Assembly (NCBI RefSeq): GCF_947497285.1
Contig: NZ_CANMFT010000001.1
Coordinates: 186,001-250,000 of the forward strand
DNA: 64,000 nucleotides
DNA from: an uncultured Aliiroseovarius sp.
GTDB lineage: Bacteria; Pseudomonadota; Alphaproteobacteria; Rhodobacterales; Rhodobacteraceae
Direction: 5' to 3'
In this document: positions 1-64,000 of the stretch, piece after piece
How the letters are laid out: each line of letters begins with the position of its first letter
Numbering within the stretch: position 1 is the stretch's first letter
Position numbers and translations under genes: made by a program
The notes under the pieces: generated by a model
The model's input: the letters and a program-made list of their open reading frames with translations, nothing else
Database searches by the model: none
What the model was told of the DNA's origin: nothing

Positions 1-951
1 ATGACTTCACTGATGAAAAAACTGGTGCTGGCTTCTGCCGTTGCCGCGGCGCCACTGATGGCTGCCACAAGCGCCTACGCGGACGGAGAGAAATACATTC
101 TGGTCAGCCACGCGCCGGACAGTGACAGCTGGTGGAACACGATCAAGAACGGCATCGCCTTGGCTGGTGAGCAAATGGGCGTCGATGTCGAATACCGTAA
201 CCCGCCAACAGGTGATCTGGCCGATATGGCGCGGATCATCGAACAGGCCGCAGCGTCCGGTCCGAACGGGATTATTACGACTCTGGCCGACTACGACGTG
301 CTCAGCGGCCCGATCAAAGCGGCTGTCGACAGTGGCGTGGACGTGATCATCATGAACACGGGCACCCCTGATCAGGCCCGCGAAGTCGGCGCCCTGATGT
401 ATGTCGGCCAGCCGGAATACGACGCAGGTCTTGCGGCTGGTGTTCGTGCAAAAGGTGACGGTGTGGGCAGCTTTCTGTGTGTGAACCACTACATCGTGCA
501 ACCGTCGTCGCAAGAACGGTGTCAGGGCTTTGCTGACGGTCTGGGCATCGAACTGGGCGACCAGATGATCGATGCCGGGCAAGACCCCGCCGAGATCAAG
601 AACCGTGTGCTGGCCTATCTGTCGGCCAACCCGGACACTGACGCGGTGCTGACGCTCGGACCGACCTCGGCGGACCCGACATTGCTGGCGTTAGAAGAAA
701 ACGGCATGGCCGGTGACATCTATTTCGGCACGTTCGATCTGGGCGGAGAAATTGTCAAAGGCATCAAGTCTGGTGTGATCCAATGGGGCATCGACCAACA
801 GCCCTTCCTGCAGGCCTATCTGCCGGTCGTGGTGATGACCAACTATCACCGCTATGGCGTGCTGCCGGGCAACAACATCAACTCGGGCCCCGGTTTCGTG
901 ACCGCGGACGGGCTGACCAAGATCGAGGAATACGCGGGCGAATACCGCTAA
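1..951 (+). CDS. Sugar ABC transporter substrate-binding protein
   Basis: This is a periplasmic binding protein of the ribose/fructose type (Peripla_BP family) that would capture a sugar-like ligand for the permease and ATPase encoded just downstream. The N-terminus has a Sec signal: lysines, a hydrophobic Ala/Leu stretch, and a likely cleavage after SAYA near residue 27. The mature part opens with the beta strand YILVSHAPDSDSWWN typical of the family and ends at 316 residues, a normal length. The ATG is the first base of the window, so upstream sequence and ribosome binding site cannot be judged; an in-frame ATG at base 13 (MKKLVLA) is an alternative start. Gene order (binding protein, permease, ATPase) resembles frcBCA, but the ligand cannot be read from sequence. 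Confidence 0.9.
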   Translation: MTSLMKKLVLASAVAAAPLMAATSAYADGEKYILVSHAPDSDSWWNTIKNGIALAGEQMGVDVEYRNPPTGDLADMARIIEQAAASGPNGIITTLADYDVLSGPIKAAVDSGVDVIIMNTGTPDQAREVGALMYVGQPEYDAGLAAGVRAKGDGVGSFLCVNHYIVQPSSQERCQGFADGLGIELGDQMIDAGQDPAEIKNRVLAYLSANPDTDAVLTLGPTSADPTLLALEENGMAGDIYFGTFDLGGEIVKGIKSGVIQWGIDQQPFLQAYLPVVVMTNYHRYGVLPGNNINSGPGFVTADGLTKIEEYAGEYR

Positions 952-965
952 TCTTCTGTCCACAC

Positions 966-996
966 GGGCGGCCAGAGCATTTTGGCCGCCCTTTTT
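966..996 (+). terminator. Intercistronic hairpin terminator after the binding-protein gene
   Basis: A perfect 9-bp stem (GGGCGGCCA at 966-974 with TGGCCGCCC at 983-991) has an 8-nt loop and is followed by TTTTT at 992-996. It lies between the binding-protein gene and the permease gene of the same operon. It probably ends most transcripts after the first gene and may protect that mRNA 3' end, giving more binding protein than membrane components. Confidence 0.85.
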
Positions 997-1041
997 GTCT
1001 CTTGAAACATCATGTCCTGACCAAGGACGTATGAGGCCATC

Positions 1042-2163
1042 ATGTCCAACGCACCAATTCCATCGGTTGTCGACGAACGGATCAAGACCCGTTCCAGATT
1101 CCGCGAAGCCATGATCCGCCCCGAGCTGGGCGGCATCGTCGGCACAATTGCCGTGTTCACCTTCTTTCTGCTGTTCGCCTTCGATAGTGGCATGTTCAAC
1201 AGCCAAGGGATCATGAACTGGTCGATCGTGTCGGCGCAATTCATGATCATCGCCGTGGGGGCGTGCCTGTTGATGATCGCGGGGGAGTTCGACCTGTCGG
1301 TCGGTTCGATGATCGGCTTTGCGGGCATGTTGATCGCGATCTTCTCGGTCACGATGGGCTGGCCGGTCTGGATGGCGATCTTGGTAACCTTCGCCATCTG
1401 TATCGCCATTGGGGGTTTGAACGGTTTTATCGTTGTGCGCACAGGGCTTCCCAGCTTTATCGTGACGCTGGCCTTCCTGTTCATTCTGCGCGGCTTTGCG
1501 ATTTTTCTGCCGCAACAGATCGAGCGTAAGACAATCATTGGCGGCATCAAGGATGTGGCCGAAGGCGATTGGCTGGCGGCCGTATTTGGCGGAAAGATCT
1601 TGGGGGGCATGTTCAACTGGCTGGGCGATGCAGGTCTGATCGCCACATTCGAGCGTGGCACCCGCAAGGGGCAACCGGTCGTCGATGGCATCCCCATGCT
1701 GATCATTTGGGCCATCATTCTGGTTATCCTGGGCCATGTTCTGCTGACCAAGACGCGTTTCGGAAACTGGATTTTCGCGGCTGGCGGCGACGCAGAGGCA
1801 GCCCGCAACTCGGGTGTGCCGGTCAATAAGGTCAAAGTCAGCATGTTCATGTTCACCGCATTTTGCGCCTGTGTTTTCGCAACTTGTCAGGTGATGGAGT
1901 TTGGCTCTGCCGGGTCCGATCGGGGTCTTCTGAAGGAATTCGAAGCGATCATCGCTGTGGTCATCGGGGGCGCGTTGTTGACGGGCGGCTATGGCTCGGT
2001 TCTGGGGGCGGCGCTTGGTGCGCTGATCTTCGGCGTGGTGCAGCAGGGCCTGTTCTTTGCCGGGGTGGAAAGCAGCCTGTTCCGCGTATTTCTTGGTGTG
2101 ATCTTGCTGTTTGCCGTGATCCTAAACACCTATATCCGTCGCATCATCACAGGGGAGCGTTGA
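1042..2163 (+). CDS. Sugar ABC transporter permease (BPD_transp_2 family)
   Basis: This is an inner-membrane permease of the RbsC/FrcC type, 373 residues, with an N-terminal cytoplasmic stretch of about 30 residues followed by many hydrophobic segments. Segments such as IAVFTFFLLFAFDSGMF, FMIIAVGACLLMIAGEFDLSVGS and FIVTLAFLFILRGFAIFL are characteristic. The GEFDLSVGSMIGFAG motif and the cytoplasmic loop near GGDAEAARNSGVPV, which contacts the ATPase, are family hallmarks. GAGG sits 6 nt before the ATG. It is separated from the binding-protein gene by a hairpin terminator and lies one base before the ATPase gene, so permease and ATPase are presumably read from terminator read-through. Confidence 0.93.
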   Translation: MSNAPIPSVVDERIKTRSRFREAMIRPELGGIVGTIAVFTFFLLFAFDSGMFNSQGIMNWSIVSAQFMIIAVGACLLMIAGEFDLSVGSMIGFAGMLIAIFSVTMGWPVWMAILVTFAICIAIGGLNGFIVVRTGLPSFIVTLAFLFILRGFAIFLPQQIERKTIIGGIKDVAEGDWLAAVFGGKILGGMFNWLGDAGLIATFERGTRKGQPVVDGIPMLIIWAIILVILGHVLLTKTRFGNWIFAAGGDAEAARNSGVPVNKVKVSMFMFTAFCACVFATCQVMEFGSAGSDRGLLKEFEAIIAVVIGGALLTGGYGSVLGAALGALIFGVVQQGLFFAGVESSLFRVFLGVILLFAVILNTYIRRIITGER

Positions 2164-2164
2164 T

Positions 2165-2953
2165 ATGAATCCCGAACACGCACCAATCATCCAGATGAAG
2201 AATATCGAAAAGCACTTCGGGTCTGTCATCGCGCTTGCCGGTGTCTCGCTGGATGTGTTTCCCGGTGAATGCCATTGCCTTCTGGGCGATAACGGCGCTG
2301 GCAAATCGACCTTCATCAAGACCATGTCCGGCGTGCATCAACCCACCAAAGGCGAAATCCTGTTCGAAGGTCACCCAATGCATTTTGCCGACCCGCGCGA
2401 TGCAATATCGGCCGGGATCGCAACGGTGCACCAGCACTTGGCGATGATCCCGCTGATGTCGGTTAGTCGCAACTTTTTCATGGGCAACGAGCCGGTGAAA
2501 AAAGTTGGCCCCTTGAATTTCTTCGATCACGACTATGCCAACCAAGTGACCATGGATGAGATGAGCAAGATGGGCATCAACCTGCGCGGACCGGATCAGG
2601 CCGTGGGCACGTTGTCTGGCGGTGAACGTCAGACCGTGGCGATTGCCCGCGCGGTCCATTTCGGCGCCAAGGTGCTGATCTTGGATGAACCGACATCAGC
2701 CCTTGGGGTGCGCCAAACCGCGAATGTTCTGGCCACCGTCGCGAAGGTTCGCAAGCAAGGCATCGCCGTGGTGTTCATCACCCACAACGTGCGCCATGCG
2801 ATGGCCGTGGGCGACCGCTTTACCGTTCTGAACCGTGGTCAGACACTGGGCACCGCACAGCGCGGTCAGATCACCCCCGAAGAGCTTCAGGACCTGATGG
2901 CAGGCGGGCAGGAACTGGTTGCTTTGGAGGGCAGCTTGGGCGGCACAGTCTAA
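2165..2953 (+). CDS. Sugar ABC transporter ATP-binding protein
   Basis: This 262-residue single-domain ATPase energises the sugar importer. Walker A is GDNGAGKST, the signature is LSGGERQ, and Walker B is VLILDEPTSALG followed by the switch histidine in ITHN. Ribose-type ATPases are often about 500-residue double domains; this one is the single-domain form seen in the FrcA branch. A GGGGAG sequence lies about 7 nt before the ATG, and the permease stop codon ends one base earlier. A strong terminator follows. Confidence 0.93.
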   Translation: MNPEHAPIIQMKNIEKHFGSVIALAGVSLDVFPGECHCLLGDNGAGKSTFIKTMSGVHQPTKGEILFEGHPMHFADPRDAISAGIATVHQHLAMIPLMSVSRNFFMGNEPVKKVGPLNFFDHDYANQVTMDEMSKMGINLRGPDQAVGTLSGGERQTVAIARAVHFGAKVLILDEPTSALGVRQTANVLATVAKVRKQGIAVVFITHNVRHAMAVGDRFTVLNRGQTLGTAQRGQITPEELQDLMAGGQELVALEGSLGGTV

Positions 2954-2967
2954 GGGGAAAGACATTG

Positions 2968-3012
2968 AGCGACCCTCCCGCTGGTGAACGCACCGGCGGG
3001 ACGGTCGCTTTT
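2968..3012 (+). terminator. Terminator of the ABC transporter operon
   Basis: A long stem pairs AGCGACC (2968-2974) and CCCGCTGGTG with CACCGGCGGG and GGTCGCT (3003-3009), with a short AACG loop and a TTTT tract. It closes the plus-strand operon immediately before the convergent catalase-like gene, which ends at 3017. Confidence 0.85.
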
Positions 3013-3016
3013 GTGC

Positions 3017-4216
3017 TCACTCAAACACCTCATCTCCGGTCGGCTCGATATGGTCGACCTTGTTCATGTGCTGCCTGAACCGCGCCAATTCCTGATACAT
3101 CCGCCTGCGCGCGCGGCTTTGATTGCCCAAGGGCCGGTGCGCGGGCAGGGAATGCCACGGGTTGATCCTCATGTTGCGTGCAAACGCCATTTGCGCAGGT
3201 TTTTCAAATTCTTGCATTGGTATGCGAATGCGCGCGACGGGGATCCATGGCGAAAGCTCCTCGGGCCAGAGCACCGAGGCGTCCTCGATCGGCATCAGGT
3301 GAGGGTCGGTTTGGATCTGCACGACCATGTCGAATTCCACCGGTTTTTCGCGCAAGGTTTTGGCCATGTTGTCACGCAGGTAATTGGGTGGCACGCGGCC
3401 AAACGGCACGCCGGGAATGTCCATGGGCACTTCGGTGCGCGGCACATAGGAATAGAGCATCGCCTGACCCTCGCCCATTAGGTAGGGCACGCAGCTGTAA
3501 TACCTGTGGCCAAGCGGGTTATATTGCGTCTCGTTCCAAAGCCCCTGCATCAGCATATCAAGCACATGGTTGTCCAAGGGATTGAGGAAATACCAAAGTG
3601 GTTCGTCAATCGTGCTCCAATATTGCAGCTTGGCGTTCTCGCGCGCGTCCGGTGTCACGAAGGTGGGCGTCACGACGGCGGGCCAGTCTTGCGTAAACTT
3701 TTCCTCGTCCATCAGTTTCGGGCCGGGCACATCCATGACTTTGACCGACATCGACCCGAAGCCCACGTCGCGAATATCCTCGGGCACGTCCGGCCCCGGT
3801 CCGGCGTATCGGATATATGCGGGATATTCCCGTTCGGTCGCAAACACCCCGTGGCGCAGATGGTCGGGCAGGTCGGGCAGCACGGTGAATGTGGCTTTGA
3901 CCAACCCGTGCGTCTTGGTGTTGCCGCCGCGTTCATACGCGCCGGGCTGGAAGTGCAGGTTCATCTGCTCGCGCATCTCGTCGATGATGGTTTGCAGCGC
4001 TTCCTCTTCCCAATCAAAGATTTTCTCTTCCGCCAATTCCAGCCCAAAGTCGTCGCGCTTGCGGTTCTTGAGCCGTTGGATCAATCGCGCCAGCGGGTCG
4101 CGGACCAGCGCGTTCAGGCGGCGGCGAAAGAACGGCTCTAACCGCCGTTCGAAATGCAGGCCAACCTGTGTCGCACGGTGGATCAGACGGCGGATCGGGA
4201 TCAGGATCGAGCGCAT
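3017..4216 (-). CDS. Catalase-family haem protein
   Basis: This 399-residue protein has the catalase fold signature but is shorter than a classical catalase (about 480 or more residues). A distal-histidine-like motif THGLVKATFTVLPDLP follows an N-terminal basic region. Near the C-terminus, the NPWHSLPAHRPLG block is followed by RARRRMY, which keeps the Arg-xxx-Tyr spacing expected for a proximal haem tyrosinate. This subtype resembles catalase-like proteins related to allene oxide synthases, which act on fatty-acid hydroperoxides, so peroxide or lipid-hydroperoxide breakdown are both possible. No signal peptide is visible. AGGAGA precedes the ATG by 6 nt. It is the last gene of a six-gene cluster, 9 nt after the DyP peroxidase gene. 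Confidence 0.85.
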   Translation of the reverse strand: MRSILIPIRRLIHRATQVGLHFERRLEPFFRRRLNALVRDPLARLIQRLKNRKRDDFGLELAEEKIFDWEEEALQTIIDEMREQMNLHFQPGAYERGGNTKTHGLVKATFTVLPDLPDHLRHGVFATEREYPAYIRYAGPGPDVPEDIRDVGFGSMSVKVMDVPGPKLMDEEKFTQDWPAVVTPTFVTPDARENAKLQYWSTIDEPLWYFLNPLDNHVLDMLMQGLWNETQYNPLGHRYYSCVPYLMGEGQAMLYSYVPRTEVPMDIPGVPFGRVPPNYLRDNMAKTLREKPVEFDMVVQIQTDPHLMPIEDASVLWPEELSPWIPVARIRIPMQEFEKPAQMAFARNMRINPWHSLPAHRPLGNQSRARRRMYQELARFRQHMNKVDHIEPTGDEVFE

Positions 4217-4225
4217 TCGGGTCTC

Positions 4226-5731
4226 CTATCTGCCGTGACGGGCGATGAATTGCAGGGCGCGCAGACCGGGCAGGAAGAAATAACCGCCGCCTTTTACGGT
4301 TACGAATTGCGGCAGGGGCGTGTGGCGCTCGTCGATCCCGTCGGCTTTCTGGATCGAGAACCCGTCGCTTGCGACCCCGCTGACCGGCGTGCGACCGCCA
4401 AGCAGGGGGTCGGCCTCCCCGGTCAGTCCGTTGAACTTGGGCGAGGCGATCCACGCGTTCTGAACAAACTCGAACTGCCGGACCAGATCGGCGCACAGGC
4501 AGATAAACAACAGCCCGCAATCGTCGGTTTTGGCGTCATTTTTCACTGCATCCCCGGGCGTCAATTTCGGGCCATAGACCCGCCCGCGCCGCACCAACCG
4601 GTGAAATCTGGTCGAGGCAACCAGGTCATGCCGCCCCGGCAGTTTATCGCGCCGCCTGCGGAACCCCAATGTGCTGAGCAACCAGCCAATGCGCCCCTCA
4701 AGCTGGTGCGGGTGGTCGCCGGTGCGGGGATTGGCGCGGCGGATATGCGCGCCAAGGGGGCATGACACGCCGTTAACATCGTCCTCATAAGTGAAGTCAT
4801 TGCTACGCGGCGACCCATCGATATCGTGGCGGCCGTGGATCAAGGAGGTGCCATCCCGTTCGCGCCCGACCATCTTGGCGGCCAGTGCGTCGCGGCGGGT
4901 TGGGTCCCCCTCGCTGGCCGCGTCCATGTAGCGCCAGAACCCCGGCACATCCTGCGCCAATTGGCGAAACACCAGATAGCTGCCGTTGCGCCCCAGATCA
5001 CGCAGATCTGGCGCGTCGGGGGCTTGAGCCAGCACGTCGCGACCCCGCACGCTTGCGTCAAGCAATGGCGAGGCCGAGCGCGCGTTGTATTCGTTGCGGT
5101 GCCCCAAGATGACCTCGCCGGGTGAGATCAGGTTGCTGTAATCCTCGCGCCCGTGTTTTGACGGCGGATGTGTGTTTTTCCAATCGACCTTTGGCTCGGA
5201 AATCCCGTCACGGAAGCCGAATGGTTCGATCCCTTCATTTGGACGGGTGGGAAAGCTCTGGACCAGATCGAACGCTGCGTTGAATTTAGGGCTTAGAACC
5301 TCTTTTCTCCAATCCTCCAAACCACCATTGCGCGCATAGAGCATGACCAGCAGGTGCGCGTTCGCCCCGTCCCAGGCCCACTTTTCGGGCGCATTCTGCC
5401 CCGTGTCGCCAAGCCGGCGTGACCGGCTATCCTCGCCCGCCATGCCCGACAGAAACGGCTGGGCGAAGCCTGAAGTGGCATTGTCTGACAGGCCAAACGC
5501 CGACAGGCCTGCGGCTGTGAAAGCGACTTGCAGGGCGGTGTCGGGGGGGCTGTCCAGCGTCTTCGCTGATGTCACCGGGGCGGTGCGCAACCACTCGCCT
5601 GCCGCCGCGGGGTCTTTGACGGTGCACAAGATGAACTCCGCCTCGACCAATGCGCCATGGCCGAACCGGATCAGCCCTTGCATGTCGTCAAATTCGACGG
5701 GATCAGAGGGTATGTTGGGCGTTTTGCTCAT
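4226..5731 (-). CDS. Dyp-type peroxidase
   Basis: This 501-residue haem peroxidase of the dye-decolorising family carries the key motifs in order: GFRDGISEP (about 172-180) with the catalytic Asp of GxxDG, CPLGAHIRRANPR (about 324-336) with the proximal haem His, and HRLVRRGRVYG (about 377-387) with the distal Arg. It would use peroxide to oxidise aromatic or other bulky substrates. No Sec or Tat signal is seen, so it is probably cytoplasmic or in an encapsulin-like setting, although no encapsulin gene is nearby. Its start overlaps the stop of the upstream 433-aa gene by 4 nt (ATGA), so the two are translationally coupled. Confidence 0.92.
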   Translation of the reverse strand: MSKTPNIPSDPVEFDDMQGLIRFGHGALVEAEFILCTVKDPAAAGEWLRTAPVTSAKTLDSPPDTALQVAFTAAGLSAFGLSDNATSGFAQPFLSGMAGEDSRSRRLGDTGQNAPEKWAWDGANAHLLVMLYARNGGLEDWRKEVLSPKFNAAFDLVQSFPTRPNEGIEPFGFRDGISEPKVDWKNTHPPSKHGREDYSNLISPGEVILGHRNEYNARSASPLLDASVRGRDVLAQAPDAPDLRDLGRNGSYLVFRQLAQDVPGFWRYMDAASEGDPTRRDALAAKMVGRERDGTSLIHGRHDIDGSPRSNDFTYEDDVNGVSCPLGAHIRRANPRTGDHPHQLEGRIGWLLSTLGFRRRRDKLPGRHDLVASTRFHRLVRRGRVYGPKLTPGDAVKNDAKTDDCGLLFICLCADLVRQFEFVQNAWIASPKFNGLTGEADPLLGGRTPVSGVASDGFSIQKADGIDERHTPLPQFVTVKGGGYFFLPGLRALQFIARHGR

Positions 5732-7029
5732 ATCTTCGACAACCAGTTGCGCAGGGCCTTGGCGCCATCCGGGCGTCTCTCCAACCCTTTGCGGATTTCA
5801 CTGTTGCGTGCCATGTCGCGCGCGGTCAGGCCGGGATAGGCTTTGTACCAGACCTGCGTGGGCAGTTGGCGATTGCGCAAGTAGCGCTTGAACTTGTCCT
5901 CTTGTTCCGCGCCGCCCTTGATCAGAAAGCGTGTCGAAGGGTAGCCAACGCCGTTTGAAAAGACGAGGTTCAAGCCCCACGCGACCTTGTTCACAAAATC
6001 ATCCATATAGCTTTCCACCGCCCCGTCATAATTGCTGCAAAACATCACCCGGCGTTTGCCGTCCAAGAAAACCCAGCGCGCGAAGTGGATCGTCTGCACG
6101 CGGGTCAGATAGCCGCGCCCAAAGATGTGGCGGGCTGAATAGTTGACCAAATAGAGCGCTGCGGTCGCGATCATCCGCCGGAACGGGCCGGGCTTCACGT
6201 CACCGAAGGCGGAAAACGGGTTGGTCACATCATGGTCTTCATAGCGGCCCAAATCGGCGATGCGGGCGTCGGCTGGACGGGGAAGGATCTCTGGGTCCGA
6301 ACGCTCGTGCATACGCAGGCGGATCACGAAAAACGGCAGAGCCAGCAGCAAAAGAGGGGAGATCATCAACAAGATCAGCGGCAAGCTGATCAGGTCAATC
6401 CAGTTGGCCAACCGCTCGCGCAGTGTTGTGCGCGCAGGCGGGGTCAGGTGAAGCACGCCACTGGCTCTCTCGCGGCGCACATAATCTACCAACCGCTCGT
6501 GGATTTCGAACGGGTCGGCGGATCCGCGGGCGTTCACCACGTTCGCCAGTTCGTCATGCAAGGCGGCGGCCAAAGCGGCTTCCTCGTGGACCTGACGCAC
6601 GGTGCGACCGCGCGTGTTGATGTAATTGGCAGACTCTCTGACGTTATGGTCTTCCATCCAGCGCAAAAGATCTGTGCCTTGGTCTACGCCCTCGCAATGA
6701 CTGAAAACCTCCATCAACCCATCGGCACAGTGGACCATCAGTTCTTTCAAAAACGTCTGCCGATCCCCGTCAACATCACCAAGAAAGGCAAGCTGCATCG
6801 GATACGGCTGCGGTTCCTGACCATAGGCTTCGATATCGCGCCATGTGTTCGCCTCGACCAGAAAGAAGCGCGCGACATGCAGCTGGTCGAACCTGCCAAA
6901 AGGCACAAGCGCGTTTTCGGGATCAGCGAGGCCCGGTTTCAGGGTCATGCCTAGCAGCAGCGACTCCAATTCTTCTGCCCGGCCTTCCGCGACCGGGGCG
7001 AGGATGAAGAATGTGTCCTGCTGCGTCAT
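5728..7029 (-). CDS. Membrane protein of unknown function with an internally duplicated domain
   Basis: I do not recognise a named family. The 433-residue protein has two related halves. The first (about residues 44-115) contains FGRFDQLHVARFFLVE, then FLGDVDGD and GLMEVFSHCEGV. The second (about 305-370) contains TRVQTIHFARWVFLDG, then FCSNYDGA and GLNLVFSNGVGY. Both share an HxAR-hydrophobic strand, a DG turn and a GLxxVFS element, consistent with a duplicated alpha/beta ferredoxin-like domain of the sort found in DyP-related proteins. A pair of hydrophobic segments at about 218-245 (LISLPLILLMISPLLLLALPF) separates the halves and should anchor the protein. It is coupled to the DyP gene by a 4-nt overlap and follows the 147-aa gene closely. 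Confidence 0.85.
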   Translation of the reverse strand: MTQQDTFFILAPVAEGRAEELESLLLGMTLKPGLADPENALVPFGRFDQLHVARFFLVEANTWRDIEAYGQEPQPYPMQLAFLGDVDGDRQTFLKELMVHCADGLMEVFSHCEGVDQGTDLLRWMEDHNVRESANYINTRGRTVRQVHEEAALAAALHDELANVVNARGSADPFEIHERLVDYVRRERASGVLHLTPPARTTLRERLANWIDLISLPLILLMISPLLLLALPFFVIRLRMHERSDPEILPRPADARIADLGRYEDHDVTNPFSAFGDVKPGPFRRMIATAALYLVNYSARHIFGRGYLTRVQTIHFARWVFLDGKRRVMFCSNYDGAVESYMDDFVNKVAWGLNLVFSNGVGYPSTRFLIKGGAEQEDKFKRYLRNRQLPTQVWYKAYPGLTARDMARNSEIRKGLERRPDGAKALRNWLSKI

Positions 7030-7036
7030 TGGGGCC

Positions 7037-7480
7037 TCAGGTTTCCGCGTTGAAATCGAGGGCGAAGTCGATCAGCCGCGTGTCGTCCCAATAGACCTTG
7101 CCCAGATACATGCCCGGCCCGATCTGGCGGATCTCATCGCGGATCCACTGGGCGACGATCGAGGTGTCGGAATAATCCAGCACGATACATTCCTTGCCGT
7201 CCAGCCAGCTTTTGTCCTTATAGACCTTGGCCAAGATGGCGTTCAGCCCGAAGGGCAAGATGCGGTTTTTCAGCACGCATTTCTCGGCGTCAAACACCTT
7301 GCCTTGCCACGCAAACCCGTTGATGAAGCGCGAAATCAGCGGTGTGAACCGGGTGCCCGGCGCGATGATCGCGGTGCCCTCGGCCTCGCCATCAGGGATC
7401 TCACCGGCATTGGACACGGTGAACAGCGCGTCCAACTCGTCCTGCTCCATGTCCATCAGGGTATCAATATCATATTTCAT
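7037..7480 (-). CDS. Conserved hypothetical protein in the GMC/DyP redox cluster
   Basis: I do not recognise this 147-residue protein. It is acidic at the N-terminus (MKYDIDTLMDMEQDELDALF) and then appears to form a compact beta-rich domain with the segments LISRFINGFAWQGKVFD, GKECIVLDYSDTS and YLGKVYWDDTRLIDFALDF. No cysteine pair, signal peptide or membrane segment is visible. The single-domain size and beta-barrel-like rhythm would suit a small ligand- or lipid-binding protein, but that is inference. The start overlaps the end of the GMC oxidoreductase gene by 11 nt, which marks it as part of the same transcript. Confidence 0.8.
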   Translation of the reverse strand: MKYDIDTLMDMEQDELDALFTVSNAGEIPDGEAEGTAIIAPGTRFTPLISRFINGFAWQGKVFDAEKCVLKNRILPFGLNAILAKVYKDKSWLDGKECIVLDYSDTSIVAQWIRDEIRQIGPGMYLGKVYWDDTRLIDFALDFNAET

Positions 7481-9356
7481 GCAACATATCCTCGCTTTGG
7501 GGTTGGGACTGCGCGTCTTCCAGCACCATGTCGGCGGCTTTCTCGCCGATCATGTAGACGGCGGACGCGATGAAAAATCCGGGGATTTCGGGAAAGACCG
7601 AGGCATCGGCGATCCGCAACCCCTTGGTGCCGTGAACCCGCAAACGGCTGTCCAGAACGCCGCCTTGATCCGCCGGACCAATGGGGCAGGAGCAGGACGC
7701 ATGATGGCCCCAGCAATTGTCGCGCACGAATTGCGCGATTTGTGCGTCTGTTTGCACCTCCGGGCCGGGCGTTTCCTCGGCGGCGATACGTCCGTCCTCG
7801 TGTAGGGGTGCGCAGAGCTGTCGCACGAATTTGACGCCCTCGACCACGGCGGACAGGTCTTCTTCGCCGCCTTCCGCGAAATAGTTGAAGTCGATGATCG
7901 GCCTGTCGCGTGGATCGTTGGACGCCAAGCGGACACGACCCGCCCGGTTCAACGTATGCGCCTTCAGAACGGCCCAACTTATGTGGTTCTTGCTGCGCGC
8001 CAGATCGGCCGCAAAACCGGGATAATACCCGTTGAACTTGCCCAAAAGCGCCATGCAGAACAGGTCTGGCACCGCCTGAGCCTCGGAAGAGCGCCGGATG
8101 ACCGCCAGAGCAGCCCCGTTGGTGGCATAAAGGCCGTCGCCACGTTCTTTCCACGTCTTCCACAATGGGTCGCCGACCTCATAGCGGCAGTCGGCCATGC
8201 ACTCCCACGTGTCGAAATTCATCCGGTTCACCACTGTGACCTCATAACGGTCCTGGAGCGAGCGCCCGACACCCGGCAGCGCCACCTTGGGCGTGATCCC
8301 CTGGGGGGCAAGCTCATCGGGGTCGCCAATGCCAGACAGCATCAAAAGCTGGGGCGTGTTGAAGGCACCGCCGGCCAGAATGACCTCTCGCGCTGCGTGG
8401 GCTTGTCGTGTCTCGCCCGGCGAGGTGCTCGGGTCGGCATGGGCGCGGTAAAGCCGGGCACCTTTCAGATATTCGACCCCGACCGCGCGATTGTCATCGT
8501 CCAGAAGCACCTTGGTGGCCAGCGCGTCGAGCTCGACGGTCAGCCGGTCAGGGTGTCGCTGCGCCACGTCCAAAACCCGTTCGCGCGACCCGATGCGCAC
8601 GCCGTTGCGCGTGGTCAGGGGTGTATAGACCATTCCGTCCGCGTCATCGTTGATCCGGTCACGGTCGTTGGGGTCTGCGGCGCTGTTGGCAAGCCAGCGC
8701 AGGCGTTGCAGGACGTCACCTCCCGCCCCCAGCATCTCGCGCAGGGAGGTCCGCACAACGTTCATGATATCGTCATCCCTGAGGGCTGCGCGCGGAATGG
8801 CCTTCTCGGTCGACAGCCAGCCAGCGAAGCCGTGGCCCGTCCGGTCTATGCCGATCGCGTTCAATATGCGCTGCACAGGCCGGTGCCGACAGTTTTCCAA
8901 CTTCTGAAAGGTCTTGTGCATGGCCTTAGGGGACCAGCTTTCATCACCGGTCAGGTCCGCGATACGCTGCCAATCGGAGTGATGCGGGTAGACGAAGATC
9001 ATCGCATTATGGGCCGTGCAGCCCCCCAACGTGCCCGCGCGCGGATACAGCACGCCTTCGGGTCCGGCTTTGGGATCGCGGGCCTGCGCATCAGCATCCG
9101 CATAGTGGCTGACATGGAAATCCCACCTGATCGCCGCGTTCTCGGTCGCGAACGGATGGAAGGCGGGCACGTCATAATCGTCGGGCAGGCGGTTCGCGGC
9201 CTCGTCCATGTCGCGCACGCCACCATTCAGGGATCGCGGGTCGCCACCGGCTTCCAACAACAGCACGCGCATCCCGCCCTCGGCCAGCCGCGCGGCAGCG
9301 GTTCCCCCGCCGGCGCCAGAGCCGACGACAATGTAGTCATAGGTTGGCTCCACCAT
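7470..9356 (-). CDS. GMC-family FAD-dependent oxidoreductase
   Basis: This 628-residue flavoprotein belongs to the glucose-methanol-choline family, which oxidises alcohols or sugars. The ADP-binding motif VVGSGAGGGTAAARLAEGG lies at the N-terminus, ending in the ribose-binding Glu of LLLEAGG. PRAGTLGGCTAHNAM is the GMC signature region. The C-terminal catalytic His lies in WGHHASCSCPIG, followed by RIADASVFPEIP. The start at 9356 is chosen because GAGGAG lies 5 nt before that ATG and the FAD motif follows at once; the frame stays open 105 nt further upstream into the cytochrome gene. The partner cytochrome c gene ends 8 nt upstream, suggesting electron transfer from flavin to haem. Confidence 0.93.
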   Translation of the reverse strand: MVEPTYDYIVVGSGAGGGTAAARLAEGGMRVLLLEAGGDPRSLNGGVRDMDEAANRLPDDYDVPAFHPFATENAAIRWDFHVSHYADADAQARDPKAGPEGVLYPRAGTLGGCTAHNAMIFVYPHHSDWQRIADLTGDESWSPKAMHKTFQKLENCRHRPVQRILNAIGIDRTGHGFAGWLSTEKAIPRAALRDDDIMNVVRTSLREMLGAGGDVLQRLRWLANSAADPNDRDRINDDADGMVYTPLTTRNGVRIGSRERVLDVAQRHPDRLTVELDALATKVLLDDDNRAVGVEYLKGARLYRAHADPSTSPGETRQAHAAREVILAGGAFNTPQLLMLSGIGDPDELAPQGITPKVALPGVGRSLQDRYEVTVVNRMNFDTWECMADCRYEVGDPLWKTWKERGDGLYATNGAALAVIRRSSEAQAVPDLFCMALLGKFNGYYPGFAADLARSKNHISWAVLKAHTLNRAGRVRLASNDPRDRPIIDFNYFAEGGEEDLSAVVEGVKFVRQLCAPLHEDGRIAAEETPGPEVQTDAQIAQFVRDNCWGHHASCSCPIGPADQGGVLDSRLRVHGTKGLRIADASVFPEIPGFFIASAVYMIGEKAADMVLEDAQSQPQSEDMLHEI

Positions 9357-9364
9357 CCCGCTCC

Positions 9365-11776
9365 TCAGAAGCGTTTGAGAAAGGCGATAAGCGCGTGCTT
9401 GTCTTCGTCCGCGAGTTTGGTGCCGAAGTAATGCCCGCGATTGACGACGAAATCGGGACATTTGCTGAGTTCAAGAAGTGGTTCCACCAGATCAGCAAAG
9501 ATCGCGCGGGCCTGTTCGTCGCTGGCATCGTCGGGCAACTCCTTCAGGTCGCGTTTGATCTTGATGATCAGCTTGGCAAGCTCAAAATCGTGGCCGATAC
9601 GCTCCAGCAGGTCAGCTTGGTCCAGCCGGATATTGAGGTTTGCCAGAAGTCCAATGGGCGTGCCCGCAGGGATCGGACCAAGGACGATGTCGCCATCCAG
9701 ATTGAACAGCCACGGCAGATCGTCGCGAAGCGGGGTCAAAAGTTTCACAAGGAAATCGGGCTGAAACCCTTTCGGCACGATCAGATAGCTCTGCTCGGTT
9801 GTGCGGTCGATCACGCCGGGCACCTTGTCGCCCAAGACGGAGTCGCGCAGGCGCTTTTCTGGCCAGAGCATTTTGGTGATGCCGTCGTCAAACGCCTGCA
9901 TCCTGCCATCGACTGACGGGTCCTGATTGTAGTACCCAACCGTGTTGTTCAGCAGATAGGGCGCGGTTGACCACAGGCTGATCAGCGACGGCACACGGGT
10001 ATAGCCGCGGCCGCCTGCGGGCAATACGTAGTCATATTCCTCGCCCGTTTTCGGGTGATGTACCTTGATCGTCCCGACCGATGGCAGCGCTTTATAGGTG
10101 GAGGACGAGAAATTGTCCCAAATGTTGCCCTCGATCGCGTTGGTGGCCAGCGGGCTGCAGGCGTTGGTTTCGAGTACCGTCACCGGGATGCGCAGCTCGT
10201 TTGACAGGTAGTTGCCGTCAAGGAAGTCATCTGCATGCACGATCTCGCGCATCTCGGCCTTGAACGCGTCGGTCCGGGTCAGTTCGCCATAGCGCTGGAA
10301 ACATTCCAGATAACCGGGGCCGGAACAGCCGCCGGGCATCGCCTCATAGGCGCTTTCGGGCAGTTTCGACGAATGACAGCCCGCGCAGTTTTCGGCAAAG
10401 ATCGTCTTGCCTTGATCCAGCAGGGCGTCATCCTCGGTCAGATGCGCGTCGCCGCCGGGGGCGTCTTTCAAACGGTCGGGGCGCCCGGCCTTGAGGAAGT
10501 AGAGCGCCGTCAGGGGCGACTGATCTTCGGTCGCTCGCCAATAGGCCGAGTTCTTCTGCGCGGTCTCGATCTTGATCGGCGTGATGTCCTTCCCACCCAC
10601 AATCGGGTTGAAATGACGCGTCCATTCTTCGCTGAACAGCCCGATGTTCAGATACACGCGGTTCAGCGCCCCAAGGGCACCGACGGAATCCGCCCCATCC
10701 TTCAGAACACGCGGGCTGAGGCTCAGGTCAGGCTCTTCGAAAAACTCGGTCAGCGGGCCTTCCGCGATGTAGTCCTGAAATTGCTTGTTGTCGCGTTCGC
10801 CGCCCTCAAGCCGCTCTTCGCCAAAGCGCCTCGCAACGGCAAGCCGTTCTTCAAGCAGATAGATCGCGTTCATCGTGCGCGGGTTGTTGATGTAATCCGG
10901 TGAAACCAGCGAGGTATCCAGCGTGCCGGGCCGCGCGGTGTGGATCAGTTGAACCATGTACTGACGCTTGTCCGGCTTCCACGCAAAGACCCGATCAAAC
11001 CAGAAATACTGCGCGCCGACCGTGGCGTTCAGATTGTTCATGGCGGGGTTTTCGGGGTCCTCTGGCGGATCAATCGGGCTTGGGCCGACATGACAGAACG
11101 CGCAGGACATGCCGACACGATAGGGACGCACAAGGTCGTCGTCGTTGTAATAGTCGGGATCATTGTAGAAACGCTCCGCGTCCCAGCGGCTTTCGGCGCG
11201 TTCGTCGAATTCCGGGTTCGGGAAAAGGCGCAAGCCCAGCACGCCGGTTGGCTCCCCGTAATAGGACCAGATGGGCATGTTGCGGCCGCGCGCGCCGATT
11301 TCGACGCCGGGATACTTCTCGGCGTTGGCGAAGGGGTCGGGCGCGCAATCGGGTTGGCGCACGTCCAGCCACAGCCCGTGGCGATCGGCGACCGGACCCG
11401 TGGCCTCGTCAAAGCATGGTTCGTTGATCAGACCCAGTTGTTCAAACCGATTGCTGCGTTTGGCTTCAAGGCTGGGATGTGACGACAATGTCTTGAGCAG
11501 ATCGAACTGCCCGAACGTGTCCACCGTCAGCGTGTCCCAGAGCAGATCATTGCCGCCGGTCCAGACCAACCACATGTTGCGGCCCTTGATTTCATCCGGG
11601 CTCAAGGCAATCCCGTTGTCCATTTCGGCAAAGTAATCTTCGTCGGCTGGGGGGAATGTGGTTTCGTCGCGGCCCACCAGAAGGGCTTCGTCCCGCGGGC
11701 CTGAAAAAAGCTGCGCGGATGCAGAGAGCGGCACCAAAAATACGAGCAAAAAGCGAATTAAAATACGGAGTAACAT
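9365..11776 (-). CDS. Secreted two-haem cytochrome c (peroxidase/RoxA-like)
   Basis: This 803-residue protein starts at 11776, where GAGGAG lies 7 nt upstream and a Sec signal (LLRILIRFLLVFLVPLSASA) follows directly; a farther in-frame ATG at 11827 would disrupt the signal. Two CxxCH haem sites are present: CAFCH at about 225-229 and CAGCH at about 464-468, some 240 residues apart. Size and spacing resemble the large di-haem proteins related to cytochrome c peroxidase/MauG and the rubber oxygenases RoxA/RoxB. It would act in the periplasm or be exported. It heads the minus-strand cluster, with the GMC flavoprotein gene 8 nt downstream. Subfamily assignment is tentative, whereas the two haems and the export signal are directly visible. 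Confidence 0.88.
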   Translation of the reverse strand: MLLRILIRFLLVFLVPLSASAQLFSGPRDEALLVGRDETTFPPADEDYFAEMDNGIALSPDEIKGRNMWLVWTGGNDLLWDTLTVDTFGQFDLLKTLSSHPSLEAKRSNRFEQLGLINEPCFDEATGPVADRHGLWLDVRQPDCAPDPFANAEKYPGVEIGARGRNMPIWSYYGEPTGVLGLRLFPNPEFDERAESRWDAERFYNDPDYYNDDDLVRPYRVGMSCAFCHVGPSPIDPPEDPENPAMNNLNATVGAQYFWFDRVFAWKPDKRQYMVQLIHTARPGTLDTSLVSPDYINNPRTMNAIYLLEERLAVARRFGEERLEGGERDNKQFQDYIAEGPLTEFFEEPDLSLSPRVLKDGADSVGALGALNRVYLNIGLFSEEWTRHFNPIVGGKDITPIKIETAQKNSAYWRATEDQSPLTALYFLKAGRPDRLKDAPGGDAHLTEDDALLDQGKTIFAENCAGCHSSKLPESAYEAMPGGCSGPGYLECFQRYGELTRTDAFKAEMREIVHADDFLDGNYLSNELRIPVTVLETNACSPLATNAIEGNIWDNFSSSTYKALPSVGTIKVHHPKTGEEYDYVLPAGGRGYTRVPSLISLWSTAPYLLNNTVGYYNQDPSVDGRMQAFDDGITKMLWPEKRLRDSVLGDKVPGVIDRTTEQSYLIVPKGFQPDFLVKLLTPLRDDLPWLFNLDGDIVLGPIPAGTPIGLLANLNIRLDQADLLERIGHDFELAKLIIKIKRDLKELPDDASDEQARAIFADLVEPLLELSKCPDFVVNRGHYFGTKLADEDKHALIAFLKRF

Positions 11777-12222
11777 GGGTAAACTCCTCAGTTCGGCGTA
11801 TGAAAAAGAATCAACTAAAAGTGGCAAATAATAGCGTCATTGTCGGCGCAGATCGCCTTTTTTGCAACAGTTTCGACTTTTGCGGCGAATTGTTGAGCAA
11901 GTTTGGACAGTTGTGGCGGCTCGCTTCTTTGCGCGTCAAAATGCGCTGCGGCTTCGGAATCTGGTAAGGGAAATGATGCGCCCCGAAGGCTGTCACTTGA
12001 CGGGTTACGCCGACCGAAAAACAACGATCTGCCCAGGTTGCCCTCACAGCCATTTGGTCCCTGTCGGGTCTCCTGTCGCAGCGGGACCAACAAGGTGAGA
12101 TCTTGTCCGTAACCAGAAATGATTTGCGGCGTCACAGATGACCTGTTGCGCGCCAATGCGGTCTTACAGTGGGATTGCCATCTGATCCCGCTGGAAAGGG
12201 AATGTGTCAGACCAAGGTGGCA
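11777..12222. other. 446-nt intergenic region upstream of the redox cluster
   Basis: The region separates the cytochrome c gene (start 11776) from the end of the indolepyruvate oxidoreductase gene, both on the minus strand. It should hold the promoter of the redox cluster, but no clear -35/-10 pair or known operator stands out. A perfect 8-bp inverted repeat (TTGGTCCC at 12054-12061 with GGGACCAA at 12083-12090, 21-nt loop) lies 278-314 nt before the cytochrome start and lacks a T tract. No convincing gene is seen. Confidence 0.5.
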
Positions 12223-15200
12223 TCAACCTTGCAGTGCTTCCGCGACCTCGGACTGCGCCGCGGTGAAGGCGGATTGTCGAACCGGGCCGTAGCCACGGAC
12301 CTCGTCCGCTGCGGCCAAGACACTTGCCCATTTGTCAGCGTTTTCCACCGAAAGCTCGGATTGCGCGCGATCAACCAGCGTTTCAAACCATGCCAGCGTG
12401 TCATGGTGCAATCGGGCCTCTGCATGATATCCGAACGGGTTGAGAGCCGACCGACGTAAGGATTTGAACCGCGCAAGCGGGGCCAGCACAGACCCAAGCC
12501 AAGGCCCGAACGCATACTTCTTGGGGCGCCCGCGGGCGTCTTTGGCCCAGCTGATCAGGGGCGGGGCCAGATGATAGCGAAGCTTCGCCCCGTCGTCGAA
12601 AGTGCCCTGCAATGCGTCGTTGAATTGGGGGGATGTCATCAGACGCGCGACTTCAAACTCATCCTTATAGGCCATGAACTTGAACAGGTTACGCGCAATC
12701 AGTTGCAGCAACAGGTCAGGCGCGTCGGGATGGGCGTCGCGAAACGAAGCCATACGATCTGCGTAGCGACGGGCATAGGCGTCGTCCTGATAGTCGCGCA
12801 GAAAGGCGGTGCGGCGCGAAATCATCTGATCAAGCGACTCGGTGCTCTGAGGGGCTTCAAGATAAGCTTGCAGATGGTCGGGATTGGCTTGCATGCAACG
12901 ACCGATGGCAAAGGCCAGAAGGTTCTTGTCGATGGCCACCCCGTTTAGCCGGATGGCCTGTTGCAGCGCCGCTTGCGACACCGGCACCAAGCCCGATTGC
13001 CATGCAAACCCAAGCATGATGACATTCGCAAATACCGTGTCCCCCAGCAAGCTTTCTGCGGTGGCATTTGCGTCAAAGGCGCTCAGATTCTCGGCACCCA
13101 CCACCTGGCGTATCGCGTCGGCACGGCGATCAATCTCCAACGAGGCATCGCGGCGCAGCACCAGATCGCCGGTGGGCATTTCCGCAAGGTTCAAAACGAC
13201 CTGCGTGCCGGGCTTGAAATGTGCCGACGCTTTTGGTGCTGAGCTGACCACGGCATCGCAGCCAATTACCGCGTCGGCAGCTGCCTCTTCAATGCGGACC
13301 TGATGGAGTTGATCAGGCGATTGCCCCAACCGAATAAAGCTAAGCACTGTTCCGAACTTCTGGGCGAACCCGGTGAAGTCCAATACCGACGCGCCTTTGT
13401 TTTCAAGATGCGCAGCCATCGTGATCAGCGCACCAATGGTGACAACGCCTGTGCCACCCACCCCGGTGACCAGCAGGTCAAACGGGTCTTCAAGGGTGGG
13501 CAGGGTCGGGTCAGGCAAATGGTGTTCAATGGCTTCAGCGTCCAGTTTGACGCCTTTGTCCCGGCGCAATCGACCCTCGACGGTGACGAAGCTTGGACAA
13601 AATCCGTTCAGGCAGGAAAAATCCTTGTTGCACGACGATTGGTTGATCTTGCGTTTGCGCCCCAGTGGGGTCTGCAACGGCTCGACGCTCAGGCAATTGC
13701 TTTCGACCGAACAGTCGCCGCACCCCTCGCACACGAGGTCGTTGATAAAGGCGAAGCGTTTTGGGTCTTCCAGCGTGCCACGCTTGCGTCGGCGCCGTTT
13801 TTCAGTGGCGCAGGTCTGCTCATAGATCAGGACGGTCACGCCGCTGATGTCGCGCAGTTCACGTTGAACCCTGTCCAGATCTGCGCGGTCGTGGAAACTG
13901 GTGCCCTGCGGAAAGTCACGCCGCCTGAATTTGGAGATATCGTCGGACACAAGCGCAATGCGCCCGACACCTTCGGCGCGGCACGCATGCGCGATCCCGG
14001 TGACGCTGACGGGGCCATCGACTGGCTGACCGCCAGTCATCGCAACGGCATCATTGTAAAGGATTTTGTAGGTGATATTGGCGCGTGCCGCGACCGCCTG
14101 CCGGATGGCCAGGCTGCCAGAATGATACCAGGTGCCTTCGCCAAGGTTCTGGAAAATATGCTTGCCGCCGTTGAATTTCGACGCGGCCACATGGGGCACG
14201 CCTTCGCCGCCCATCTGGGCGTAACCGACCGTTTGACGGTCCATCCAGCTGGCCATGACATGGCAGCCGATCCCGCTGGCGGCGGTCGAGCCTTCGGGGA
14301 CTTTGGTCGAGCTGTTATGCGGGCAGCCCGAGCAGAAATAGGGGGTGCGTGTTGCGCCGGGAATGGCGATCAACTTGGGCGCAGGGCGCAGGGCTTCGGC
14401 CTTTTGAAGCAAGTTTTCGCCGGGAAACAACCCGTCAAGGCGGGCGGCGACCAGAGGCAAAAGCGTCAGGGGACTCAGCTCACCCGTCCATGGGATCAAC
14501 GGGTCGCCTTGGCTGTCATGCTTGCCGACCATTTTGGCCGGCTTGGCGCCCGGCCAATCATAGAAATACTCCTTGAACTGGCTTTCGATAATGCCGCGCT
14601 TTTCCTCTATGACCATGACTTCCTGTTTGCCACTGACGAACCGTAACGCGTCTTGGCGGGCAAGTGGCCAAACCATGCCGACTTTGTAAATGTCGATGCC
14701 AAGGCGCCGGCAGGCGGCTTCGTCCAATCCTAAAAGGCGCAGTGCCTCCATCAGGTCCAGATGACCCTTGCCGGTGGTGACAAAGCCAAAGCGGGCGTCT
14801 TCGATGTCATATATGCGCCGGTCGATCGGGTTGGCGTCGGCGAAGGCGCGAACGGCGCGCAACTTGTGTTTGATGCGAGTTTCAATTTCCGGGCTGGGAA
14901 GGTCGGCGGCGCGGACATGAAGCCCGCCTTCGGGGATGGAAATCTCGGGCAGAGCGAAGACCCGGTCAGGCGCGAGCTCTACGGTGCGCGCACTTTCGAC
15001 GGTTTCCGAGATGGCCTTGAAGCCGACCCACGTTCCTGAAAAGCGTGACAGAGCGATGCCGTATTCGCCGAACTCAAGATACTCCGCGACCGAGGCCGGG
15101 TTCAGAGTGGGCATGAACCACGCCATGAATGCCACGTCGGACTGATGTGGCATCGACGAGCTGACACAACCGTGATCGTCACCCGCCACAACCAGCACGC

Positions 15201-15630
15201 CGCCTTTGGGGGCGCTGCCATAGGCGTTACCGTGCTTTAGCGCATCGCCTGACCGGTCGACGCCGGGGCCCTTGCCATACCAGATGGAAAACACCCCCTC
15301 GACGTCGCAGTCAGGGTCAAGCGAGGCCTGCTGCGCGCCAAGGACGGCCGTTGCACCCAAGTCTTCGTTGACCGCGGGCATGAAGGTCACCCGGTCGGAT
15401 GTAAGCCGATCACCGGCGCGCCACAGCTCCAGATCCAAGGCCCCCAAAGGCGACCCACGGTAGCCTGACACGAACCCGGCGGTGTTCAGACCTGCCGCGC
15501 GGTCGCGCCGGGCCTGATCCAGAAGGATGCGCACCAAAGCCTGCGTGCCTGTCAAAAAGACACTGCCATGGTCCGCCAGATAGCGATCCTCTAGTTGATA
15601 GGGCTTAAGCGCCTGATGGGGGGATGGCAT
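12223..15630 (-). CDS. Indolepyruvate ferredoxin oxidoreductase, fused alpha/beta
   Basis: This 1135-residue fused enzyme decarboxylates aryl-pyruvates (indolepyruvate, phenylpyruvate) from aromatic amino acid breakdown to acyl-CoA, reducing ferredoxin. The N-terminal half holds the pyruvate-ferredoxin oxidoreductase core and the TPP region (GIGCHVMASWMD ... QMGGEG ... NDAVAMTGGQPVDG). A cysteine-rich cluster with CEGCGDCSVESNC, CNKDFSC and CPSF would bind Fe-S centres. The C-terminal gamma-type domain starts near DLLVTGVGGTGVVTIG. The start at 15630 is chosen because GGAG lies about 8 nt upstream and MPSPHQALKPYQLEDRY matches the usual beginning; the frame is open to 15738. A divergent Lrp-type regulator gene lies 126 nt away and probably controls it. 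Confidence 0.92.
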   Translation of the reverse strand: MPSPHQALKPYQLEDRYLADHGSVFLTGTQALVRILLDQARRDRAAGLNTAGFVSGYRGSPLGALDLELWRAGDRLTSDRVTFMPAVNEDLGATAVLGAQQASLDPDCDVEGVFSIWYGKGPGVDRSGDALKHGNAYGSAPKGGVLVVAGDDHGCVSSSMPHQSDVAFMAWFMPTLNPASVAEYLEFGEYGIALSRFSGTWVGFKAISETVESARTVELAPDRVFALPEISIPEGGLHVRAADLPSPEIETRIKHKLRAVRAFADANPIDRRIYDIEDARFGFVTTGKGHLDLMEALRLLGLDEAACRRLGIDIYKVGMVWPLARQDALRFVSGKQEVMVIEEKRGIIESQFKEYFYDWPGAKPAKMVGKHDSQGDPLIPWTGELSPLTLLPLVAARLDGLFPGENLLQKAEALRPAPKLIAIPGATRTPYFCSGCPHNSSTKVPEGSTAASGIGCHVMASWMDRQTVGYAQMGGEGVPHVAASKFNGGKHIFQNLGEGTWYHSGSLAIRQAVAARANITYKILYNDAVAMTGGQPVDGPVSVTGIAHACRAEGVGRIALVSDDISKFRRRDFPQGTSFHDRADLDRVQRELRDISGVTVLIYEQTCATEKRRRRKRGTLEDPKRFAFINDLVCEGCGDCSVESNCLSVEPLQTPLGRKRKINQSSCNKDFSCLNGFCPSFVTVEGRLRRDKGVKLDAEAIEHHLPDPTLPTLEDPFDLLVTGVGGTGVVTIGALITMAAHLENKGASVLDFTGFAQKFGTVLSFIRLGQSPDQLHQVRIEEAAADAVIGCDAVVSSAPKASAHFKPGTQVVLNLAEMPTGDLVLRRDASLEIDRRADAIRQVVGAENLSAFDANATAESLLGDTVFANVIMLGFAWQSGLVPVSQAALQQAIRLNGVAIDKNLLAFAIGRCMQANPDHLQAYLEAPQSTESLDQMISRRTAFLRDYQDDAYARRYADRMASFRDAHPDAPDLLLQLIARNLFKFMAYKDEFEVARLMTSPQFNDALQGTFDDGAKLRYHLAPPLISWAKDARGRPKKYAFGPWLGSVLAPLARFKSLRRSALNPFGYHAEARLHHDTLAWFETLVDRAQSELSVENADKWASVLAAADEVRGYGPVRQSAFTAAQSEVAEALQG

Positions 15631-15756
15631 GGTCAAGGCTCCGATTGGGTGATGAACAGGTGAAATTGTAAGCCCTTTGGTTTGAAAAAAATTTCCATAT
15701 CCGGTCGAAATTGGGCTAAAATCGGTGATCTGATCCACTAGGGCGGCAAAATTCGG

Positions 15757-16230
15757 ATGAATTGTTCAACAATGGAAATAGACAAAAGAGATCGCCAACT
15801 CCTTTCGTTTTTGCAGGCGGATTGCCGGATATCAAACGCAGACCTTGCAGCGTCGGTCGGGATGTCGGCATCGGCCCTGTGGCGGCGGGTGCGCGCCTTG
15901 GAAGACGCAGGCGTGATCGAGCGCTATGGGGCGATGGTGAACCCTTTGGCAATGGGGTTGAGCTTCGAGGCGATCGTGCATGTCCAGCTTGTTCGCCACG
16001 ATCCCGAAAAGATCACTGAATTCGAACGTGCGATCGCGGACAGTCAGGATGTTCAGGAATGCTATGCGACCACCGGCAGCGCCGATTTTCATCTGCGCGT
16101 GCTGTGTCGCGATCTTGCGGCCTATAATGAATTTCTGGACGATTTCCTGTTTCGCCTGCCTGCAGTTTCAAGTGCGCAAACGAATGTTGTGTTGAAAGCG
16201 CTGAAACGCAACCGGCCAACGGCGACCTGA
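15757..16230 (+). CDS. Lrp/AsnC-family transcriptional regulator
   Basis: This 157-residue regulator has an N-terminal helix-turn-helix (DLAASVGMSASALWRRVRALEDAGVI) and a C-terminal ligand-sensing RAM/AsnC domain (VQECYATTGSADFHLRVLCRD), the standard feast/famine architecture. It is transcribed divergently from the fused indolepyruvate oxidoreductase gene; such pairs typically respond to an amino acid substrate, here plausibly an aromatic amino acid. The first ATG at 15757 follows a weak AGGGCGG; an ATG five codons later is possible. It ends 5 nt before the convergent glpD stop. The shared 126-nt spacer contains a loose AGCCC...GGGCT dyad (15671-15717) that could be an operator, with low certainty. 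Confidence 0.9.
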   Translation: MNCSTMEIDKRDRQLLSFLQADCRISNADLAASVGMSASALWRRVRALEDAGVIERYGAMVNPLAMGLSFEAIVHVQLVRHDPEKITEFERAIADSQDVQECYATTGSADFHLRVLCRDLAAYNEFLDDFLFRLPAVSSAQTNVVLKALKRNRPTAT

Positions 16231-16235
16231 TCTGT

Positions 16236-17819
16236 CTATGTGCTGGCGGATGGCGCCGCCATCCAGTGCTCCAACGCAGTCACTTCGGCGGCGGACATGC
16301 GAAGGCCCAGTTTGCTACGGCGCCACAGGATGTCTTCAGCGGTCTGCGCGAACTCCTCTGCCTTCAGCCACTTAACTTCCCGCTCCGTCAGGGTTGCCCC
16401 GAAATCTATGCCAAGCTCTTCCTTGGATTGGGCGCGGCCAAGCACGGTCCAGGCTTCGGTTCCATAGGCCCGGATCAGTCGTGCAGCCCAGCGGTCTGTC
16501 AGGAATGGATAGTCGGACTTGAGCCGCTGGAGGAGCGCTTCGACCCCGTCAACTGGGAAATCACCACCGGGAAGTGCGACACCAGAGGTCCAGGTCGCTG
16601 TAGGCTTCGCCAGATTGGGCGCAAGTTTGGCAAGCACGTTTTCTGCAAGCCGCCTGTAGGTGGTGATTTTTCCGCCAAAGATGTTGAGCACGGGTGCCCC
16701 GCCCTCTGCATTGATCTTCAGCACATATTCCCGCGTCGCGGCTGTTGCTGAACTTGCCCCGTCGTCAAACAGTGGGCGCACGCCAGAATAGGACCAAACC
16801 ACATCTTGCCGGGTGATCGGGTCGCGGAAATACTGGTTGGCGAAGTCGATCAGGTATTGCTGTTCGTCCTCGGTGCAGACGGGTCGCGTGTCAGGGTTTT
16901 CATGCGGCGCATCGGTGGTGCCGATCAGGGTGAAATCAGTCTCATACGGGATCGCGAAAATGATCCGACCATCTTCGCCCTGAAAGAAATAGGCCTTGCC
17001 ATGATCAAACAGCTTGGGCGTCACGATATGCGATCCGCGCACCAACATGACACGATCCTGAGAGGTGATATCCAGAACGTCTTCGATCATGTCGCCAACC
17101 CAAGGCCCAGCGGCGTTGATCAAGATCCTTGCCTTGTGATGCGTGGTTCTTCCGTTTTCGGTATCTTTCGTTTCTATGTCCCAGTGGTCAGCCCGGCGGG
17201 TGGTGCGTATGACCTGCGTGCGGGGTAAAATGCATGCGCCGCGTGCCACAGCATCGCGGGCGTTGAGCACGACAAGCCGCGCGTCCTCGACCCAGCAATC
17301 AGAGTATTCATAGGCGCGTTCAAACTTCGTCTTCAGGGGCGCGCCTTCAGGTGTGTCGCGAAGAGACAGAGTGGTGGTGCCCGGCAGGATCTTGCGACCC
17401 CCCAGATGATCATACATGAACAATCCCAGTCGGATCAGCCACGCTGGCCGGCGGCCTTTCATCCAAGGCAGCGCAAATGACAGAAGTTTCGAGACGGGTG
17501 TGTCAGACTCAAACCGCATATCTTTATGATATGGAAGAACAAACCTCATCGGCCAACTGATGTGCGGCATGGCACGCAGAAGCGTTTCACGTTCGGTCAG
17601 CGCTTCGCGCACCAGCCGGACTTCAAGATACTCAAGATACCGAAGTCCGCCGTGAAAGAGCTTTGTCGAAGATGACGACGTGGCCCAGCCGAGGTCGTTC
17701 ATCTCGGCCAGCGTGACGCTCAACCCACGTCCCGCGGCATCGCGCGCAATTCCGCAGCCGTTAATGCCACCACCGATGATGAAGATATCGCTGATCGACT
17801 TTTTGGCCATGTCAGGCAT
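16236..17819 (-). CDS. glpD: Glycerol-3-phosphate dehydrogenase
   Basis: This is a 527-residue FAD enzyme that oxidises sn-glycerol-3-phosphate to dihydroxyacetone phosphate at the inner membrane, passing electrons to quinone. The dinucleotide-binding motif IIGGGINGCGIARDAAGRG lies at the N-terminus, followed by the GlpD-typical TSSSSTKLFHGGLRYLE. The C-terminal region holds FGGKITTYRRLAENVL. The start at 17819 (MPDMAKK) has GGGGCG about 5 nt upstream; ATG 17810 (MAKKSIS) is also possible. The frame stays open upstream through the glpR promoter region, but that stretch shows no family similarity. The divergent DeoR-type regulator gene is presumably its repressor. Confidence 0.93.
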   Translation of the reverse strand: MPDMAKKSISDIFIIGGGINGCGIARDAAGRGLSVTLAEMNDLGWATSSSSTKLFHGGLRYLEYLEVRLVREALTERETLLRAMPHISWPMRFVLPYHKDMRFESDTPVSKLLSFALPWMKGRRPAWLIRLGLFMYDHLGGRKILPGTTTLSLRDTPEGAPLKTKFERAYEYSDCWVEDARLVVLNARDAVARGACILPRTQVIRTTRRADHWDIETKDTENGRTTHHKARILINAAGPWVGDMIEDVLDITSQDRVMLVRGSHIVTPKLFDHGKAYFFQGEDGRIIFAIPYETDFTLIGTTDAPHENPDTRPVCTEDEQQYLIDFANQYFRDPITRQDVVWSYSGVRPLFDDGASSATAATREYVLKINAEGGAPVLNIFGGKITTYRRLAENVLAKLAPNLAKPTATWTSGVALPGGDFPVDGVEALLQRLKSDYPFLTDRWAARLIRAYGTEAWTVLGRAQSKEELGIDFGATLTEREVKWLKAEEFAQTAEDILWRRSKLGLRMSAAEVTALEHWMAAPSAST

Positions 17820-17886
17820 GGGTCGCCCCGCTCGGAAAACGTCATCTGAGTTATGCGCCGATTCCCACAAGAAAGAAAGGAAAAGA

Positions 17887-17906
17887 CTTTCGTTACTGTT
17901 CGTTTT
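17887..17906. promoter_or_regulatory. Possible GlpR operator
   Basis: Two TTCGTT copies start 10 bp apart (17889-17894 and 17899-17904), one helical turn, in the 120-nt spacer between glpD and the DeoR-type regulator gene. GlpR operators in enterobacteria contain TTCG-centred half-sites, so this is a plausible binding site controlling both genes; the assignment is by analogy. Confidence 0.4.
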
Positions 17907-17939
17907 GGCGCAACCTGCAACCGTCTGTAAGGAGCGACC

Positions 17940-18698
17940 ATGTCCCAAACGCTGCGCATTCCCGAGATTCTTGAATTGGCCAGGCGCGACGGGAAGGTCT
18001 CTGTTGTTGGGTTGGCTGCGCATTTTGGCGTCACCTTGCAAACCATCCGGCGCGATCTGAACGACCTTGCTTTGGACGGGCGACTGAAGCGTGTGCATGG
18101 TGGTGCGATCTTGCCCTCAGGCGTCGCTAATATCGCCTACGAAGAGAGGCGCGCGCTGAACCAGACTGGCAAGTCGCGCATCGCCCGTGCGGTGGCGCGG
18201 CTCATCCCGAATGACTGCGCCCTTTTTCTGAATATCGGCACCACAACCGAGGCCGTTGCGGCCGCGCTGATCCATCACCAAAAGCTGTTTGTGGTCACCA
18301 ACAACACCAATGTCGCGCAGATTCTGTCCGCCAACCCAGACTGCCAGGTGGTCGTGACAGGGGGGGTAAGGCGGCCTGCCGATGGTGGATTGGTCGGCGA
18401 ACTGGCGGCGCGACTGGTGCGCGATTTCAAGTTTGATTATGCGGTGATCGGGTGTTCGGCGCTGGATGCCGACGGGGATGTGCTCGACTACGACTTGCAA
18501 GAGGTCGTGGTCAGTCAGGCGGCGCTGTGTCAGGCGCAGCAAGCGATCGTTGTGTGCGACCACACCAAACTGGCGCGCGCGGCCCCTGCGCGGATCGCGT
18601 CGCTGAGCGATCTGGATCTGGTTGTGACGGACACCGACCTGCCCGAAACGCTCAAGCGCAGGTGCAAAGACTGGCGCACCGAAATCATGGTTGCGTGA
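17940..18698 (+). CDS. glpR: DeoR-family transcriptional regulator, probable GlpR
   Basis: This 252-residue repressor has an N-terminal DeoR helix-turn-helix (VVGLAAHFGVTLQTIRRDLNDLALDGRLKRVHGGA) and a C-terminal sugar-phosphate-sensing domain (NIGTTTEAVAAAL, VVTNNTNVAQIL, VVTGGVRRPADGGLVG). A strong ribosome binding site (AAGGAGCG) precedes the ATG. Its position back-to-back with glpD, the usual roseobacter arrangement, supports a role as glycerol-3-phosphate-responsive repressor. No other glp genes (glpK, glpF, ugp) are in the window, so the identity rests on synteny and the general family match. Confidence 0.88.
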   Translation: MSQTLRIPEILELARRDGKVSVVGLAAHFGVTLQTIRRDLNDLALDGRLKRVHGGAILPSGVANIAYEERRALNQTGKSRIARAVARLIPNDCALFLNIGTTTEAVAAALIHHQKLFVVTNNTNVAQILSANPDCQVVVTGGVRRPADGGLVGELAARLVRDFKFDYAVIGCSALDADGDVLDYDLQEVVVSQAALCQAQQAIVVCDHTKLARAAPARIASLSDLDLVVTDTDLPETLKRRCKDWRTEIMVA

Positions 18699-18793
18699 GA
18701 GAAGTTTATGTGGTCACTATTTATGACTGGCGGTCAGTTAGTGGCGCAACCTGACATCACGCGTCCCCCTGAAGCAGATCAAAGAAGCACGCA

Positions 18794-19252
18794 ATGAAGC
18801 TTTCAGTGAACGGCACAATTCATGAACTGGCAGTCGAAGATGACATGCCACTTCTTTGGGTTTTACGCGACGAGCTGGGCTTGGATGGGCCAAAATATGG
18901 CTGCGGTGTCGCAGTCTGTGGCGCCTGCGCGGTGCATGTAGATGGCGTCGCGGTCCTGTCATGCCAAGTTCTTGCCGCTGACGTGGAAGGTTCGGTTACG
19001 ACAATCGAAGGGTTGGGCGATCTTGCCGAAATGCAAGCTGTTCAAGCTGCATGGCTTGAACATCAGGTCGCGCAGTGTGGGTATTGCCAAAGCGGGCAGA
19101 TGATACAGGCGGCAGAGCTTCTGGCAAATACAACGTCACCAACGGACGCCGATATTGACGAAGCCATGTCCGGAATTCTGTGTCGCTGCGGCACCTATCC
19201 ACGTATCCGCGCGGCCGTCAAAACGGCGGCGCAAAACCTGAAGGGGGCGTGA
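18794..19252 (+). CDS. (2Fe-2S)-binding subunit of a molybdenum hydroxylase
   Basis: This 152-residue small subunit of the xanthine oxidase superfamily carries two [2Fe-2S] clusters. The N-terminal plant-type ferredoxin site is CGVAVCGAC plus a later Cys (SCQVL); the second is CGYCQSGQM with [10 protein letters not shown]. In isoquinoline 1-oxidoreductase-like enzymes this protein pairs with a large molybdopterin subunit, which is encoded immediately downstream. There is no separate FAD subunit gene, as expected for this two-subunit class in which electrons go to a cytochrome or another acceptor. The ATG is preceded by a modest AAAGAAG. Confidence 0.93.
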
Positions 19253-19254
19253 TC

Positions 19255-21489
19255 GTGGGACGTGCTGGAACCATCGCCCGTCGCTCTTTCCTTGTCGGGT
19301 CGACCGCGATTTTGGGTGGGGTGGCATTTGGATTCTATAAATACAATCAACCGTTGGAAAACCCGCTTCTTGACACGCTGGCCGAGGGTGAGGCGGCGCT
19401 GACGCCTTATGTCTTGATCGACGCGGAAGGGATCACCCTGATCACACCGCGCGCGGATATGGGGCAGGGGGCGTATTCCGTTCAGGCGGCTTTGATCGCC
19501 GAGGAACTGGATGTCGATCTGAACCAGATCAAGGTTGATCCCGGCCCGCCCTCAAAGGCCTATTATAATACTGCCCTTGCGAACGATGCCGTCCCGTTCC
19601 CATCGACCAACCAAAGTGCTGCGGCCAACACCATGCGCGGGACCGTCGATTTGGTGATGAAGCTGATGGGCGTCCAACTCACCGGTGGTTCGACCACCGT
19701 GCCTGATGGGTATGAGAAGCTGCGCGTCGCAGGGGCCGTTGCGCGCGAGACATTGAAAGCCGCTGCCGCCGAACAAACGGGTCTGGCCACCACTCAACTG
19801 AAAACCGAACGCGGCGCGGTCGTGCTGCCGAACGGCAAGCGCATTCCCTATCAGGCGCTGGCTGCCAAGGCCGCCGAGATCAAGCCCGTTACAGATGTGG
19901 TGCTGCGCCCGTCAACCCAATGGCGGCTGGTGGGCAAGCCCATGCAGCGCGTTGATATGGCGGCGAAAACCACCGGCACGCAAAGCTATGGGATCGATAT
20001 GCGGATGGAGGGCATGGTTCATGCCGCCATCCGGCTAAACCCGCGCAAGGGTGGCGAGGTCATCAGCTTTGACGCCAGCGAAACTGAAGGGATGCGCGGT
20101 GTGCAAAAGGTTATCCCCGTCACCGGAGGGGTGGGCGTGATTGCCGACAACACATGGCGCGCCTTTCAGGCTGTGGATGCGATCGACGTGGAATGGGGTG
20201 ACGCGCCATATCCTGCCGAACAGGACCAGCATTGGCAGGTTCTTGCAGACACGCTGGACAGCGGCGATCAAGATGCCCGACCACGCGACGATGGTGATGT
20301 GGACAGCATACCCATGACGATCAAGGCTGAATACCGCGCGCCCTATGTGGCGCATGCACCGCTGGAGCCGCTGAATGCCACGGTTCGGGTCACAAGCACC
20401 CGCGTTGATGTCTGGACCGGAAACCAGATCCCACGCATGACACAGGCCAATGTTGCCAAGATCACAGGTGTGCCAGTCGATAATGTGCATGTGCATATCC
20501 TGATGATGGGCGGCAGTTTTGGGCACCGGCTTGAAGATGACGTTGTGAAACGCTGTGCAGAGCTGGCGATGGCCTTGCCGGGCACGCCGGTCAAGCTGAC
20601 ATTCAAGCGCGAAGAGGACACCGCCCAGGACTTCACCCGCCCCATTGCGCTGATGCGGGGCCGCGGGTCAGTTGAGGCGGGGCACGTAACGTCGATGGAT
20701 ATTCGCGTCGCGTCTCCGTCGATCTTGGACAGCCAGATGGGCGAGCGGCAGGGCATGGGTTTGCCGGGGCCGGATGCGACCATCACACAGGCGCTTTGGG
20801 ATCAGCCCTACGCGATTCCGCACTATCGCGTGACGGGCTACCGGTCGCCAAAGTTGGGCCCGGTCAGTTCGTGGCGGTCAGTCGGGGCGTCGCAAAACGG
20901 GTTCTTTCACGAGAATTTCCTGAACGCTTTGATCCACGAGGCTGGGGCCGACCCGGTCGAGGAGCGCCTCCGCCTTATGACGGATGAGCCGTCGCGCAAA
21001 ACACTTGAGGCCGTAGCCGAGATGTCAGGTTGGGGCGGCGCGCTGGGCGCAAACAAAGCCCGCGGCGTAGCCTTCTGCCTGTCCTTCGGCACCCCCTGCG
21101 CGCAGATTATCGAGATCACCAATGGCGAGGATGGCATCAAGCTGGACAAAGTCTGGGTCGCCGCCGAAGTCGGCCGCGTCATTGATCCGGTGAATTTCGA
21201 GAACTTGGTGCAGGGCGGCGTGATCTGGGGGCTTGGCCACGCGATCAACAGTCAGATCACCTATTCCGACGGCATGGCCGAGCAAGACAACTACTACGAT
21301 TTCGAAGGTTTGCGCATTTATCAAACCCCCGAAATTATGGTGCGTGGCTTGGAGAACCGTGACCACGTCACAGGGGTGGGCGAACCGCCCGTGCCACCAG
21401 CCGCGCCCGCCTTGGCCGAGGCGATTTTTCAAGCCACCGGCACCCGCCCGACCGAGATGCCATTTGCCAATAGTTTCACTTTCGTCTGA
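19255..21489 (+). CDS. Molybdopterin-dependent oxidoreductase, large subunit (IorB-like)
   Basis: This 744-residue large subunit would bind molybdopterin cytosine dinucleotide and hydroxylate aldehydes or N-heterocycles. A twin-arginine signal is visible at the start (ARRSFLVGSTAILGGVAFG), so the folded complex is exported to the periplasm. Conserved blocks include PRADMGQGAYSVQAALIAEELDV, MMGGSFGHRLEDD, SWRSVGASQNGFFHE and GLGHAINSQI. I choose GTG 19255, which has AAGGGGG 7 nt upstream; GTG 19249 overlaps the small-subunit stop but sits too close to that sequence, and ATG 19180 would run deep into the small-subunit gene. It is coupled tightly to the small subunit. The substrate is unknown. 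Confidence 0.9.
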   Translation: MGRAGTIARRSFLVGSTAILGGVAFGFYKYNQPLENPLLDTLAEGEAALTPYVLIDAEGITLITPRADMGQGAYSVQAALIAEELDVDLNQIKVDPGPPSKAYYNTALANDAVPFPSTNQSAAANTMRGTVDLVMKLMGVQLTGGSTTVPDGYEKLRVAGAVARETLKAAAAEQTGLATTQLKTERGAVVLPNGKRIPYQALAAKAAEIKPVTDVVLRPSTQWRLVGKPMQRVDMAAKTTGTQSYGIDMRMEGMVHAAIRLNPRKGGEVISFDASETEGMRGVQKVIPVTGGVGVIADNTWRAFQAVDAIDVEWGDAPYPAEQDQHWQVLADTLDSGDQDARPRDDGDVDSIPMTIKAEYRAPYVAHAPLEPLNATVRVTSTRVDVWTGNQIPRMTQANVAKITGVPVDNVHVHILMMGGSFGHRLEDDVVKRCAELAMALPGTPVKLTFKREEDTAQDFTRPIALMRGRGSVEAGHVTSMDIRVASPSILDSQMGERQGMGLPGPDATITQALWDQPYAIPHYRVTGYRSPKLGPVSSWRSVGASQNGFFHENFLNALIHEAGADPVEERLRLMTDEPSRKTLEAVAEMSGWGGALGANKARGVAFCLSFGTPCAQIIEITNGEDGIKLDKVWVAAEVGRVIDPVNFENLVQGGVIWGLGHAINSQITYSDGMAEQDNYYDFEGLRIYQTPEIMVRGLENRDHVTGVGEPPVPPAAPALAEAIFQATGTRPTEMPFANSFTFV

Positions 21490-21522
21490 CCGCCTAGCCA
21501 CCACTCACGAGGTCAGACCCAG

Positions 21523-21554
21523 CGCGCCCGTCAGAAATGGCGGGCGCGTTTTTT
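21523..21554 (+). terminator. Terminator of the molybdenum hydroxylase operon
   Basis: An 8-bp GC stem (CGCGCCCG at 21523-21530 with CGGGCGCG at 21541-21548) is followed by TTTTTT at 21549-21554. The T tract overlaps the stop codon of the convergent uvrB gene. Confidence 0.85.
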
Positions 21555-23727
21555 ATCCGCCACGCCCTTTGCGACCCGCCCGCTGTCCCGGTTTGCCAGC
21601 CGTCGAACGCCCCTTTGTCTTGGTCGCCGCTTCCCCGGCCGCCTCGATCGCGGATTGCCGCGCCAAAGGGTCGTCCGCCACGGCCAGCTCCACGGCCTCC
21701 AACCGGTGCACCTCGTCACGCAGGCGGGCGGCCTCTTCGAATTCGAGGTTCTCGGCGGCTTTGCGCATATCGGCCTTCAGGCTGTCCAGATGCGCGGCCA
21801 GATTGTCGCCGATCAGCGGTTTTTCGATGGTCGCCGTGACGCGCGACATATCGGTGTCACCTGAATAAAGACCCGACAGCACGTCATCGACGTTCTTCTT
21901 CACCGTCTCAGGGGTGATCCCGTGTTCAAGGTTATAAGCCTTTTGCTTTTCGCGCCGCCGTTCGGTTTCCTTCAACGCGCGCTCCATCGAGCCGGTGATC
22001 CGGTCGGCATACATGATGACGCGGCCCTCGGCATTTCGGGCAGCGCGGCCGATGGTCTGAACCAGTGAGGTCTCGGACCGCAGGAACCCTTCTTTGTCGG
22101 CATCCAGAATGGCGACCAGACCACATTCGGGGATGTCCAGCCCTTCGCGCAGCAAGTTGATGCCGACCAGAACGTCAAACGCCCCAAGGCGCAGATCACG
22201 CAGGATTTCGATCCGTTCGAGCGTGTCGATGTCCGAGTGCATGTAGCGCACGCGGATGCCCTGTTCGTGCAGGTATTCGGTCAGGTCTTCGGCCATGCGC
22301 TTGGTCAGCGTTGTGACCAGCGTGCGCATGCCGCGTGCGGCGACTTTGCGCACTTCGTCCAGCAAATCGTCAACCTGCATGTCGACCGGGCGGATTTCGA
22401 CCTCTGGGTCAATAAGGCCGGTGGGGCGGATCACCTGCTCGGCAAACACGCCGCCGGTCTGCTCAAGCTCCCAACTGCTGGGCGTGGCGGACACGAACAC
22501 CGATTGCGGGCGCATTGCGTCCCATTCCTCAAACTTGAGCGGTCGGTTGTCCATGCAACTGGGCAAGCGGAACCCGTGTTCGGCCAAAGTGAACTTGCGC
22601 CGGTAGTCGCCACGATACATGCCGCCGATTTGCGGCACGGATACGTGGCTTTCATCCGCAAATACGATCGCATTGTCGGGGATGTATTCAAACAGGGTGG
22701 GCGGCGGTTCGCCCGGCGCGCGACCGGTCAAGTAGCGTGAATAGTTTTCAATGCCGCTGCAGAACCCGGCGGCCTCCAGCATCTCGAGGTCAAACTTGGT
22801 GCGTTGTTCAAGCCGCTGCGCTTCTAGCAGCTTGCCCTCTTCTTCGAACTGGATCAGGCGCACGGCAAGCTCTTGTTTGATGCTTTGGATCGCCTGTTTC
22901 AGGGTCGGCGTCGGCGTCACATAATGCGAGTTTGCATAGACGCGCACCTTTTCCAGCGTGTCTGTCTTGGCCCCGGTCAATGTGTCAAACTCGGTGATGC
23001 CTTCCAGTTCTTCGCCAAAGAAAGACAGGCGCCAGCCGCGATCCTCAAGGTGGCTGGGCCAGATTTCCAGACTGTCGCCGCGCACCCGGAATGACCCGCG
23101 CTGGAAGGCGTTGTCATTGCGCTTGTATTGCTGTGCCACCAAATCGCGCATGATGGATCGCTGATCGTATTCCTTGCCGACCGTGATGTCTTGCGTCATG
23201 GCGGTATAGGTTTCCGGCGAGCCGATGCCGTAGATACAGGACACCGAGGCCACAATGATCACATCGTCCCGTTCCAGAAGGGCGCGGGTGGCCGAGTGGC
23301 GCATCCGGTCGATTTGTTCGTTGATCTGGCTTTCCTTCTCAATGAAGGTATCGGACCGCGCCACATAGGCTTCTGGCTGATAATAGTCGTAATAGCTGAC
23401 GAAGTATTCGACCGCGTTGTCAGGGAAATACCCCTTCATTTCACCATAAAGCTGGGCTGCGAGCGTTTTGTTCGGGGCCAGAATGATCGCAGGGCGCTGC
23501 GTTTCTTCGATGATCTTGGCCATGGTGAAGGTCTTGCCCGTGCCGGTCGCCCCCAAAAGCACCTGATCACGTTCACCAGTTTCCAGCCCGCCGACAAGTT
23601 CTGCGATTGCCGTGGGTTGGTCGCCTGCGGGCTGGAAGGGTGTGTGCATGACAAATCGCTTGCCGCCCTCAAGCTTGGGGCGGGCCGTCGGGGCGAGGGT
23701 CGGGCTGGTCAACGGGCTGTGGGTCAT
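21553..23727 (-). CDS. uvrB: Excinuclease ABC subunit UvrB
   Basis: UvrB is the damage-verifying helicase-like subunit of nucleotide excision repair. The 724-residue protein has the N-terminal [11 protein letters not shown] block, Walker A GATGTGKT at about 59-66, the tyrosine-rich beta-hairpin [11 protein letters not shown] that clamps DNA, the helicase motif [12 protein letters not shown], and a C-terminal UVR motif ([14 protein letters not shown]) that contacts UvrC. The start at 23727 has AAGGA 7 nt upstream. The frame is open to 24015, but the extra sequence lacks family similarity. The C-terminal tail is basic and low in complexity (GRKGRGG). A candidate LexA box lies 25 nt upstream. 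Confidence 0.97.
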
Positions 23728-23751
23728 GCGAATCCTTCCGCGCTTAAGAAT

Positions 23752-23766
23752 GGTCACATTTTGTTC
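23752..23766 (-). promoter_or_regulatory. Candidate LexA (SOS) box upstream of uvrB
   Basis: On the minus strand the site reads GAAC-AAAATGT-GACC, one mismatch from the alphaproteobacterial LexA consensus GAAC-N7-GAAC (or GTTC-N7-GTTC). It lies 25-39 nt before the uvrB start. Position and gene function fit SOS control, but one imperfect match is limited evidence. Confidence 0.45.
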
Positions 23767-24302
23767 TTCTTCAAGGGGTAAGGAATACTTTACCCTTTTC
23801 TCCCCATAATTGGCGAGTTGAGCGCACAGGGCCTTTCTAGGACACTGACTCTCAACGCCGCAAATGACAGACAGTGTCAGGCGAACCAAATAACAACCAA
23901 GAGTTGTTGGCGGATGAAGCGACAAATTTACGTCGCTATCACTGCTTTTTGGTAAGCATCTATTAATAAATAAAAATAATGGAAAGAAGTTCGCGCTGCA
24001 TTTGAAAAAATGCAACTAAAAGTGTTTTTAGGTATTGCGACGGCTGATCATTCTCGCTAGGTTCATCAAGCAAGCAGCAGAATGGACTGTCGGTGGCGGC
24101 GAAACACCCACCCCACCCCTCGCTCCCTCGCCGGTTACCGGCAGTCTTTCTGCACTTCCCCCCAGCCAACGCATCTTTCTGCACCCGACACGGCGTGCCT
24201 AGGCTTCAATTCTGTGCAGCAATGTTGCTTTGCTGTTGAATTGAGCTTGAAAAGCTAAGCGCCATGCCGGATAAACTGCGCAGTCTTTGAAGGAGAAGCA
24301 GG
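23767..24302. other. AT-rich intergenic region between uvrB and the complex I subunit gene
   Basis: About 540 nt between divergent genes, visibly poorer in GC than its surroundings, especially 23930-24040 (runs such as TATTAATAAATAAAAATAATGG). It contains a 7-bp inverted repeat (GACACTG at 23841-23847, CAGTGTC at 23872-23878) and two copies of the 11-mer TCTTTCTGCAC at 24145-24155 and 24174-24184. No convincing gene or RNA gene is visible. Promoters for both flanking genes should be here. Confidence 0.5.
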
Positions 24303-24614
24303 ATGCCTGCCCGTATCTATCAACCCGCTCGCAACGCCATGTCCTCTGGTATGGGAAAGACCAAAACCTGGGTGCTGGAATTTGCGGCAAACGAGCCGCG
24401 CGATATCGATCCTTTGATGGGGTGGACAGGGTCGTCGGACACACAAAGTCAGGTTCGGCTGAAGTTCGACAGCAAGGACGCGGCGCTGGCCTATGCGAAA
24501 GAACATGGGATCATGGCGACTGTGCAGGACCCACACAAACGCAAACCGAATATCCGACCCGGTGGATATGGCGATAATTTCGCAACCAACCGCCGCGGTC
24601 CCTGGACCCACTAA
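24303..24614 (+). CDS. Complex I accessory subunit, NDUFS4 family
   Basis: This 103-residue protein belongs to the ETC complex I subunit-conserved family, homologous to mitochondrial NDUFS4 (18-kDa subunit). It would sit on the peripheral arm of NADH:quinone oxidoreductase near the NADH-oxidising module. Diagnostic features are [14 protein letters not shown] at the start, [13 protein letters not shown] and the C-terminal [22 protein letters not shown] precedes the ATG. It stands alone, far from any nuo operon in this window, as is usual in alphaproteobacteria, and it is followed by a clear terminator. Confidence 0.93.
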
Positions 24615-24641
24615 GACCCCTAACAGTGGCCAATACAGTCA

Positions 24642-24667
24642 GCCTCGCGTCTTTCGCGGGGCTTTTT
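24642..24667 (+). terminator. Intrinsic terminator after the NDUFS4-like gene
   Basis: An 8-bp stem (GCCTCGCG at 24642-24649 with CGCGGGGC at 24655-24662, one G·T pair) has a TCTTT loop and a TTTTT tract at 24663-24667. Confidence 0.85.
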
Positions 24668-24677
24668 GTTTTGGTCT

Positions 24678-25436
24678 TCAGGTGTTCAAAAGATTGCGCA
24701 CGGCCGCTTCGAATTCGCGGGGTTTTTCGGCATGAAGCCAGTGCCCTGCCTTTGGAATCTTGGCCAGCTTCGCGTTCGGAAAATGGGCTTTGATAAGCGG
24801 GCGATGTTCCGTTTTGACATAGTCCGACAAAGCGCCCGACAGAAAGAGCGTCGGGCCATCAAACCCTCCCGTGACATCGGGAAAGCCTACAATCTGATCC
24901 ATGTCGCGCTCTAGCACGTCAAGGTTCAGCCGCCAGCGCCGCTCTTTTACATCAAGGGACTGGAGCAGAAAGGCGCGCACCGATGCCTCGTCCAAAACCG
25001 ATGCAAGCTGACGATCCGCGTCGCCACGTGTGTTGACCAAAGACAGATCAATGCTGCGCATTGCCGCAATCATCCGTTGCTGGTCGTGGGTATAGGCCAC
25101 TGGGGCGATGTCGGCGACCAAAAGACGGCGCACCATTGAGGGATGGTTCAGCGCCAGCACCATCGAAGCCTTGCCCCCCATCGAATGTCCAATCACGTCG
25201 GCTTCGCCACCTGTCGAGGCAACGACCTGCGCCAGATCATCTGCCATATCGGCGTAGTTGTGCGATGTGGTCCATGGGCTGGCGCCATGGTTGCGCATGT
25301 CAACGGTCACGACACGCCGGGTGTCTGCCAGGCGTTTCGCGATCACGCCCCAGTTGCGGCCAGACCCAAAAAGGCCATGTGCAATCAAGATGGGCGGGTG
25401 GCGATCATCATCGCCAAATGACTGAGTTTCAAGCAT
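24678..25436 (-). CDS. Alpha/beta-fold hydrolase (YbfF-like esterase)
   Basis: This 252-residue single-domain hydrolase has the oxyanion-hole motif HGLFGSGRNW near residue 20, the nucleophile elbow GHSMGG with the catalytic Ser, and the catalytic His in AGHWLHAEKP near the C-terminus. The overall pattern (VDMRNHGASPW, VADIAPVAYTHDQ) matches the YbfF group of small acyl-esterases. No signal peptide is present, so it is cytoplasmic. The substrate is not evident. No good ribosome binding site is visible before the ATG. It converges on the NDUFS4-like gene and is divergent from the small membrane protein gene at 25560. Confidence 0.88.
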   Translation of the reverse strand: MLETQSFGDDDRHPPILIAHGLFGSGRNWGVIAKRLADTRRVVTVDMRNHGASPWTTSHNYADMADDLAQVVASTGGEADVIGHSMGGKASMVLALNHPSMVRRLLVADIAPVAYTHDQQRMIAAMRSIDLSLVNTRGDADRQLASVLDEASVRAFLLQSLDVKERRWRLNLDVLERDMDQIVGFPDVTGGFDGPTLFLSGALSDYVKTEHRPLIKAHFPNAKLAKIPKAGHWLHAEKPREFEAAVRNLLNT

Positions 25437-25559
25437 GTGTTTTCATAACGCGGGTGAACGCAGGCTTGAACCCCTTTTTCACACCACATCTCGCTTCGCA
25501 TCTTGGGCGTCCTTCGCTAGTGTCGGCACAATGATCAGGACGAATTTTTCGGAGGCCTC

Positions 25560-25922
25560 GTGGATTTACAGGCACGCACAGAACGGTTGGCACAGCTGCT
25601 GGAACACCGGCTGGACATCCGCGGGGCTGGGTTCGAGGTGAAGCTCAAAAGAGCTGGCCGTTTGTTGCCGCGCTATGTGCGGAAGGAAGGCGCTTTGTTG
25701 GTCGAAGCGCTGCGACAGGCGGCGCATCCGCGGCTGGCACGCAGGTTGGACATTGACAGGTTGTCGCGCGCGGCAGATGCGCTTGAACGCCATCTGCTTG
25801 ATGTCGACCCTTGGGACAGACGGCGTGGCATTGCCGTGATGGGGGCGGCCAGCGTTCTGTTCAAGCTGCTGGTGGTTGCAGCATTGGCGCTTGGCGTGCT
25901 GTTCTGGCGCGATTATCTCTAG
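25560..25922 (+). CDS. Small single-pass membrane protein, unknown function
   Basis: I do not recognise a family. The 120-residue protein starts at GTG 25560, supported by GGAGG 5 nt upstream. The first ~90 residues are soluble and strongly basic, with Arg-rich helices (LEHRLDIRGAGFEVKLKRAGRLLPRYVRKE, shown here only as its start and end: LEHRLDIRG and LPRYVRKE). A single hydrophobic segment at about 98-115 (ASVLFKLLVVAALALGVLF) places the tail in the membrane with the basic domain probably cytoplasmic. It lies between a hydrolase gene and glyA with no obvious operon partner. Confidence 0.75.
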   Translation: MDLQARTERLAQLLEHRLDIRGAGFEVKLKRAGRLLPRYVRKEGALLVEALRQAAHPRLARRLDIDRLSRAADALERHLLDVDPWDRRRGIAVMGAASVLFKLLVVAALALGVLFWRDYL

Positions 25923-26014
25923 GCTGGTTGCAGAAAGCGATGTCGTGACAAGCCGGGATGCAACCGTTTTGTCGCGAGGATCAGCGCGCACCATCTGAGC
26001 TTGAGGTTTGTTGG

Positions 26015-26048
26015 AAAAATACAGCCCCAATCAGAAGACTGGGGCTGT
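26015..26048 (-). terminator. Terminator of glyA
   Basis: A perfect 9-bp stem (ACAGCCCCA at 26021-26029 with TGGGGCTGT at 26040-26048) is followed on the minus strand by ATTTTT (26015-26020). It lies about 30 nt after the glyA stop. Confidence 0.9.
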
Positions 26049-26080
26049 AAACTATCAAAAAAGGTTCGAAAAGTGAAAAC

Positions 26081-27373
26081 TCACAGGTTCGGATAAAGCG
26101 GGAAACGCGCGCAAAGATCTGCGACTTTTGCCCGAACCGCCTTTTCCACGTCTCCGTTGCCATCTGCCCCATTGGCGGCAAGCCCGTCGACGACCTCGAC
26201 AATCATATCAGCGATCAGGCGGAACTCGTCTTCGCCAAAACCGCGGGTGGTGCCCGCCGGGGTGCCAAGGCGAATGCCCGAGGTTACAGTGGGCTTCTCC
26301 GGGTCAAACGGAATACCGTTCTTGTTACAGGTGATATGTGCGCGGCCCAAAGCTTTGTCGACGATGTTGCCGGTCACGCCTTTGGGGCGCAGGTCCACCA
26401 GCATCACGTGCGTGTCGGTGCCGCCGGTTACGATGTCCAGACCGCCCTTCATCAACTGATCAGCAAGAGCCACTGCATTGGCGCGGACCTGTTTCTGATA
26501 GGTCTTGAACTCAGGGCGCAAGGCTTCACCAAATGCCACGGCCTTGGCGGCGATCACGTGCATCAGCGGGCCGCCCTGAATGCCGGGGAAGATGGCCGAG
26601 TTGATCTTCTTGGCCAGATCTTCGCGATTGGTCAGGATCATCCCGCCACGTGGCCCGCGCAGGGTTTTGTGCGTTGTTGTGGTCGCCACATCGGCATAGG
26701 GGAAGGGCGAGGGGTGCTCGCCCGCTGCGACCAGCCCTGCAAAGTGGGCCATATCGACCAGCAGGAAGGCACCGACACTGTCGGCAATCTCGCGGAACTT
26801 CGCAAAGTCGATCTGACGTGGAATGGCCGACCCGCCTGCGATGATCAGTTTGGGCTGATGTTCCTTTGCCAGCGCCGCGACCTCGTCATAATCGATCAGG
26901 TTGTCTTGCTTGCGCACGCCATACTGCACGGCGTTGAACCACTTGCCCGATTGGTTCGGGGCCGCCCCATGGGTCAGGTGCCCGCCCGAGGCAAGGTTCA
27001 TCCCAAGGATCGTATCGCCCGGCTGGATCATCGCCATGAACGCGCCCTGGTTCGCTTGACTGCCCGAATTCGGCTGCACATTGGCAAACTCGCATCCAAA
27101 CAGTTCTTTGGCGCGATCAATCGCCAGCGTCTCGGCCACGTCCACATACTGGCAACCGCCATAATAGCGACGGCCCGGATAACCTTCGGCGTATTTGTTG
27201 GTCAGGACCGTGCCCTGCGCCTCCATCACGGCGGCGGACACGATGTTTTCCGAGGCAATCAGCTCGATCTCGTCGCGCTGGCGCCCCAGTTCATCAGTGA
27301 TCGAGCCCCACAGCTCCGGGTCGCGGGTGGCGAGGGATTCGGTAAAAAAACCTTGGTCACGGGTGGCAGTCAT
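26081..27373 (-). CDS. glyA: Serine hydroxymethyltransferase
   Basis: GlyA interconverts serine and glycine with tetrahydrofolate and PLP, feeding the one-carbon pool; in serine-cycle or methylated-compound-using roseobacters it also assimilates C1 units. The 430-residue protein shows the family blocks [37 protein letters not shown] and the PLP-lysine motif [14 protein letters not shown]. The start at 27373 has AAGGA about 8 nt upstream; the frame remains open to 27499 but the extra sequence is not GlyA-like. It is divergent from nadK across a 169-nt spacer and closed by a strong terminator. Confidence 0.97.
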
Positions 27374-27542
27374 GCGCGTAATCCTTGGGTTGGAAGCCAG
27401 ATATCTGGATTTCCTATCGGAAACGCTGCGGATCGCAAAGACCGGAAAGCGACATCGGTGCGTAAAGACGCGGCAATTTCTGGCAACTTGGGGAAACATG
27501 TGTTTCTTTCGGAAACCAAGGGTCAGGGGCAGGAAACCAAAT

Positions 27543-28304
27543 ATGAGCCAGAAAATAGCATTTGTTGCCAGCGACGCGCCGATCGCACAGGACGCCCAGG
27601 CTGAATTGACGGCGCGCTATGACAACGTGGCCTGTGACAAGGCCGATGTTATCGTCGCCCTTGGCGGCGATGGGTTCATGCTGCAAACCTTGCACGACAC
27701 GCAAGAGCTTTTGGCGCCGGTGTATGGCATGAACTGCGGCACGGTCGGGTTTCTGATGAACGAGTATTCGCCGGACAACCTGATCGAGCGGTTGATCGAA
27801 GCCGAAGAAGAGGTGATCAACCCCTTGGCCATGCGCGCAGAAAACGCAGATGGAGAGGTTCACCATGCGCTTGCGATCAACGAGGTCAGCCTGCTGCGCG
27901 CTGGTCCTCAAGCCGCGACTTTGCAGATCAGCGTCGACGGCCGGGTGCGGTTGGATGAGCTCGTCTGCGACGGCGCGCTGTTGAGCACGCCGGCGGGGTC
28001 GACCGCCTATAACTATTCGGCGCACGGCCCCATTTTGCCGATCGGGTCAGATGTCCTGGCCTTGACGGCCATGTCTGCCTTTCGTCCACGTCGTTGGCGC
28101 GGGGCGCTCTTGCCAAAGCAAGCGGTCGTGCGCTTTGATGTGCTTCAGCACAAGAAGCGCCCGGTGATGGCGGACGCGGATGGTCGGTCGTTTCCGAATG
28201 TCGTATCGGTGGAAATTCATTCCAAGGACGATATTTCCCACCGGATCCTGTTTGATCCTGGTCACGGGCTGGAAGAGCGTTTGATCCGCGAGCAATTCGT
28301 CTAG
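27543..28304 (+). CDS. nadK: NAD kinase
   Basis: This 253-residue enzyme phosphorylates NAD to NADP. The catalytic/nucleotide-binding GGDG motif appears in [11 protein letters not shown], followed by the family motifs [22 protein letters not shown] and [24 protein letters not shown] precedes the ATG at 27543; the frame is open much farther upstream (to 27195), but that part overlaps glyA and has no kinase similarity. The length matches short proteobacterial NAD kinases. It converges on the regulator gene ending at 28313. Confidence 0.95.
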
Positions 28305-28312
28305 CCGCTGGC

Positions 28313-29797
28313 TTAGTGATCAAACCAGCTTTCGCGTTTGCGATAGATCGTCGATGGCGACACGCCCAGAACCTGCGCGGCTTTGGGGACAGATCCGCCT
28401 TCTGCGCGGATGGTGTCTTCGATTATGATCCGTTCAATCTCAGCCAAGCTGCGCCCGATCAGGTCAGGATGAGAGGACAGGTTGGGCGGCGTTTGCCCGG
28501 TCCAAGCCTGCCCGGCGGCGGCCTGAAAATCTGCCGGCAACATATCAATTGTTACCTGCTCTCCGTCATGCAGCAAGACCACGTTCCAGATCACGTTAAT
28601 CAACTGTCGCACATTGCCAGGCCAAGGATGTGACAAAAGCAAGTTCATCGCGTCGGGTGCAAATCTGCGAAAACTTCGGTTTTCGTCCTGGGCGATCTGA
28701 ACGAGCTTGGTGTTGGCAATGGCCACGATGTCCTGTCCACGATTGCGCAGTGCAGGAAGGGTGATTGGTACGACATGGAGCCTGAAATACAGGTCTTCAC
28801 GCAACCGCCCGGCTTTGATTTCTGCCTGCGCATCGGACGTGGTAGCGCAGATGATACGGGTGTCGACTTTCAGGGGATGTGTTTCGCCCAATGGCAAAAT
28901 CTCACCGGCTTCCAGAAACCGCATAAGCTGCTTCTGAACTCGCAGGTCGGTATGCGCGATTTCGTCCAGAAACAGAGTTCCGCCATCTGCAGCCTGTGCG
29001 GCACCGATCTTGTCGGCATGGGCTGCGGGAAATGCCCCGCGTTTGTGGCCAAATATCTCAGAGCCAAGCGTGTCTGGATCAAGCCGCGCGCAATCGACCA
29101 CGACAAATTTGCCTTCCGCCCGGCCGCTTTCGGCATGGATGGCGCGCGCCAGAAGCTCTTTTCCAGTGCCCGTTTCGCCTTGGATGAACACAGGTGCGAC
29201 CGAGACCGAAACTGCATTCAAGGCCTTCAGGACGGGCTCCATTGCGATATCGGACAGGATCATCCCGTGTTTGATGTTGTGTCCCGCAAATCTTGTTGGA
29301 GCCTTGTCGTCGTCGTCGGGTGTTTCGGACGAATGACCGCGCGCGCGCCTCTGCGGGGCTATCGCACCAGCGTTGCGAAGCGTTGCTGTCACGGTCTTTC
29401 GCAACCGTTCCTGGGTGAAAGGAAAGAAAAGGCAATCGACCGCGCCAAGTCGCATCGCCTCGGCCGCGTCGTTTATCTGATCGCTTTGCGAAATCGCCAC
29501 AACCGCAGTTTCGGGCGCTCGTTTGCGAAGGTCCGACAACAACTGCAATGTGCTTTTCTTGCCGATCGTCAGGGACAGCAGAACCAGATCAGGACAGTCG
29601 CGGGCCACGCTTTTCGCGGCTTCGGTCAGTGAAAAAGTATAGGTCGCGGTGCAGTGCAGGTCGTCAAAAAGCTGCTGTGGGAACTGGGCTTCCGTCGCAA
29701 GTGCGGTGACGATAAGGATCTTGCAGCGTGAATTTTCTGCCGAAACGAGCGCTTCTGGCACGCTGCGATCGTCGCGACCTTTACCTGTATCATTCAT
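28313..29797 (-). CDS. NtrC-like AAA+ regulator with degenerate receiver and GAFTGA loop
   Basis: The 494-residue protein has an N-terminal receiver-like domain (about 25-140), a central AAA+ sigma-54-interaction-type domain (about 180-410) and a C-terminal Fis-type helix-turn-helix (PKAAQVLGVSPSTIYRKRESW). Walker A is GETGTGKE (207-214) and Walker B GTLFLDE (273-279). Two key features are altered. The receiver has Ser75 in LVLLSLTI where the phospho-Asp is expected, lacks the paired acidic residues after strand 1 (ILIVTALATE) and lacks the strand-5 Lys. The sigma-54-contacting loop GAFTGA reads GAFPAA (254-259). It probably senses no phosphorelay and may not work with sigma-54; Rhodobacter capsulatus NtrC is a known GAFTGA-less activator working with sigma-70. 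Its targets are unknown; prpE lies upstream on the same strand. Confidence 0.9.
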   Translation of the reverse strand: MNDTGKGRDDRSVPEALVSAENSRCKILIVTALATEAQFPQQLFDDLHCTATYTFSLTEAAKSVARDCPDLVLLSLTIGKKSTLQLLSDLRKRAPETAVVAISQSDQINDAAEAMRLGAVDCLFFPFTQERLRKTVTATLRNAGAIAPQRRARGHSSETPDDDDKAPTRFAGHNIKHGMILSDIAMEPVLKALNAVSVSVAPVFIQGETGTGKELLARAIHAESGRAEGKFVVVDCARLDPDTLGSEIFGHKRGAFPAAHADKIGAAQAADGGTLFLDEIAHTDLRVQKQLMRFLEAGEILPLGETHPLKVDTRIICATTSDAQAEIKAGRLREDLYFRLHVVPITLPALRNRGQDIVAIANTKLVQIAQDENRSFRRFAPDAMNLLLSHPWPGNVRQLINVIWNVVLLHDGEQVTIDMLPADFQAAAGQAWTGQTPPNLSSHPDLIGRSLAEIERIIIEDTIRAEGGSVPKAAQVLGVSPSTIYRKRESWFDH

Positions 29798-29877
29798 AAA
29801 AATTCACCTGACATAGGCCCAATCGCCGGAAATTGGCGCACCTGTAGATGTCTATACCCTCACCAACGCGAAAGACC

Positions 29878-29913
29878 AAAAAAAATCACCCCCGGTAATG
29901 TGCCCGGAGGTGA
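29878..29913 (-). terminator. Terminator of prpE
   Basis: A 10-bp stem with one mismatch (TCACCCCCGG at 29886-29895 with CCGGAGGTGA at 29904-29913) is followed on the minus strand by eight T residues (29885 down to 29878). Confidence 0.88.
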
Positions 29914-29938
29914 CTGTCTTGAGCTGCGCCTGCCAGCG

Positions 29939-31825
29939 TCAGGAATACCCCAACCCTGCAAGCGCGTCCTTGATCTCGTCCAGAATGGCCGGGTCGTCGA
30001 TGGTAGCAGGCATCTTGTAGTCCCTGCCGTCTGCAATCGACACCATGGTGGCACGCAAGATCTTGCCGGATCGTGTCTTGGGCAACCGATCCACAACCAC
30101 GCAAAGCTTGAACGCAGCGACGGGGCCGATTTTCTCGCGCACCAGCTTGACGCATTCAGCGCTGACCTCATCATGTGGACGATCACAACCGGCGTTCAGG
30201 CAAATGAAACCCAACGGAAGTTGGCCTTTCAACTGGTCCGTGACGCCGATGACGGCGCATTCGGCCACGTCCGGGTGGCTGGCCAACACCTCTTCCATTC
30301 CGCCCGTAGACAGGCGGTGACCGGCGACGTTGATCACGTCATCGGTGCGCGCCATGATATACAGATAGCCGTCTTCGTCCTTGTAGCCCGCATCGCCGGT
30401 TTCGTAATAGCCGGGGAAGGTGGTCAGATAGCTTGATCTGAAACGATCTTCCGCGTTCCAAAGCGTTGGCAGCGTGCCCGGAGGCAGCGGCAGCTTGATA
30501 GCAATCGCGCCAAGTTCACCTGCCGCCATCGGATGCCCGCCTTCATCCAGAATTTGCACATCATATCCAGGCATTGGCACCGAAGGAGAGCCAAGCTTGA
30601 CCGGAAGCTCCTCGATCCCAAGAGGGTTGGCAGCAATCGCATAGCCCGTTTCGGTTTGCCACCAGTGGTCGATCACGGGCACCTTCAGTTGATCTTGTGC
30701 CCAGACGATGGTGTCAGGGTCGGCACGCTCGCCGGCCAGATAAACCTGCTTGAGGCAGCTCAGGTCGTATTTCTTGACAAACTCGCCCTTGGGGTCTTCG
30801 CGTTTCACGGCACGAAAGGCGGTGGGGGCGGTGAAGAAGCTTTTGACGTTGTGCTCCGAGATCACCCGCCAGAAGGTGCCCGCGTCGGGGGTGCCGACGG
30901 GTTTGCCTTCGAACACGATGGTGGTGTTGCCATGCACCAGAGGCCCATAGGTGATATAGCTGTGGCCGACGACCCAACCCACATCTGACGCGGCCCAGAA
31001 GACATCGCCTGGATCCACGTTATAGATATTTTTCATGGTCCAGTTCAGCGCCACCAGATGCCCGCCGGTGTGACGGATAACGCCCTTGGGCTGACCTGTG
31101 GTGCCCGAAGTATAAAGAATATAGGCGGGGTGGTTGCCTTCGACCGGCAAACAATCGGCAGGTGTCGCAACCTCTTGCAAGGTATTCCAGTCATGGTCGC
31201 GCTCGTCGATCAGGTCTGCAGGGTTCTCTTCGCGCTGCAAGATCACTGTGAAGTCTGGTTTGTGGGTGGCGATGTCGATCGCCCCGTCCAACAGCGGTTT
31301 ATAGGCGATGACGCGACCCGGTTCGATCCCGCAGGAGGCAGCAATGATTGCCTTGGGCTTGGCGTCATTGATCCGCACGGCCAGTTCGTTGGACGCAAAG
31401 CCACCAAACACGACCGAGTGAACCGCACCGATGCGCGTCACGGCCAGCATGGCGACCAGAGCTTCGGCAACCATCGGCATGTAAATGATGACGCGGTCGC
31501 CCTTCTGCACACCTTTGTCGCGCAGCCCGCCCGCCAATTTGGCGACACGCTCTTTCAGCTCTGCAAAAGTGATCTTGGACTGCCGCCCGGTGATCGGGCT
31601 GTCATAGATGATCGCGATCTGATCGCCGCGACCGTTTTCCACATGCCGGTCCACCGCATTGTAGCAAGTGTTCACCATGCCATCCGAGAACCATTCATAG
31701 AGCGGTGCGTTGTCGTCGAAAAGCGCCTTCGAAGGGGGTTTGTCCCAGCTGATCGCCTTCGCGGCGTCCATCCAGAAGCCTTCCGGGTCTGCCTGCCAAG
31801 CGGCGTAGACGTCATTGTATGCCAT
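29939..31825 (-). CDS. prpE: Propionyl-CoA synthetase
   Basis: This 628-residue AMP-forming ligase activates propionate (and related short acids) to the CoA thioester. The N-terminus (YNDVYAAWQADPEGFWMDAA) and the blocks YILYTSGTTGQPKGVIR, WWQTETGYAIA and DDVINVAGHRLSTGGMEEVL fit the PrpE branch of the acetyl-CoA synthetase family. The acyl-adenylation lysine is in PKTRSGK at about residue 588, which is also the usual acetylation-control site. GGAGGAA lies about 8 nt before the ATG at 31825; the frame extends upstream to 32011 but through the regulatory leader. The leader contains several TTTGCAAA motifs, suggesting control by a short-chain acyl-CoA regulator. Confidence 0.94.
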   Translation of the reverse strand: MAYNDVYAAWQADPEGFWMDAAKAISWDKPPSKALFDDNAPLYEWFSDGMVNTCYNAVDRHVENGRGDQIAIIYDSPITGRQSKITFAELKERVAKLAGGLRDKGVQKGDRVIIYMPMVAEALVAMLAVTRIGAVHSVVFGGFASNELAVRINDAKPKAIIAASCGIEPGRVIAYKPLLDGAIDIATHKPDFTVILQREENPADLIDERDHDWNTLQEVATPADCLPVEGNHPAYILYTSGTTGQPKGVIRHTGGHLVALNWTMKNIYNVDPGDVFWAASDVGWVVGHSYITYGPLVHGNTTIVFEGKPVGTPDAGTFWRVISEHNVKSFFTAPTAFRAVKREDPKGEFVKKYDLSCLKQVYLAGERADPDTIVWAQDQLKVPVIDHWWQTETGYAIAANPLGIEELPVKLGSPSVPMPGYDVQILDEGGHPMAAGELGAIAIKLPLPPGTLPTLWNAEDRFRSSYLTTFPGYYETGDAGYKDEDGYLYIMARTDDVINVAGHRLSTGGMEEVLASHPDVAECAVIGVTDQLKGQLPLGFICLNAGCDRPHDEVSAECVKLVREKIGPVAAFKLCVVVDRLPKTRSGKILRATMVSIADGRDYKMPATIDDPAILDEIKDALAGLGYS

Positions 31826-31946
31826 GGTGCACTTCCTCCAATTTCCCTCGTTGAAAGAGTTACGCGCCCAAGTTGGTTTGGGGCAAGCGCCACGTCGCCC
31901 TGCGCGGCAGTTTACCGCGAAAAATTTGCAGATGCGCTGGAAATAG

Positions 31947-32034
31947 CCTGCAAACTTTTGCAAACAGTAGTGTAATCTGCGCCAAAAGTTTGAAAAAGGC
32001 GAGATTTGCAAATCTGCAAACCTCGCCTTGCAAA
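31947..32034. promoter_or_regulatory. Cluster of TTTGCAAA half-sites upstream of prpE
   Basis: Five TTTGCAAA-like octamers lie 120-210 nt before the prpE start: CCTGCAAA 31947-31954, TTTGCAAA 31957-31964, TTTGCAAA 32005-32012, TCTGCAAA 32013-32020 and CTTGCAAA 32027-32034. Tandem TTTGCAAA motifs are known as binding sites for the short-chain fatty acyl-CoA regulator PccR (ScfR family) of Rhodobacter sphaeroides, which controls propionyl-CoA assimilation. The match with the gene function is striking, though spacing here (0, 2 and 6 nt) is variable. Confidence 0.6.
31991..32029 (-). terminator. Terminator of the malic enzyme gene, loop containing TTTGCAAA sites
   Basis: A perfect 8-bp stem (AAGGCGAG at 31996-32003 with CTCGCCTT at 32022-32029) is followed on the minus strand by TTTTT (ending at 31993). 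The 18-nt loop consists almost wholly of two TTTGCAAA-type half-sites, so the hairpin is both a likely terminator for the upstream malic enzyme gene and part of the prpE operator region. Confidence 0.7.
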
Positions 32035-32057
32035 CTTTGACGGCCGAGATTCGCCCG

Positions 32058-34331
32058 TCAGCCGTAATGCGCGACCGGCGTGCCGGCGATGGCGGACATG
32101 TTCAAAAGCCCACGCGCCGTGATGGACGGGGTCACGATATGTGCCCGGTTGCCCATGCCCATCAGGATGGGCCCGACCTCAAGCCCGCCGCCTTTGACCT
32201 TCAGCGTATTGCGCACGGCGCTGGCTGCATCGGCGTTGGCAAAGACCAGCACGTTTGCCGGTCCAGCAAAGCGGGCATTCGGGAAGATGTGGTTGCGCAG
32301 GTCTTCGTCAAGGGCGGCGTCGACGTGCATCTCACCTTCATAGGCGAAGTCGCGCGGGGCGCTATCCAGAATTTCCAACGCGCCGCGCGTGCGCACACCG
32401 CTGTCACCGGCGTGATTGCCGAATTGAGAATAGCAACACAGCGCGATTTTCGGCTCGACCCCGAAACGACGCACGTGGCGTGCCGCCGCGCAGACCGTTT
32501 CGGCGATCTGATGAGCGGTCGGGATATTGTGAACATGTGTGTCGGCGATGAAAAGCGGGCCGTCTTGAAGGATCATCAAGCTAAGTGCACCAACCGGGTG
32601 CAGGGTCTCATCGCCCAAAATTTGCTGGATATAATTCAAATGCCACAAATATTGCCCGAAGGTGCCCGCGATCAGGCTGTCTGCATGGCCTTGTTGCACC
32701 ATGATCGATCCGATGGCGGTGGTGTTCGTGCGCATGATGGCCTTTGCCAGATCAGGGGTCACACCGTGGCGTGCCATGATCTGGTGATAGGCGGTCCAGT
32801 ATTCGCGATACCGATCATCACGCTCGGGGTTCACGATCTCGAAATCCTCGCCGGGTTTCAAAGACAGACCCGCACGTTTGCAGCGGCGCGCAATCACGTC
32901 CGGGCGACCGATCAGGATCGGTTTATCCGTGGTTTCTTCTAACATGGCGTTTGCAGCGCGCAGCACGCGTTCATCTTCCCCTTCGGCAAAGACGATGCGG
33001 CGTTCAGCGGTTGCAGCGGCCTCGAAGACAGGGCGCATGATCAAGGCGGAGCGGAAGACCGATCCGTCAAGTTGTTCCTTGTAGGCCTCAAGGTCTTCGA
33101 CGGGGCGCATGGCGACCCCACTTTCCATTGCGGCCTTGGCGACGGCGCTGGCCACGACCCCCATCAGGCGCGGGTCAAAGGGCTTCGGAATAAGGTAATC
33201 CTCACCAAAGCTAAGCTGTTCGCCCTTGTAGGCGGCGGCCGCCTCCGCCGAGGTGGTGGCGCGCGCCAAGGCGGCGATGCCTTCGATGCACCCAAGCTGC
33301 ATGGCGTCATTGATTTCCGTCGCGCCGACATCAAGTGCGCCGCGGAAAATGAATGGGAAACACAGGACATTGTTGACCTGATTGGGGAAATCTGACCGTC
33401 CCGTCGCGATGATCGCGTTTGGCGCGACCTTGCGCACCTCGTCGGGCATTATTTCGGGCGTCGGATTGGCCAGCGCAAAGACGATCGGGCGATCGGCCAT
33501 CTTGGCGACCATCTCGCTTTTGAGCACGCCCGGCCCGGACAGGCCAAGAAACAGATCTGCCCCTTCGATCACATCGTCCAGTGTTGCGGGTGTGGTGCCT
33601 TGGGCATAGGCCGCCTTTTGCGGCGTCATATCTTCTTCGCGCCCTTCATGGACAAGGCCAGCGATGTCGCACAGCCAGACGTTCTCGCGTTTTACGCCAA
33701 GCTTCAAAAGCATGTTCAGGCACGCGATGCCGGCTGCCCCGCCACCCGTTGAAACAACCTTGATCTGGTCAAAGGATTTGCCCGCCACCTGCAGCGCATT
33801 TGTAGCGGCAGCGCCGACAACGATCGCCGTGCCGTGCTGGTCGTCATGGAAGACGGGGATGTTCATTTTCTCCCGGCAGATTTGTTCAACGATGAAACAA
33901 TCGGGCGCCTTGATGTCTTCCAGATTGATCGCACCGAAGCTTGGCTCCATCGCACAAACGATTTCCGCTAACTTTTCCGGATCGCTTTGGTCCAGTTCGA
34001 TGTCGAAGCAATCAATGTTGGCGAACTTCTTGAACAGCACCGCCTTACCTTCCATCACAGGCTTCGACGCAAGCGCTCCGATGTTGCCCAGCCCCAAGAC
34101 TGCGGAGCCGTTCGTCACAACCGCAACCAAGTTGCCGCGTGCGGTAAAGCGGCTTGCCGCCGTTGGGTCCTTGGCGATTTCGGTGCAGGCTTCGGCCACC
34201 CCCGGCGAATAGGCAAGGCTAAGGTCGCGTCCGTTGGCCATGGGCTTCGTGGCGCGGATCTCCAGCTTGCCGGGCTTGGGGAATTCATGGTAATCCAAAG
34301 CCCGCTTTCGGGGGTAGTTGTCGTCGCTCAC
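32058..34331 (-). CDS. maeB: NADP-dependent malic enzyme with phosphotransacetylase-like domain
   Basis: This 757-residue fusion protein decarboxylates malate to pyruvate, making NADPH. The N-terminal malic domain (YPRKRALDYHEFPKPGKLEI, AYSPGVAEACTEI, VVTNGSAVLGLGNIG) is followed by the NAD(P)-binding domain (VSTGGGAAGIACLNMLL, FALANPTPEIMPDEV). The C-terminal ~320 residues form a phosphotransacetylase-like domain (RIVFAEGEDERVLRAA, LMILQDGPLFIADTHVH) that in this class is thought to be regulatory, sensing acetyl-CoA. The start is GTG 34331, with a perfect AGGAGG 6 nt upstream; the open frame beyond (to 34916) antisense to cdd is not malic enzyme. It is divergent from the cdd operon. Confidence 0.93.
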   Translation of the reverse strand: MSDDNYPRKRALDYHEFPKPGKLEIRATKPMANGRDLSLAYSPGVAEACTEIAKDPTAASRFTARGNLVAVVTNGSAVLGLGNIGALASKPVMEGKAVLFKKFANIDCFDIELDQSDPEKLAEIVCAMEPSFGAINLEDIKAPDCFIVEQICREKMNIPVFHDDQHGTAIVVGAAATNALQVAGKSFDQIKVVSTGGGAAGIACLNMLLKLGVKRENVWLCDIAGLVHEGREEDMTPQKAAYAQGTTPATLDDVIEGADLFLGLSGPGVLKSEMVAKMADRPIVFALANPTPEIMPDEVRKVAPNAIIATGRSDFPNQVNNVLCFPFIFRGALDVGATEINDAMQLGCIEGIAALARATTSAEAAAAYKGEQLSFGEDYLIPKPFDPRLMGVVASAVAKAAMESGVAMRPVEDLEAYKEQLDGSVFRSALIMRPVFEAAATAERRIVFAEGEDERVLRAANAMLEETTDKPILIGRPDVIARRCKRAGLSLKPGEDFEIVNPERDDRYREYWTAYHQIMARHGVTPDLAKAIMRTNTTAIGSIMVQQGHADSLIAGTFGQYLWHLNYIQQILGDETLHPVGALSLMILQDGPLFIADTHVHNIPTAHQIAETVCAAARHVRRFGVEPKIALCCYSQFGNHAGDSGVRTRGALEILDSAPRDFAYEGEMHVDAALDEDLRNHIFPNARFAGPANVLVFANADAASAVRNTLKVKGGGLEVGPILMGMGNRAHIVTPSITARGLLNMSAIAGTPVAHYG

Positions 34332-34538
34332 GATGGCCTCCTGATGAAAGTTTAGTCTTAAACTATCTTGCGCCGGACATACACCAATGGTGGCACGGCG
34401 ATCAAGTCTGCTGGTGTATTCATAGCATGATCGTGCCGCAGTGCTTTGTAAATCTACAACCTGCGTTTGCCCTTGCATCCGATCCCGTGCCGCGCCACGG
34501 TGTCTTGATACAGAGACCCGATCGAAGAAGGATGCCCC

Positions 34539-34931
34539 ATGTCGCTTCTGGATGCCGCGAAAGCCGTGCGCGAAAACGCATATGTGCCTTACTCCAACTT
34601 CAAGGTTGGCGCCGCGCTGCGTTGCGCCACCGGCGCCATCTATAGCGGATGCAATGTTGAGAATGTCGCCTATCCCGAAGGCACCTGTGCCGAAGCGGGT
34701 GCTATAGCTGCGATGGCGGCCGCCGGGGATCGCGATATCGTCGAGGCGCTGGTGATTGCGGATGCGCCGTTGCCGGTGACCCCGTGTGGCGGGTGCCGGC
34801 AAAAGCTGGCGGAATTCGCCGCGGCGGACGCCAAGATCACCATGATGACCTTGGCGGGTGACACATTGGTCATGACCATGGCAGAACTTCTTCCGGGCGC
34901 TTTTGCCACCGAGCATATGGTGAACACATGA
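34539..34931 (+). CDS. cdd: Cytidine deaminase
   Basis: This 130-residue zinc enzyme deaminates cytidine and deoxycytidine to uridine nucleosides in pyrimidine salvage. The motifs are VPYSNFKVGAAL, TCAEAGAI (catalytic Glu with the first zinc Cys) and PCGGCRQKL (two zinc Cys), which identify the tetrameric three-cysteine class. AAGGA lies about 7 nt before the ATG. The stop overlaps the deoB start by 4 nt. In related genomes a thymidine phosphorylase gene often follows cdd; here deoB follows directly. Confidence 0.96.
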   Translation: MSLLDAAKAVRENAYVPYSNFKVGAALRCATGAIYSGCNVENVAYPEGTCAEAGAIAAMAAAGDRDIVEALVIADAPLPVTPCGGCRQKLAEFAAADAKITMMTLAGDTLVMTMAELLPGAFATEHMVNT

Positions 34932-36142
34932 CGCGCGCTTTTCTGATCGTTATGGACAGCGCGGGCTGCGGTGGAGCCCCCGACGCGCATGCGTTTTTCA
35001 ATGACAAGACCGTGCCTGATACCGGCGCCAACACGCTGGGGCATATCGCCATGGCCTGCGCCGATGGCCGGGCTGAAGAGGGACGTTCAGGCCCGTTGAA
35101 AATGCCGCATCTTGACGGGCTGGGCCTTGGCGCCGCCATACGGCTTGCCTCTGGCGATGAAACTCCGGGGTTAGCGGCCGAACCGCAAGGGCTTTGGGGC
35201 GCTGCCCAAGAGGTTTCGCTGGGCAAGGACACGCCGTCTGGCCATTGGGAGATTGCAGGCGTTCCCGTCCCCTGGGAATGGGGATATTTCCCTGATACGC
35301 AACCGGCTTTCCCCGAAGCATTGACGCAAAAGATCTGCGAGGTGGCCGGGGTCGACGGTGTCTTGGGCAACAAGCACGCCTCTGGCACGGAAATTCTGGA
35401 GGAGTTGGGGCCGGAGCATATGCGCACCGGGTTGCCGATTGTCTACACATCGGTCGACAGTGTGATCCAGATCGCCGCCCATGAAGAACGGTTCGGTCTT
35501 GATCGTCTGATATCGCTGTGCGAGGCGATTGCCCCAATGGTGCACGATATGCAGGTTGGCCGCGTCATTGCGCGCCCCTTTCTTGGCACCGAAGCCGAAG
35601 GATTTTCGCGCACCACCAACCGACGTGATTTCGCCATGACACCACCCAGCCCGACACTGTGCGATTGGGTGCAGGACGCGGGTGGAACGGTCCATGCCAT
35701 TGGCAAGATTGGGGATATTTTTGCCCATCGCGGCATTGATACGCTGAAGAAAGGCGCTGATGCAGACCTGATGGAGCATCTGGTCTCTGCGATGGACACG
35801 GCACAGGACGGCGATCTCGTGTTCGCGAATTTCGTCGAATTTGACGCGCAATTCGGTCACCGCCGCGACGTATCTGGATATGCGCGCGCACTGGAATGGT
35901 TCGACGCAGAACTGCCAAGGGTGTTTGCCAAGATGCGCGCGGGCGATCTTGTCTTGTTTACCGCCGATCACGGCAATGACCCCACTTGGGTCGGCACCGA
36001 TCATACGCGCGAACGCGTTCCGGTGGTTGGCGCTGGGCTTGGCGTGCGAGAAATCGGCCTGTGTGGATTTTCCGATATCGGAGCGTCGGTCGCGGCGCAT
36101 TTGGGGCTGGAAGAGCGCGGCGCCGGGAGTTCGTTTCTATGA
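34928..36142 (+). CDS. deoB: Phosphopentomutase
   Basis: DeoB interconverts (deoxy)ribose-1-phosphate and the 5-phosphate, linking nucleoside breakdown to the pentose pathway. The 404-residue protein of the alkaline phosphatase superfamily has metal-binding sites in MDSAGCGGAPDA at the N-terminus and in FTADHGNDPTWVGTDHTRE near the C-terminus; the catalytic Thr lies in PDTGANTLGH. Both its start (with cdd) and stop (with add) overlap neighbours by an ATGA, showing strong translational coupling. Confidence 0.96.
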   Translation: MTRAFLIVMDSAGCGGAPDAHAFFNDKTVPDTGANTLGHIAMACADGRAEEGRSGPLKMPHLDGLGLGAAIRLASGDETPGLAAEPQGLWGAAQEVSLGKDTPSGHWEIAGVPVPWEWGYFPDTQPAFPEALTQKICEVAGVDGVLGNKHASGTEILEELGPEHMRTGLPIVYTSVDSVIQIAAHEERFGLDRLISLCEAIAPMVHDMQVGRVIARPFLGTEAEGFSRTTNRRDFAMTPPSPTLCDWVQDAGGTVHAIGKIGDIFAHRGIDTLKKGADADLMEHLVSAMDTAQDGDLVFANFVEFDAQFGHRRDVSGYARALEWFDAELPRVFAKMRAGDLVLFTADHGNDPTWVGTDHTRERVPVVGAGLGVREIGLCGFSDIGASVAAHLGLEERGAGSSFL

Positions 36143-37131
36143 GTTTCAAGGCGTTGCCGAAAGTCGAGCTGCACCTGCACATCGAAGGTGCTGCGCCGCC
36201 GGAGTTCATTCGAGGGTTGGCCAAAGAAAAGCATGTCGATCTGTCAGGCATCTTTACGGATGATGGGGGCTATGCGTATCGCGACTTCTCACATTTTCTA
36301 GAGGTCTATGAAGCGGCGACCTCGGTTCTGAAAAGTCCCGAGGATTTCGGGCGCCTGACCAAAGCCGTTCTGGAAGACTGCGCTGAGGCCGGCGTGGTCT
36401 ATGCCGAAACCTTCCTGTCGCCGGACTTTTGTGGTGGGCGCGACGTGGGCGCGTGGCGCGAATACCTGGCCGCCATTCAAGAAGCCGCCGCCGAATGCGA
36501 ACGCGATGCCGGTATCACGTTGCGAGGGATCGTTACCGCCATCCGCCATTTCGGTCCCGAACCCGCCCGCGAAACTGCGATCTGTGCACAGCAAACCGCA
36601 GGGGACTTCATCACCGGGTTCGGTATGGGGGGCGACGAAAACGCTGGTAAGCAAGGCGATTTTGCCTATGCGTTCGACATGGCGCGCGAGGCGGGCTTGC
36701 GCTTGACGACCCATGCCGGTGAATGGCGCGGGCCCGATGAAGTGCGCGCTGCGCTGGACGATCTGAAGGTCGAACGGATCGGTCACGGCGTGCGGTCGAT
36801 CGAGGATTTGACCTTGGTCGAACGTCTGGTCGAAGACGACATCACGCTGGAGGTATGCCCCGGTTCAAACGTCTTTCTGGGCGTCTATCCCGACCTGTCA
36901 GCCCACCCGATCGCCAAACTGCGCGAGCGCGGCGTGAAGGTGACCGTGTCGACGGATGATCCACCTTTTTTCCGCACCGATCTGGTGACGGAGTATGAAA
37001 ACCTGTCGCGGCAATTCGGGTGGGAGACATCTGATTTCAATGCCTTGAACCTGACGGCCATTGACGCGGCTTTTTGTGATGATGCGACGCGCGCGCGCGT
37101 GCGAAAAAAACTGGAGACCCAAGATGTATGA
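36139..37131 (+). CDS. add: Adenosine deaminase
   Basis: This 330-residue zinc amidohydrolase converts (deoxy)adenosine to (deoxy)inosine. The zinc ligands are in [10 protein letters not shown] near the N-terminus and THAGEW; the catalytic His/Glu region is HGVRSIED, and the C-terminal STDDPPFF motif supplies an Asp. An adenine rather than adenosine specificity is a possible alternative in this family, but the salvage operon context favours adenosine. The ATG overlaps the deoB stop by 4 nt, and the last 8 nt overlap upp. An open frame further upstream (to 35986) lies inside deoB and is not part of the protein. Confidence 0.92.
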
Positions 37132-37756
37132 CCATCTGACCGTCGTGAAACACCCTTTGATCCAGCATAAGCTGACGCTGATGCGCGACGAGACAACACC
37201 AACCAACCACTTTCGCCAGCTTCTGCGCGAGATCAGCCAGTTGCTGGCCTATGAAGTGACGCGCGAGTTGCCGATGGAGAACAAGCGCATCCGCACTCCG
37301 ATGCAGGAAATGGACGCGCCGGTTCTGGCAGGGCGCAAGCTGGCGCTCGTATCAATCTTGCGGGCTGGCAATGGGTTGTTGGATGGGGTGTTGGAATTGA
37401 TCCCTTCGGCACGGGTTGGCTTTGTCGGGCTGTATCGCGACGAAGAAACGCTTGAGCCGGTGCAGTATTACTTCAAGGTGCCGGACTCGCTTGAGAACAG
37501 GCTGGTGATTGCTGTTGATCCGATGCTTGCCACGGGCAACAGTTCGGCTGCGGCGATTGATCTGCTGAAACAGGCAGGTGCGACTGATATCCGTTTCATG
37601 TGCCTGCTGGCGGCCCCCGAAGGTGTGGCCCGGATGAAAGAGGCCCATCCCGATGTGCCGATTATCACCGCGTCGCTGGATGAAAGGCTGAACGAAAAGG
37701 GCTATATCGTGCCCGGACTTGGCGATGCCGGGGACCGGATGTTCGGAACCAAGTAG
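37124..37756 (+). CDS. upp: Uracil phosphoribosyltransferase
   Basis: Upp makes UMP from uracil and PRPP. The 210-residue protein starts [20 protein letters not shown], typical of the family, and has the PRPP-binding motif [17 protein letters not shown] and the C-terminal [13 protein letters not shown]. The ATG at 37124 follows GGAG and overlaps the add stop by 8 nt; the frame is open to 37061 within add. It is the last gene of the cdd-deoB-add-upp operon. No clear intrinsic terminator follows. Confidence 0.96.
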
Positions 37757-37824
37757 GGGAAATATCCTTTACTTGCCGTGGGGTATGTTTCATCCTCGCC
37801 TCTAGTTTTCGTTTAGAGGCACAG

Positions 37825-38976
37825 ATGAACCCTTTCAAACGCGTCACGACATGTGTTGTCACCGTCAGTTTTCTTGGCACTGCAGCGCAGGCCATGAGCC
37901 TTGCCCAAGCGGGTGAACCTGCTGAACGCCCCCCTGCCAGTTTCGCGGGCGATCAATATGTCGACAGTCGCGGATGTGTCTATCTGCGGGTTGGTGACGA
38001 AGGTGCCGTGTCCTGGGTGCCCCGTCTTTCGCAGGACCGACAGGTTATGTGCGCACGCCATACCGAAGGCGCTTGGGCGGCTGGATCGGCGCGCTCTGCC
38101 GTTGTGCCTGTCGAGCCGCAGACCAACCGTGGCGAAGTCACGCGTGTGGTCAGGGTGAACTGTCTAGAGGGTTCAACCGTTACGCAGGTAGATCTGGGCA
38201 ACGGGCAAACTGTGCCGGTGAATTGTTCACCGGGGCAAACAGAAGCTGTGAGCTATCTCGTAGATCACGACAACGCCGAGCGCACCCGCGTCATCGCTGC
38301 ACCGCCCGGCGCCATGGTCGACGTCCAGCCCCTGACCGACCCTGTCGTGGCATCTGCGGGACAATCGGCAGAGATACCCGTAAAGGGCTATCGCGGTGGC
38401 TACCGCGTTGTTGCACGCGAAGATGTCGATCGCCTCCCTGCGGGCACTCGCGTTGCCCCCCCGACCTATCCGGCGTCGAACGCAAAAGTCGTCGTGCCAT
38501 CGGGCTATCGTAAAGTCTGGGACGATGACCGGCTGAACCCGAACCGTGGTGTTCAGACGGTCGAAGGGATGCGCCAGACGCGAATGGTTTGGACTGACAC
38601 TGTGCCGCGCAGGCTTGTGTCGGAGACCACAGTGACGTTGCACGGGGCCAAAGCCGGAGCCGCCCGGTCCAACCCGAAATCATCTGCATCTATGCAAGAA
38701 ACCGTAACGACGCGCGCACAGCCCTCAGCCCCGACGCCTCAGGCGACGGGCCATCGCTACGTTCAGGTTGGGCGCTATGCGTCACCAGCCAATGCCAAAG
38801 CAACCATCGCCAAGCTGAGGGCGCTGGGGCTGCGCGTTTCCAGTGCCACGTCGAAACGAGGCGGAAAGACCGTAAAGACCGTTCTGGCGGGACCGTTTCA
38901 GACCCAGTCAGATCTTCGGTCGGCCCTGTTGCGCTTGCGCGCATCGGGCTTTTCGGACGCCTTTACCCGCAATTAA
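37825..38976 (+). CDS. Secreted SPOR-domain protein
   Basis: This 383-residue protein has a Sec signal (RVTTCVVTVSFLGTAAQA, cleavage near residue 23) and a C-terminal SPOR domain starting near residue 310 (HRYVQVGRYASPANAKATIA, then KTVLAGPFQTQSDLRSAL). SPOR domains bind denuded septal peptidoglycan, so it probably works at the division site or cell envelope. The middle is low-complexity and rich in Thr, Val, Pro and Arg, with repeated-looking segments (VPSGYRKVWDDDRLNPNRG) common to roseobacter SPOR proteins. AGAGG precedes the ATG. It appears monocistronic. Confidence 0.88.
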   Translation: MNPFKRVTTCVVTVSFLGTAAQAMSLAQAGEPAERPPASFAGDQYVDSRGCVYLRVGDEGAVSWVPRLSQDRQVMCARHTEGAWAAGSARSAVVPVEPQTNRGEVTRVVRVNCLEGSTVTQVDLGNGQTVPVNCSPGQTEAVSYLVDHDNAERTRVIAAPPGAMVDVQPLTDPVVASAGQSAEIPVKGYRGGYRVVAREDVDRLPAGTRVAPPTYPASNAKVVVPSGYRKVWDDDRLNPNRGVQTVEGMRQTRMVWTDTVPRRLVSETTVTLHGAKAGAARSNPKSSASMQETVTTRAQPSAPTPQATGHRYVQVGRYASPANAKATIAKLRALGLRVSSATSKRGGKTVKTVLAGPFQTQSDLRSALLRLRASGFSDAFTRN

Positions 38977-39021
38977 TCCGGGCCAATTATCGGCACTGCC
39001 CACGCCAAACGCAGAGGCAGT

Positions 39022-40056
39022 TTATTCGCCGCATATGCCTTGCAGGCGCACCCAGTCTGCATCGCTTAGCAGGGGGGTGGCGTCGCTGAGCGGCACAGGG
39101 TCGGCTTCGACCAGATCCAGTGTGCTTTCCCCGGTCAAATCAAGCGCATAAGCATAGGGCGTCGAACGGACACCGGCCGCCTTGAACCGTGCCAACAGCG
39201 TGTCGCGGTCAATCGTCGCCGGTGTTGAGGTCAGCAGCCATTCGGCGTAGCTGTCGATGACGGTGTCAGGCAGGTCTCCGGTCGTCAACAACCGGACCGT
39301 CGCCTTTAACCCGGCATGGTCCAGCAGGGCCTGGATCGGGTCGGTGGCGCGGCGGCGCGCATCTTCTGCAAGAAGAAAGCCTGCGACGACATCCGGTTCT
39401 TCGTAATCCTCGATCAAAGAACGGTTGAGCAACGTGATATGGCCAGGGAGGTGTGTGGTTGTCTGCACACCTCCGGACAGGACGATCATGCGCGGCGTAT
39501 TTGACCCCAGGACGCGAAATCCCAGCTGGTCCAGCGCTGCGCGTCCTGTGCTTCCTGTGCACTGCTGCCCCGCAACGCGACCGATCCGGTTCAGGATCCG
39601 TTGGCCGATTGCGTCGCGTGTGGGTGTCGGAACGACCGAAACCGTGTAGTTGCGCAGCGCATCAGGCAGCCAGAACACGGTCAATGCGACCAACCCTCCG
39701 AACAGACCGGCCGTTACCCAGTGGCGCAGGCGGCCGGGATGGGGCCTGCGTTTCTCGACCACGGTGCGCACCTTCTCGATCGCCTTGATCAACGTATCAT
39801 CGTCGGTTTCCACCTGTTCGGTGGCATCGGTGCCGGGGGCGAAAAGTGCGGGGCGTTCGCCGGGGTTCAGCCGGATGATGGCAGGCAGTGACCAGTGGGT
39901 CAGCGCCATGTCATGCGTGTCAGAAATGGTCAGGGTGGCATCGCCAAGCGACAAGACGACGTTGCGGCGCTGTGCCTCGGGCGAGGCACGCCACAAACCG
40001 GGGGCTTCCAGCCGTTGATATTTCGTGAGGGCCGTCATTGTTTTGGTGCGGCTCAT
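39022..40056 (-). CDS. Membrane protein resembling an inactive M48 peptidase
   Basis: I do not recognise a named family. The 344-residue protein has a ~110-residue cytoplasmic-looking part, one membrane segment at about 111-130 (WVTAGLFGGLVALTVFWL), and a C-terminal domain of ~200 residues. The stretch LPGHITLLNRSLIEDYEEPDVV followed by AGFLLAEDARRRATDP copies the M48 metallopeptidase pattern in which a strand and helix precede HExxH, but the zinc site is replaced by AEDAR. A non-catalytic M48-derived fold is my inference. The start at 40056 is uncertain (ATG 40038 also possible); neither has a good ribosome binding site. Confidence 0.75.
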   Translation of the reverse strand: MSRTKTMTALTKYQRLEAPGLWRASPEAQRRNVVLSLGDATLTISDTHDMALTHWSLPAIIRLNPGERPALFAPGTDATEQVETDDDTLIKAIEKVRTVVEKRRPHPGRLRHWVTAGLFGGLVALTVFWLPDALRNYTVSVVPTPTRDAIGQRILNRIGRVAGQQCTGSTGRAALDQLGFRVLGSNTPRMIVLSGGVQTTTHLPGHITLLNRSLIEDYEEPDVVAGFLLAEDARRRATDPIQALLDHAGLKATVRLLTTGDLPDTVIDSYAEWLLTSTPATIDRDTLLARFKAAGVRSTPYAYALDLTGESTLDLVEADPVPLSDATPLLSDADWVRLQGICGE

Positions 40057-40119
40057 CTGCTCGTTGTGCTTTGGGGCAGGATACTCTTACGAAGGTCGTC
40101 CGGCAATGTGCCAAACGGT

Positions 40120-41766
40120 TCAGTTTGCATTCTTGATCCGGTTGCGCAGCTCAAACTTCTGAATTTTTCCTGTTGCCGTCTTGGGCAGTTCGCAGAATTC
40201 GACCGTTTTTGGTGTCTTGAACCCGGCCAGTCGTTCGCGGGCAAAGGCGATCAGATCGTCGGCGCTGACATCGGCGCCGTCTTTCAATTCGACAAACGCG
40301 CAGGGGACTTCGCCCCATTTGTCATCCTGTTTGCCAACCACAGCGCACAAGCTAACCGCCGGATGGTGCATCAGTGTGCCCTCGACCTCGACTGAGCTGA
40401 CGTTTTCACCGCCCGAGATGATGATGTCCTTGGACCTGTCGGTGATGCGAATATAGCCGTCTGGCGTCTGATGGGCGATATCGCCGGAATGAAAATACCC
40501 ACCCTCGAAGGCCGCGCGGGTTGCGTCCGGGTCCTTCAGATACCCTTTCATGACCGAGTTGCCGCGGATCATGATCTCGCCGATGGCTTCACCATCCATT
40601 GGCACCTGCTCCAGCGTGTCTGGGCTCAAGACGGTGATGTCCTCCATCTGCGGCATCGCAACGCCAGTGCGCGCTTTGAGAGACGCTTTTTCCGCCTGCG
40701 ACAGGTGATCCCATTGCGGGCCATTCCACAGGCATTCGGTGATATGCCCATAGGTTTCGGTCAGTCCGTAAACCTGCGTGATGTTGAACCCCAACGGCTC
40801 TATCGCAGCCAGGGTCGCGGCGGCCGGGGGGGCGCCGGCAGTGAAGACCTCGACCACGTGGTCGAAAGAGCGGCGATCTTTGTCAGGAGCATTCACGATC
40901 ATGTTCAGCACAATCGGTGCGCCGCCGAAATGGGTCACGCCTTCGTCGGCAATCGCGTCATAGATCGCCTTGGGAGTGATTTCCCGGCAGCAGACAACCG
41001 TGCCGCCAAGCACTGGCATCATCCAGCAATGGTTCCAGTTGTTGCAATGAAAGAGCGGCACAATGGTCAGATAGCGCGGGTAAAGTGTCATGCCCCAACT
41101 GATCGGTGTGCCCATGGTCATCAAATAGGCGCCGCGATGATGATAGACCACGCCCTTGGGGCGCCCCGTGGTGCCAGACGTATAATTCAACGCAAGGCTT
41201 TCCCATTCGTCCTTTGGCATGACCCAGCTGAATGCCGGATCACCTTTCGACAAAAGCGCCTCGTATTCGGGATAGCGCCCTGTCGCCGGATGCCCCGCGT
41301 GCTCGTCGGCGACTTCGATGATTTCGGGTTCGATGGGCGCGCCGTTCGCTTTTAGCAGGTCAATGGCGGCCTCGGCCAGCGGCAGAAGTTCGGTATCAAC
41401 AAGCACGGTGCGCGCTTCGCCATGGCTTAGAATATAAGCAACGGTATCCACATCGAGCCGCGTGTTTATGGTGTTGAGCACGGCGCCGCAGGCCGGTATC
41501 GCAAAGCTTGCTTCCACATGTGCCAGCACATTGGGTAGAAGCGTGGCCACCACGTCGCCCGGTGCGATCCCGCGCGCCGCCAACACCGACGCGAGCCGCG
41601 TCACTCGGTCATGATAAGCCGCATAGGTCAATCTACGCGGCCCATATACCAAAGCTTCGCGGTCTGGAAAAATAAGTGCGGCCCGTCTGAGGTGGGACAA
41701 CGGCGTCAGCGGCACGAAATTCGCCGCGCATTTTTCAAGGCCCGTTTCGTCACTCATCCATCCCAC
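40120..41766 (-). CDS. Acyl-CoA synthetase (AMP-forming; DmdB/AlkK-like)
   Basis: This 548-residue ligase activates a carboxylic acid to its CoA thioester. The motifs are LNYTSGTTGRPKGVVYHHRG (P-loop-like), YGLTETYGHITEC, DGYIRITDRSKDIIISGGENVS and the catalytic PKTATGK with Lys at about 534. The branch includes medium-chain acyl-CoA ligases and the roseobacter 3-methylmercaptopropionyl-CoA ligase DmdB of DMSP demethylation, so DmdB is one plausible identity, though no other dmd genes are in the window. The start GTG 41766 has AAGGAG 8 nt upstream; the ATG at 41757 would be too far from it. Confidence 0.88.
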   Translation of the reverse strand: MGWMSDETGLEKCAANFVPLTPLSHLRRAALIFPDREALVYGPRRLTYAAYHDRVTRLASVLAARGIAPGDVVATLLPNVLAHVEASFAIPACGAVLNTINTRLDVDTVAYILSHGEARTVLVDTELLPLAEAAIDLLKANGAPIEPEIIEVADEHAGHPATGRYPEYEALLSKGDPAFSWVMPKDEWESLALNYTSGTTGRPKGVVYHHRGAYLMTMGTPISWGMTLYPRYLTIVPLFHCNNWNHCWMMPVLGGTVVCCREITPKAIYDAIADEGVTHFGGAPIVLNMIVNAPDKDRRSFDHVVEVFTAGAPPAAATLAAIEPLGFNITQVYGLTETYGHITECLWNGPQWDHLSQAEKASLKARTGVAMPQMEDITVLSPDTLEQVPMDGEAIGEIMIRGNSVMKGYLKDPDATRAAFEGGYFHSGDIAHQTPDGYIRITDRSKDIIISGGENVSSVEVEGTLMHHPAVSLCAVVGKQDDKWGEVPCAFVELKDGADVSADDLIAFARERLAGFKTPKTVEFCELPKTATGKIQKFELRNRIKNAN

Positions 41767-41885
41767 CGTCGCGTCTCCTTGGATTGTGCCCCGGCATTCC
41801 TGCCGCGTATGTCGTTTTTAGAGCAGACCAGATCGTGCTGGGCGCGGTCAATGGCTTCAAGACGCTATGACAGGTGAAAAACGAC

Positions 41886-42791
41886 ATGACTTCAAACCGG
41901 ACAATTGCGGCGGCGGGTGCGATTTGCATGGCCATGTTCCTTTTGGGGTTTATGGATAACTTTGTAACGGTGATTGCGCGCGATCTGGGGCTTTGGCAGT
42001 TTCACCTGATGCGGGCGGTGCTGGCCGTCGCCATTCTTTTGGCTCTTGCCCGCTTGGGGCGGGCACAGCTGACGCCTCGGCGCCGCTGGGCCGTCATGCT
42101 GCGGGGCGGGTTCGCCGGGGTCGCCATGCTGATCTATTTCGGCTGTCTTGCATTTCTGCCCATTGGGCAGGTGGCGGCGGGGCTGTTTACAGCGCCGATC
42201 TGGGTGATGCTGATTTCAGCGCTCTTTCTGGGGCAACCGGTGGGTGCTACCCGCATCGCAGCGGGTGTGATCGGGTTCATCGGCGTTTTGATCGTGCTAG
42301 ATCCCTTTGAGAACGGATTGAACCTGTTCGCGCTTGTCCCGGTGAGCGCCGGGGTTTTCTATGCAATCGGTGGGATCGCCACGCGCCAGTGGTGCGACGG
42401 GGAAAGCGCCTTGTCCATGCTTCTCTATTTCTTCATGTCGCTTGGTGTGTTCGGGTTGATCGGCGTCGTGATCATGACGGTCTGGCCGCATGCTGTTCCA
42501 CCCGGTGAGGCAGGGTTTATCCTGCGCGCTGCTGTCTGGCCGACGCCTCTGGCGCTTGCCTTGACGGTGATGCAAGCGGTCGGATCGATTGTTGCGATGG
42601 GGCTGGTCTTCAAGGGATACCAATGGGGCGATGCGTCTCAGGTCGCGATCTACGAATACGTGCTGTTGCCCTTTGCGGCGGGCTGGAGCTATGTGCTGTT
42701 CGGTGAACCGATCAGCGCTCAGATGCTGTTGGGTATGGCGATGATCGTGATCTCTGGTGTCATCATCTCTCTGCGCTCGCGCGGGGTGTGA
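41886..42791 (+). CDS. DMT-family (EamA) transporter
   Basis: This 301-residue drug/metabolite transporter has ten hydrophobic segments in two EamA repeats; the first spans IAAAGAICMAMFLLGFMDNF onward (about 5-135) and the second begins near FALVPVSAGVFYAIGG (about 145). It likely exports or imports a small metabolite across the inner membrane; the substrate is unknown. The ATG at 41886 has AGGTGA about 8 nt upstream, favoured over a GTG 12 nt earlier. It is divergent from the acyl-CoA ligase gene and precedes the sulfotransferase gene by 20 nt. Confidence 0.88.
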   Translation: MTSNRTIAAAGAICMAMFLLGFMDNFVTVIARDLGLWQFHLMRAVLAVAILLALARLGRAQLTPRRRWAVMLRGGFAGVAMLIYFGCLAFLPIGQVAAGLFTAPIWVMLISALFLGQPVGATRIAAGVIGFIGVLIVLDPFENGLNLFALVPVSAGVFYAIGGIATRQWCDGESALSMLLYFFMSLGVFGLIGVVIMTVWPHAVPPGEAGFILRAAVWPTPLALALTVMQAVGSIVAMGLVFKGYQWGDASQVAIYEYVLLPFAAGWSYVLFGEPISAQMLLGMAMIVISGVIISLRSRGV

Positions 42792-42811
42792 AACCGCGCT
42801 AAGCTCTCTGC

Positions 42812-43459
42812 ATGATCATTTCGCGTGGCCGCAAGTATATCTTTGTTCACCCGCCCAAAACGGGCGGCACGTCGTTGGCGTTGGCGCTTGAAAATCGCGC
42901 GATGGCTGATGACATCATGCTGGGTGATACGCCCAAGGCAGTCAAACGGCGGCGACGGCTGAAGAACATCACTGCCGCTGGGCGCCTTTGGAAACACTCG
43001 ACCCTGCGTGATATCGTGGGTCTGGTTACACAAGCCGAGATCGATAGCTTTTTCATCGTTACCTTGGTGCGCAACCCGTGGGACAGAATGGTGAGCTACT
43101 ACCACTGGCTAAAGGGTCAGCATTTCGACCACCCCGCGGTCGACCTTGCGCATGTGCTGACCTTTTCGGAGTTTCTGAACCACCCGTTTGTTGCAGACAG
43201 CTTTGCCGCCGCGCCATTTGGCGACTATGTCACCGATGCGCGCGGGCAAGAGCGGTGCGATCTGTTCGTCAGGCTTGAGCATCTTGCGCTTGATATCACC
43301 CCTTTCGAGGCGCATCTGGGGGTCCGCCTTGGACCGTTCACCCATGAAAATGCGTCAGATCGCGACCCAGATTACCGGCCTTACTATTCGGATGCAGATG
43401 CGGCGCTGTTGGCACAAATTTGTGCGCCGGACATTCAAAGATTTAGCTATAAATTTTAA
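42812..43459 (+). CDS. Sulfotransferase family protein
   Basis: This 215-residue protein resembles carbohydrate/heparan sulfotransferases of the family-2 type. The N-terminal KYIFVHPPKTGGTSLALAL contains the 5'-phosphosulfate-binding loop for PAPS, and LVRNPWDRMVSYYHWL contains the 3'-phosphate-binding Arg/Ser. It would sulfate a surface polysaccharide or small acceptor. It follows the EamA gene by 20 nt and may share its transcript; no good ribosome binding site precedes the ATG, consistent with coupling. No polysaccharide genes are nearby. Confidence 0.87.
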   Translation: MIISRGRKYIFVHPPKTGGTSLALALENRAMADDIMLGDTPKAVKRRRRLKNITAAGRLWKHSTLRDIVGLVTQAEIDSFFIVTLVRNPWDRMVSYYHWLKGQHFDHPAVDLAHVLTFSEFLNHPFVADSFAAAPFGDYVTDARGQERCDLFVRLEHLALDITPFEAHLGVRLGPFTHENASDRDPDYRPYYSDADAALLAQICAPDIQRFSYKF

Positions 43460-43784
43460 TGGCTTAAGTGTGGTGACCTCGAATCATGAAAACCACGTGT
43501 CCACCTTGTGGCAGGACAAAGCAGGTCAGTTAAAATCCATGCTTTCCAAGTGGTAAATGATTGTTTCCCCACTCACGCTAAAGCCCCGCCCAAAATGCGA
43601 TTGCGCGCGCGGGTTGCATGATGACACCAAACCTCCTTGGAATGGGCAGGTTTATGGCGAAATCGCCGCACCTTCTGGTCTCATCGCCCAAAGTGTTAAT
43701 CGCCGATTGGGCACGTTGAAACGAGGCCAGAACGTTGTGTTCCGATGCGCTTTCTGACCCCAATAACAGCCATAGGAGAGCCCC
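43460..43784. other. 325-nt intergenic region before the Hint gene
   Basis: No convincing gene is seen. Small dyads occur: GGCGA/TCGCC at 43656-43667 and GCCCAA/TTGGGC at 43686-43712. The latter lies 73-99 nt before the Hint gene and could be an operator. The region should contain the promoter of the downstream gene. Confidence 0.45.
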
Positions 43785-44396
43785 ATGTTCCTGAATACCC
43801 AAACAGACTTCGCCAATGCCCTGCCGGTCGAAATGGCTGCGCTGATGCGCCCAGCAGACACCAAGTTGTCAGGGTTTGTCACAGGCACCAAGGTCGAAAC
43901 CGCCTTCGGGTGGCGCGCCGTAGAGACGCTGACACGTGGCGACGCAGTGCACACGTTGGACGGCGGATTGCGTGTTGCGCAACAGGTGAACCGCCGCACC
44001 TTGTCGGTTGACCGTGCGCTGCATGTGCCCGGCGGTGTGCTTGGCAATTGTGCCGATATGGTCTTGATGCCGGGGCAGAGCGTTCTGATCGAAACTGACT
44101 TGGCCGAAGGTGCGTTTGGCGCGCCGATGGTCTTGGTGCCCGCCGCGGCCTTGGCGGGTTTTCGCGGCATTAGCTGGGTCTCACTGGCCCATCGCAACAC
44201 CAAGGCGCTCGAGGTGATCGAACTTGGCTTTGCAGAGGAAGAGGTCGTGTTTGCCGAGAGTGGTGTCTTGTTGGGCTGCTATGGGGCTGAAGCTGATACT
44301 GGAAAACGCAGCTACTACAAACATCTGACCTTAGACCAGGGTCAGGCCTTGATCGGCTTGCTGATCCATGGGTCGCCCTTTGACCTGGCCGCGTGA
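43785..44396 (+). CDS. Hint-domain protein
   Basis: This 203-residue protein is a roseobacter-type Hint (hedgehog/intein) domain protein. The conserved start of the Hint fold is seen at about 28-60: LSGFVTGTKVETAFGWRAVETLTRGDAVHTLDGG. The position normally held by the nucleophilic Cys of inteins (CFTPGT-like) is Gly30, so self-splicing or autoproteolysis at that residue is unlikely. The only N-terminal extension is ~28 residues, and there is no haemolysin-type repeat region, so it is a stand-alone Hint module. AGGAG precedes the ATG by 5-6 nt. Function is unknown. Confidence 0.82.
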   Translation: MFLNTQTDFANALPVEMAALMRPADTKLSGFVTGTKVETAFGWRAVETLTRGDAVHTLDGGLRVAQQVNRRTLSVDRALHVPGGVLGNCADMVLMPGQSVLIETDLAEGAFGAPMVLVPAAALAGFRGISWVSLAHRNTKALEVIELGFAEEEVVFAESGVLLGCYGAEADTGKRSYYKHLTLDQGQALIGLLIHGSPFDLAA

Positions 44397-44413
44397 CCAC
44401 CAGTCAGAACTGA

Positions 44414-44444
44414 AAACGGCCCGGACGTCGCATCCGGGCCGTTT
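44414..44444. terminator. Bidirectional terminator between the Hint and fadB/J genes
   Basis: A perfect 12-bp stem (AAACGGCCCGGA at 44414-44425 with TCCGGGCCGTTT at 44433-44444) has a 7-nt loop. A-rich sequence on the left and T-rich on the right flank it, so it can terminate the converging transcripts from both sides; the minus-strand T tract is TTTT. Confidence 0.85.
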
Positions 44445-44465
44445 CGTGCTTAAAGATTACGCGTG

Positions 44466-46670
44466 TTAGGCTGCGTCTTGTGCGGTGTCGAACCGGCCAT
44501 AGAACGTGTCGCCCTTGTCGGCCAGATCGCGCAAAAGGGCAGGCGTTGTGAACCGCGCGCCATGGGCGGCGGTCAGGCCATCGCAAATCTCGACCGCTTT
44601 GTCCGCGCCGATCATGTCAAGCCAGCTGAACGGGCCGCCGGACCACGGCGCAAAGCCCCATGCCAGGATCGCGCCCACGTCGCCTTCGCGGATGTCTTCC
44701 AACACACCTTCTTCCAGCGCGCGGACAGCCTCCAAGACTTGGCTCATCATCAGGCGATGCTTCACCTCAGTCAGGTCGGGCTGGTCGTCAGCCTGCGGGA
44801 ACTTCCCTTCAAGACCTTCCCACAGTCCGGTGCGCTTGCCCTTTTCGTCGTAGTTATAGAAACCCGCATTGGATTTGCGGCCCAAGCGGCCTTCGTCCGC
44901 CATCCAGAAGATGATGTCGTCCACGGCACCGTCGGGGTAATCGTCGCCCATCGCGGCCTTGGTGGCCTTGGCAATTTTCACACCCAAATCAATCGAGGTC
45001 TCATCAACCAGCTGCAGCGGTCCCACCGGGAAGCCCAGCAGTTTCGCGGCACCTTCGACCAGAGCAGGGCTGACGCCCTCGCCAACCATGCGCATCCCTT
45101 CGTTGATGTAGGGAATGATGCAGCGGTTGCAGTAGAAGAAGCGCGCGTCGTTGACCACAATCGGCGTCTTGCGGATCTGGCGCACATAGTCCAGCGCCTT
45201 AGCGACCGCACGCGGGCCGGTTTCTTTGCCCTTGATGATCTCGACCAGCATCATGCGCTCGACGGGGCTGAAGAAGTGGATGCCGATGAACTGATCCGGG
45301 CGTTCAGACGCCTTTGCCAGCTCGGTGATCGGCAGGGTCGAGGTGTTGGTGGCATAGATGCAGTCTGGGCCCACCACGGCCTCGACCTTTTTGGTCATTT
45401 CGGCCTTTACGCCCACGTCCTCGAACACCGCTTCGATGATCAGGTCCGCACCCTTGAGGGCCTCCAGATCAGTGGTGGCGGTGATGGCCGACAGAACGGC
45501 CTCTTTCTTCTCAGGCGTGGCTTTCTTGCGGGCGATGCCTTTGTCCAGATAGCCCTCGGAATAGGCTTTGCCTCGGTCGGCCGCTTCTTGGGTCTGGTCG
45601 ATCAGGACGACCTCCATCCCGGCCATGGCGGATACCAGCGCGATGCCAGCCCCCATCATGCCCGCGCCCAATACGCCGACTTTCTTGACCGACTGATCGG
45701 CCACGTCTTTGGGCCGCACAGCGCCCTTTTCCAGCGCTTGCTTGTTGATGAAGAGCGAGCGGATCATCGCGCTGGAGGACGGGTTCATAAGCACGTTCAC
45801 GAACCAGCGGCATTCCACGCGCAACGCGTCGTCAAATGGCACCATTGCGCCTTCATAGACGGCTGCCAGCAGAGCCTTGGCTGCCGGATAGACGCCATTG
45901 GTCTTGCCGTGGATCATCGCAGCCGCCCCCACGAAGGTCTGGAAGCCAGCGGGGTGATAGGGTGCGCCGCCGGGCATTTTGTAGCCCTTGGCGTCCCACG
46001 GTTTCACGATGTCGGCATCGGTGGCGTTCAGAACCCACTCTTTCGCGCGGGCTTGCAGTTCATCGGGCGCGACAACCTCGTCGATCAGGCCAGCCGCTTT
46101 CGCTTTGTCTGGCGAAACAGTCTTGCCTTCCAAAAGGAATGGCGCCGCCGCCATCGCACCCATTTTGCGCACAAGACGGGTGGTGCCGCCTGCGCCGGGG
46201 AAGATGCCGACCATGATTTCCGGCAGGCCGATCTTGGCCTTCGGATTGTCCGCCGCAATGATGCGGTGACAGGACAGCGGGATTTCCAGACCGATGCCAA
46301 GCGCGATGCCGGGCAGGGCGGCGACAATCGGTTTGCCGCCTTTGTTGGTCTTGGGGTCCATGCCTGCGCGCTCGATCTTGCGCAGCACACCGTGCATGCC
46401 CATGACACCGTCAAACAGGCCCTTCGCGGGGTTGTCGCCCGCGTCGTTTTTCATCTGAGCGATAACGTTCAGGTCCATCCCGCCGGCGAAATCCTTCTTC
46501 GCCGAGGTGATGATCGCGCCTTTCACGGCGTCGTCTGCCAGAACGGTGTCGATATGGGCGTCCAGCTCGCGCAGCGCGTCATAGGACAGCACGTTCATGG
46601 ATTTGTTGGGGACATCCCAAGTGATGGTGGCGACGCCATCGGCGTCCACGGAATAGTGAAAATCAGCCAT
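44466..46670 (-). CDS. Multifunctional fatty acid oxidation protein (enoyl-CoA hydratase / 3-hydroxyacyl-CoA dehydrogenase)
   Basis: This 734-residue beta-oxidation protein fuses two enzymes. The N-terminal crotonase domain has oxyanion-hole segment KKDFAGGMDL and the catalytic Glu region GLPEIMVGIFPGAGGTTRL. The dehydrogenase domain starts with the NAD motif GVLGAGMMGAGIALVSAMAG near residue 330 and includes FIGIHFFSPVERMMLVEII; two C-terminal 3HCDH domains follow. This is the FadB/FadJ alpha subunit, working with the thiolase encoded 15 nt upstream. AAGGAGA precedes the ATG by 7 nt. The choice between FadB and FadJ cannot be made from sequence alone. Confidence 0.94.
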   Translation of the reverse strand: MADFHYSVDADGVATITWDVPNKSMNVLSYDALRELDAHIDTVLADDAVKGAIITSAKKDFAGGMDLNVIAQMKNDAGDNPAKGLFDGVMGMHGVLRKIERAGMDPKTNKGGKPIVAALPGIALGIGLEIPLSCHRIIAADNPKAKIGLPEIMVGIFPGAGGTTRLVRKMGAMAAAPFLLEGKTVSPDKAKAAGLIDEVVAPDELQARAKEWVLNATDADIVKPWDAKGYKMPGGAPYHPAGFQTFVGAAAMIHGKTNGVYPAAKALLAAVYEGAMVPFDDALRVECRWFVNVLMNPSSSAMIRSLFINKQALEKGAVRPKDVADQSVKKVGVLGAGMMGAGIALVSAMAGMEVVLIDQTQEAADRGKAYSEGYLDKGIARKKATPEKKEAVLSAITATTDLEALKGADLIIEAVFEDVGVKAEMTKKVEAVVGPDCIYATNTSTLPITELAKASERPDQFIGIHFFSPVERMMLVEIIKGKETGPRAVAKALDYVRQIRKTPIVVNDARFFYCNRCIIPYINEGMRMVGEGVSPALVEGAAKLLGFPVGPLQLVDETSIDLGVKIAKATKAAMGDDYPDGAVDDIIFWMADEGRLGRKSNAGFYNYDEKGKRTGLWEGLEGKFPQADDQPDLTEVKHRLMMSQVLEAVRALEEGVLEDIREGDVGAILAWGFAPWSGGPFSWLDMIGADKAVEICDGLTAAHGARFTTPALLRDLADKGDTFYGRFDTAQDAA

Positions 46671-46685
46671 AATAACGTCTCCTTC

Positions 46686-47891
46686 TTACACGCGTTCAAG
46701 AATGGTTGCGGCACCCATGCCCGAGCCGATGCAAAGCGTGGCCAGACCGGTTTCCTTGTCCGCGCGCTCCATTTCGTCCAGCAGGGCGCTGAGGATCATC
46801 GCACCAGTGCCGCCCAGCGGGTGGCCCATGGCGATAGCGCCGCCGTTCACGTTCACCTTGTTGGTGTCGGCGTCGAAGGCTTGGATGAAACGCAGAACGA
46901 CGGAGGCAAACGCCTCGTTCACCTCAAACAGGTCGATGTCGCCGAAATCCATGCCAGCGGCTTGCAGCACGCGTTCTGTGGCCGGAACAGGGCCAGTCAG
47001 CATGATCGTGGGATCGGTGCCGACTTTCGATGTCGCTTTGACCCGCGCCCGCGGTTTCAGCCCGTGGCGTTCGCCGAATTCCTTGTTGCCGATCAGGATG
47101 GCGGCAGAGCCATCGGCAATCCCGGAGGAGTTGCCCGCGTGGTGCACGTGGTTGATACGCTCAAGATGCGGGTATTTCAGCAGGGCCACAGCGTCAAAGC
47201 CCGGCATCGCCTCACCCATCGCCTTGAAGGACGGGTTCAGTCCGCCCAGCGTTTGCATGGTGGTTTCGCGGATCATCTGATCCTCGGACATGATCTCAAG
47301 GCCGTTCTGATCAAGCACTGGAATGATTGCCTTGAATCGTCCATCGGCGCGGGCCGCGGCAGCGCGTTTCTGGCTTTCGACGGCATAAGCGTCGCAATCG
47401 TCGCGGGAGAACCCGTATTCGGTCGCGATGATGTCGGCCGAGATGCCCTGAGGCACGAAATAGGCTTTCATCGCCAGATGCGGATCGGCCGCAATCGCGC
47501 CTCCATCCATGCCCATCGGCACGCGGCTCATGCTTTCCACACCACCGGCGATATAGGCATCACCTGCGCCGCCCTTCACTTGGTTGGCGGCCATGTTCAC
47601 AGCTTCCAGACCCGAGGCGCAGAACCGGTTGATCGACACGCCTGGAATACGCTCGTCCAGATCGGAATACAGCACCGAGGAGCGGGCCAAACAGGCACCT
47701 TGTTCGCCCACTTGGGTCACATTGCCCCAGATCACATCCTCGACGGCGTGGCCGTCCAGATTGTTGCGCTCTTTCAGCGCGTTCAGTGCAATAGCGGACA
47801 GGCGCACGGCGGTCACCTCGTGCAAGGTGCCGTCTTTCTTGCCTTTGCCACGCGGGGTGCGCACGGCGTCATAGATATAGGCGTCGGTCAT
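46686..47891 (-). CDS. Acetyl-CoA C-acyltransferase (thiolase)
   Basis: This 401-residue thiolase cleaves 3-ketoacyl-CoA in beta-oxidation, forming the beta subunit of the trifunctional complex with the FadB/J protein. The nucleophile Cys is in NRFCASGLEAVNMAA; the C-terminal His and Cys are in GGAIAMGHPLGGTGA and LCIGSGMGAA. Two adjacent ATGs occur; 47891 (MTDAYIYDAVRTPRG) lies 6 nt after AAGGA and is preferred over 47894. It belongs to the minus-strand fatty acid oxidation cluster. Confidence 0.93.
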   Translation of the reverse strand: MTDAYIYDAVRTPRGKGKKDGTLHEVTAVRLSAIALNALKERNNLDGHAVEDVIWGNVTQVGEQGACLARSSVLYSDLDERIPGVSINRFCASGLEAVNMAANQVKGGAGDAYIAGGVESMSRVPMGMDGGAIAADPHLAMKAYFVPQGISADIIATEYGFSRDDCDAYAVESQKRAAAARADGRFKAIIPVLDQNGLEIMSEDQMIRETTMQTLGGLNPSFKAMGEAMPGFDAVALLKYPHLERINHVHHAGNSSGIADGSAAILIGNKEFGERHGLKPRARVKATSKVGTDPTIMLTGPVPATERVLQAAGMDFGDIDLFEVNEAFASVVLRFIQAFDADTNKVNVNGGAIAMGHPLGGTGAMILSALLDEMERADKETGLATLCIGSGMGAATILERV

Positions 47892-47908
47892 CATTCATCC
47901 TTTCGAGA

Positions 47909-48544
47909 TCACGCGCGGTCCGCAGGGGAGCCGGGCATCAGGTCATAGGGGTGTTTCCAGCCGGGCGTTTCCGAAATACGGGTGAGCCAAGCGTCAATTG
48001 CGGGCCATTCGACGCGGTCGAAGCCGAAGGGTTCAGGGTAAAACAGGTAGCCACAGCATGAGATATCAGCGAGCGTGATGGCGTCGCCAACCAGCCAGTT
48101 GCGTTTGCTCAACTCGTCTTCCAGCACTTTGTAAGCGCCTTTCAAACGAGCCTGATTGAAGGCGATCACTTCGGCAGGGCGCTTGTCTTCGGGCAGGAAG
48201 TTCATCAGGAACCGGGTGTTTCCCGCGACCGACGACATCTTGTGATTGTCCCAAAACTGCCAGCGCAGGATTTCACGCCGTTCATTCGCGCTACGCCCGC
48301 CCAGCTTGCCGGATTTCGAGGACACATAGTCCTGAATGACGCCGGATTGCGACAGCGTCACATCCCCGTCGATCATTACCGGCACCTCGCCCATCGGGTT
48401 CAGTTCGCGAAACTCGGGGCTGCGGGTTTCGCCGTTGAAGAAGTCGACGAAGACGGGTTCCCATTCCAGCTCGGACAATTCCAGTGTCAAAGCGGCTTTG
48501 TAGGCGTTTCCGCTTTCACCGAAGCAATAGAGTTTGATCGTCAT
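47909..48544 (-). CDS. Glutathione S-transferase family protein
   Basis: This 211-residue protein has an N-terminal thioredoxin-like domain (IKLYCFGESGNAYKAALTLEL, with GEVPVMIDGDVTLSQSGVI for glutathione contact) and a C-terminal all-alpha domain (ADISCCGYLFYPE). It may detoxify electrophilic acyl intermediates or act as a GSH-dependent isomerase. It sits 17 nt after the small-protein/acyl-CoA dehydrogenase side of the beta-oxidation cluster and just before the thiolase gene, so co-expression is likely. The Ser in GESGN is a candidate for the catalytic hydroxyl. Confidence 0.88.
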   Translation of the reverse strand: MTIKLYCFGESGNAYKAALTLELSELEWEPVFVDFFNGETRSPEFRELNPMGEVPVMIDGDVTLSQSGVIQDYVSSKSGKLGGRSANERREILRWQFWDNHKMSSVAGNTRFLMNFLPEDKRPAEVIAFNQARLKGAYKVLEDELSKRNWLVGDAITLADISCCGYLFYPEPFGFDRVEWPAIDAWLTRISETPGWKHPYDLMPGSPADRA

Positions 48545-48572
48545 CGTTCCCTCCCGTTGAACGTGGCCCGCA

Positions 48573-48785
48573 TCAGCGTTTGCGTGCGTCCAGTTCAGAG
48601 TTGAACAGCCGCAGACGGGCCGTCAGGTTTTCTTCGTCCGTTACACTGTCGAAATGCTCAAACAGGAAGGACAGGGCTTCACCTTCGTCAAGCCCTGCCT
48701 CTTTCGCGAAACGCCTGAGCCGACGATAGCCATCCTCTGTCATGGCACAGGGGAAGCGGCGGGTCAGTTTGAAACGTTTCGGCAT
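48573..48785 (-). CDS. Small conserved protein in the beta-oxidation cluster
   Basis: I do not recognise this 70-residue protein. It begins with a basic strand (MPKRFKLTRRFPCAMTEDGY) and continues as helices (RRLRRFAKEAGLDEGEALSFLFEHF and a charged tail ending DARKR). The strand-helix-helix layout is reminiscent of a ribbon-helix-helix DNA-binding protein, but similarity is not certain. AAGGAG lies 4-5 nt before the ATG. It is located between the acyl-CoA dehydrogenase and GST genes on the same strand with short spacers, so it is part of the cluster. Confidence 0.75.
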   Translation of the reverse strand: MPKRFKLTRRFPCAMTEDGYRRLRRFAKEAGLDEGEALSFLFEHFDSVTDEENLTARLRLFNSELDARKR

Positions 48786-48812
48786 GGTCTCTCCTTGCTT
48801 GGGTTGCCCAGA

Positions 48813-50585
48813 TCAGAACGCGTCAGCGTCCAGAGCCATCACGGTCTCCGCGCCGCTTTCGATGCGGGACAGATGCATGGCCGTGGCGGGCAGGCGGCGT
48901 GCCATATAGTAGCGCGCGGTGGCCAGTTTGGTTTCATAAAACGTGGCGTCAGCTGCGCCGTTTGCAAGGGCGTCCAGCGCAGCGCGCGCCTGTTGTGCCC
49001 AAGCGTAGCCCAAGCAGACATGACCAAACAGGTGCATGAAATCATAGCTGCCAGCGAGCGCGTTGTTGGGATTTTTCATGCCGTTTTGCATGAAATACAT
49101 CGACGCGGCTTGCAGGTGCTTTGACGCTTCTTTCAGCGGCTCGATGAAATCCTTCATTTCATCGCTGTCCTGTTCTTTGCAATAGGACTTGATCAACTCA
49201 AAGAACGCCATGATCGGCTTGCCGCCATCTGCGGCCAGCTTGCGACCCACAAGGTCCAGCGCCTGCACGCCGTTGGCCCCTTCATAGATCTGGGCAATGC
49301 GGGCGTCGCGGACGAACTGGCTCATCCCATGTTCTTCGATATAGCCGTGGCCGCCAAAGACCTGCTGGGCCAGAACGGTCATGTCAAAGCCCTGATCGGT
49401 CAGGAAGCCTTTCAGGACAGGTGTCATCAGGCTGATCAGGCCGTCCGCTTCTTTGTCACCCGAACGATGCGCCTGGTCGATCAGCAGCGCGCCCCAGAGC
49501 AGGAAGCCGCGCGCGCCTTCGATAAAGCTTTTCTGGTCCATCAGCGACCGGCGGATATCCGGGTGCACGATCAGCGGATCGGCGGGGCCGTCCGGGTTTT
49601 TCGCGCCCGTCACGTCGCGCCCTTGCAAACGGTCCTTGGCATAGATCACGGCGTTCTGATAGGCCGCTTCGGCTTGCGCCAGACCTTGCATGCCCACGCC
49701 CAGACGCGCCTCGTTCATCATGGTGAACATGGCGCGCATGCCTTTGTGCATGTCACCCAGCAGATAACCCGTCGCCTCGTCGTAGTTCATGACACAGGTC
49801 GCGTTGCCGTGGATGCCCATCTTGTGCTCGATATTGCCGACCGTCACGCCGTTGCGTGACCCGACCGAGCCATCTTCGTTCAGGTTGAACTTCGGCACGA
49901 TGAAGAGCGAGACGCCCTTGATGCCGTCAGGCCCACCAGGGATTTTCGCCAGCACAAGGTGGATGACGTTTTCCGACATGTCGTGATCGCCGGCCGAGAT
50001 GAAGATCTTCTGGCCCGAGATTTTATAGGACCCATCATCCTGCGGTTCGGCCTTGGTCCGCATCAGACCTAGATCGGTGCCGCAATGGGGTTCGGTCAGG
50101 TTCATCGTCCCGGTCCATTCACAGCTGACCATCTTGGGCAGATAAGTCGCTTTCTGCTCGTCCGTGCCGTGCGCCAAAATGGCCGACGCGGCACCGTGAG
50201 TCAGGCCCTGATACATGGTGAAGGATTGGTTTGCGGCCGAGAACATCTCGCCCACAGCCGTGCCCAGCAGAACGGGCATGTTCTGACCGCCGAATTCTTC
50301 GGGCATGTCCAGCCCAGTCCAGCCACCTTCCTTCATTTGCTCAAACGCGGCCTTGAAGCCAGCGGGGGTATAAACCACGCCATTTTCCAGACGGCACCCT
50401 TCATGGTCGCCGGTGATGTTCAAGGGCGTAAGAACCTCGCTCGCGACTTTGCCGGCTTCTTCCAGAACAGCACCCGTGAAATCGGGTTCCAGTTCGTCAT
50501 ATCCGGGGATGTCTTGTTTGTCTGCCTTGAGCACTTCATGCAGAAGGAAGGCCATGTCCTTGGTCGGAGCGGTGTAGCTGGGCAT
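48813..50585 (-). CDS. Acyl-CoA dehydrogenase with C-terminal extension (FadE/DmdC-like)
   Basis: This 590-residue FAD enzyme introduces the trans-2 double bond in acyl-CoA. The core has [20 protein letters not shown] (FAD/substrate contact) and the catalytic Glu in [16 protein letters not shown]; the last ~130 residues form the acyl-CoA dehydrogenase C-terminal domain. This long subfamily includes the 3-methylmercaptopropionyl-CoA dehydrogenase DmdC as well as fatty acyl-CoA dehydrogenases; the clustering with thiolase and FadB/J favours fatty acid oxidation. AAGGA lies about 8 nt before the ATG. The MerR-type regulator gene lies 11 nt upstream. Confidence 0.92.
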
Positions 50586-50596
50586 AGAGGTCGTCC

Positions 50597-50998
50597 TTAT
50601 TTCGGGTCTGAATTGTCATCGTCGAATGTGGCGATCTTTTCGTTCACCCAATTCAACTGTTTTGTCAGATCGTCGATGGCATCATCCAGCTCTTCGCGTT
50701 GACGTTTAAGGTCTTCGAGATGACCCAAAGCCACGTCGTAGGTCCGCTTAAGCTGCAGCTTTTGTTGGTCGCCGCGGTGATACAGGTCCAGAAGCTGGCG
50801 AATTTCTTCCAGCGAAAAGCCAAAACGCTTACCGCGCAGGATCAGCTTCAAACGTGCGCGATCACGCCTGGTAAACAAGCGTTTCTGGCCTTCACGGATC
50901 GGCGCGATCAACTCTTTCGCTTCATAAAAGCGGAGCGTGCGCGCGGTGACATTGAAAGCCTCGCACATCTGGCGAATGGTCATGAGTTCGTCGGTCAT
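50597..50998 (-). CDS. MerR-family transcriptional regulator (LiuR-like)
   Basis: This 133-residue regulator has an N-terminal winged helix ([26 protein letters not shown]), a second DNA-contacting segment ([31 protein letters not shown]) and a C-terminal coiled-coil dimerisation helix ([22 protein letters not shown]). MerR proteins of this type (LiuR-like) control acyl-CoA and branched-chain amino acid breakdown in proteobacteria. The ATG at 50998 follows GGAG by 5 nt. It is upstream of, and 11 nt from, the acyl-CoA dehydrogenase gene, so it is likely to regulate its own operon through the palindrome at 51062-51077. Confidence 0.9.
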
Positions 50999-51061
50999 AC
51001 TATCTCCAATCACTACCCGACACCGGCAACATGATCTAACCGGGTCTTCTTACAATGTAGC

Positions 51062-51077
51062 TTTACGTTTACGTAAA
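51062..51077 (-). promoter_or_regulatory. Probable MerR/LiuR operator
   Basis: On the minus strand the site reads TTTACGTAAACGTAAA, a near-perfect palindrome 64-79 nt before the MerR-type gene. It is close to the operator described for LiuR, a MerR-family regulator of acyl-CoA catabolism. It falls between a possible -35 (TTACAT) and -10 (TACATT) separated by 17 nt, the position typical of MerR operators. Confidence 0.6.
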
Positions 51078-51105
51078 TGTAACGTGGCGTCAGGGTTTTT
51101 CTTGT

Positions 51106-51143
51106 CGTAACGTCACGTCTCGAAAATCGAGGGTGACGTAACG
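51106..51143. promoter_or_regulatory. Long imperfect inverted repeat in the MerR intergenic region
   Basis: CGTAACGTCAC (51106-51116) faces GTGACGTAACG (51133-51143) with one mismatch; an inner dyad CTCGA/TCGAG lies between. Smaller dyads follow: GTATG/CATAC (51144-51158) and ACTTAC/GTAAGT (51167-51183). They lie between the two MerR genes, upstream of the operon promoter, and may be further operator sites. Confidence 0.45.
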
Positions 51144-51207
51144 GTATGTTTTTCATACAAAAATCAACTTACGCTAGGTAAGTCAAAAACTGCTCAAAAA
51201 AGCACAA

Positions 51208-51247
51208 ACCCGCCAGAGCAGCAGGAAAACAAGGGAATCAGGCGGGT
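51208..51247 (-). terminator. Possible terminator of the second MerR gene
   Basis: ACCCGCC (51208-51214) pairs with GGCGGGT (51241-51247). On the minus strand the stem is followed by TTTGTGCTTTTTT, a broken T tract. The 26-nt loop is long, so efficiency is uncertain. It begins immediately after the stop codon of the MerR gene at 51248. Confidence 0.5.
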
Positions 51248-51616
51248 CTAGCCCAGCGCTTTGGCAACATCGTCACGTAGCTTTTGCAGATCTTCGATGC
51301 TTTCAGACAGCTGGTCGAATTGCGCGCGCAGATCGGTTAACTGGCGGTCAGCAAGCTCGACCCAAGCGCGGTTCTGGGCCTCGGTTCCCTTTTCATCGTA
51401 GATCAAAAGCCACTGTCGAAGCTCTTCCAAAGAAAAGCCGAAGCGTCGCCCCCTGAGAATCAACGTCATGCGAGCAACCTCGCGCGGGGTGTAGAAACGC
51501 GACCGGCCTTCCTTTTCGGGGCTCAGCAATTCGATGTATTCGTAGTATCTGAGCGTGCGCGGGGTAACGTCGAACTTGGCGCACATTTCCTTGAAGGTCA
51601 GGCGGTCTTCGGCCAT
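51248..51616 (-). CDS. Second MerR-family transcriptional regulator
   Basis: This 122-residue regulator is a paralogue of the MerR protein encoded at 50597-50998: the N-terminal winged helix (LTFKEMCAKFDVTPRTLRYYEYIELL) and the segment [22 protein letters not shown] align closely, and the C-terminal helix (LTDLRAQFDQLSESIEDLQKL) again suggests dimerisation. AAGGGAA lies about 6 nt before the ATG. It may co-regulate the beta-oxidation cluster or respond to a different acyl-CoA. It follows the metal-exporter gene on the same strand after 95 nt, so co-transcription with that gene cannot be excluded. Confidence 0.9.
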   Translation of the reverse strand: MAEDRLTFKEMCAKFDVTPRTLRYYEYIELLSPEKEGRSRFYTPREVARMTLILRGRRFGFSLEELRQWLLIYDEKGTEAQNRAWVELADRQLTDLRAQFDQLSESIEDLQKLRDDVAKALG

Positions 51617-51711
51617 GAGGATTCCCTTGCGGTCTTTTCAACAGCAAGCGTAATGGACCCGCGCGCATGGTGCAATTGCGTAGAACCACCTGCGGCGCGC
51701 GCCCATGCCCG

Positions 51712-52836
51712 TCAGTTCATGAAACCGGGTGCCAGAAAATAGAACGTATAGGCGACGATCAGCGCTGGGATGGTAGAATAAAGCGTCGCCACAATGGCGG
51801 CCTTGGGGTTCAGCGCAATCGCTGGGAACAATGCGTCTCCGTCGTTCGAAATGGCGTTCCCGACAAGCGAAGCAAACGGAATGACGCCATTCAGAAACAG
51901 CGTAGCGACCAGAACCTGCGGACCGCAACCGGGGATCAGGCCCACAATAATGGCCATGAGCGGCAGAAGCGGCGCAATTGACTGGAACAGCAATTCAATG
52001 TCCAGACCCGCGAACTCCGCCACATAGTCATACGCCAGGTAGGCACCGATCACCCAGACCGAGATGAAGCTGGTTTCTTCGGCCATCCGTGTGATGGGGC
52101 TGTCTTTGGCGTTGGTCATCGCGGCCAGTTTCGACGTGGCCCAAATTGTCAGGCCCAGAAAGGTGCCGGTCAGGGCAAGCCACTGGACCGGTATCCCGAA
52201 GATTGCGTTGATTTCGACCTGTGCCAACTGCGCAGCGCCAACCGTGAAGCCCGGAATGGCGAGCAACAGATACGCGATGTCTTGCAAGCGGGTGCGCCCG
52301 ATCAGCGGGGCAAGCTCGCAACTGGCAAGATTTCCAGCGCGGTATTCCACTTTATGGAAGTGATCGACCAGCCAGCCCGACAAGATGCCGACGACCAGAG
52401 ACAAAGGCAGCACCACAAGGGCTGCATCGGGGCGGGTGGCGATCAACAGAAAGGCCGCATCACCCATGGTGGCGGTCAGTGTCGCGACCACGGCGCCAAA
52501 GCCAACATGGCCCGAGCTATAAGCCGCGACAACGACAACGGCACCGCCACAGCCCGGTGTGGTGCCCAGAAGTGCCGCCAGCGGCACCTGTGCTCCGCGT
52601 GCTCTGGACAGGCTTTCACCGATGTCAAAATCGAACAGTCGCTCTGCGCCATAAAAGATCAAAAGCGTGGCGGCGACGAAAACCGATACCTGCACATAGG
52701 CATCGGTCATCAATTCGCGTGTCAATTCACCCAGATGGCCGGGGGCAAGCGCCAGAACAGCCATGATAGCCAGCACCAGCAGGCGCCTAGGGCGAAACGT
52801 CCCCACAGGGGCGGTAATGGCTGTTGCGTCAGTCAT
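51712..52836 (-). CDS. Putative manganese/heavy-metal exporter (ArsP_2 family)
   Basis: This 374-residue inner-membrane protein belongs to the putative 10-TM heavy-metal exporter family sometimes annotated as manganese transporter. Multiple hydrophobic segments are visible, with two related GCG-containing loops: LLGTTPGCGGAVVVVAAY in the first half and IVGLIPGCGPQVLVATLF in the second, pointing to an internal repeat of the transport unit. It would export divalent metal from the cytoplasm. Only a weak ribosome binding site (AAGAGTAG) precedes the ATG. A direct repeat TTGCGAA upstream may be a metalloregulator site. Confidence 0.85.
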   Translation of the reverse strand: MTDATAITAPVGTFRPRRLLVLAIMAVLALAPGHLGELTRELMTDAYVQVSVFVAATLLIFYGAERLFDFDIGESLSRARGAQVPLAALLGTTPGCGGAVVVVAAYSSGHVGFGAVVATLTATMGDAAFLLIATRPDAALVVLPLSLVVGILSGWLVDHFHKVEYRAGNLASCELAPLIGRTRLQDIAYLLLAIPGFTVGAAQLAQVEINAIFGIPVQWLALTGTFLGLTIWATSKLAAMTNAKDSPITRMAEETSFISVWVIGAYLAYDYVAEFAGLDIELLFQSIAPLLPLMAIIVGLIPGCGPQVLVATLFLNGVIPFASLVGNAISNDGDALFPAIALNPKAAIVATLYSTIPALIVAYTFYFLAPGFMN

Positions 52837-52850
52837 GACTACTCTTTTAG

Positions 52851-52874
52851 TTGCGAATAATTCTTAATTGCGAA
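52851..52874. promoter_or_regulatory. TTGCGAA direct repeat upstream of the metal exporter gene
   Basis: Two TTGCGAA copies (52851-52857 and 52868-52874) lie 17 bp apart around a GAATAATTC dyad, 15-38 nt before the exporter start. AT-rich dyads in this position are often sites for Fur/Mur-type metalloregulators; the repressor identity is unknown. Confidence 0.35.
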
Positions 52875-52940
52875 AGTAGGGGCTGGACGCGGCAATTGCA
52901 AGGGCCAATAAAAGGCAGGAAGCGCCAAAGGGGAACTTGG

Positions 52941-53432
52941 ATGATCAAGAATCTGACGCCAGAGAAAAAGGCTGAAATTGCCCGGAAATTTACCGAAGCG
53001 ATCCCTCATTGCGGTGCCTTGGGCATGACGCTTGACGCATTGGGCGAAGGCGAGGCGGTGATGTCCATGCCCTATGATGAACGCTTTATCGGCGATCCAC
53101 GCTCGGGTGTGATCCACGGCGGTGCAGTGTCGGCGCTGATGGACACCTGCTGCGGATCTGCGGTGATGAGCCATCCCGACGCGCCTGCGATCACCGCAAC
53201 GATTGACCTGCGCATTGACTATATGCGCCCTGCCACACCCGGCCAGAAGATCACTGCCCGCGCGACCTGCTACCACGTCACGCGCTCGGTCGCGTTTGTG
53301 CGTGCGGTGGCGCTGGACGAAGACGAAAGTCGCCCGGTCGCGACCGCAACAGGCGCATTTTCGGCGGACGGCGACCCAAGACGGCGCTCCACCGAAATCT
53401 CAGCCGAGATCAGCGGAGGCGAAAAGCCATGA
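52941..53432 (+). CDS. PaaI-family (hot-dog) thioesterase
   Basis: This 163-residue hot-dog-fold protein would hydrolyse acyl-CoA thioesters. The central helix motif is [22 protein letters not shown], in which the HGG turn and following Asp are typical of PaaI-type enzymes, and [16 protein letters not shown] is the adjacent strand. AAGGGGA lies before the ATG at 52941. The stop overlaps the start of a second thioesterase gene by 4 nt. It is divergent from the metal exporter gene. Confidence 0.9.
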
Positions 53433-53944
53433 GCGGCACGCCTAAGCGCCCCCGTCCCGAGCCCGTTGAAGTGGTCAAGCAGCGCCGCGATGCCACCTTG
53501 TCTGCACTGGTCAACAGCGTGCCTTATCTGACCTTCCTCGGGATCAGCATCGAACGCCACGGGGACGAGCTGACGGCGATCCTGCCGTTTTCGGACAAGC
53601 TGATCGGCAACCCGTTGTTGCCTGCTATTCACGGCGGGGTCACGGCTGCGTTTCTGGAAACCGCGGCGGTGATCGAACTCAGCTGGGTCTCGCTGTGGGA
53701 GGATATGGAGACGGGCAAGTTGGACCCCGGCACGCTGGGGCCGGACAACCTGCCATATCTGCCCAAGACCATCGACTTCTCGATTGATTACCTGCGCTCC
53801 GGTCTGCCGCGCGACGCCTATGCGCGGGCGCGGATCGTGCGGCAGGGGCGACGTTACGCGTCCGTCCATGTCGAGGCGTGGCAAGACAACCGCAACAAGC
53901 TTTATGCGCAGGCCACGGGCCATTTCCTGATGCCTGCGAAATGA
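53429..53944 (+). CDS. Second PaaI-family (hot-dog) thioesterase
   Basis: This 171-residue hot-dog protein is a paralogue of the preceding gene product, with the helix motif [21 protein letters not shown] and strand [17 protein letters not shown]. The catalytic Asp of the first copy's MDTCC is replaced by Glu in LETAA, a typical variation. It starts in an ATGA overlap with the first thioesterase and its stop overlaps the MATE gene start by 4 nt. The pair may form a heterodimeric or a tandemly duplicated thioesterase system; the substrate is unknown. Confidence 0.9.
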
Positions 53945-55263
53945 ACGGGGCCGCTGCCCGAACCTCGCCCATCACGCATCGTCGCATTCTGGCCGTCGCG
54001 GGACCGATTGTCCTGTCAAATGTCACCGTGCCCATTTTGGGAGTGGTCGACACAGGCGTCATTGGGCAGTTGGGGCAAGCGGCACCGATTGGTGCAGTTG
54101 GGATCGGCGCCGTTGTCCTGTCGACCTTCTATTGGCTGTTCGGGTTTCTGAGAATGGGCACCGCCGGCCTGACGGCGCAAGCCTATGGCGCGGGGCGTGC
54201 GGGCGAGGTGTCAGCCATGCTGACGCGCGCGTTGTTGATTGCAGCCACAGCGGGACTGGCGCTGATCGTGCTGCAAGTCCCGTTGTTCTGGTCGGCGTTC
54301 AAAGCGGCACCCGCCTCAGCCGAGGTCGAGCGCATGGCGCGGGACTATCTTGCCATCCGCATCTGGGGCGCGCCGTTTGCCATTGCGATCTTTGCCTTCA
54401 CCGGCTGGCTGATCGCTTTGGAGCGTGCCAAATCTGTGCTTGTCCTGCAGGTCGCAATGAACGGCGTCAATCTTGTTTTGGATTTCTGGTTTGTCCTGGG
54501 GCTTGGTTGGGGGATTGAAGGGGTCGCTGTTGCCAGCCTGATCGCCGAACTTGGCGGCGCGGTGCTGGCGCTTTGGCTGTGCCGGGATGTGTTTGCCAAT
54601 GCCGCATGGCGTGATCGGGCGCGTGTGCTGGATGCAATGACATTGAAGCGCATGGCGGTGGTCAACTCGGACATCCTGATCCGGTCGCTGATGCTGACCG
54701 CGATCTTCACCAGCTTCATGTTTTTCGGTGCGCGGTTCTCGGACGTAGAGCTGGCGGCCAATCAGATTTTACTGCAATTCCTGAATGTGGCCGCCTATGC
54801 GATGGACGGGTTCGCCTTCGGGGCCGAGACCTTCGTGGGGCAGGCGCTGGGCGCACGCAACAAGGCGGGGCTGCGCCGGGCCGCGATCATGTCCAGCCAA
54901 TGGGGGGCAGGCATATCGGGCGTGTTGGCGCTGGGGTTTTTATTGTTTGGCGGGATGGCAATTGACCTGATGACCACCGCAGAAGACGTGCGGGCAATGG
55001 CGCGGGTGTTTCTTGTCTATATGGTGTTGGCCCCATTGGTGGGGTGGCCGTCATGGATGTTGGACGGGATATTCATCGGTGCAACCCGCACGGCTGACAT
55101 GCGCAACATGATGGTGGTGTCCACCGTGATCTATATCGTCGCGGTGCTGACCCTGATGCCCTTGTTCGGCAATCACGGTCTTTGGTTGGCGCTTCTGATT
55201 TCATTCATCGCACGTGGCGTGACACTTGGTTTGCGCTATCCGGCGTTAGAGGCAGCGGTTTAA
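53941..55263 (+). CDS. MATE-family efflux transporter
   Basis: This 440-residue multidrug/toxic compound extrusion protein has about 12 hydrophobic segments. The first is RILAVAGPIVLSNVTVPILGVVDTGVIGQLG; the DinF-like branch is suggested by GTAGLTAQAYGAGRAGEV and the mid-protein motif AANQILLQFLNVAAYAMDGF (shown only in part here as AANQILLQF). It would use a proton or sodium gradient to expel a compound. The ATG at 53941 overlaps the thioesterase stop by 4 nt; an open frame 63 nt farther upstream lies within that gene. It converges on and overlaps the arsC stop. Confidence 0.92.
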   Translation: MNGAAARTSPITHRRILAVAGPIVLSNVTVPILGVVDTGVIGQLGQAAPIGAVGIGAVVLSTFYWLFGFLRMGTAGLTAQAYGAGRAGEVSAMLTRALLIAATAGLALIVLQVPLFWSAFKAAPASAEVERMARDYLAIRIWGAPFAIAIFAFTGWLIALERAKSVLVLQVAMNGVNLVLDFWFVLGLGWGIEGVAVASLIAELGGAVLALWLCRDVFANAAWRDRARVLDAMTLKRMAVVNSDILIRSLMLTAIFTSFMFFGARFSDVELAANQILLQFLNVAAYAMDGFAFGAETFVGQALGARNKAGLRRAAIMSSQWGAGISGVLALGFLLFGGMAIDLMTTAEDVRAMARVFLVYMVLAPLVGWPSWMLDGIFIGATRTADMRNMMVVSTVIYIVAVLTLMPLFGNHGLWLALLISFIARGVTLGLRYPALEAAV

Positions 55264-55601
55264 AGAATGTCGATCACGCTTTCGGGCGGGCGACCGATGC
55301 GGGCCTTGCCGTCTTTGATCACGATGGGGCGTTCGATCAGTTTGGGGTGCGTGACCATGGCAGCGATCAGGTCGTCGGCGGGTGTGTCTTTGGACAGTCC
55401 AAGCTCTTTGAACAGGACCTCGCCTTTGCGCATCATACCGATTGGGCTGACACCAAGCGCGGTCAACACCGCGCGCAGGGCTGCTTCGTCCGGGGCGTCG
55501 TCAAGATAGCGGCGCACGGTCACATCCTCGCCGCGCGCTTCAAGGAGCGCCAGAGTCTGGCGCGATTTTGAGCAACGCGGATTGTGCCAAATCTCGGTCA
55601 T
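55260..55601 (-). CDS. arsC: Arsenate reductase-like protein (ArsC/glutaredoxin type)
   Basis: This 113-residue thioredoxin-fold protein has the active-site Cys in [14 protein letters not shown] and the family arginine-containing [18 protein letters not shown] near the end. It would reduce arsenate to arsenite using glutathione and glutaredoxin. No arsB/acr3 or arsR gene is adjacent, so another role is possible. The start overlaps the pyrD stop by 4 nt, and its stop overlaps the convergent MATE stop by 4 nt. Confidence 0.9.
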
Positions 55602-56662
55602 AGCCAGTCCTTTCGACCAGTGCCGACCGCGTCTGACACATGATCAAAGCCGTCGCGTTCCAAAAGCTTATCGAGCCCCAAGGCGATCTCTTCCACCAAG
55701 CTGAGCCCCTTATAGGCCAGCGCCGAATACAGCTGCACGATAGAGGCACCGGCGCGGATCTTTTGATAGGCATCTTCGGCCGACGCAATGCCGCCCACCC
55801 CGATCAGGGGCATCCTGGCGTCCGTCAATTCGGACAGACGGGCCAGAACGCGGGTCGATTTCTCAAACAAGGGCGGGCCAGACAGACCACCGGCCTCGGT
55901 TTTATGACGGCTTTGCAACCCGTCGCGCGACAAAGTGGTGTTGGTGGCGATAATGGCGTCCACGTTGACCTCTTGCGCCACAGCGGCCAGTTCGGCCAAT
56001 TCCGCATCGGTCAGGTCGGGTGCGATCTTCAAGAAGATTGGCGTGTATTTGTCCTGCTTTTCGCGTGCGCCCAGTACAGCGGACAACACCCCGCGCAGCG
56101 CATCTGCCCCTTGCAGGTCACGCAGTTTCTCGGTGTTTGGCGAACTGACATTGACGGTGGCGAAATCCACGAATGGTCCGCACGTTTCAAACACCCGCAC
56201 GAAATCGGCGGCGCGATCGTCGCTGTCCTTGTTTGCACCAAGGTTCAGCCCAACCGGCACCGGACGGCGACGCGACCGGCGGGTCAGACGGGCGGCTGCG
56301 GCCTCCATCCCTTCGTTGTTAAAGCCAAAGCGGTTGATGACGGCTTGGTCCTCGGACAGTCGAAAAAGGCGAGGTTTGGGGTTGCCGGGTTGCGGGCGCG
56401 GGGTCACCGCGCCGACTTCGACAAAACCGAACCCGGCTTGGGTCAAGGCGTCGACGACAGTGGCATTCTTGTCATAGCCTGCAGCAAGCCCGATGGGGTT
56501 GAGAAGATCCATGCCACAAAACGTCGTCTTGATACGGTCGGTCGTTACCAAGCCAGAAAAAGGCACAACGCCCGCCTTCATCGCCATCAGTGCCAATCCG
56601 TGCGAACGTTCCGGGTCGATTTGGTGAAGCGCCTTCAGCGCGATTTTTTCGATCAGGTTCAT
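55598..56662 (-). CDS. pyrD: Dihydroorotate dehydrogenase (quinone)
   Basis: This 354-residue class-2 enzyme oxidises dihydroorotate to orotate in pyrimidine synthesis, passing electrons to membrane quinone through an N-terminal amphipathic helix ([20 protein letters not shown]). FMN motifs are [31 protein letters not shown] with the catalytic Ser, and [16 protein letters not shown] as the phosphate site ([12 protein letters not shown]). The start at 56662 overlaps the DUF952 stop by 4 nt; an upstream ATG at 56719 lies inside that gene. It is the middle gene of DUF952-pyrD-arsC. Confidence 0.95.
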
Positions 56663-56997
56663 GCCAATGTCTCTGGAAAGATGTGCCCGTCGGGGCCAAG
56701 GGGCAGGGCGCGGTGCCACAGGGCTTCGGACAGCATGAGGTCACGGTAAAGATGTGGGAACAATGCGCCACCGCGTGATGGTTCCCATTTCAGAGCGCTG
56801 CCCAACGCATGTGCATCAAAGGCAACCAGCATCAGCCCGTCTTCACCGGCAAAATGCTTTGCTGCGGTTTCTTGGGCCTGCTCGGCGGTCGAGAAATGGA
56901 TAAAGCCATCGGCAAGATCGACTGGGGCGCCCAGCGTTTTGCCTGTATCTTGAAACATTTGCCATTCATCGGCGCGAAAAATTTTGTAAATCTGCAT
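56659..56997 (-). CDS. DUF952-family protein
   Basis: This 112-residue protein fits the DUF952 family of unknown function: it begins [12 protein letters not shown], has [20 protein letters not shown] in the middle and ends [19 protein letters not shown]. The His-x-Ser region suggests a small enzyme-like fold, but no activity is established. I chose 56997, matching the usual start of the family; ATGs at 57006 and 57066 are in frame, and the last has a GGAAGGA 11 nt upstream. The stop overlaps pyrD by 4 nt. Confidence 0.85.
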
Positions 56998-57120
56998 GGC
57001 CTTCATGTGCCGCGCAGGGGCTTCGTCGTCAAGTAACATTGGTCGATCTGCACAAAAGCCTCGCATTTTGTCCGCATCCTTCCCGTTACGTCAACGTGCT
57101 GTGCAGATCGTGATCTTTGA

Positions 57121-57147
57121 CAAGGTGACCCGACTCGCGTCACCTTG
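57121..57147 (+). promoter_or_regulatory. Perfect 9-bp inverted repeat in the 5'-nucleotidase leader
   Basis: CAAGGTGAC (57121-57129) faces GTCACCTTG (57139-57147) with a 9-nt spacer, ending 30 nt before the 5'-nucleotidase ATG and followed by TTT. It could be a repressor or activator operator, or a leader hairpin affecting transcription or translation. No known consensus was matched. Confidence 0.6.
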
Positions 57148-57177
57148 TTTGCAGACCATTAAAACCAGGGGGATCCC

Positions 57178-58749
57178 ATGATTACGCGTTTCATGACTAC
57201 GGTTGCGGCATTGGCCGTTACGGCTGGCACAGCGGCGGCAGACTATACGTTGACTGTTCTGCACACGAATGACTTCCATGCCCGTTTCGAACCGATCAGC
57301 AAATACGATTCCGGCTGCTCCGCGGAAGACAACACTGCGGGCGAATGTTTTGGCGGCTCTGCACGCCTTGTCAGCGCCATCGCCGAGGCGCGCGCGCGCT
57401 CGAACAACTCGATCCTTGTGGATGGAGGCGACCAGTTCCAGGGCACGCTGTTTTATACGTATTACAAGGGCAAGCTTGCCGCCGAAATGATGAACAAGAT
57501 GGGCTATGACGCGATGACCGTGGGCAACCACGAGTTTGACGACGGCCCCGAAGTTCTGCGTGGCTTTATGGATGCGGTAGATTTCCCGGTCCTGATGTCG
57601 AACGCTGATGTCTCGGGTGAGCCGCTGTTGGCGGGCGAACTTGCGAAATCGACCGTGATCGAGCGCGGCGGTGAAAAACTGGGTCTGATCGGTCTGACAC
57701 CACAAGACACCGACGAACTTGCCAGCCCCGGAGACAAGATCGTCTTCACTGATCCGGTTGGCGCGGTGCAGGGAGAGGTCGATAAACTGACCGAAATGGG
57801 TGTGAACAAGATTATCGTGCTGAGCCATTCGGGCTATGGCGTCGATCAGAAAGTGGCGGCCGGCACGACGGGCGTGGACATCATTGTGGGTGGGCACACC
57901 AACACGCTGCTGTCCAATTCCAACGAGCGCGCCGAAGGGCCGTATCCGACCATGGTCGGGTCGACCGCGATCGTGTCCGCCTATGCCTACGGCAAGTTTC
58001 TGGGCGAACTGAACGTCACCTTTGACGACGACGGCAACATCACCGAGGCCAAGGGTGAGCCGATCATCATGGACGCCGCCGTCACTGAGGATGAAGCAAC
58101 CGTTGCGCGCATTGCCGAAGCTGCGGCACCGCTGGATGAGATCCGCAACAAGGTCGTGGCCCAAACCTCCGAAATGATCGACGGCGAACGGGGGTCGTGC
58201 CGCGCGCAGGAATGCGCGATGGGCAACCTCATTGCTGATGCGATGCTGGCGCGTGTGAAGGATCAGGGCATCCAGATCGCGCTGCAAAACGGTGGTGGCA
58301 TCCGGGCTTCGATCGACGCGGGCGAAGTGACGATGGGCGAAGTCCTGACGGTGCTGCCCTTCCAAAACACGCTGTCCACCTTCCAGGTCAGCGGTGGAAC
58401 CATCCTTGAGGCGCTTGAAAACGGCGTAAGCCAGTATGAAGAGGCCGCCGGCCGCTTCCCGCAAGTGGCGGGTATGAAATACACCTTTGATCCGGCGAAA
58501 CCGGCAGGCGAGCGTGTGTCGGACGTGATGGTGATGGAGGGCGATGCCTTTGCACCAATCGACCCGGCCAAAACCTATGGCGTTGTTTCCAACAACTATG
58601 TTCGAAACGGCGGAGACGGCTACAAGATGTTCCGGTCGGCAGAAAACGCCTATGATTTCGGCCCAGACCTTGCGGATGTAACGGCCGAGTATCTGGCCAA
58701 TATGGGAGCGATGGCACCCGTGCTTGATGGGCGCATCACCAAGAAATAA
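57178..58749 (+). CDS. Secreted bifunctional metallophosphatase/5'-nucleotidase
   Basis: This 523-residue periplasmic enzyme releases phosphate from nucleotides, helping use extracellular nucleotides. A Sec signal (MITRFMTTVAALAVTAGTAAA) precedes the metallophosphatase domain with metal-binding motifs HTNDFHARFEP, DGGDQFQG, GNHEFDDG and IVGGHTN. The C-terminal 5'-nucleotidase domain has the substrate-binding QNGGGIRASIDAG and TVLPFQNTL. GGGGGAT precedes the ATG. A strong inverted repeat lies in its leader and a terminator follows. Confidence 0.95.
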   Translation: MITRFMTTVAALAVTAGTAAADYTLTVLHTNDFHARFEPISKYDSGCSAEDNTAGECFGGSARLVSAIAEARARSNNSILVDGGDQFQGTLFYTYYKGKLAAEMMNKMGYDAMTVGNHEFDDGPEVLRGFMDAVDFPVLMSNADVSGEPLLAGELAKSTVIERGGEKLGLIGLTPQDTDELASPGDKIVFTDPVGAVQGEVDKLTEMGVNKIIVLSHSGYGVDQKVAAGTTGVDIIVGGHTNTLLSNSNERAEGPYPTMVGSTAIVSAYAYGKFLGELNVTFDDDGNITEAKGEPIIMDAAVTEDEATVARIAEAAAPLDEIRNKVVAQTSEMIDGERGSCRAQECAMGNLIADAMLARVKDQGIQIALQNGGGIRASIDAGEVTMGEVLTVLPFQNTLSTFQVSGGTILEALENGVSQYEEAAGRFPQVAGMKYTFDPAKPAGERVSDVMVMEGDAFAPIDPAKTYGVVSNNYVRNGGDGYKMFRSAENAYDFGPDLADVTAEYLANMGAMAPVLDGRITKK

Positions 58750-58769
58750 GGTGGTTGATCACCTGACCA

Positions 58770-58801
58770 AGCCTCCGTCGGGAAACTGGCGGGGGCTTTT
58801 T
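58770..58801 (+). terminator. Terminator of the 5'-nucleotidase gene
   Basis: A 10-bp stem with two G·T pairs (AGCCTCCGTC at 58770-58779 with GGCGGGGGCT at 58788-58797) is followed by TTTTT at 58797-58801. Confidence 0.85.
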
Positions 58802-58861
58802 CACGCGGTGTCGCGCGCTGATCGCGGCGAAACGGCGCTGGCCATCACTGTGTCGGCGCGG

Positions 58862-59416
58862 TTACCGCGCCCAACGGCGCGTCGCCGCGTCAACCCGTGC
58901 ACCGAAGCGACGGGCGGTGTCCAGATCGTCTTCGAGCAGGTCTTCTTCCGCTCCAAGCTGCTCGGTCACCATCAATCCCAGCCAACTTCCGTCGCGGTTC
59001 ACGCCGGGCTTGTCAGGATTGGCGGGCGCGCCGATTTCGGCTTGCCCAACCCAGACCATGCCCATCTGGGCAGCAAACACCGAAAGCCGTTGCAAGGTCG
59101 CCAGCTTATCGCCCGACGGATGGATCGCCGTGGTAAACCCAGCGGCCAGCTTGTCGACCCAGATCGCGTGTTCCCATCGCTCAGCCGCGTCCTCAAGGAA
59201 CATGCTGAACCGTGCGGCAGCGGATCCCATATAGGTGGGCGCCCCAAAGATGATGGCATCGGCGCGATCGAGTGCTTGCCAATCAAGGGCTGTCATATCC
59301 GCCACGTCGATAAGCTGGGTGTCGCTCGCGGCTGTCCCCTCTGCGATGGCAGAAGCGATCCGTTCCGTGTGTCCAAAGCCTGAGAAATAAGGCAGGCAGA
59401 TCAAAGTGTTTTTCAT
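58862..59416 (-). CDS. Flavodoxin-like NAD(P)H-dependent oxidoreductase (WrbA-like)
   Basis: This 184-residue flavodoxin-fold protein has the FMN phosphate loop in LPYFSGFGHTERIASAIAEG, a central AIIFGAPTYMGSAAARF strand-loop, and KLAAGFTTAIHPSGDK in the third FMN-binding loop. The pattern is that of NAD(P)H:quinone oxidoreductases of the WrbA type. It is cytoplasmic. It is convergent with the 5'-nucleotidase gene and divergent from the SRAP gene, with no operon partner. Confidence 0.87.
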   Translation of the reverse strand: MKNTLICLPYFSGFGHTERIASAIAEGTAASDTQLIDVADMTALDWQALDRADAIIFGAPTYMGSAAARFSMFLEDAAERWEHAIWVDKLAAGFTTAIHPSGDKLATLQRLSVFAAQMGMVWVGQAEIGAPANPDKPGVNRDGSWLGLMVTEQLGAEEDLLEDDLDTARRFGARVDAATRRWAR

Positions 59417-59470
59417 GCAGCCAAGATGACGAAACTGGCGGCGAAGTCAAAGGCAAGCTAGGATCGCCCC

Positions 59471-60142
59471 ATGTGTGGACGTATCGCCGTGACCCTTCCG
59501 CCCGACGCGATGGCGCAGCTCTTCTCGGCGCAACCATCGAACAACTTGCCGTCGGTGCCCAACTTTAATGTGTGCCCCACAACGCAAGTTTCGGTTGTGT
59601 CCTTGATGGGTGGCGCGCGGCGCTTGGCCCCGATGCGCTGGGGGTTTGTGCCAAGCTGGTATAAGGCACTCAATGATGGGCCGTTGTTGATCAACGCCCG
59701 CGCCGAAACCATCGCCGAAAAACCCGCGTTTCGTGCAGCCTGCCGGACCCGCCGCTGCCTTGTCCCGATGGACGGGTTCTATGAATGGCTGCGAGACGGT
59801 GATCGGAAGCTGCCCTATTTCGTCACCCGAAAAGACCGCGCGCCTTTGGTCTGCGCTGGCATTTGGCAGGACTGGGACCACGACGGCGAAACACTGTCGA
59901 GCTTTGCCATCGTCACAACGGATGCCCCCGCACCCTTGTCCAGCATTCATCACAGATGTCCGGTGGTGATTGACCGCGATCACTGGGGCAAGTGGTTGGG
60001 CGAGGACGGACACGGCGCGGCGGTCCTGATGGTGCCGCCGGCTGATGATGTGCTTGTCATGCGCCGTGTCTCGACGAAGGTGAATTCCAACCGGGCGACC
60101 GGGCCGCAATTGATTGAACCCATTGAAGACGAAGCGCTTTAA
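59471..60142 (+). CDS. SRAP-family protein (YedK/HMCES)
   Basis: This 223-residue SOS response-associated peptidase (SRAP) forms a covalent DNA-protein crosslink with abasic sites in single-stranded DNA through the conserved Cys2 (MCGRIA). Other active-site elements are present: NARAET (Asn), MDGFYEW (Glu) and HHRCPVVI (His). The usual Met after the Arg in the HxRMP motif is Cys here. It stands between divergent genes; no LexA box was found in the 54-nt upstream spacer. Confidence 0.94.
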   Translation: MCGRIAVTLPPDAMAQLFSAQPSNNLPSVPNFNVCPTTQVSVVSLMGGARRLAPMRWGFVPSWYKALNDGPLLINARAETIAEKPAFRAACRTRRCLVPMDGFYEWLRDGDRKLPYFVTRKDRAPLVCAGIWQDWDHDGETLSSFAIVTTDAPAPLSSIHHRCPVVIDRDHWGKWLGEDGHGAAVLMVPPADDVLVMRRVSTKVNSNRATGPQLIEPIEDEAL

Positions 60143-60226
60143 TCGGGCGCGTGGATATGGCTAACTTGGGCAAGAGCAAACGAAGCAGCCTGCGTGGCGA
60201 TCACGCGCGCGTCAAAGAGGACCGCA

Positions 60227-61753
60227 ATGTACGACGATAACTATCTGGCCCGTGCTATTTCACGGGCCTCGGACGGGCGCCATGACGCGATCTTTCTGTT
60301 TGATCAGCAGATGGGCAGACCCCAAAGTTATGGGGCGTTCTGGGCCAACGCAGAAAGGATGGCGGCCGCCTTGGTGGCGCTGGGTTTGGTGCCGGGTGAT
60401 CGCGTCGCCGTTCAGGCCCCGAAAGAGATTGCAATGCTGGAGCTTTACGTCGGCACTGTTCTGGCGGGAGGCGTGTTCTTACCGCTGAACACGGCCTATA
60501 CCTCGGACGAGGTGAGCTATTTTCTGGGCGATGCCACCCCGCGCGTCTTCGTGTGCGCACCTGAAGCGCTTGAGGCGTTAACCCCTGTCGCCCAAAGCGC
60601 AGGCGTGGCGCATATTCTGACGTTGGGGGCTGGAGAGCAAGGCACGCTGGTCGCCGCACGCGACGCGCAAGCTTCTGGGTTCACGCCCATCACACGCGAC
60701 CCGCTGGACCTCGCCGCGATCCTCTATACCTCGGGCACGACAGGGCGATCGAAAGGGGCGATGTTGACCCATCGGGCGTTGGCCTCAAACAGCGAAACGC
60801 TCAGTGATTACTGGCGGTTTACCGACACAGACGTTTTGATCCACGCGCTTCCAATCTTCCACACCCATGGCTTGTTCGTCGCGACCAACGTGACGTTGAT
60901 GTGCGGCGGATCAGCGGTCTTTCTGCCGGGGTTCGATGCCGACGCAATCATCGCCGCCATGCCGCAGGCGACCGCGTTGATGGGCGTGCCGACCTACTAT
61001 ACCCGGCTATTGAAAGATCCGCGTTTGGCGGATGCGTCAAAGAATATGCGGCTGTTTGTGTCAGGCTCGGCCCCGCTTTTGACGGAAACTCACGACCGGT
61101 GGCGCGAGGTTACGGGCCACGCAATCCTAGAGCGTTACGGTATGACCGAGACGAACATGAACACCTCGAACCCCTATGATGGCGACCGCCGCGCGGGGAC
61201 AGTGGGCCTGCCACTGCCGGGGGTCGAGGTCAAAGTCTGTGACCCCGACACTGGCGCGACCTTGCCCGAGGGTGAAATTGGCGTGCTTGAAGTGCGCGGC
61301 GACAACGTCTTTGCGGGCTATTGGCAGATGCCCGACAAAACCGCCGAAGAACTGCGGCCTGATGGGTGGTTCATCACCGGCGATCTGGCGATGATCGACG
61401 CAGATGGCTATGTTACCATCGTCGGGCGCGGCAAGGATTTGATCATCACAGGCGGCTTCAATGTCTACCCGAAAGAGGTTGAAGCCGTCATCGACGATCT
61501 GCCCGGCGTGCTGGAAAGCGCCGTCATCGGCGTGCCGCATGAGGACTTCGGTGAAGGCGTGGTCGCCGTGGTCGTCGCGCAGCCGGGCGCGTCCATGGAT
61601 GAAGCCGCAATCATGGCGGGCGTTGCGGGGAAACTCGCCAAGTTCAAACAGCCCAAGCGCGTAATCATCGTGGACGAGCTGCCCCGCAACACGATGGGTA
61701 AAGTGCAGAAAAACGTGATGCGCCAGACCTATGCGGATGTGCTGAAAACTTAG
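60227..61753 (+). CDS. matB: Malonyl-CoA synthetase
   Basis: This 508-residue AMP-forming ligase makes malonyl-CoA from malonate, providing precursors for fatty acid or polyketide synthesis. The block ERYGMTETNMNTSNPYDG with following DRRAGTVG is characteristic of MatB and separates it from other acyl-CoA ligases; the P-loop is YTSGTTGRSKGAML and the catalytic Lys is in RNTMGK at about 492. AGAGG precedes the ATG at 60227; the frame is open 33 nt farther. No matA or malonate transporter gene is adjacent. Its stop overlaps the convergent FAD oxidase gene by 4 nt. Confidence 0.94.
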   Translation: MYDDNYLARAISRASDGRHDAIFLFDQQMGRPQSYGAFWANAERMAAALVALGLVPGDRVAVQAPKEIAMLELYVGTVLAGGVFLPLNTAYTSDEVSYFLGDATPRVFVCAPEALEALTPVAQSAGVAHILTLGAGEQGTLVAARDAQASGFTPITRDPLDLAAILYTSGTTGRSKGAMLTHRALASNSETLSDYWRFTDTDVLIHALPIFHTHGLFVATNVTLMCGGSAVFLPGFDADAIIAAMPQATALMGVPTYYTRLLKDPRLADASKNMRLFVSGSAPLLTETHDRWREVTGHAILERYGMTETNMNTSNPYDGDRRAGTVGLPLPGVEVKVCDPDTGATLPEGEIGVLEVRGDNVFAGYWQMPDKTAEELRPDGWFITGDLAMIDADGYVTIVGRGKDLIITGGFNVYPKEVEAVIDDLPGVLESAVIGVPHEDFGEGVVAVVVAQPGASMDEAAIMAGVAGKLAKFKQPKRVIIVDELPRNTMGKVQKNVMRQTYADVLKT

Positions 61754-63078
61754 GGCTTGGGTGGTGGACCATCCTTCAGGCGGTAACCCAACATGGCCCC
61801 ATGCAAATAGCTGCGTCGCAGCCGGGGGAACGGAAAGCGGGGCAGGGTGCGGGTATGGACGGGGAGCTCGACCCCGCGCCCAAGTGCCATATCCGCCAGC
61901 CGTGCGCCCACCCACGTGCCCATCGCGACCCCGTTGCCGTGATAGTTCATGCCAGCCCAAGCATTGTCCCAATCGCCGACCGGGCCAGCATAGGGCAACA
62001 GATCGCGCGAAAGGCTGACGAGGCCTGACCAGAAATGAGGCGTTTCGATCCCCGCCCAGGCTGGGAACATAGACGCGAGTTCTCTGTTCAGGCGCGCGCG
62101 CATTGCGGCTTGCCCCTGCGCGCTTGCCCCCACATTTCCGCGCGCACCGAACAGGAAACGCCGGTCGGGCAAAAGGCGGAAATAATGCAGCAGGTGGCGG
62201 CTGTCATAGGCCATCAGATCGGTGGTCCAGCCTTGCGCGGCGATCTCGTCTTCGTTCAGCGAACGGGTCACGAGGATGTTGGATTGCAACGGCAGGTATC
62301 GCCCGGTCATCCAATCCGGCAGGCCGTCGGTGCCATACCCGTTCGTGGCGAGGATCAGCTTTTGGGTGGTCAGTCGTCCGGTTGGCGTTTCAAGCAGATA
62401 ACCGTTGCCCGTTCGGGTGATGTGCACCACCGGGCTATCTGCATGAACGGTTACTCCGGCGTTGCGGGCTGCGTCAGCTAGGCCAGACGCATATTTTCCG
62501 GGGTTTAGGGCAAAGCCCAACGGCACATGAAGCCCGCCATGAAAGGTGCCAGCCATGCCGCGTGCGGCCAGTTCAGCGCGTTCGATCAGCGTGGCACTTA
62601 CGCCATAGGCTGCCCATTCTTCCTGTTCAGCGCGCAGATCGGACATGATGCGGGGATGGTGGGCCAGTTGCAGTTCACCATTGGAATGGGTGTCGGCATC
62701 TATGTCGTGGGTGTCCAGAAGGTGGGCCACAAGATCAATCGCATCGCGCTGGGCGTTGATATAGGCCTGTGCTGCGCCCGCGCCAAAGCGTTTTCGGATT
62801 GCGCCAAGGCCCAGCTTGTCGCCGCCGATGCAGCAAAACCCGCCATTGCGACCGGACGCGCCCCAACCTGGGCTTTTGGCTTCCAACAGCGTGACCTGAA
62901 CGCCCGCTTGCGCCAAGTGAAGCGCGGCAGAGAGACCGGTATAGCCACCGCCGATAACCGCCGCTTCAGCGCGGGCATCACCTTCCAGCGACGGCCAATT
63001 CCCTTGTGGCACGGGCCAGATACATTCGGCCCGTGCGGCGCCGGAATACGCGTAGTCTTCGTAAATACGGCGCGTCAT
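61750..63078 (-). CDS. FAD-dependent oxidoreductase (gamma-glutamylputrescine oxidase-like)
   Basis: This 442-residue DAO-family flavoenzyme resembles PuuB, which oxidises gamma-glutamylputrescine in putrescine breakdown. The FAD-binding motif is AVIGGGYTGLSAALHLAQAG at about 40-59, followed by the typical WGASGRNGGF, and the C-terminus has AGMNYHGNGVAMGTWVGARLAD. It lies 5 nt after the PuuA-like glutamine synthetase gene on the same strand. This pairing strongly suggests a polyamine or amino acid route, though related amine oxidases act on other substrates. Confidence 0.9.
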   Translation of the reverse strand: MTRRIYEDYAYSGAARAECIWPVPQGNWPSLEGDARAEAAVIGGGYTGLSAALHLAQAGVQVTLLEAKSPGWGASGRNGGFCCIGGDKLGLGAIRKRFGAGAAQAYINAQRDAIDLVAHLLDTHDIDADTHSNGELQLAHHPRIMSDLRAEQEEWAAYGVSATLIERAELAARGMAGTFHGGLHVPLGFALNPGKYASGLADAARNAGVTVHADSPVVHITRTGNGYLLETPTGRLTTQKLILATNGYGTDGLPDWMTGRYLPLQSNILVTRSLNEDEIAAQGWTTDLMAYDSRHLLHYFRLLPDRRFLFGARGNVGASAQGQAAMRARLNRELASMFPAWAGIETPHFWSGLVSLSRDLLPYAGPVGDWDNAWAGMNYHGNGVAMGTWVGARLADMALGRGVELPVHTRTLPRFPFPRLRRSYLHGAMLGYRLKDGPPPKP

Positions 63079-63083
63079 GGGCC

Positions 63084-64000
63084 TTAGAGGCGGCCAAGAT
63101 AGGCGCGATATTCAACATGACTGATTTCATTGGTCAGTTGGTCGATTTCATCCAATCGCACAGCGGAATAGATGTCGCGGTAGCGTTCGCCAAAGATGTC
63201 GGCGGCGATGTCGGATTGCGAGAACCGGTCGACAGCGCGGATCCAGTCTGCGGTCAAACGTGGTGCGGTCTCGGCGTTTGGGTCATCCAAGGGCAACGGC
63301 AGGTCTGGTTTCGTTTCCAACCCATGCAGAATGCCGCCGAGAATGGCGGTGATGACCAGATAGGGGTTCACATCCGCCCCTGCGATGCGGTGCTCCAGCC
63401 TTGCGCCGGGGCCCGAGACCTCGGGCAGGCGGACACCGGCGGCGCGGTTGTCATAGCCCCAATCGGGGGCCGAGGGGGCAAAGCTCATCGGGCGATAGCG
63501 GCGATAGGAGTTCAGGTGCGGTGCAAAGATGGCCTGCAGATCGCGCATGGTGTCAAGCGACCCACCCACCGCTGCGCGCAGCGTATCAGACGCCTCTCCG
63601 CTGCCATCGTCAAAGATGTTCTTGCCCTCACGATCCACGACCGAGGCGTGCAGATGCATCCCATTGCCGGGGTGATCGGCATAGGGTTTGGCCATAAACG
63701 TGGCCTCCATCCCGTGATTGCGTGCGACACCGCGCACCAGCCGCTTGAACAACAACGCCGTGTCGGCGGCCTTCATCACGTCATCGGTATGGTGGAAGTT
63801 CACCTCGAACTGACCGGGGCCGTATTCGGCGATCAGTGTGTCGGTGGCGATACCTTGAATGGCCGAAACCTCAAGAATGTCGTCCAACACATCTTGGGTG
63901 CGTTCCAGCACCTCAAGGTCATAGTTCTGCGCGTCCGGGCTGCGGTCGGGCGGGGTTGGGGGTTCGTCTTCGCTCTGGCGCGGTTGGATCAGATAGAATT
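63084..64000 (-). CDS. Glutamine synthetase family protein (PuuA-like), cut by the window edge
   Basis: The 5' part of this gene lies beyond the window; the visible ~305 residues begin FYLIQPRQSEDEPP and continue to the natural stop at 63084. They contain the glutamine synthetase catalytic core: GPGQFEVNFHHTDDV, FMAKPYADHPGNGMHLH with the glutamate-binding loop, and LEHRIAGADVNPYLVITAIL. Family members of this type act as gamma-glutamylputrescine synthetases or gamma-glutamylmethylamide synthetases rather than nitrogen-assimilating GlnA. The downstream PuuB-like oxidase gene favours polyamine breakdown. Confidence 0.92.
   Translation of the reverse strand, partial: FYLIQPRQSEDEPPTPPDRSPDAQNYDLEVLERTQDVLDDILEVSAIQGIATDTLIAEYGPGQFEVNFHHTDDVMKAADTALLFKRLVRGVARNHGMEATFMAKPYADHPGNGMHLHASVVDREGKNIFDDGSGEASDTLRAAVGGSLDTMRDLQAIFAPHLNSYRRYRPMSFAPSAPDWGYDNRAAGVRLPEVSGPGARLEHRIAGADVNPYLVITAILGGILHGLETKPDLPLPLDDPNAETAPRLTADWIRAVDRFSQSDIAADIFGERYRDIYSAVRLDEIDQLTNEISHVEYRAYLGRL

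Follow-up and report, generated by a model that had tools for sequence, protein, structure and literature searches.

The window, by which we mean the whole 64,000-nucleotide stretch of DNA analysed here, carries on its minus strand a block of six genes (3017-11776) encoding, in the direction of transcription, a di-haem cytochrome c (CYTC), a GMC-family flavoprotein (GMC), two proteins named U147 and U433, a DyP-type peroxidase (DyP) and a catalase-related haem protein (CAT). The ORF list confirmed, at the same coordinates, the tight packing of six same-strand genes asserted in a preliminary description, with junctions that range, taking 9356 as the GMC start, from an 11-nt overlap (GMC-U147) through a 4-nt overlap (U433-DyP) to gaps of 7 nt (U147-U433), 8 nt (CYTC-GMC) and 9 nt (DyP-CAT). 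CYTC starts at the ATG at 11776, and a GAGGAG ribosome-type site lies directly 5' to it in five of six aligned sequences, the window included, the sixth being too short to reach this position. An upstream block (11777..11909, minus strand), presumed to hold the promoter and ribosome site, was delimited by aligning the window with five orthologues, in which about 100 bp upstream of the ribosome-type site are conserved. A promoter scan revealed no sigma-70 consensus, terminator-like sites stayed at background level, and no lipase was detected when the genes on either side (1-2953 and 12223-15738) were scanned with Pfam.

Gene content and order are identical in all six other genus members that were read (L120, L170-L174), which supports the earlier proposal that the six genes form one functional unit. 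CYTC is present in 8 of 21 genus genomes, the window's own included, and dN/dS values lie between 0.00 and 0.29 across all block genes in every pairwise comparison, with the five divergent pairs spanning 0.04-0.20. DNA homology between the window and genus members starts at 3017-3029 and stops at 11822-11909, that is, at the block edges; these ranges derive from four one-piece matches and two two-piece matches, each pair combined, and one homology piece enters only from about 5,070. Since order is kept, dN/dS is low and homology is confined to the block, the six-gene set is beyond chance, and the block moves as a unit, showing block-like relocation within the genus. It is a composite of a module A (U433 and DyP) and a module B (CYTC, GMC and U147). 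The preliminary description had raised the prospect of homologues occurring only scattered and never together; in the material searched, the full set was seen together only within one genus, and its modules occur together in distant bacteria.

CYTC (P0006; 9365..11776, minus strand) is a predicted oxygenase with a hydrophobic, signal-like N-terminus as read by eye, two haem motifs at residues 225 and 464 (CAFCH, 11090..11104, and CAGCH, 10373..10387, both minus strand) spaced by 239 residues, and a C-terminal GH motif, NRGHYFG, at 779. It thereby displays the RoxA/PA2077-type traits of a CxxCH spacing of ~200-245, according to the published description (PMC4496055), an export signal and a C-terminal GH motif. 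The PYLHNGSV-type His signature is absent from CYTC, which reads STAPYLLNNT, with Leu for His; the His is present in the relatives L019 and L124-L127 and absent in L016, L017 and L123. Global hhalign of CYTC against a RoxA-like set (A8) gave a single-pair E of 3e-18 with colinear haem motifs, and A8 matched RoxA itself (4b2n) at E 4e-22, whereas the default local profile comparison with the RoxA-like set aligned 26 C-terminal columns and nothing more. No significant direct PDB match was obtained for P0006 (4b2n appeared at E 0.056 only); a PDB search with the cytochrome alignment returned for the most part unspecific cytochrome c matches centred on a single haem motif, BLASTP against the NGR234 di-haem protein rose above noise in motif-length pieces only, and NF040606 (NCBIfam) scored 32.6 bits, below its cut-off of 150, with one other, weak match in the window's own genome. 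As judged by profile comparison, CYTC is a divergent kin of the RoxA-type di-haem oxygenases, connected through the intermediate set A8. RoxA cleaves poly(cis-1,4-isoprene), and di-haem fatty-acid oxygenases of RoxA kin have been published (PMC4496055).

GMC (P0005; 7470..9356, minus strand) matched both the GMC_oxred N and C models of Pfam; its ORF extends to 9461, the ATG at 9356 (MVEPTYDY) being the best fit to the junction and the likely start, and no signal sequence is evident by eye at its N-terminus. WGHH is invariant in eight GMC relatives, and the second catalytic position, as we read it against the family motif, is neither His nor Asn. A function as fatty-acid photodecarboxylase was considered and rejected: structures of that family score 100.6-102.6 bits, whereas choline-oxidase-type and further GMC enzymes score higher, reaching 145, so that bit scores indicate no special kinship. 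In four of the six GMC loci read outside the genus, the GMC relative has a patatin-type protein as its neighbour or fusion partner; more generally, relatives of module B adjoin patatin-type lipases or a cyclooxygenase-like (COX-like) peroxidase, and the NGR234 locus holds CAT, the di-haem protein and a patatin-type protein together. U147 (P0004; 7037..7480, minus strand) is a predicted small beta-barrel (AlphaFold2 pLDDT 80, from five sequences), for which Foldseek gave 4mve at E 3e-4 and then CRABP/lipocalins at E of at least 0.09. P0004 had no match in Pfam or NCBIfam, and its alignment likewise found nothing among PDB sequences. Lipid binding by U147 is possible on the basis of this modelled fold, and its relatives adjoin CYTC-type cytochromes or stand near the COX-like peroxidase.

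U433 (P0003; 5728..7029, minus strand) was modelled with high pLDDT (AlphaFold2, 91) as two ferredoxin-like, ABM/SchA-type halves around a long membrane-type helix, consistent with a predicted membrane anchor at residues 218-236 (6322..6378, minus strand; Kyte-Doolittle mean 2.81 over 19 residues). Its Foldseek match was 9lmn (E 2.6e-5, TM 0.37-0.38 of the query), and Pfam/NCBIfam gave a sub-threshold Peptidase_S9_N score and nothing else. DyP (P0002; 4226..5731, minus strand) matched PF20628 at 23.5 bits (cut-off 20), DyP_N at 19.6 bits, under its 27.5, and TIGR01413 at 88 bits, under 100.5; it contains GFRDG at 172 and GAHIRR at 327 (GAHIRRANPR), and we take GxxDG and GAHxxR to be DyP-type signature motifs. 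The U433 plus DyP module is widespread. Among the best 80 of 303 genome loci, DyP follows U433 in all 80; 74 of them hold a P450 and a single one a catalase-like gene. No GMC of the window's kind turned up there in a marker search, which leaves the earlier suggestion that GMC supplies DyP with peroxide unsupported. The P450 query included part of the U domain, and the match at L076 was left out of the P450 count. Shorter U versions accompany the catalase-like gene. The O2-activating acid/Thr pair is absent in all 69 fused-type P450s with the I-helix covered; it is kept in two separate Bacteroidota P450s (L065, L087), and a hydroperoxide role for every P450 partner was rejected on this ground.

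CAT (P0001; 3017..4216, minus strand) resembles the coral allene oxide synthase 1u5u (phmmer E 3e-4; profile search 3e4w 2e-12, 1u5u 8e-11). P0001 had no match in Pfam or NCBIfam at E <= 1, so the PF00199 family model was not matched, and the sole PF00199 match in the genome is a separate gene on contig C8, a true catalase. Alignment with the coral enzyme, using the reference residues given in the excerpted text of PMC5617202, indicated that the haem seat is kept, Arg96, Arg136, Tyr374 (codon 3095..3097, minus strand; proximal haem ligand equivalent) and Arg381 corresponding to Arg64, Arg102, Tyr353 and Arg360, while the distal Thr66-His67 becomes Gly98-Asn99 (Asn99 codon 3920..3922, minus strand) and the Asn137 region reads Ala-Val-Val. 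Among 24 aligned proteins the distal-His position is occupied by His in 14, Asn in nine and Gln in one, and the Ketogulonicigenium CAT is an example of a His-bearing relative; with Asn99 in CAT and a true catalase elsewhere in the genome, the notion of two haem peroxide-using enzymes in the block loses ground. Arg370 of CAT presumably corresponds to a fifth haem-seat position, Arg349. Six loci were opened from the CAT match list, and U plus DyP appeared only in H70, chosen since U had already been seen nearby, and not in L021 or L135-L138; CAT relatives thus also occur without U or DyP, and CAT was rejected as their fixed partner. A Calothrix protein is called catalase-like by eye only.

CAT/U/DyP adjoins oleate hydratase in three near-identical mobile copies and in one diverged chromosomal copy, and plasmid cassettes of this kind carry a TetR regulator, a thioesterase and oleate hydratase with transposase genes near; of nine annotated plasmid cassettes inspected, three have no fatty-acid gene in their vicinity. 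The genome G640 combines U147, CAT, a COX-like peroxidase, U433 and a DyP-CAT fusion and lacks CYTC, whereas the window's genome has CYTC and lacks the COX-like protein, so that the two look like alternatives. In Methylobacterium the COX-like protein stands beside CAT, and G347 has CAT, DyP, U433, U147 and another GMC type, neither CYTC nor a COX-like protein being found in that genome.

Taken together, we give an even chance to the reading of the block as a lipid oxygenation and hydroperoxide-conversion cassette, with a chemistry, substrate, product and purpose that we infer. In the proposed order of steps, exported CYTC would attach O2 at one of the double bonds in an unsaturated fatty-acyl chain, as its kinship to RoxA and Pseudomonas PA2077/PA2078 suggests; U147, by its predicted fold, might bind the lipid or hand it on; CAT, from its residues and precedent, would rearrange or cleave a fatty-acid hydroperoxide rather than dismutate H2O2; DyP on membrane-anchored U433 could take the lipid through a second reaction, either peroxide-dependent or of peroxygenase type, and GMC might oxidise an alcohol or aldehyde product. 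The purpose may be signalling, catabolism or detoxification. This reading is favoured because the six genes are kept as a unit, CYTC is kin to RoxA and seems to alternate with the COX-like protein, GMC relatives have patatin-type neighbours, CAT keeps its haem seat without the distal His, fused-type P450s lack the acid/Thr pair, oleate hydratase adjoins some CAT/U/DyP copies and a Nostoc enzyme pair offers a working precedent. Among the hydrophobic substrates that had been envisaged, a lipid is supported as the likely one. On the other side, CYTC is directly far from RoxA and the PA2077 His signature reads PYLLNNT; evident signal sequences are lacking in GMC, U147, DyP and CAT while CYTC looks exported, leaving product transfer unexplained; G347 showed neither CYTC nor a COX-like protein, some plasmid cassettes no fatty-acid genes nearby and the scanned neighbours of the block no lipase; some CAT relatives lack U/DyP; and the L065 and L087 P450s keep the acid/Thr pair. 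More tentatively, at somewhat less than even chance, the block would be one assembled, mobile version of an undescribed, modular bacterial oxylipin system. In that system, a shared core of membrane-anchored, ABM-fold U433 and DyP would accept either a RoxA-type di-haem or a cyclooxygenase-like enzyme as its oxygenase, and the haem enzyme that converts hydroperoxides would be exchangeable too, being a catalase that lacks the distal His or a P450 that lacks the O2-activating pair.

A less probable alternative, though one deserving perhaps one chance in a few, is detoxification of lipid hydroperoxides or of toxic unsaturated fatty acids, in which CAT, U433 and DyP would clear membrane-borne lipid peroxides and leave the products to CYTC and GMC for disposal, no signal molecule being made. 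The regulator, thioesterase and hydratase of the plasmid cassettes near transposase genes would fit it, as would the membrane-type helix of U433 and a true catalase that covers H2O2; however, a RoxA-type cytochrome with a COX-like counterpart suggests O2 addition and not merely peroxide removal, and the patatin-type proteins that accompany relatives of GMC point to the release of lipid. It is improbable that the cluster gains carbon by oxidatively cleaving a polyisoprenoid or terpenoid (squalene, carotenoid or rubber-like), with CYTC cutting double bonds in the manner of RoxA, GMC oxidising the aldehydes, and DyP and CAT helping with oxidised fragments: it draws on the kinship of CYTC to RoxA, a cleaver of poly(cis-1,4-isoprene) (PMC4496055), but the family of the COX-like counterpart includes fatty-acid oxygenases, as described in PMC9579011. 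Several neighbours of the relatives are, moreover, lipase-type or fatty-acid genes. Very doubtful is the original scheme in which GMC makes H2O2 or reduces the cytochrome while DyP and the catalase-like protein use or remove peroxide, for although the six genes are co-linear and there are both oxidases among GMC enzymes and DyPs that use peroxide, the distal His is absent from CAT, CYTC looks exported while GMC shows no evident signal, and the 80 loci yielded no GMC of the window's type.

For the lipid-cassette reading, known systems provide partial parallels; as the preliminary description had supposed, no description of this gene set was found among open-licence PMC papers judged by titles and abstract openings. 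Nostoc punctiforme possesses a linoleate 10S-dioxygenase and a catalase-related 10S-hydroperoxide lyase (cited in PMC9579011), a haem dioxygenase plus catalase-related protein, as relatives of the window's CAT stand beside COX-like proteins in G640 and Methylobacterium; the window differs in having a RoxA-type di-haem cytochrome in place of the COX-like enzyme, additional GMC, U147, U433 and DyP, and a CAT without distal His, the Nostoc side being taken from its published description. The oleate 10S-dioxygenase PA2077 and 7,10-diol synthase PA2078 of Pseudomonas aeruginosa are exported RoxA kin with two CxxCH motifs 235-245 residues apart, against 239 in CYTC, but CYTC has Leu for the PYLHNGSV His by comparison with the published description rather than the sequences, and the excerpted text of PMC4496055 mentions no CAT, DyP, U433 or GMC partners. 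The coral catalase-related allene oxide synthase/hydroperoxide lyase (1u5u), in the part of PMC5617202 consulted, shares the catalase-type core and the four conserved haem-seat residues, and presumably the fifth, with CAT, but it retains His67 and Asn137 and is joined by a lipoxygenase domain that is absent here. The Agrobacterium, Sphingobium and Roseomonas plasmid cassettes with oleate hydratase share the core of CAT, U-domain protein and DyP, but their U is short, their CAT, judging by the Agrobacterium one, still has the distal His, and no CYTC, GMC or U147 is annotated.

Animals, plants and fungi have a well-studied oxylipin biology, while that of bacteria is known only in patches, and the natural substrates of DyP peroxidases are often unknown. 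By analogy, the cassette probably divides labour as the plant, animal and algal oxylipin pathways do, with an enzyme set that is different and partly undescribed. The evidence points to a U433 plus DyP core of putative chemistry in several bacterial phyla, which, if true, would give DyP peroxidases a lipid role. Concrete proteins are thereby named for testing bacterial oxylipin chemistry, and the catalase-like series with and without the catalytic His offers a natural test of reaction change on a haem scaffold.

The preliminary description had regarded six redox genes on the minus strand at 3017–11776 as one functional unit, and a check of the open reading frames bore out all six at these coordinates. 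From upstream to downstream they encode a di-haem cytochrome c (CYTC, 9365–11776; signal-like N-terminus, CxxCH at residues 225 and 464), a GMC flavoprotein (GMC, 7470–9356), two proteins of 147 and 433 residues (U147, 7037–7480; U433, 5728–7029), a DyP peroxidase (DyP, 4226–5731) and a catalase-like protein (CAT, 3017–4216), the successive junctions being, by ORF coordinates, a gap of 8, an overlap of 11, a gap of 7, an overlap of 4 and a gap of 9 nt. The GMC frame is open to 9461, and the ATG at 9356 was chosen because this later start suits the short junction. Upstream of the operon (11777–11909, minus strand), alignment of orthologues revealed the conserved elements TGTC, ACTGTTGCAAAAA and TTGATTC, possibly a regulator site.

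Of 21 genomes from the window's genus, CYTC is present in the window genome and seven more. Surroundings were examined in six of these seven (L120, L170–L174), all with identical gene order; in the seventh, G759, the CYTC match is broken by a contig end and holds one internal stop. In comparison with the window's first 30 kb, DNA homology of the relatives is limited to the block, starting at 3017–3029 and ending at 11822–11909, and is split into two pieces in L172 and L173. L170 is 95.7% identical across the block and has unrelated flanks, while L120, L172 and L174 have flanks common to one another and therefore share an insertion place. The window's neighbour genes do not adjoin the block in the relatives: the indolepyruvate-ferredoxin-oxidoreductase-type gene is either on a different contig or separated from the block by hundreds of kb, as is the ABC permease gene except in G757, where the distance is ∼13 kb; under a strict limit, no permease match appeared in G759 or G762. 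Values of dN/dS were 0.00–0.29 over all genes and pairs, and 0.04–0.20 in five divergent pairs. Taken together, the kept gene order, block-confined homology, displaced neighbours and dN/dS indicate that the six genes are held by selection and move as a single piece. Of the 20 other genomes of the genus, 11 hold a 70–73% identical copy of the oxidoreductase-type protein itself (12223–15738). A second type, ∼45% identical, is shared by the window genome with 19 of the 20, and G760, which is incomplete, yielded only a fragment.

The block can be divided into two modules, U433 with DyP and CYTC with GMC and U147. The U domain appeared uncommon in sampled genomes (8/289 of the class, 18/295 of the family, own genome counted). 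An alignment of U433's C-terminal half (A1) served to scan an 84,980-species collection with one peptide pattern; 303 of 338 candidate stretches encoded a U433 relative. Among the best 80 of these 303, DyP follows U433 in every locus and a P450 occurs in 74, upstream of U433 in 69 loci with readable I-helix plus one cut copy (L041), and as a separate downstream gene in four loci of Bacteroidota. In the 17 representatives measured (14 from the scan, three plasmid loci), P450, U433 and DyP constitute one frame of 1,398–1,647 aa. No P450 was found in 6 of the best 80, one of which, L061, reads CAT-U433-DyP; L076 was rejected as a P450 locus, the match covering the U domain only. Long-form U433 also occurs on plasmids, with a separate P450 in L011 and as U433-DyP without P450 in L013. 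A shorter one-domain U is arranged as CAT/U/DyP or U/DyP/CAT in nine annotated plasmids (Agrobacterium, Sphingobium, Roseomonas, Ketogulonicigenium, Microvirga, Paracoccus yeei, Rhodococcus, Acinetobacter and Deinococcus), picked for organism variety among the weaker U433 matches, one of them from the CAT list. Neither U nor DyP was seen at five other CAT loci examined (L021, L135–L138). A family/class variant (L131, L178, L179, L181, L182, L184, L186, L188, L189) has a short U, a ∼1 kb gap, DyP and P450; in L131 the gap holds a 333-aa frame and the cluster adjoins the DNA gyrase A gene. In genome G640, DyP and a catalase-like protein form a single 900-aa frame (L122:15687–18386), a natural pointer to a putative joint action of both.

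The usual P450 I-helix motif is (A/G)Gx(D/E)T. In the scan, all 69 fused-type P450s whose I-helix was covered read GF(V/G/A/T/I)PT, the acid being absent and Pro replacing Thr, as would be expected for P450s acting on hydroperoxides rather than activating O2, such as CYP74, prostacyclin synthase and CYP152. The four P450s of Bacteroidota that are encoded separately deviate, with ETT/DTT kept in L065 and L087, and L042 and L070 reading otherwise.

In profile searches, CAT matched 3e4w, the coral catalase-related allene oxide synthase 1u5u and catalases. The reference residues were those stated for the coral enzyme in PMC5617202. Arg349 served as a further reference position. Aligned with them, CAT retains Arg96, Arg136, Arg370, Tyr374 and Arg381, and Asn99 replaces the distal His, with Ala-Val-Val in the region of the distal Asn. 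Among 24 aligned CAT-type proteins (L170 left out), the distal residue is His in 14, Asn in nine and Gln in one. Asn or Gln is borne by the window, five genus relatives, G347, both G640 copies and one Calothrix protein, which aligns poorly (16% identity) and is called catalase-like by eye only. Among the lineages examined, U147 lies near a CAT in the genus, G347 and G640, all of them lineages with an Asn/Gln CAT. The window genome encodes a true catalase at another place, as do three of the five other genomes tested; the catalase search found none in G502, and in G640 only its cluster protein, weakly.

CYTC relatives are rare (7/385 class genomes, own counted), and in Rhizobium, Sinorhizobium and G716 CYTC occurs together with GMC and two RoxA-type cytochromes. 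The RoxA-like set A8 matched the di-haem rubber oxygenase RoxA (4b2n) at E 4e-22, and global alignment of the CYTC family with A8 (single-pair E 3e-18) brought both haem motifs as well as the C-terminal GH motif into register; default local comparison covered 26 C-terminal columns only, and CYTC scored far under the NCBIfam cut-off. According to PMC4496055, RoxA kin include the fatty-acid-oxygenating Pseudomonas PA2077/PA2078. CYTC has lost the His of the PYLHNGSV signature of PA2077.

U147 relatives were found in 4/398 phylum genomes (including the window's and that of one genus member), and a family protein 24–28% identical directly follows CYTC in four further genomes (L124–L127). Next to the distant relatives of CYTC and U147, L124:7068–8744 encodes a protein of 559 aa that bears a single CxxCH-type motif, CLACH, and has relatives in L126 and L127. 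U147 is predicted to be a beta-barrel (pLDDT 80, five sequences), and its sole solved Foldseek match under E 0.001 was Tcur_1030 (4mve, E 3e-4). Since CRABP and lipocalins matched only at E 0.09 and above, lipid binding by U147 is a guess. The AlphaFold2 model of U433 (pLDDT 91) comprises two ferredoxin-like halves and a 42-residue helix with a strongly hydrophobic stretch; the best solved Foldseek matches, at modest TM scores (0.32–0.38 of query), were the ABM/SchA-like WhiE-ORFI 9lmn (E 2.6e-5) and the polyketide decarboxylase 9ltx (E 5.8e-4). U433 might act as a cofactor-free enzyme or serve as a scaffold.

Several genomic associations with lipid-related genes suggest that the substrate may be a lipid. 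A patatin-type protein lies beside or is fused to the GMC relative in four of six GMC loci examined outside the genus (L016–L019), and was not seen at L022 and L123. Scores exceeded the cut-off in L016 and L018 and fell under it in L017 and L019; the L017 protein is 61% identical to that of L016, these two clusters being close kin. In L019:8905–13590, on a Mesorhizobium onobrychidis plasmid, GMC and the patatin-type domain (26.6 bits, just under the Pfam cut-off) share a single 1562-aa frame. Plasmid pNGR234a of NGR234 (L135:7088–13141) carries in a row CAT with the distal His, a hypothetical protein, a di-haem peroxidase-like protein (491 bits to NF040606, the model for RoxA-type di-haem proteins) and, marginally below the cut-off at 26.0 bits, a patatin-type protein. 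Calothrix combines a cyclooxygenase-like (COX-like) peroxidase, a doubtful catalase-like protein, GMC and patatin; G640 has U147, CAT, a COX-like peroxidase, U433 and the DyP-CAT fusion; in Methylobacterium COX-like adjoins CAT; and G347 has in a row CAT, DyP, U433, U147, a cholesterol-oxidase-type GMC and an alpha/beta hydrolase. Three near-identical mobile copies of CAT/U/DyP, taken as a single event, have oleate hydratase as a neighbour, and so does a diverged copy on a chromosome (G444). Among CAT/U/DyP-type cassettes, 3-hydroxyacyl-CoA dehydrogenase adjoins those of Acinetobacter and Deinococcus, and acyl-CoA dehydrogenase genes lie near that of Paracoccus; no fatty-acid gene occurred within 6 kb of the Ketogulonicigenium, Microvirga and Rhodococcus cassettes, and no marker fatty-acid or lipase genes around the long-form U433/DyP loci (best 80 of 303).

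In Nostoc, a 10S-dioxygenase is paired with a catalase-like partner, which cleaves the dioxygenase product (PMC9579011). This pair offers a logic for the window cluster, which by analogy would combine oxygenation by the RoxA-type CYTC with subsequent hydroperoxide conversion by the His-less CAT, perhaps with DyP. In the few U147 genomes tested, CYTC and COX-like were mutually exclusive: CYTC without a COX-like protein was found in the window genome and in G502, the reverse in G640, and neither of the two in G347. Against oxygenation followed by conversion count the seemingly exported CYTC with partners lacking evident signal sequences, its lost PYLHNGSV His, the absence of an oxygenase in G347 and the P450 forms without lipid genes around them. 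Pseudomonas oxylipins have reportedly been the subject of earlier publications (PMC5155153, PMC6377657). A literature search by title and abstract opening, with subscription literature mostly outside its reach, found no description of the U433/DyP module, the P450-DyP fusion or the six-gene set. Each enzyme family is already known, as are dioxygenase and catalase-related pairs, and so far as this search reached, the six-gene combination and its U433/DyP core are new.
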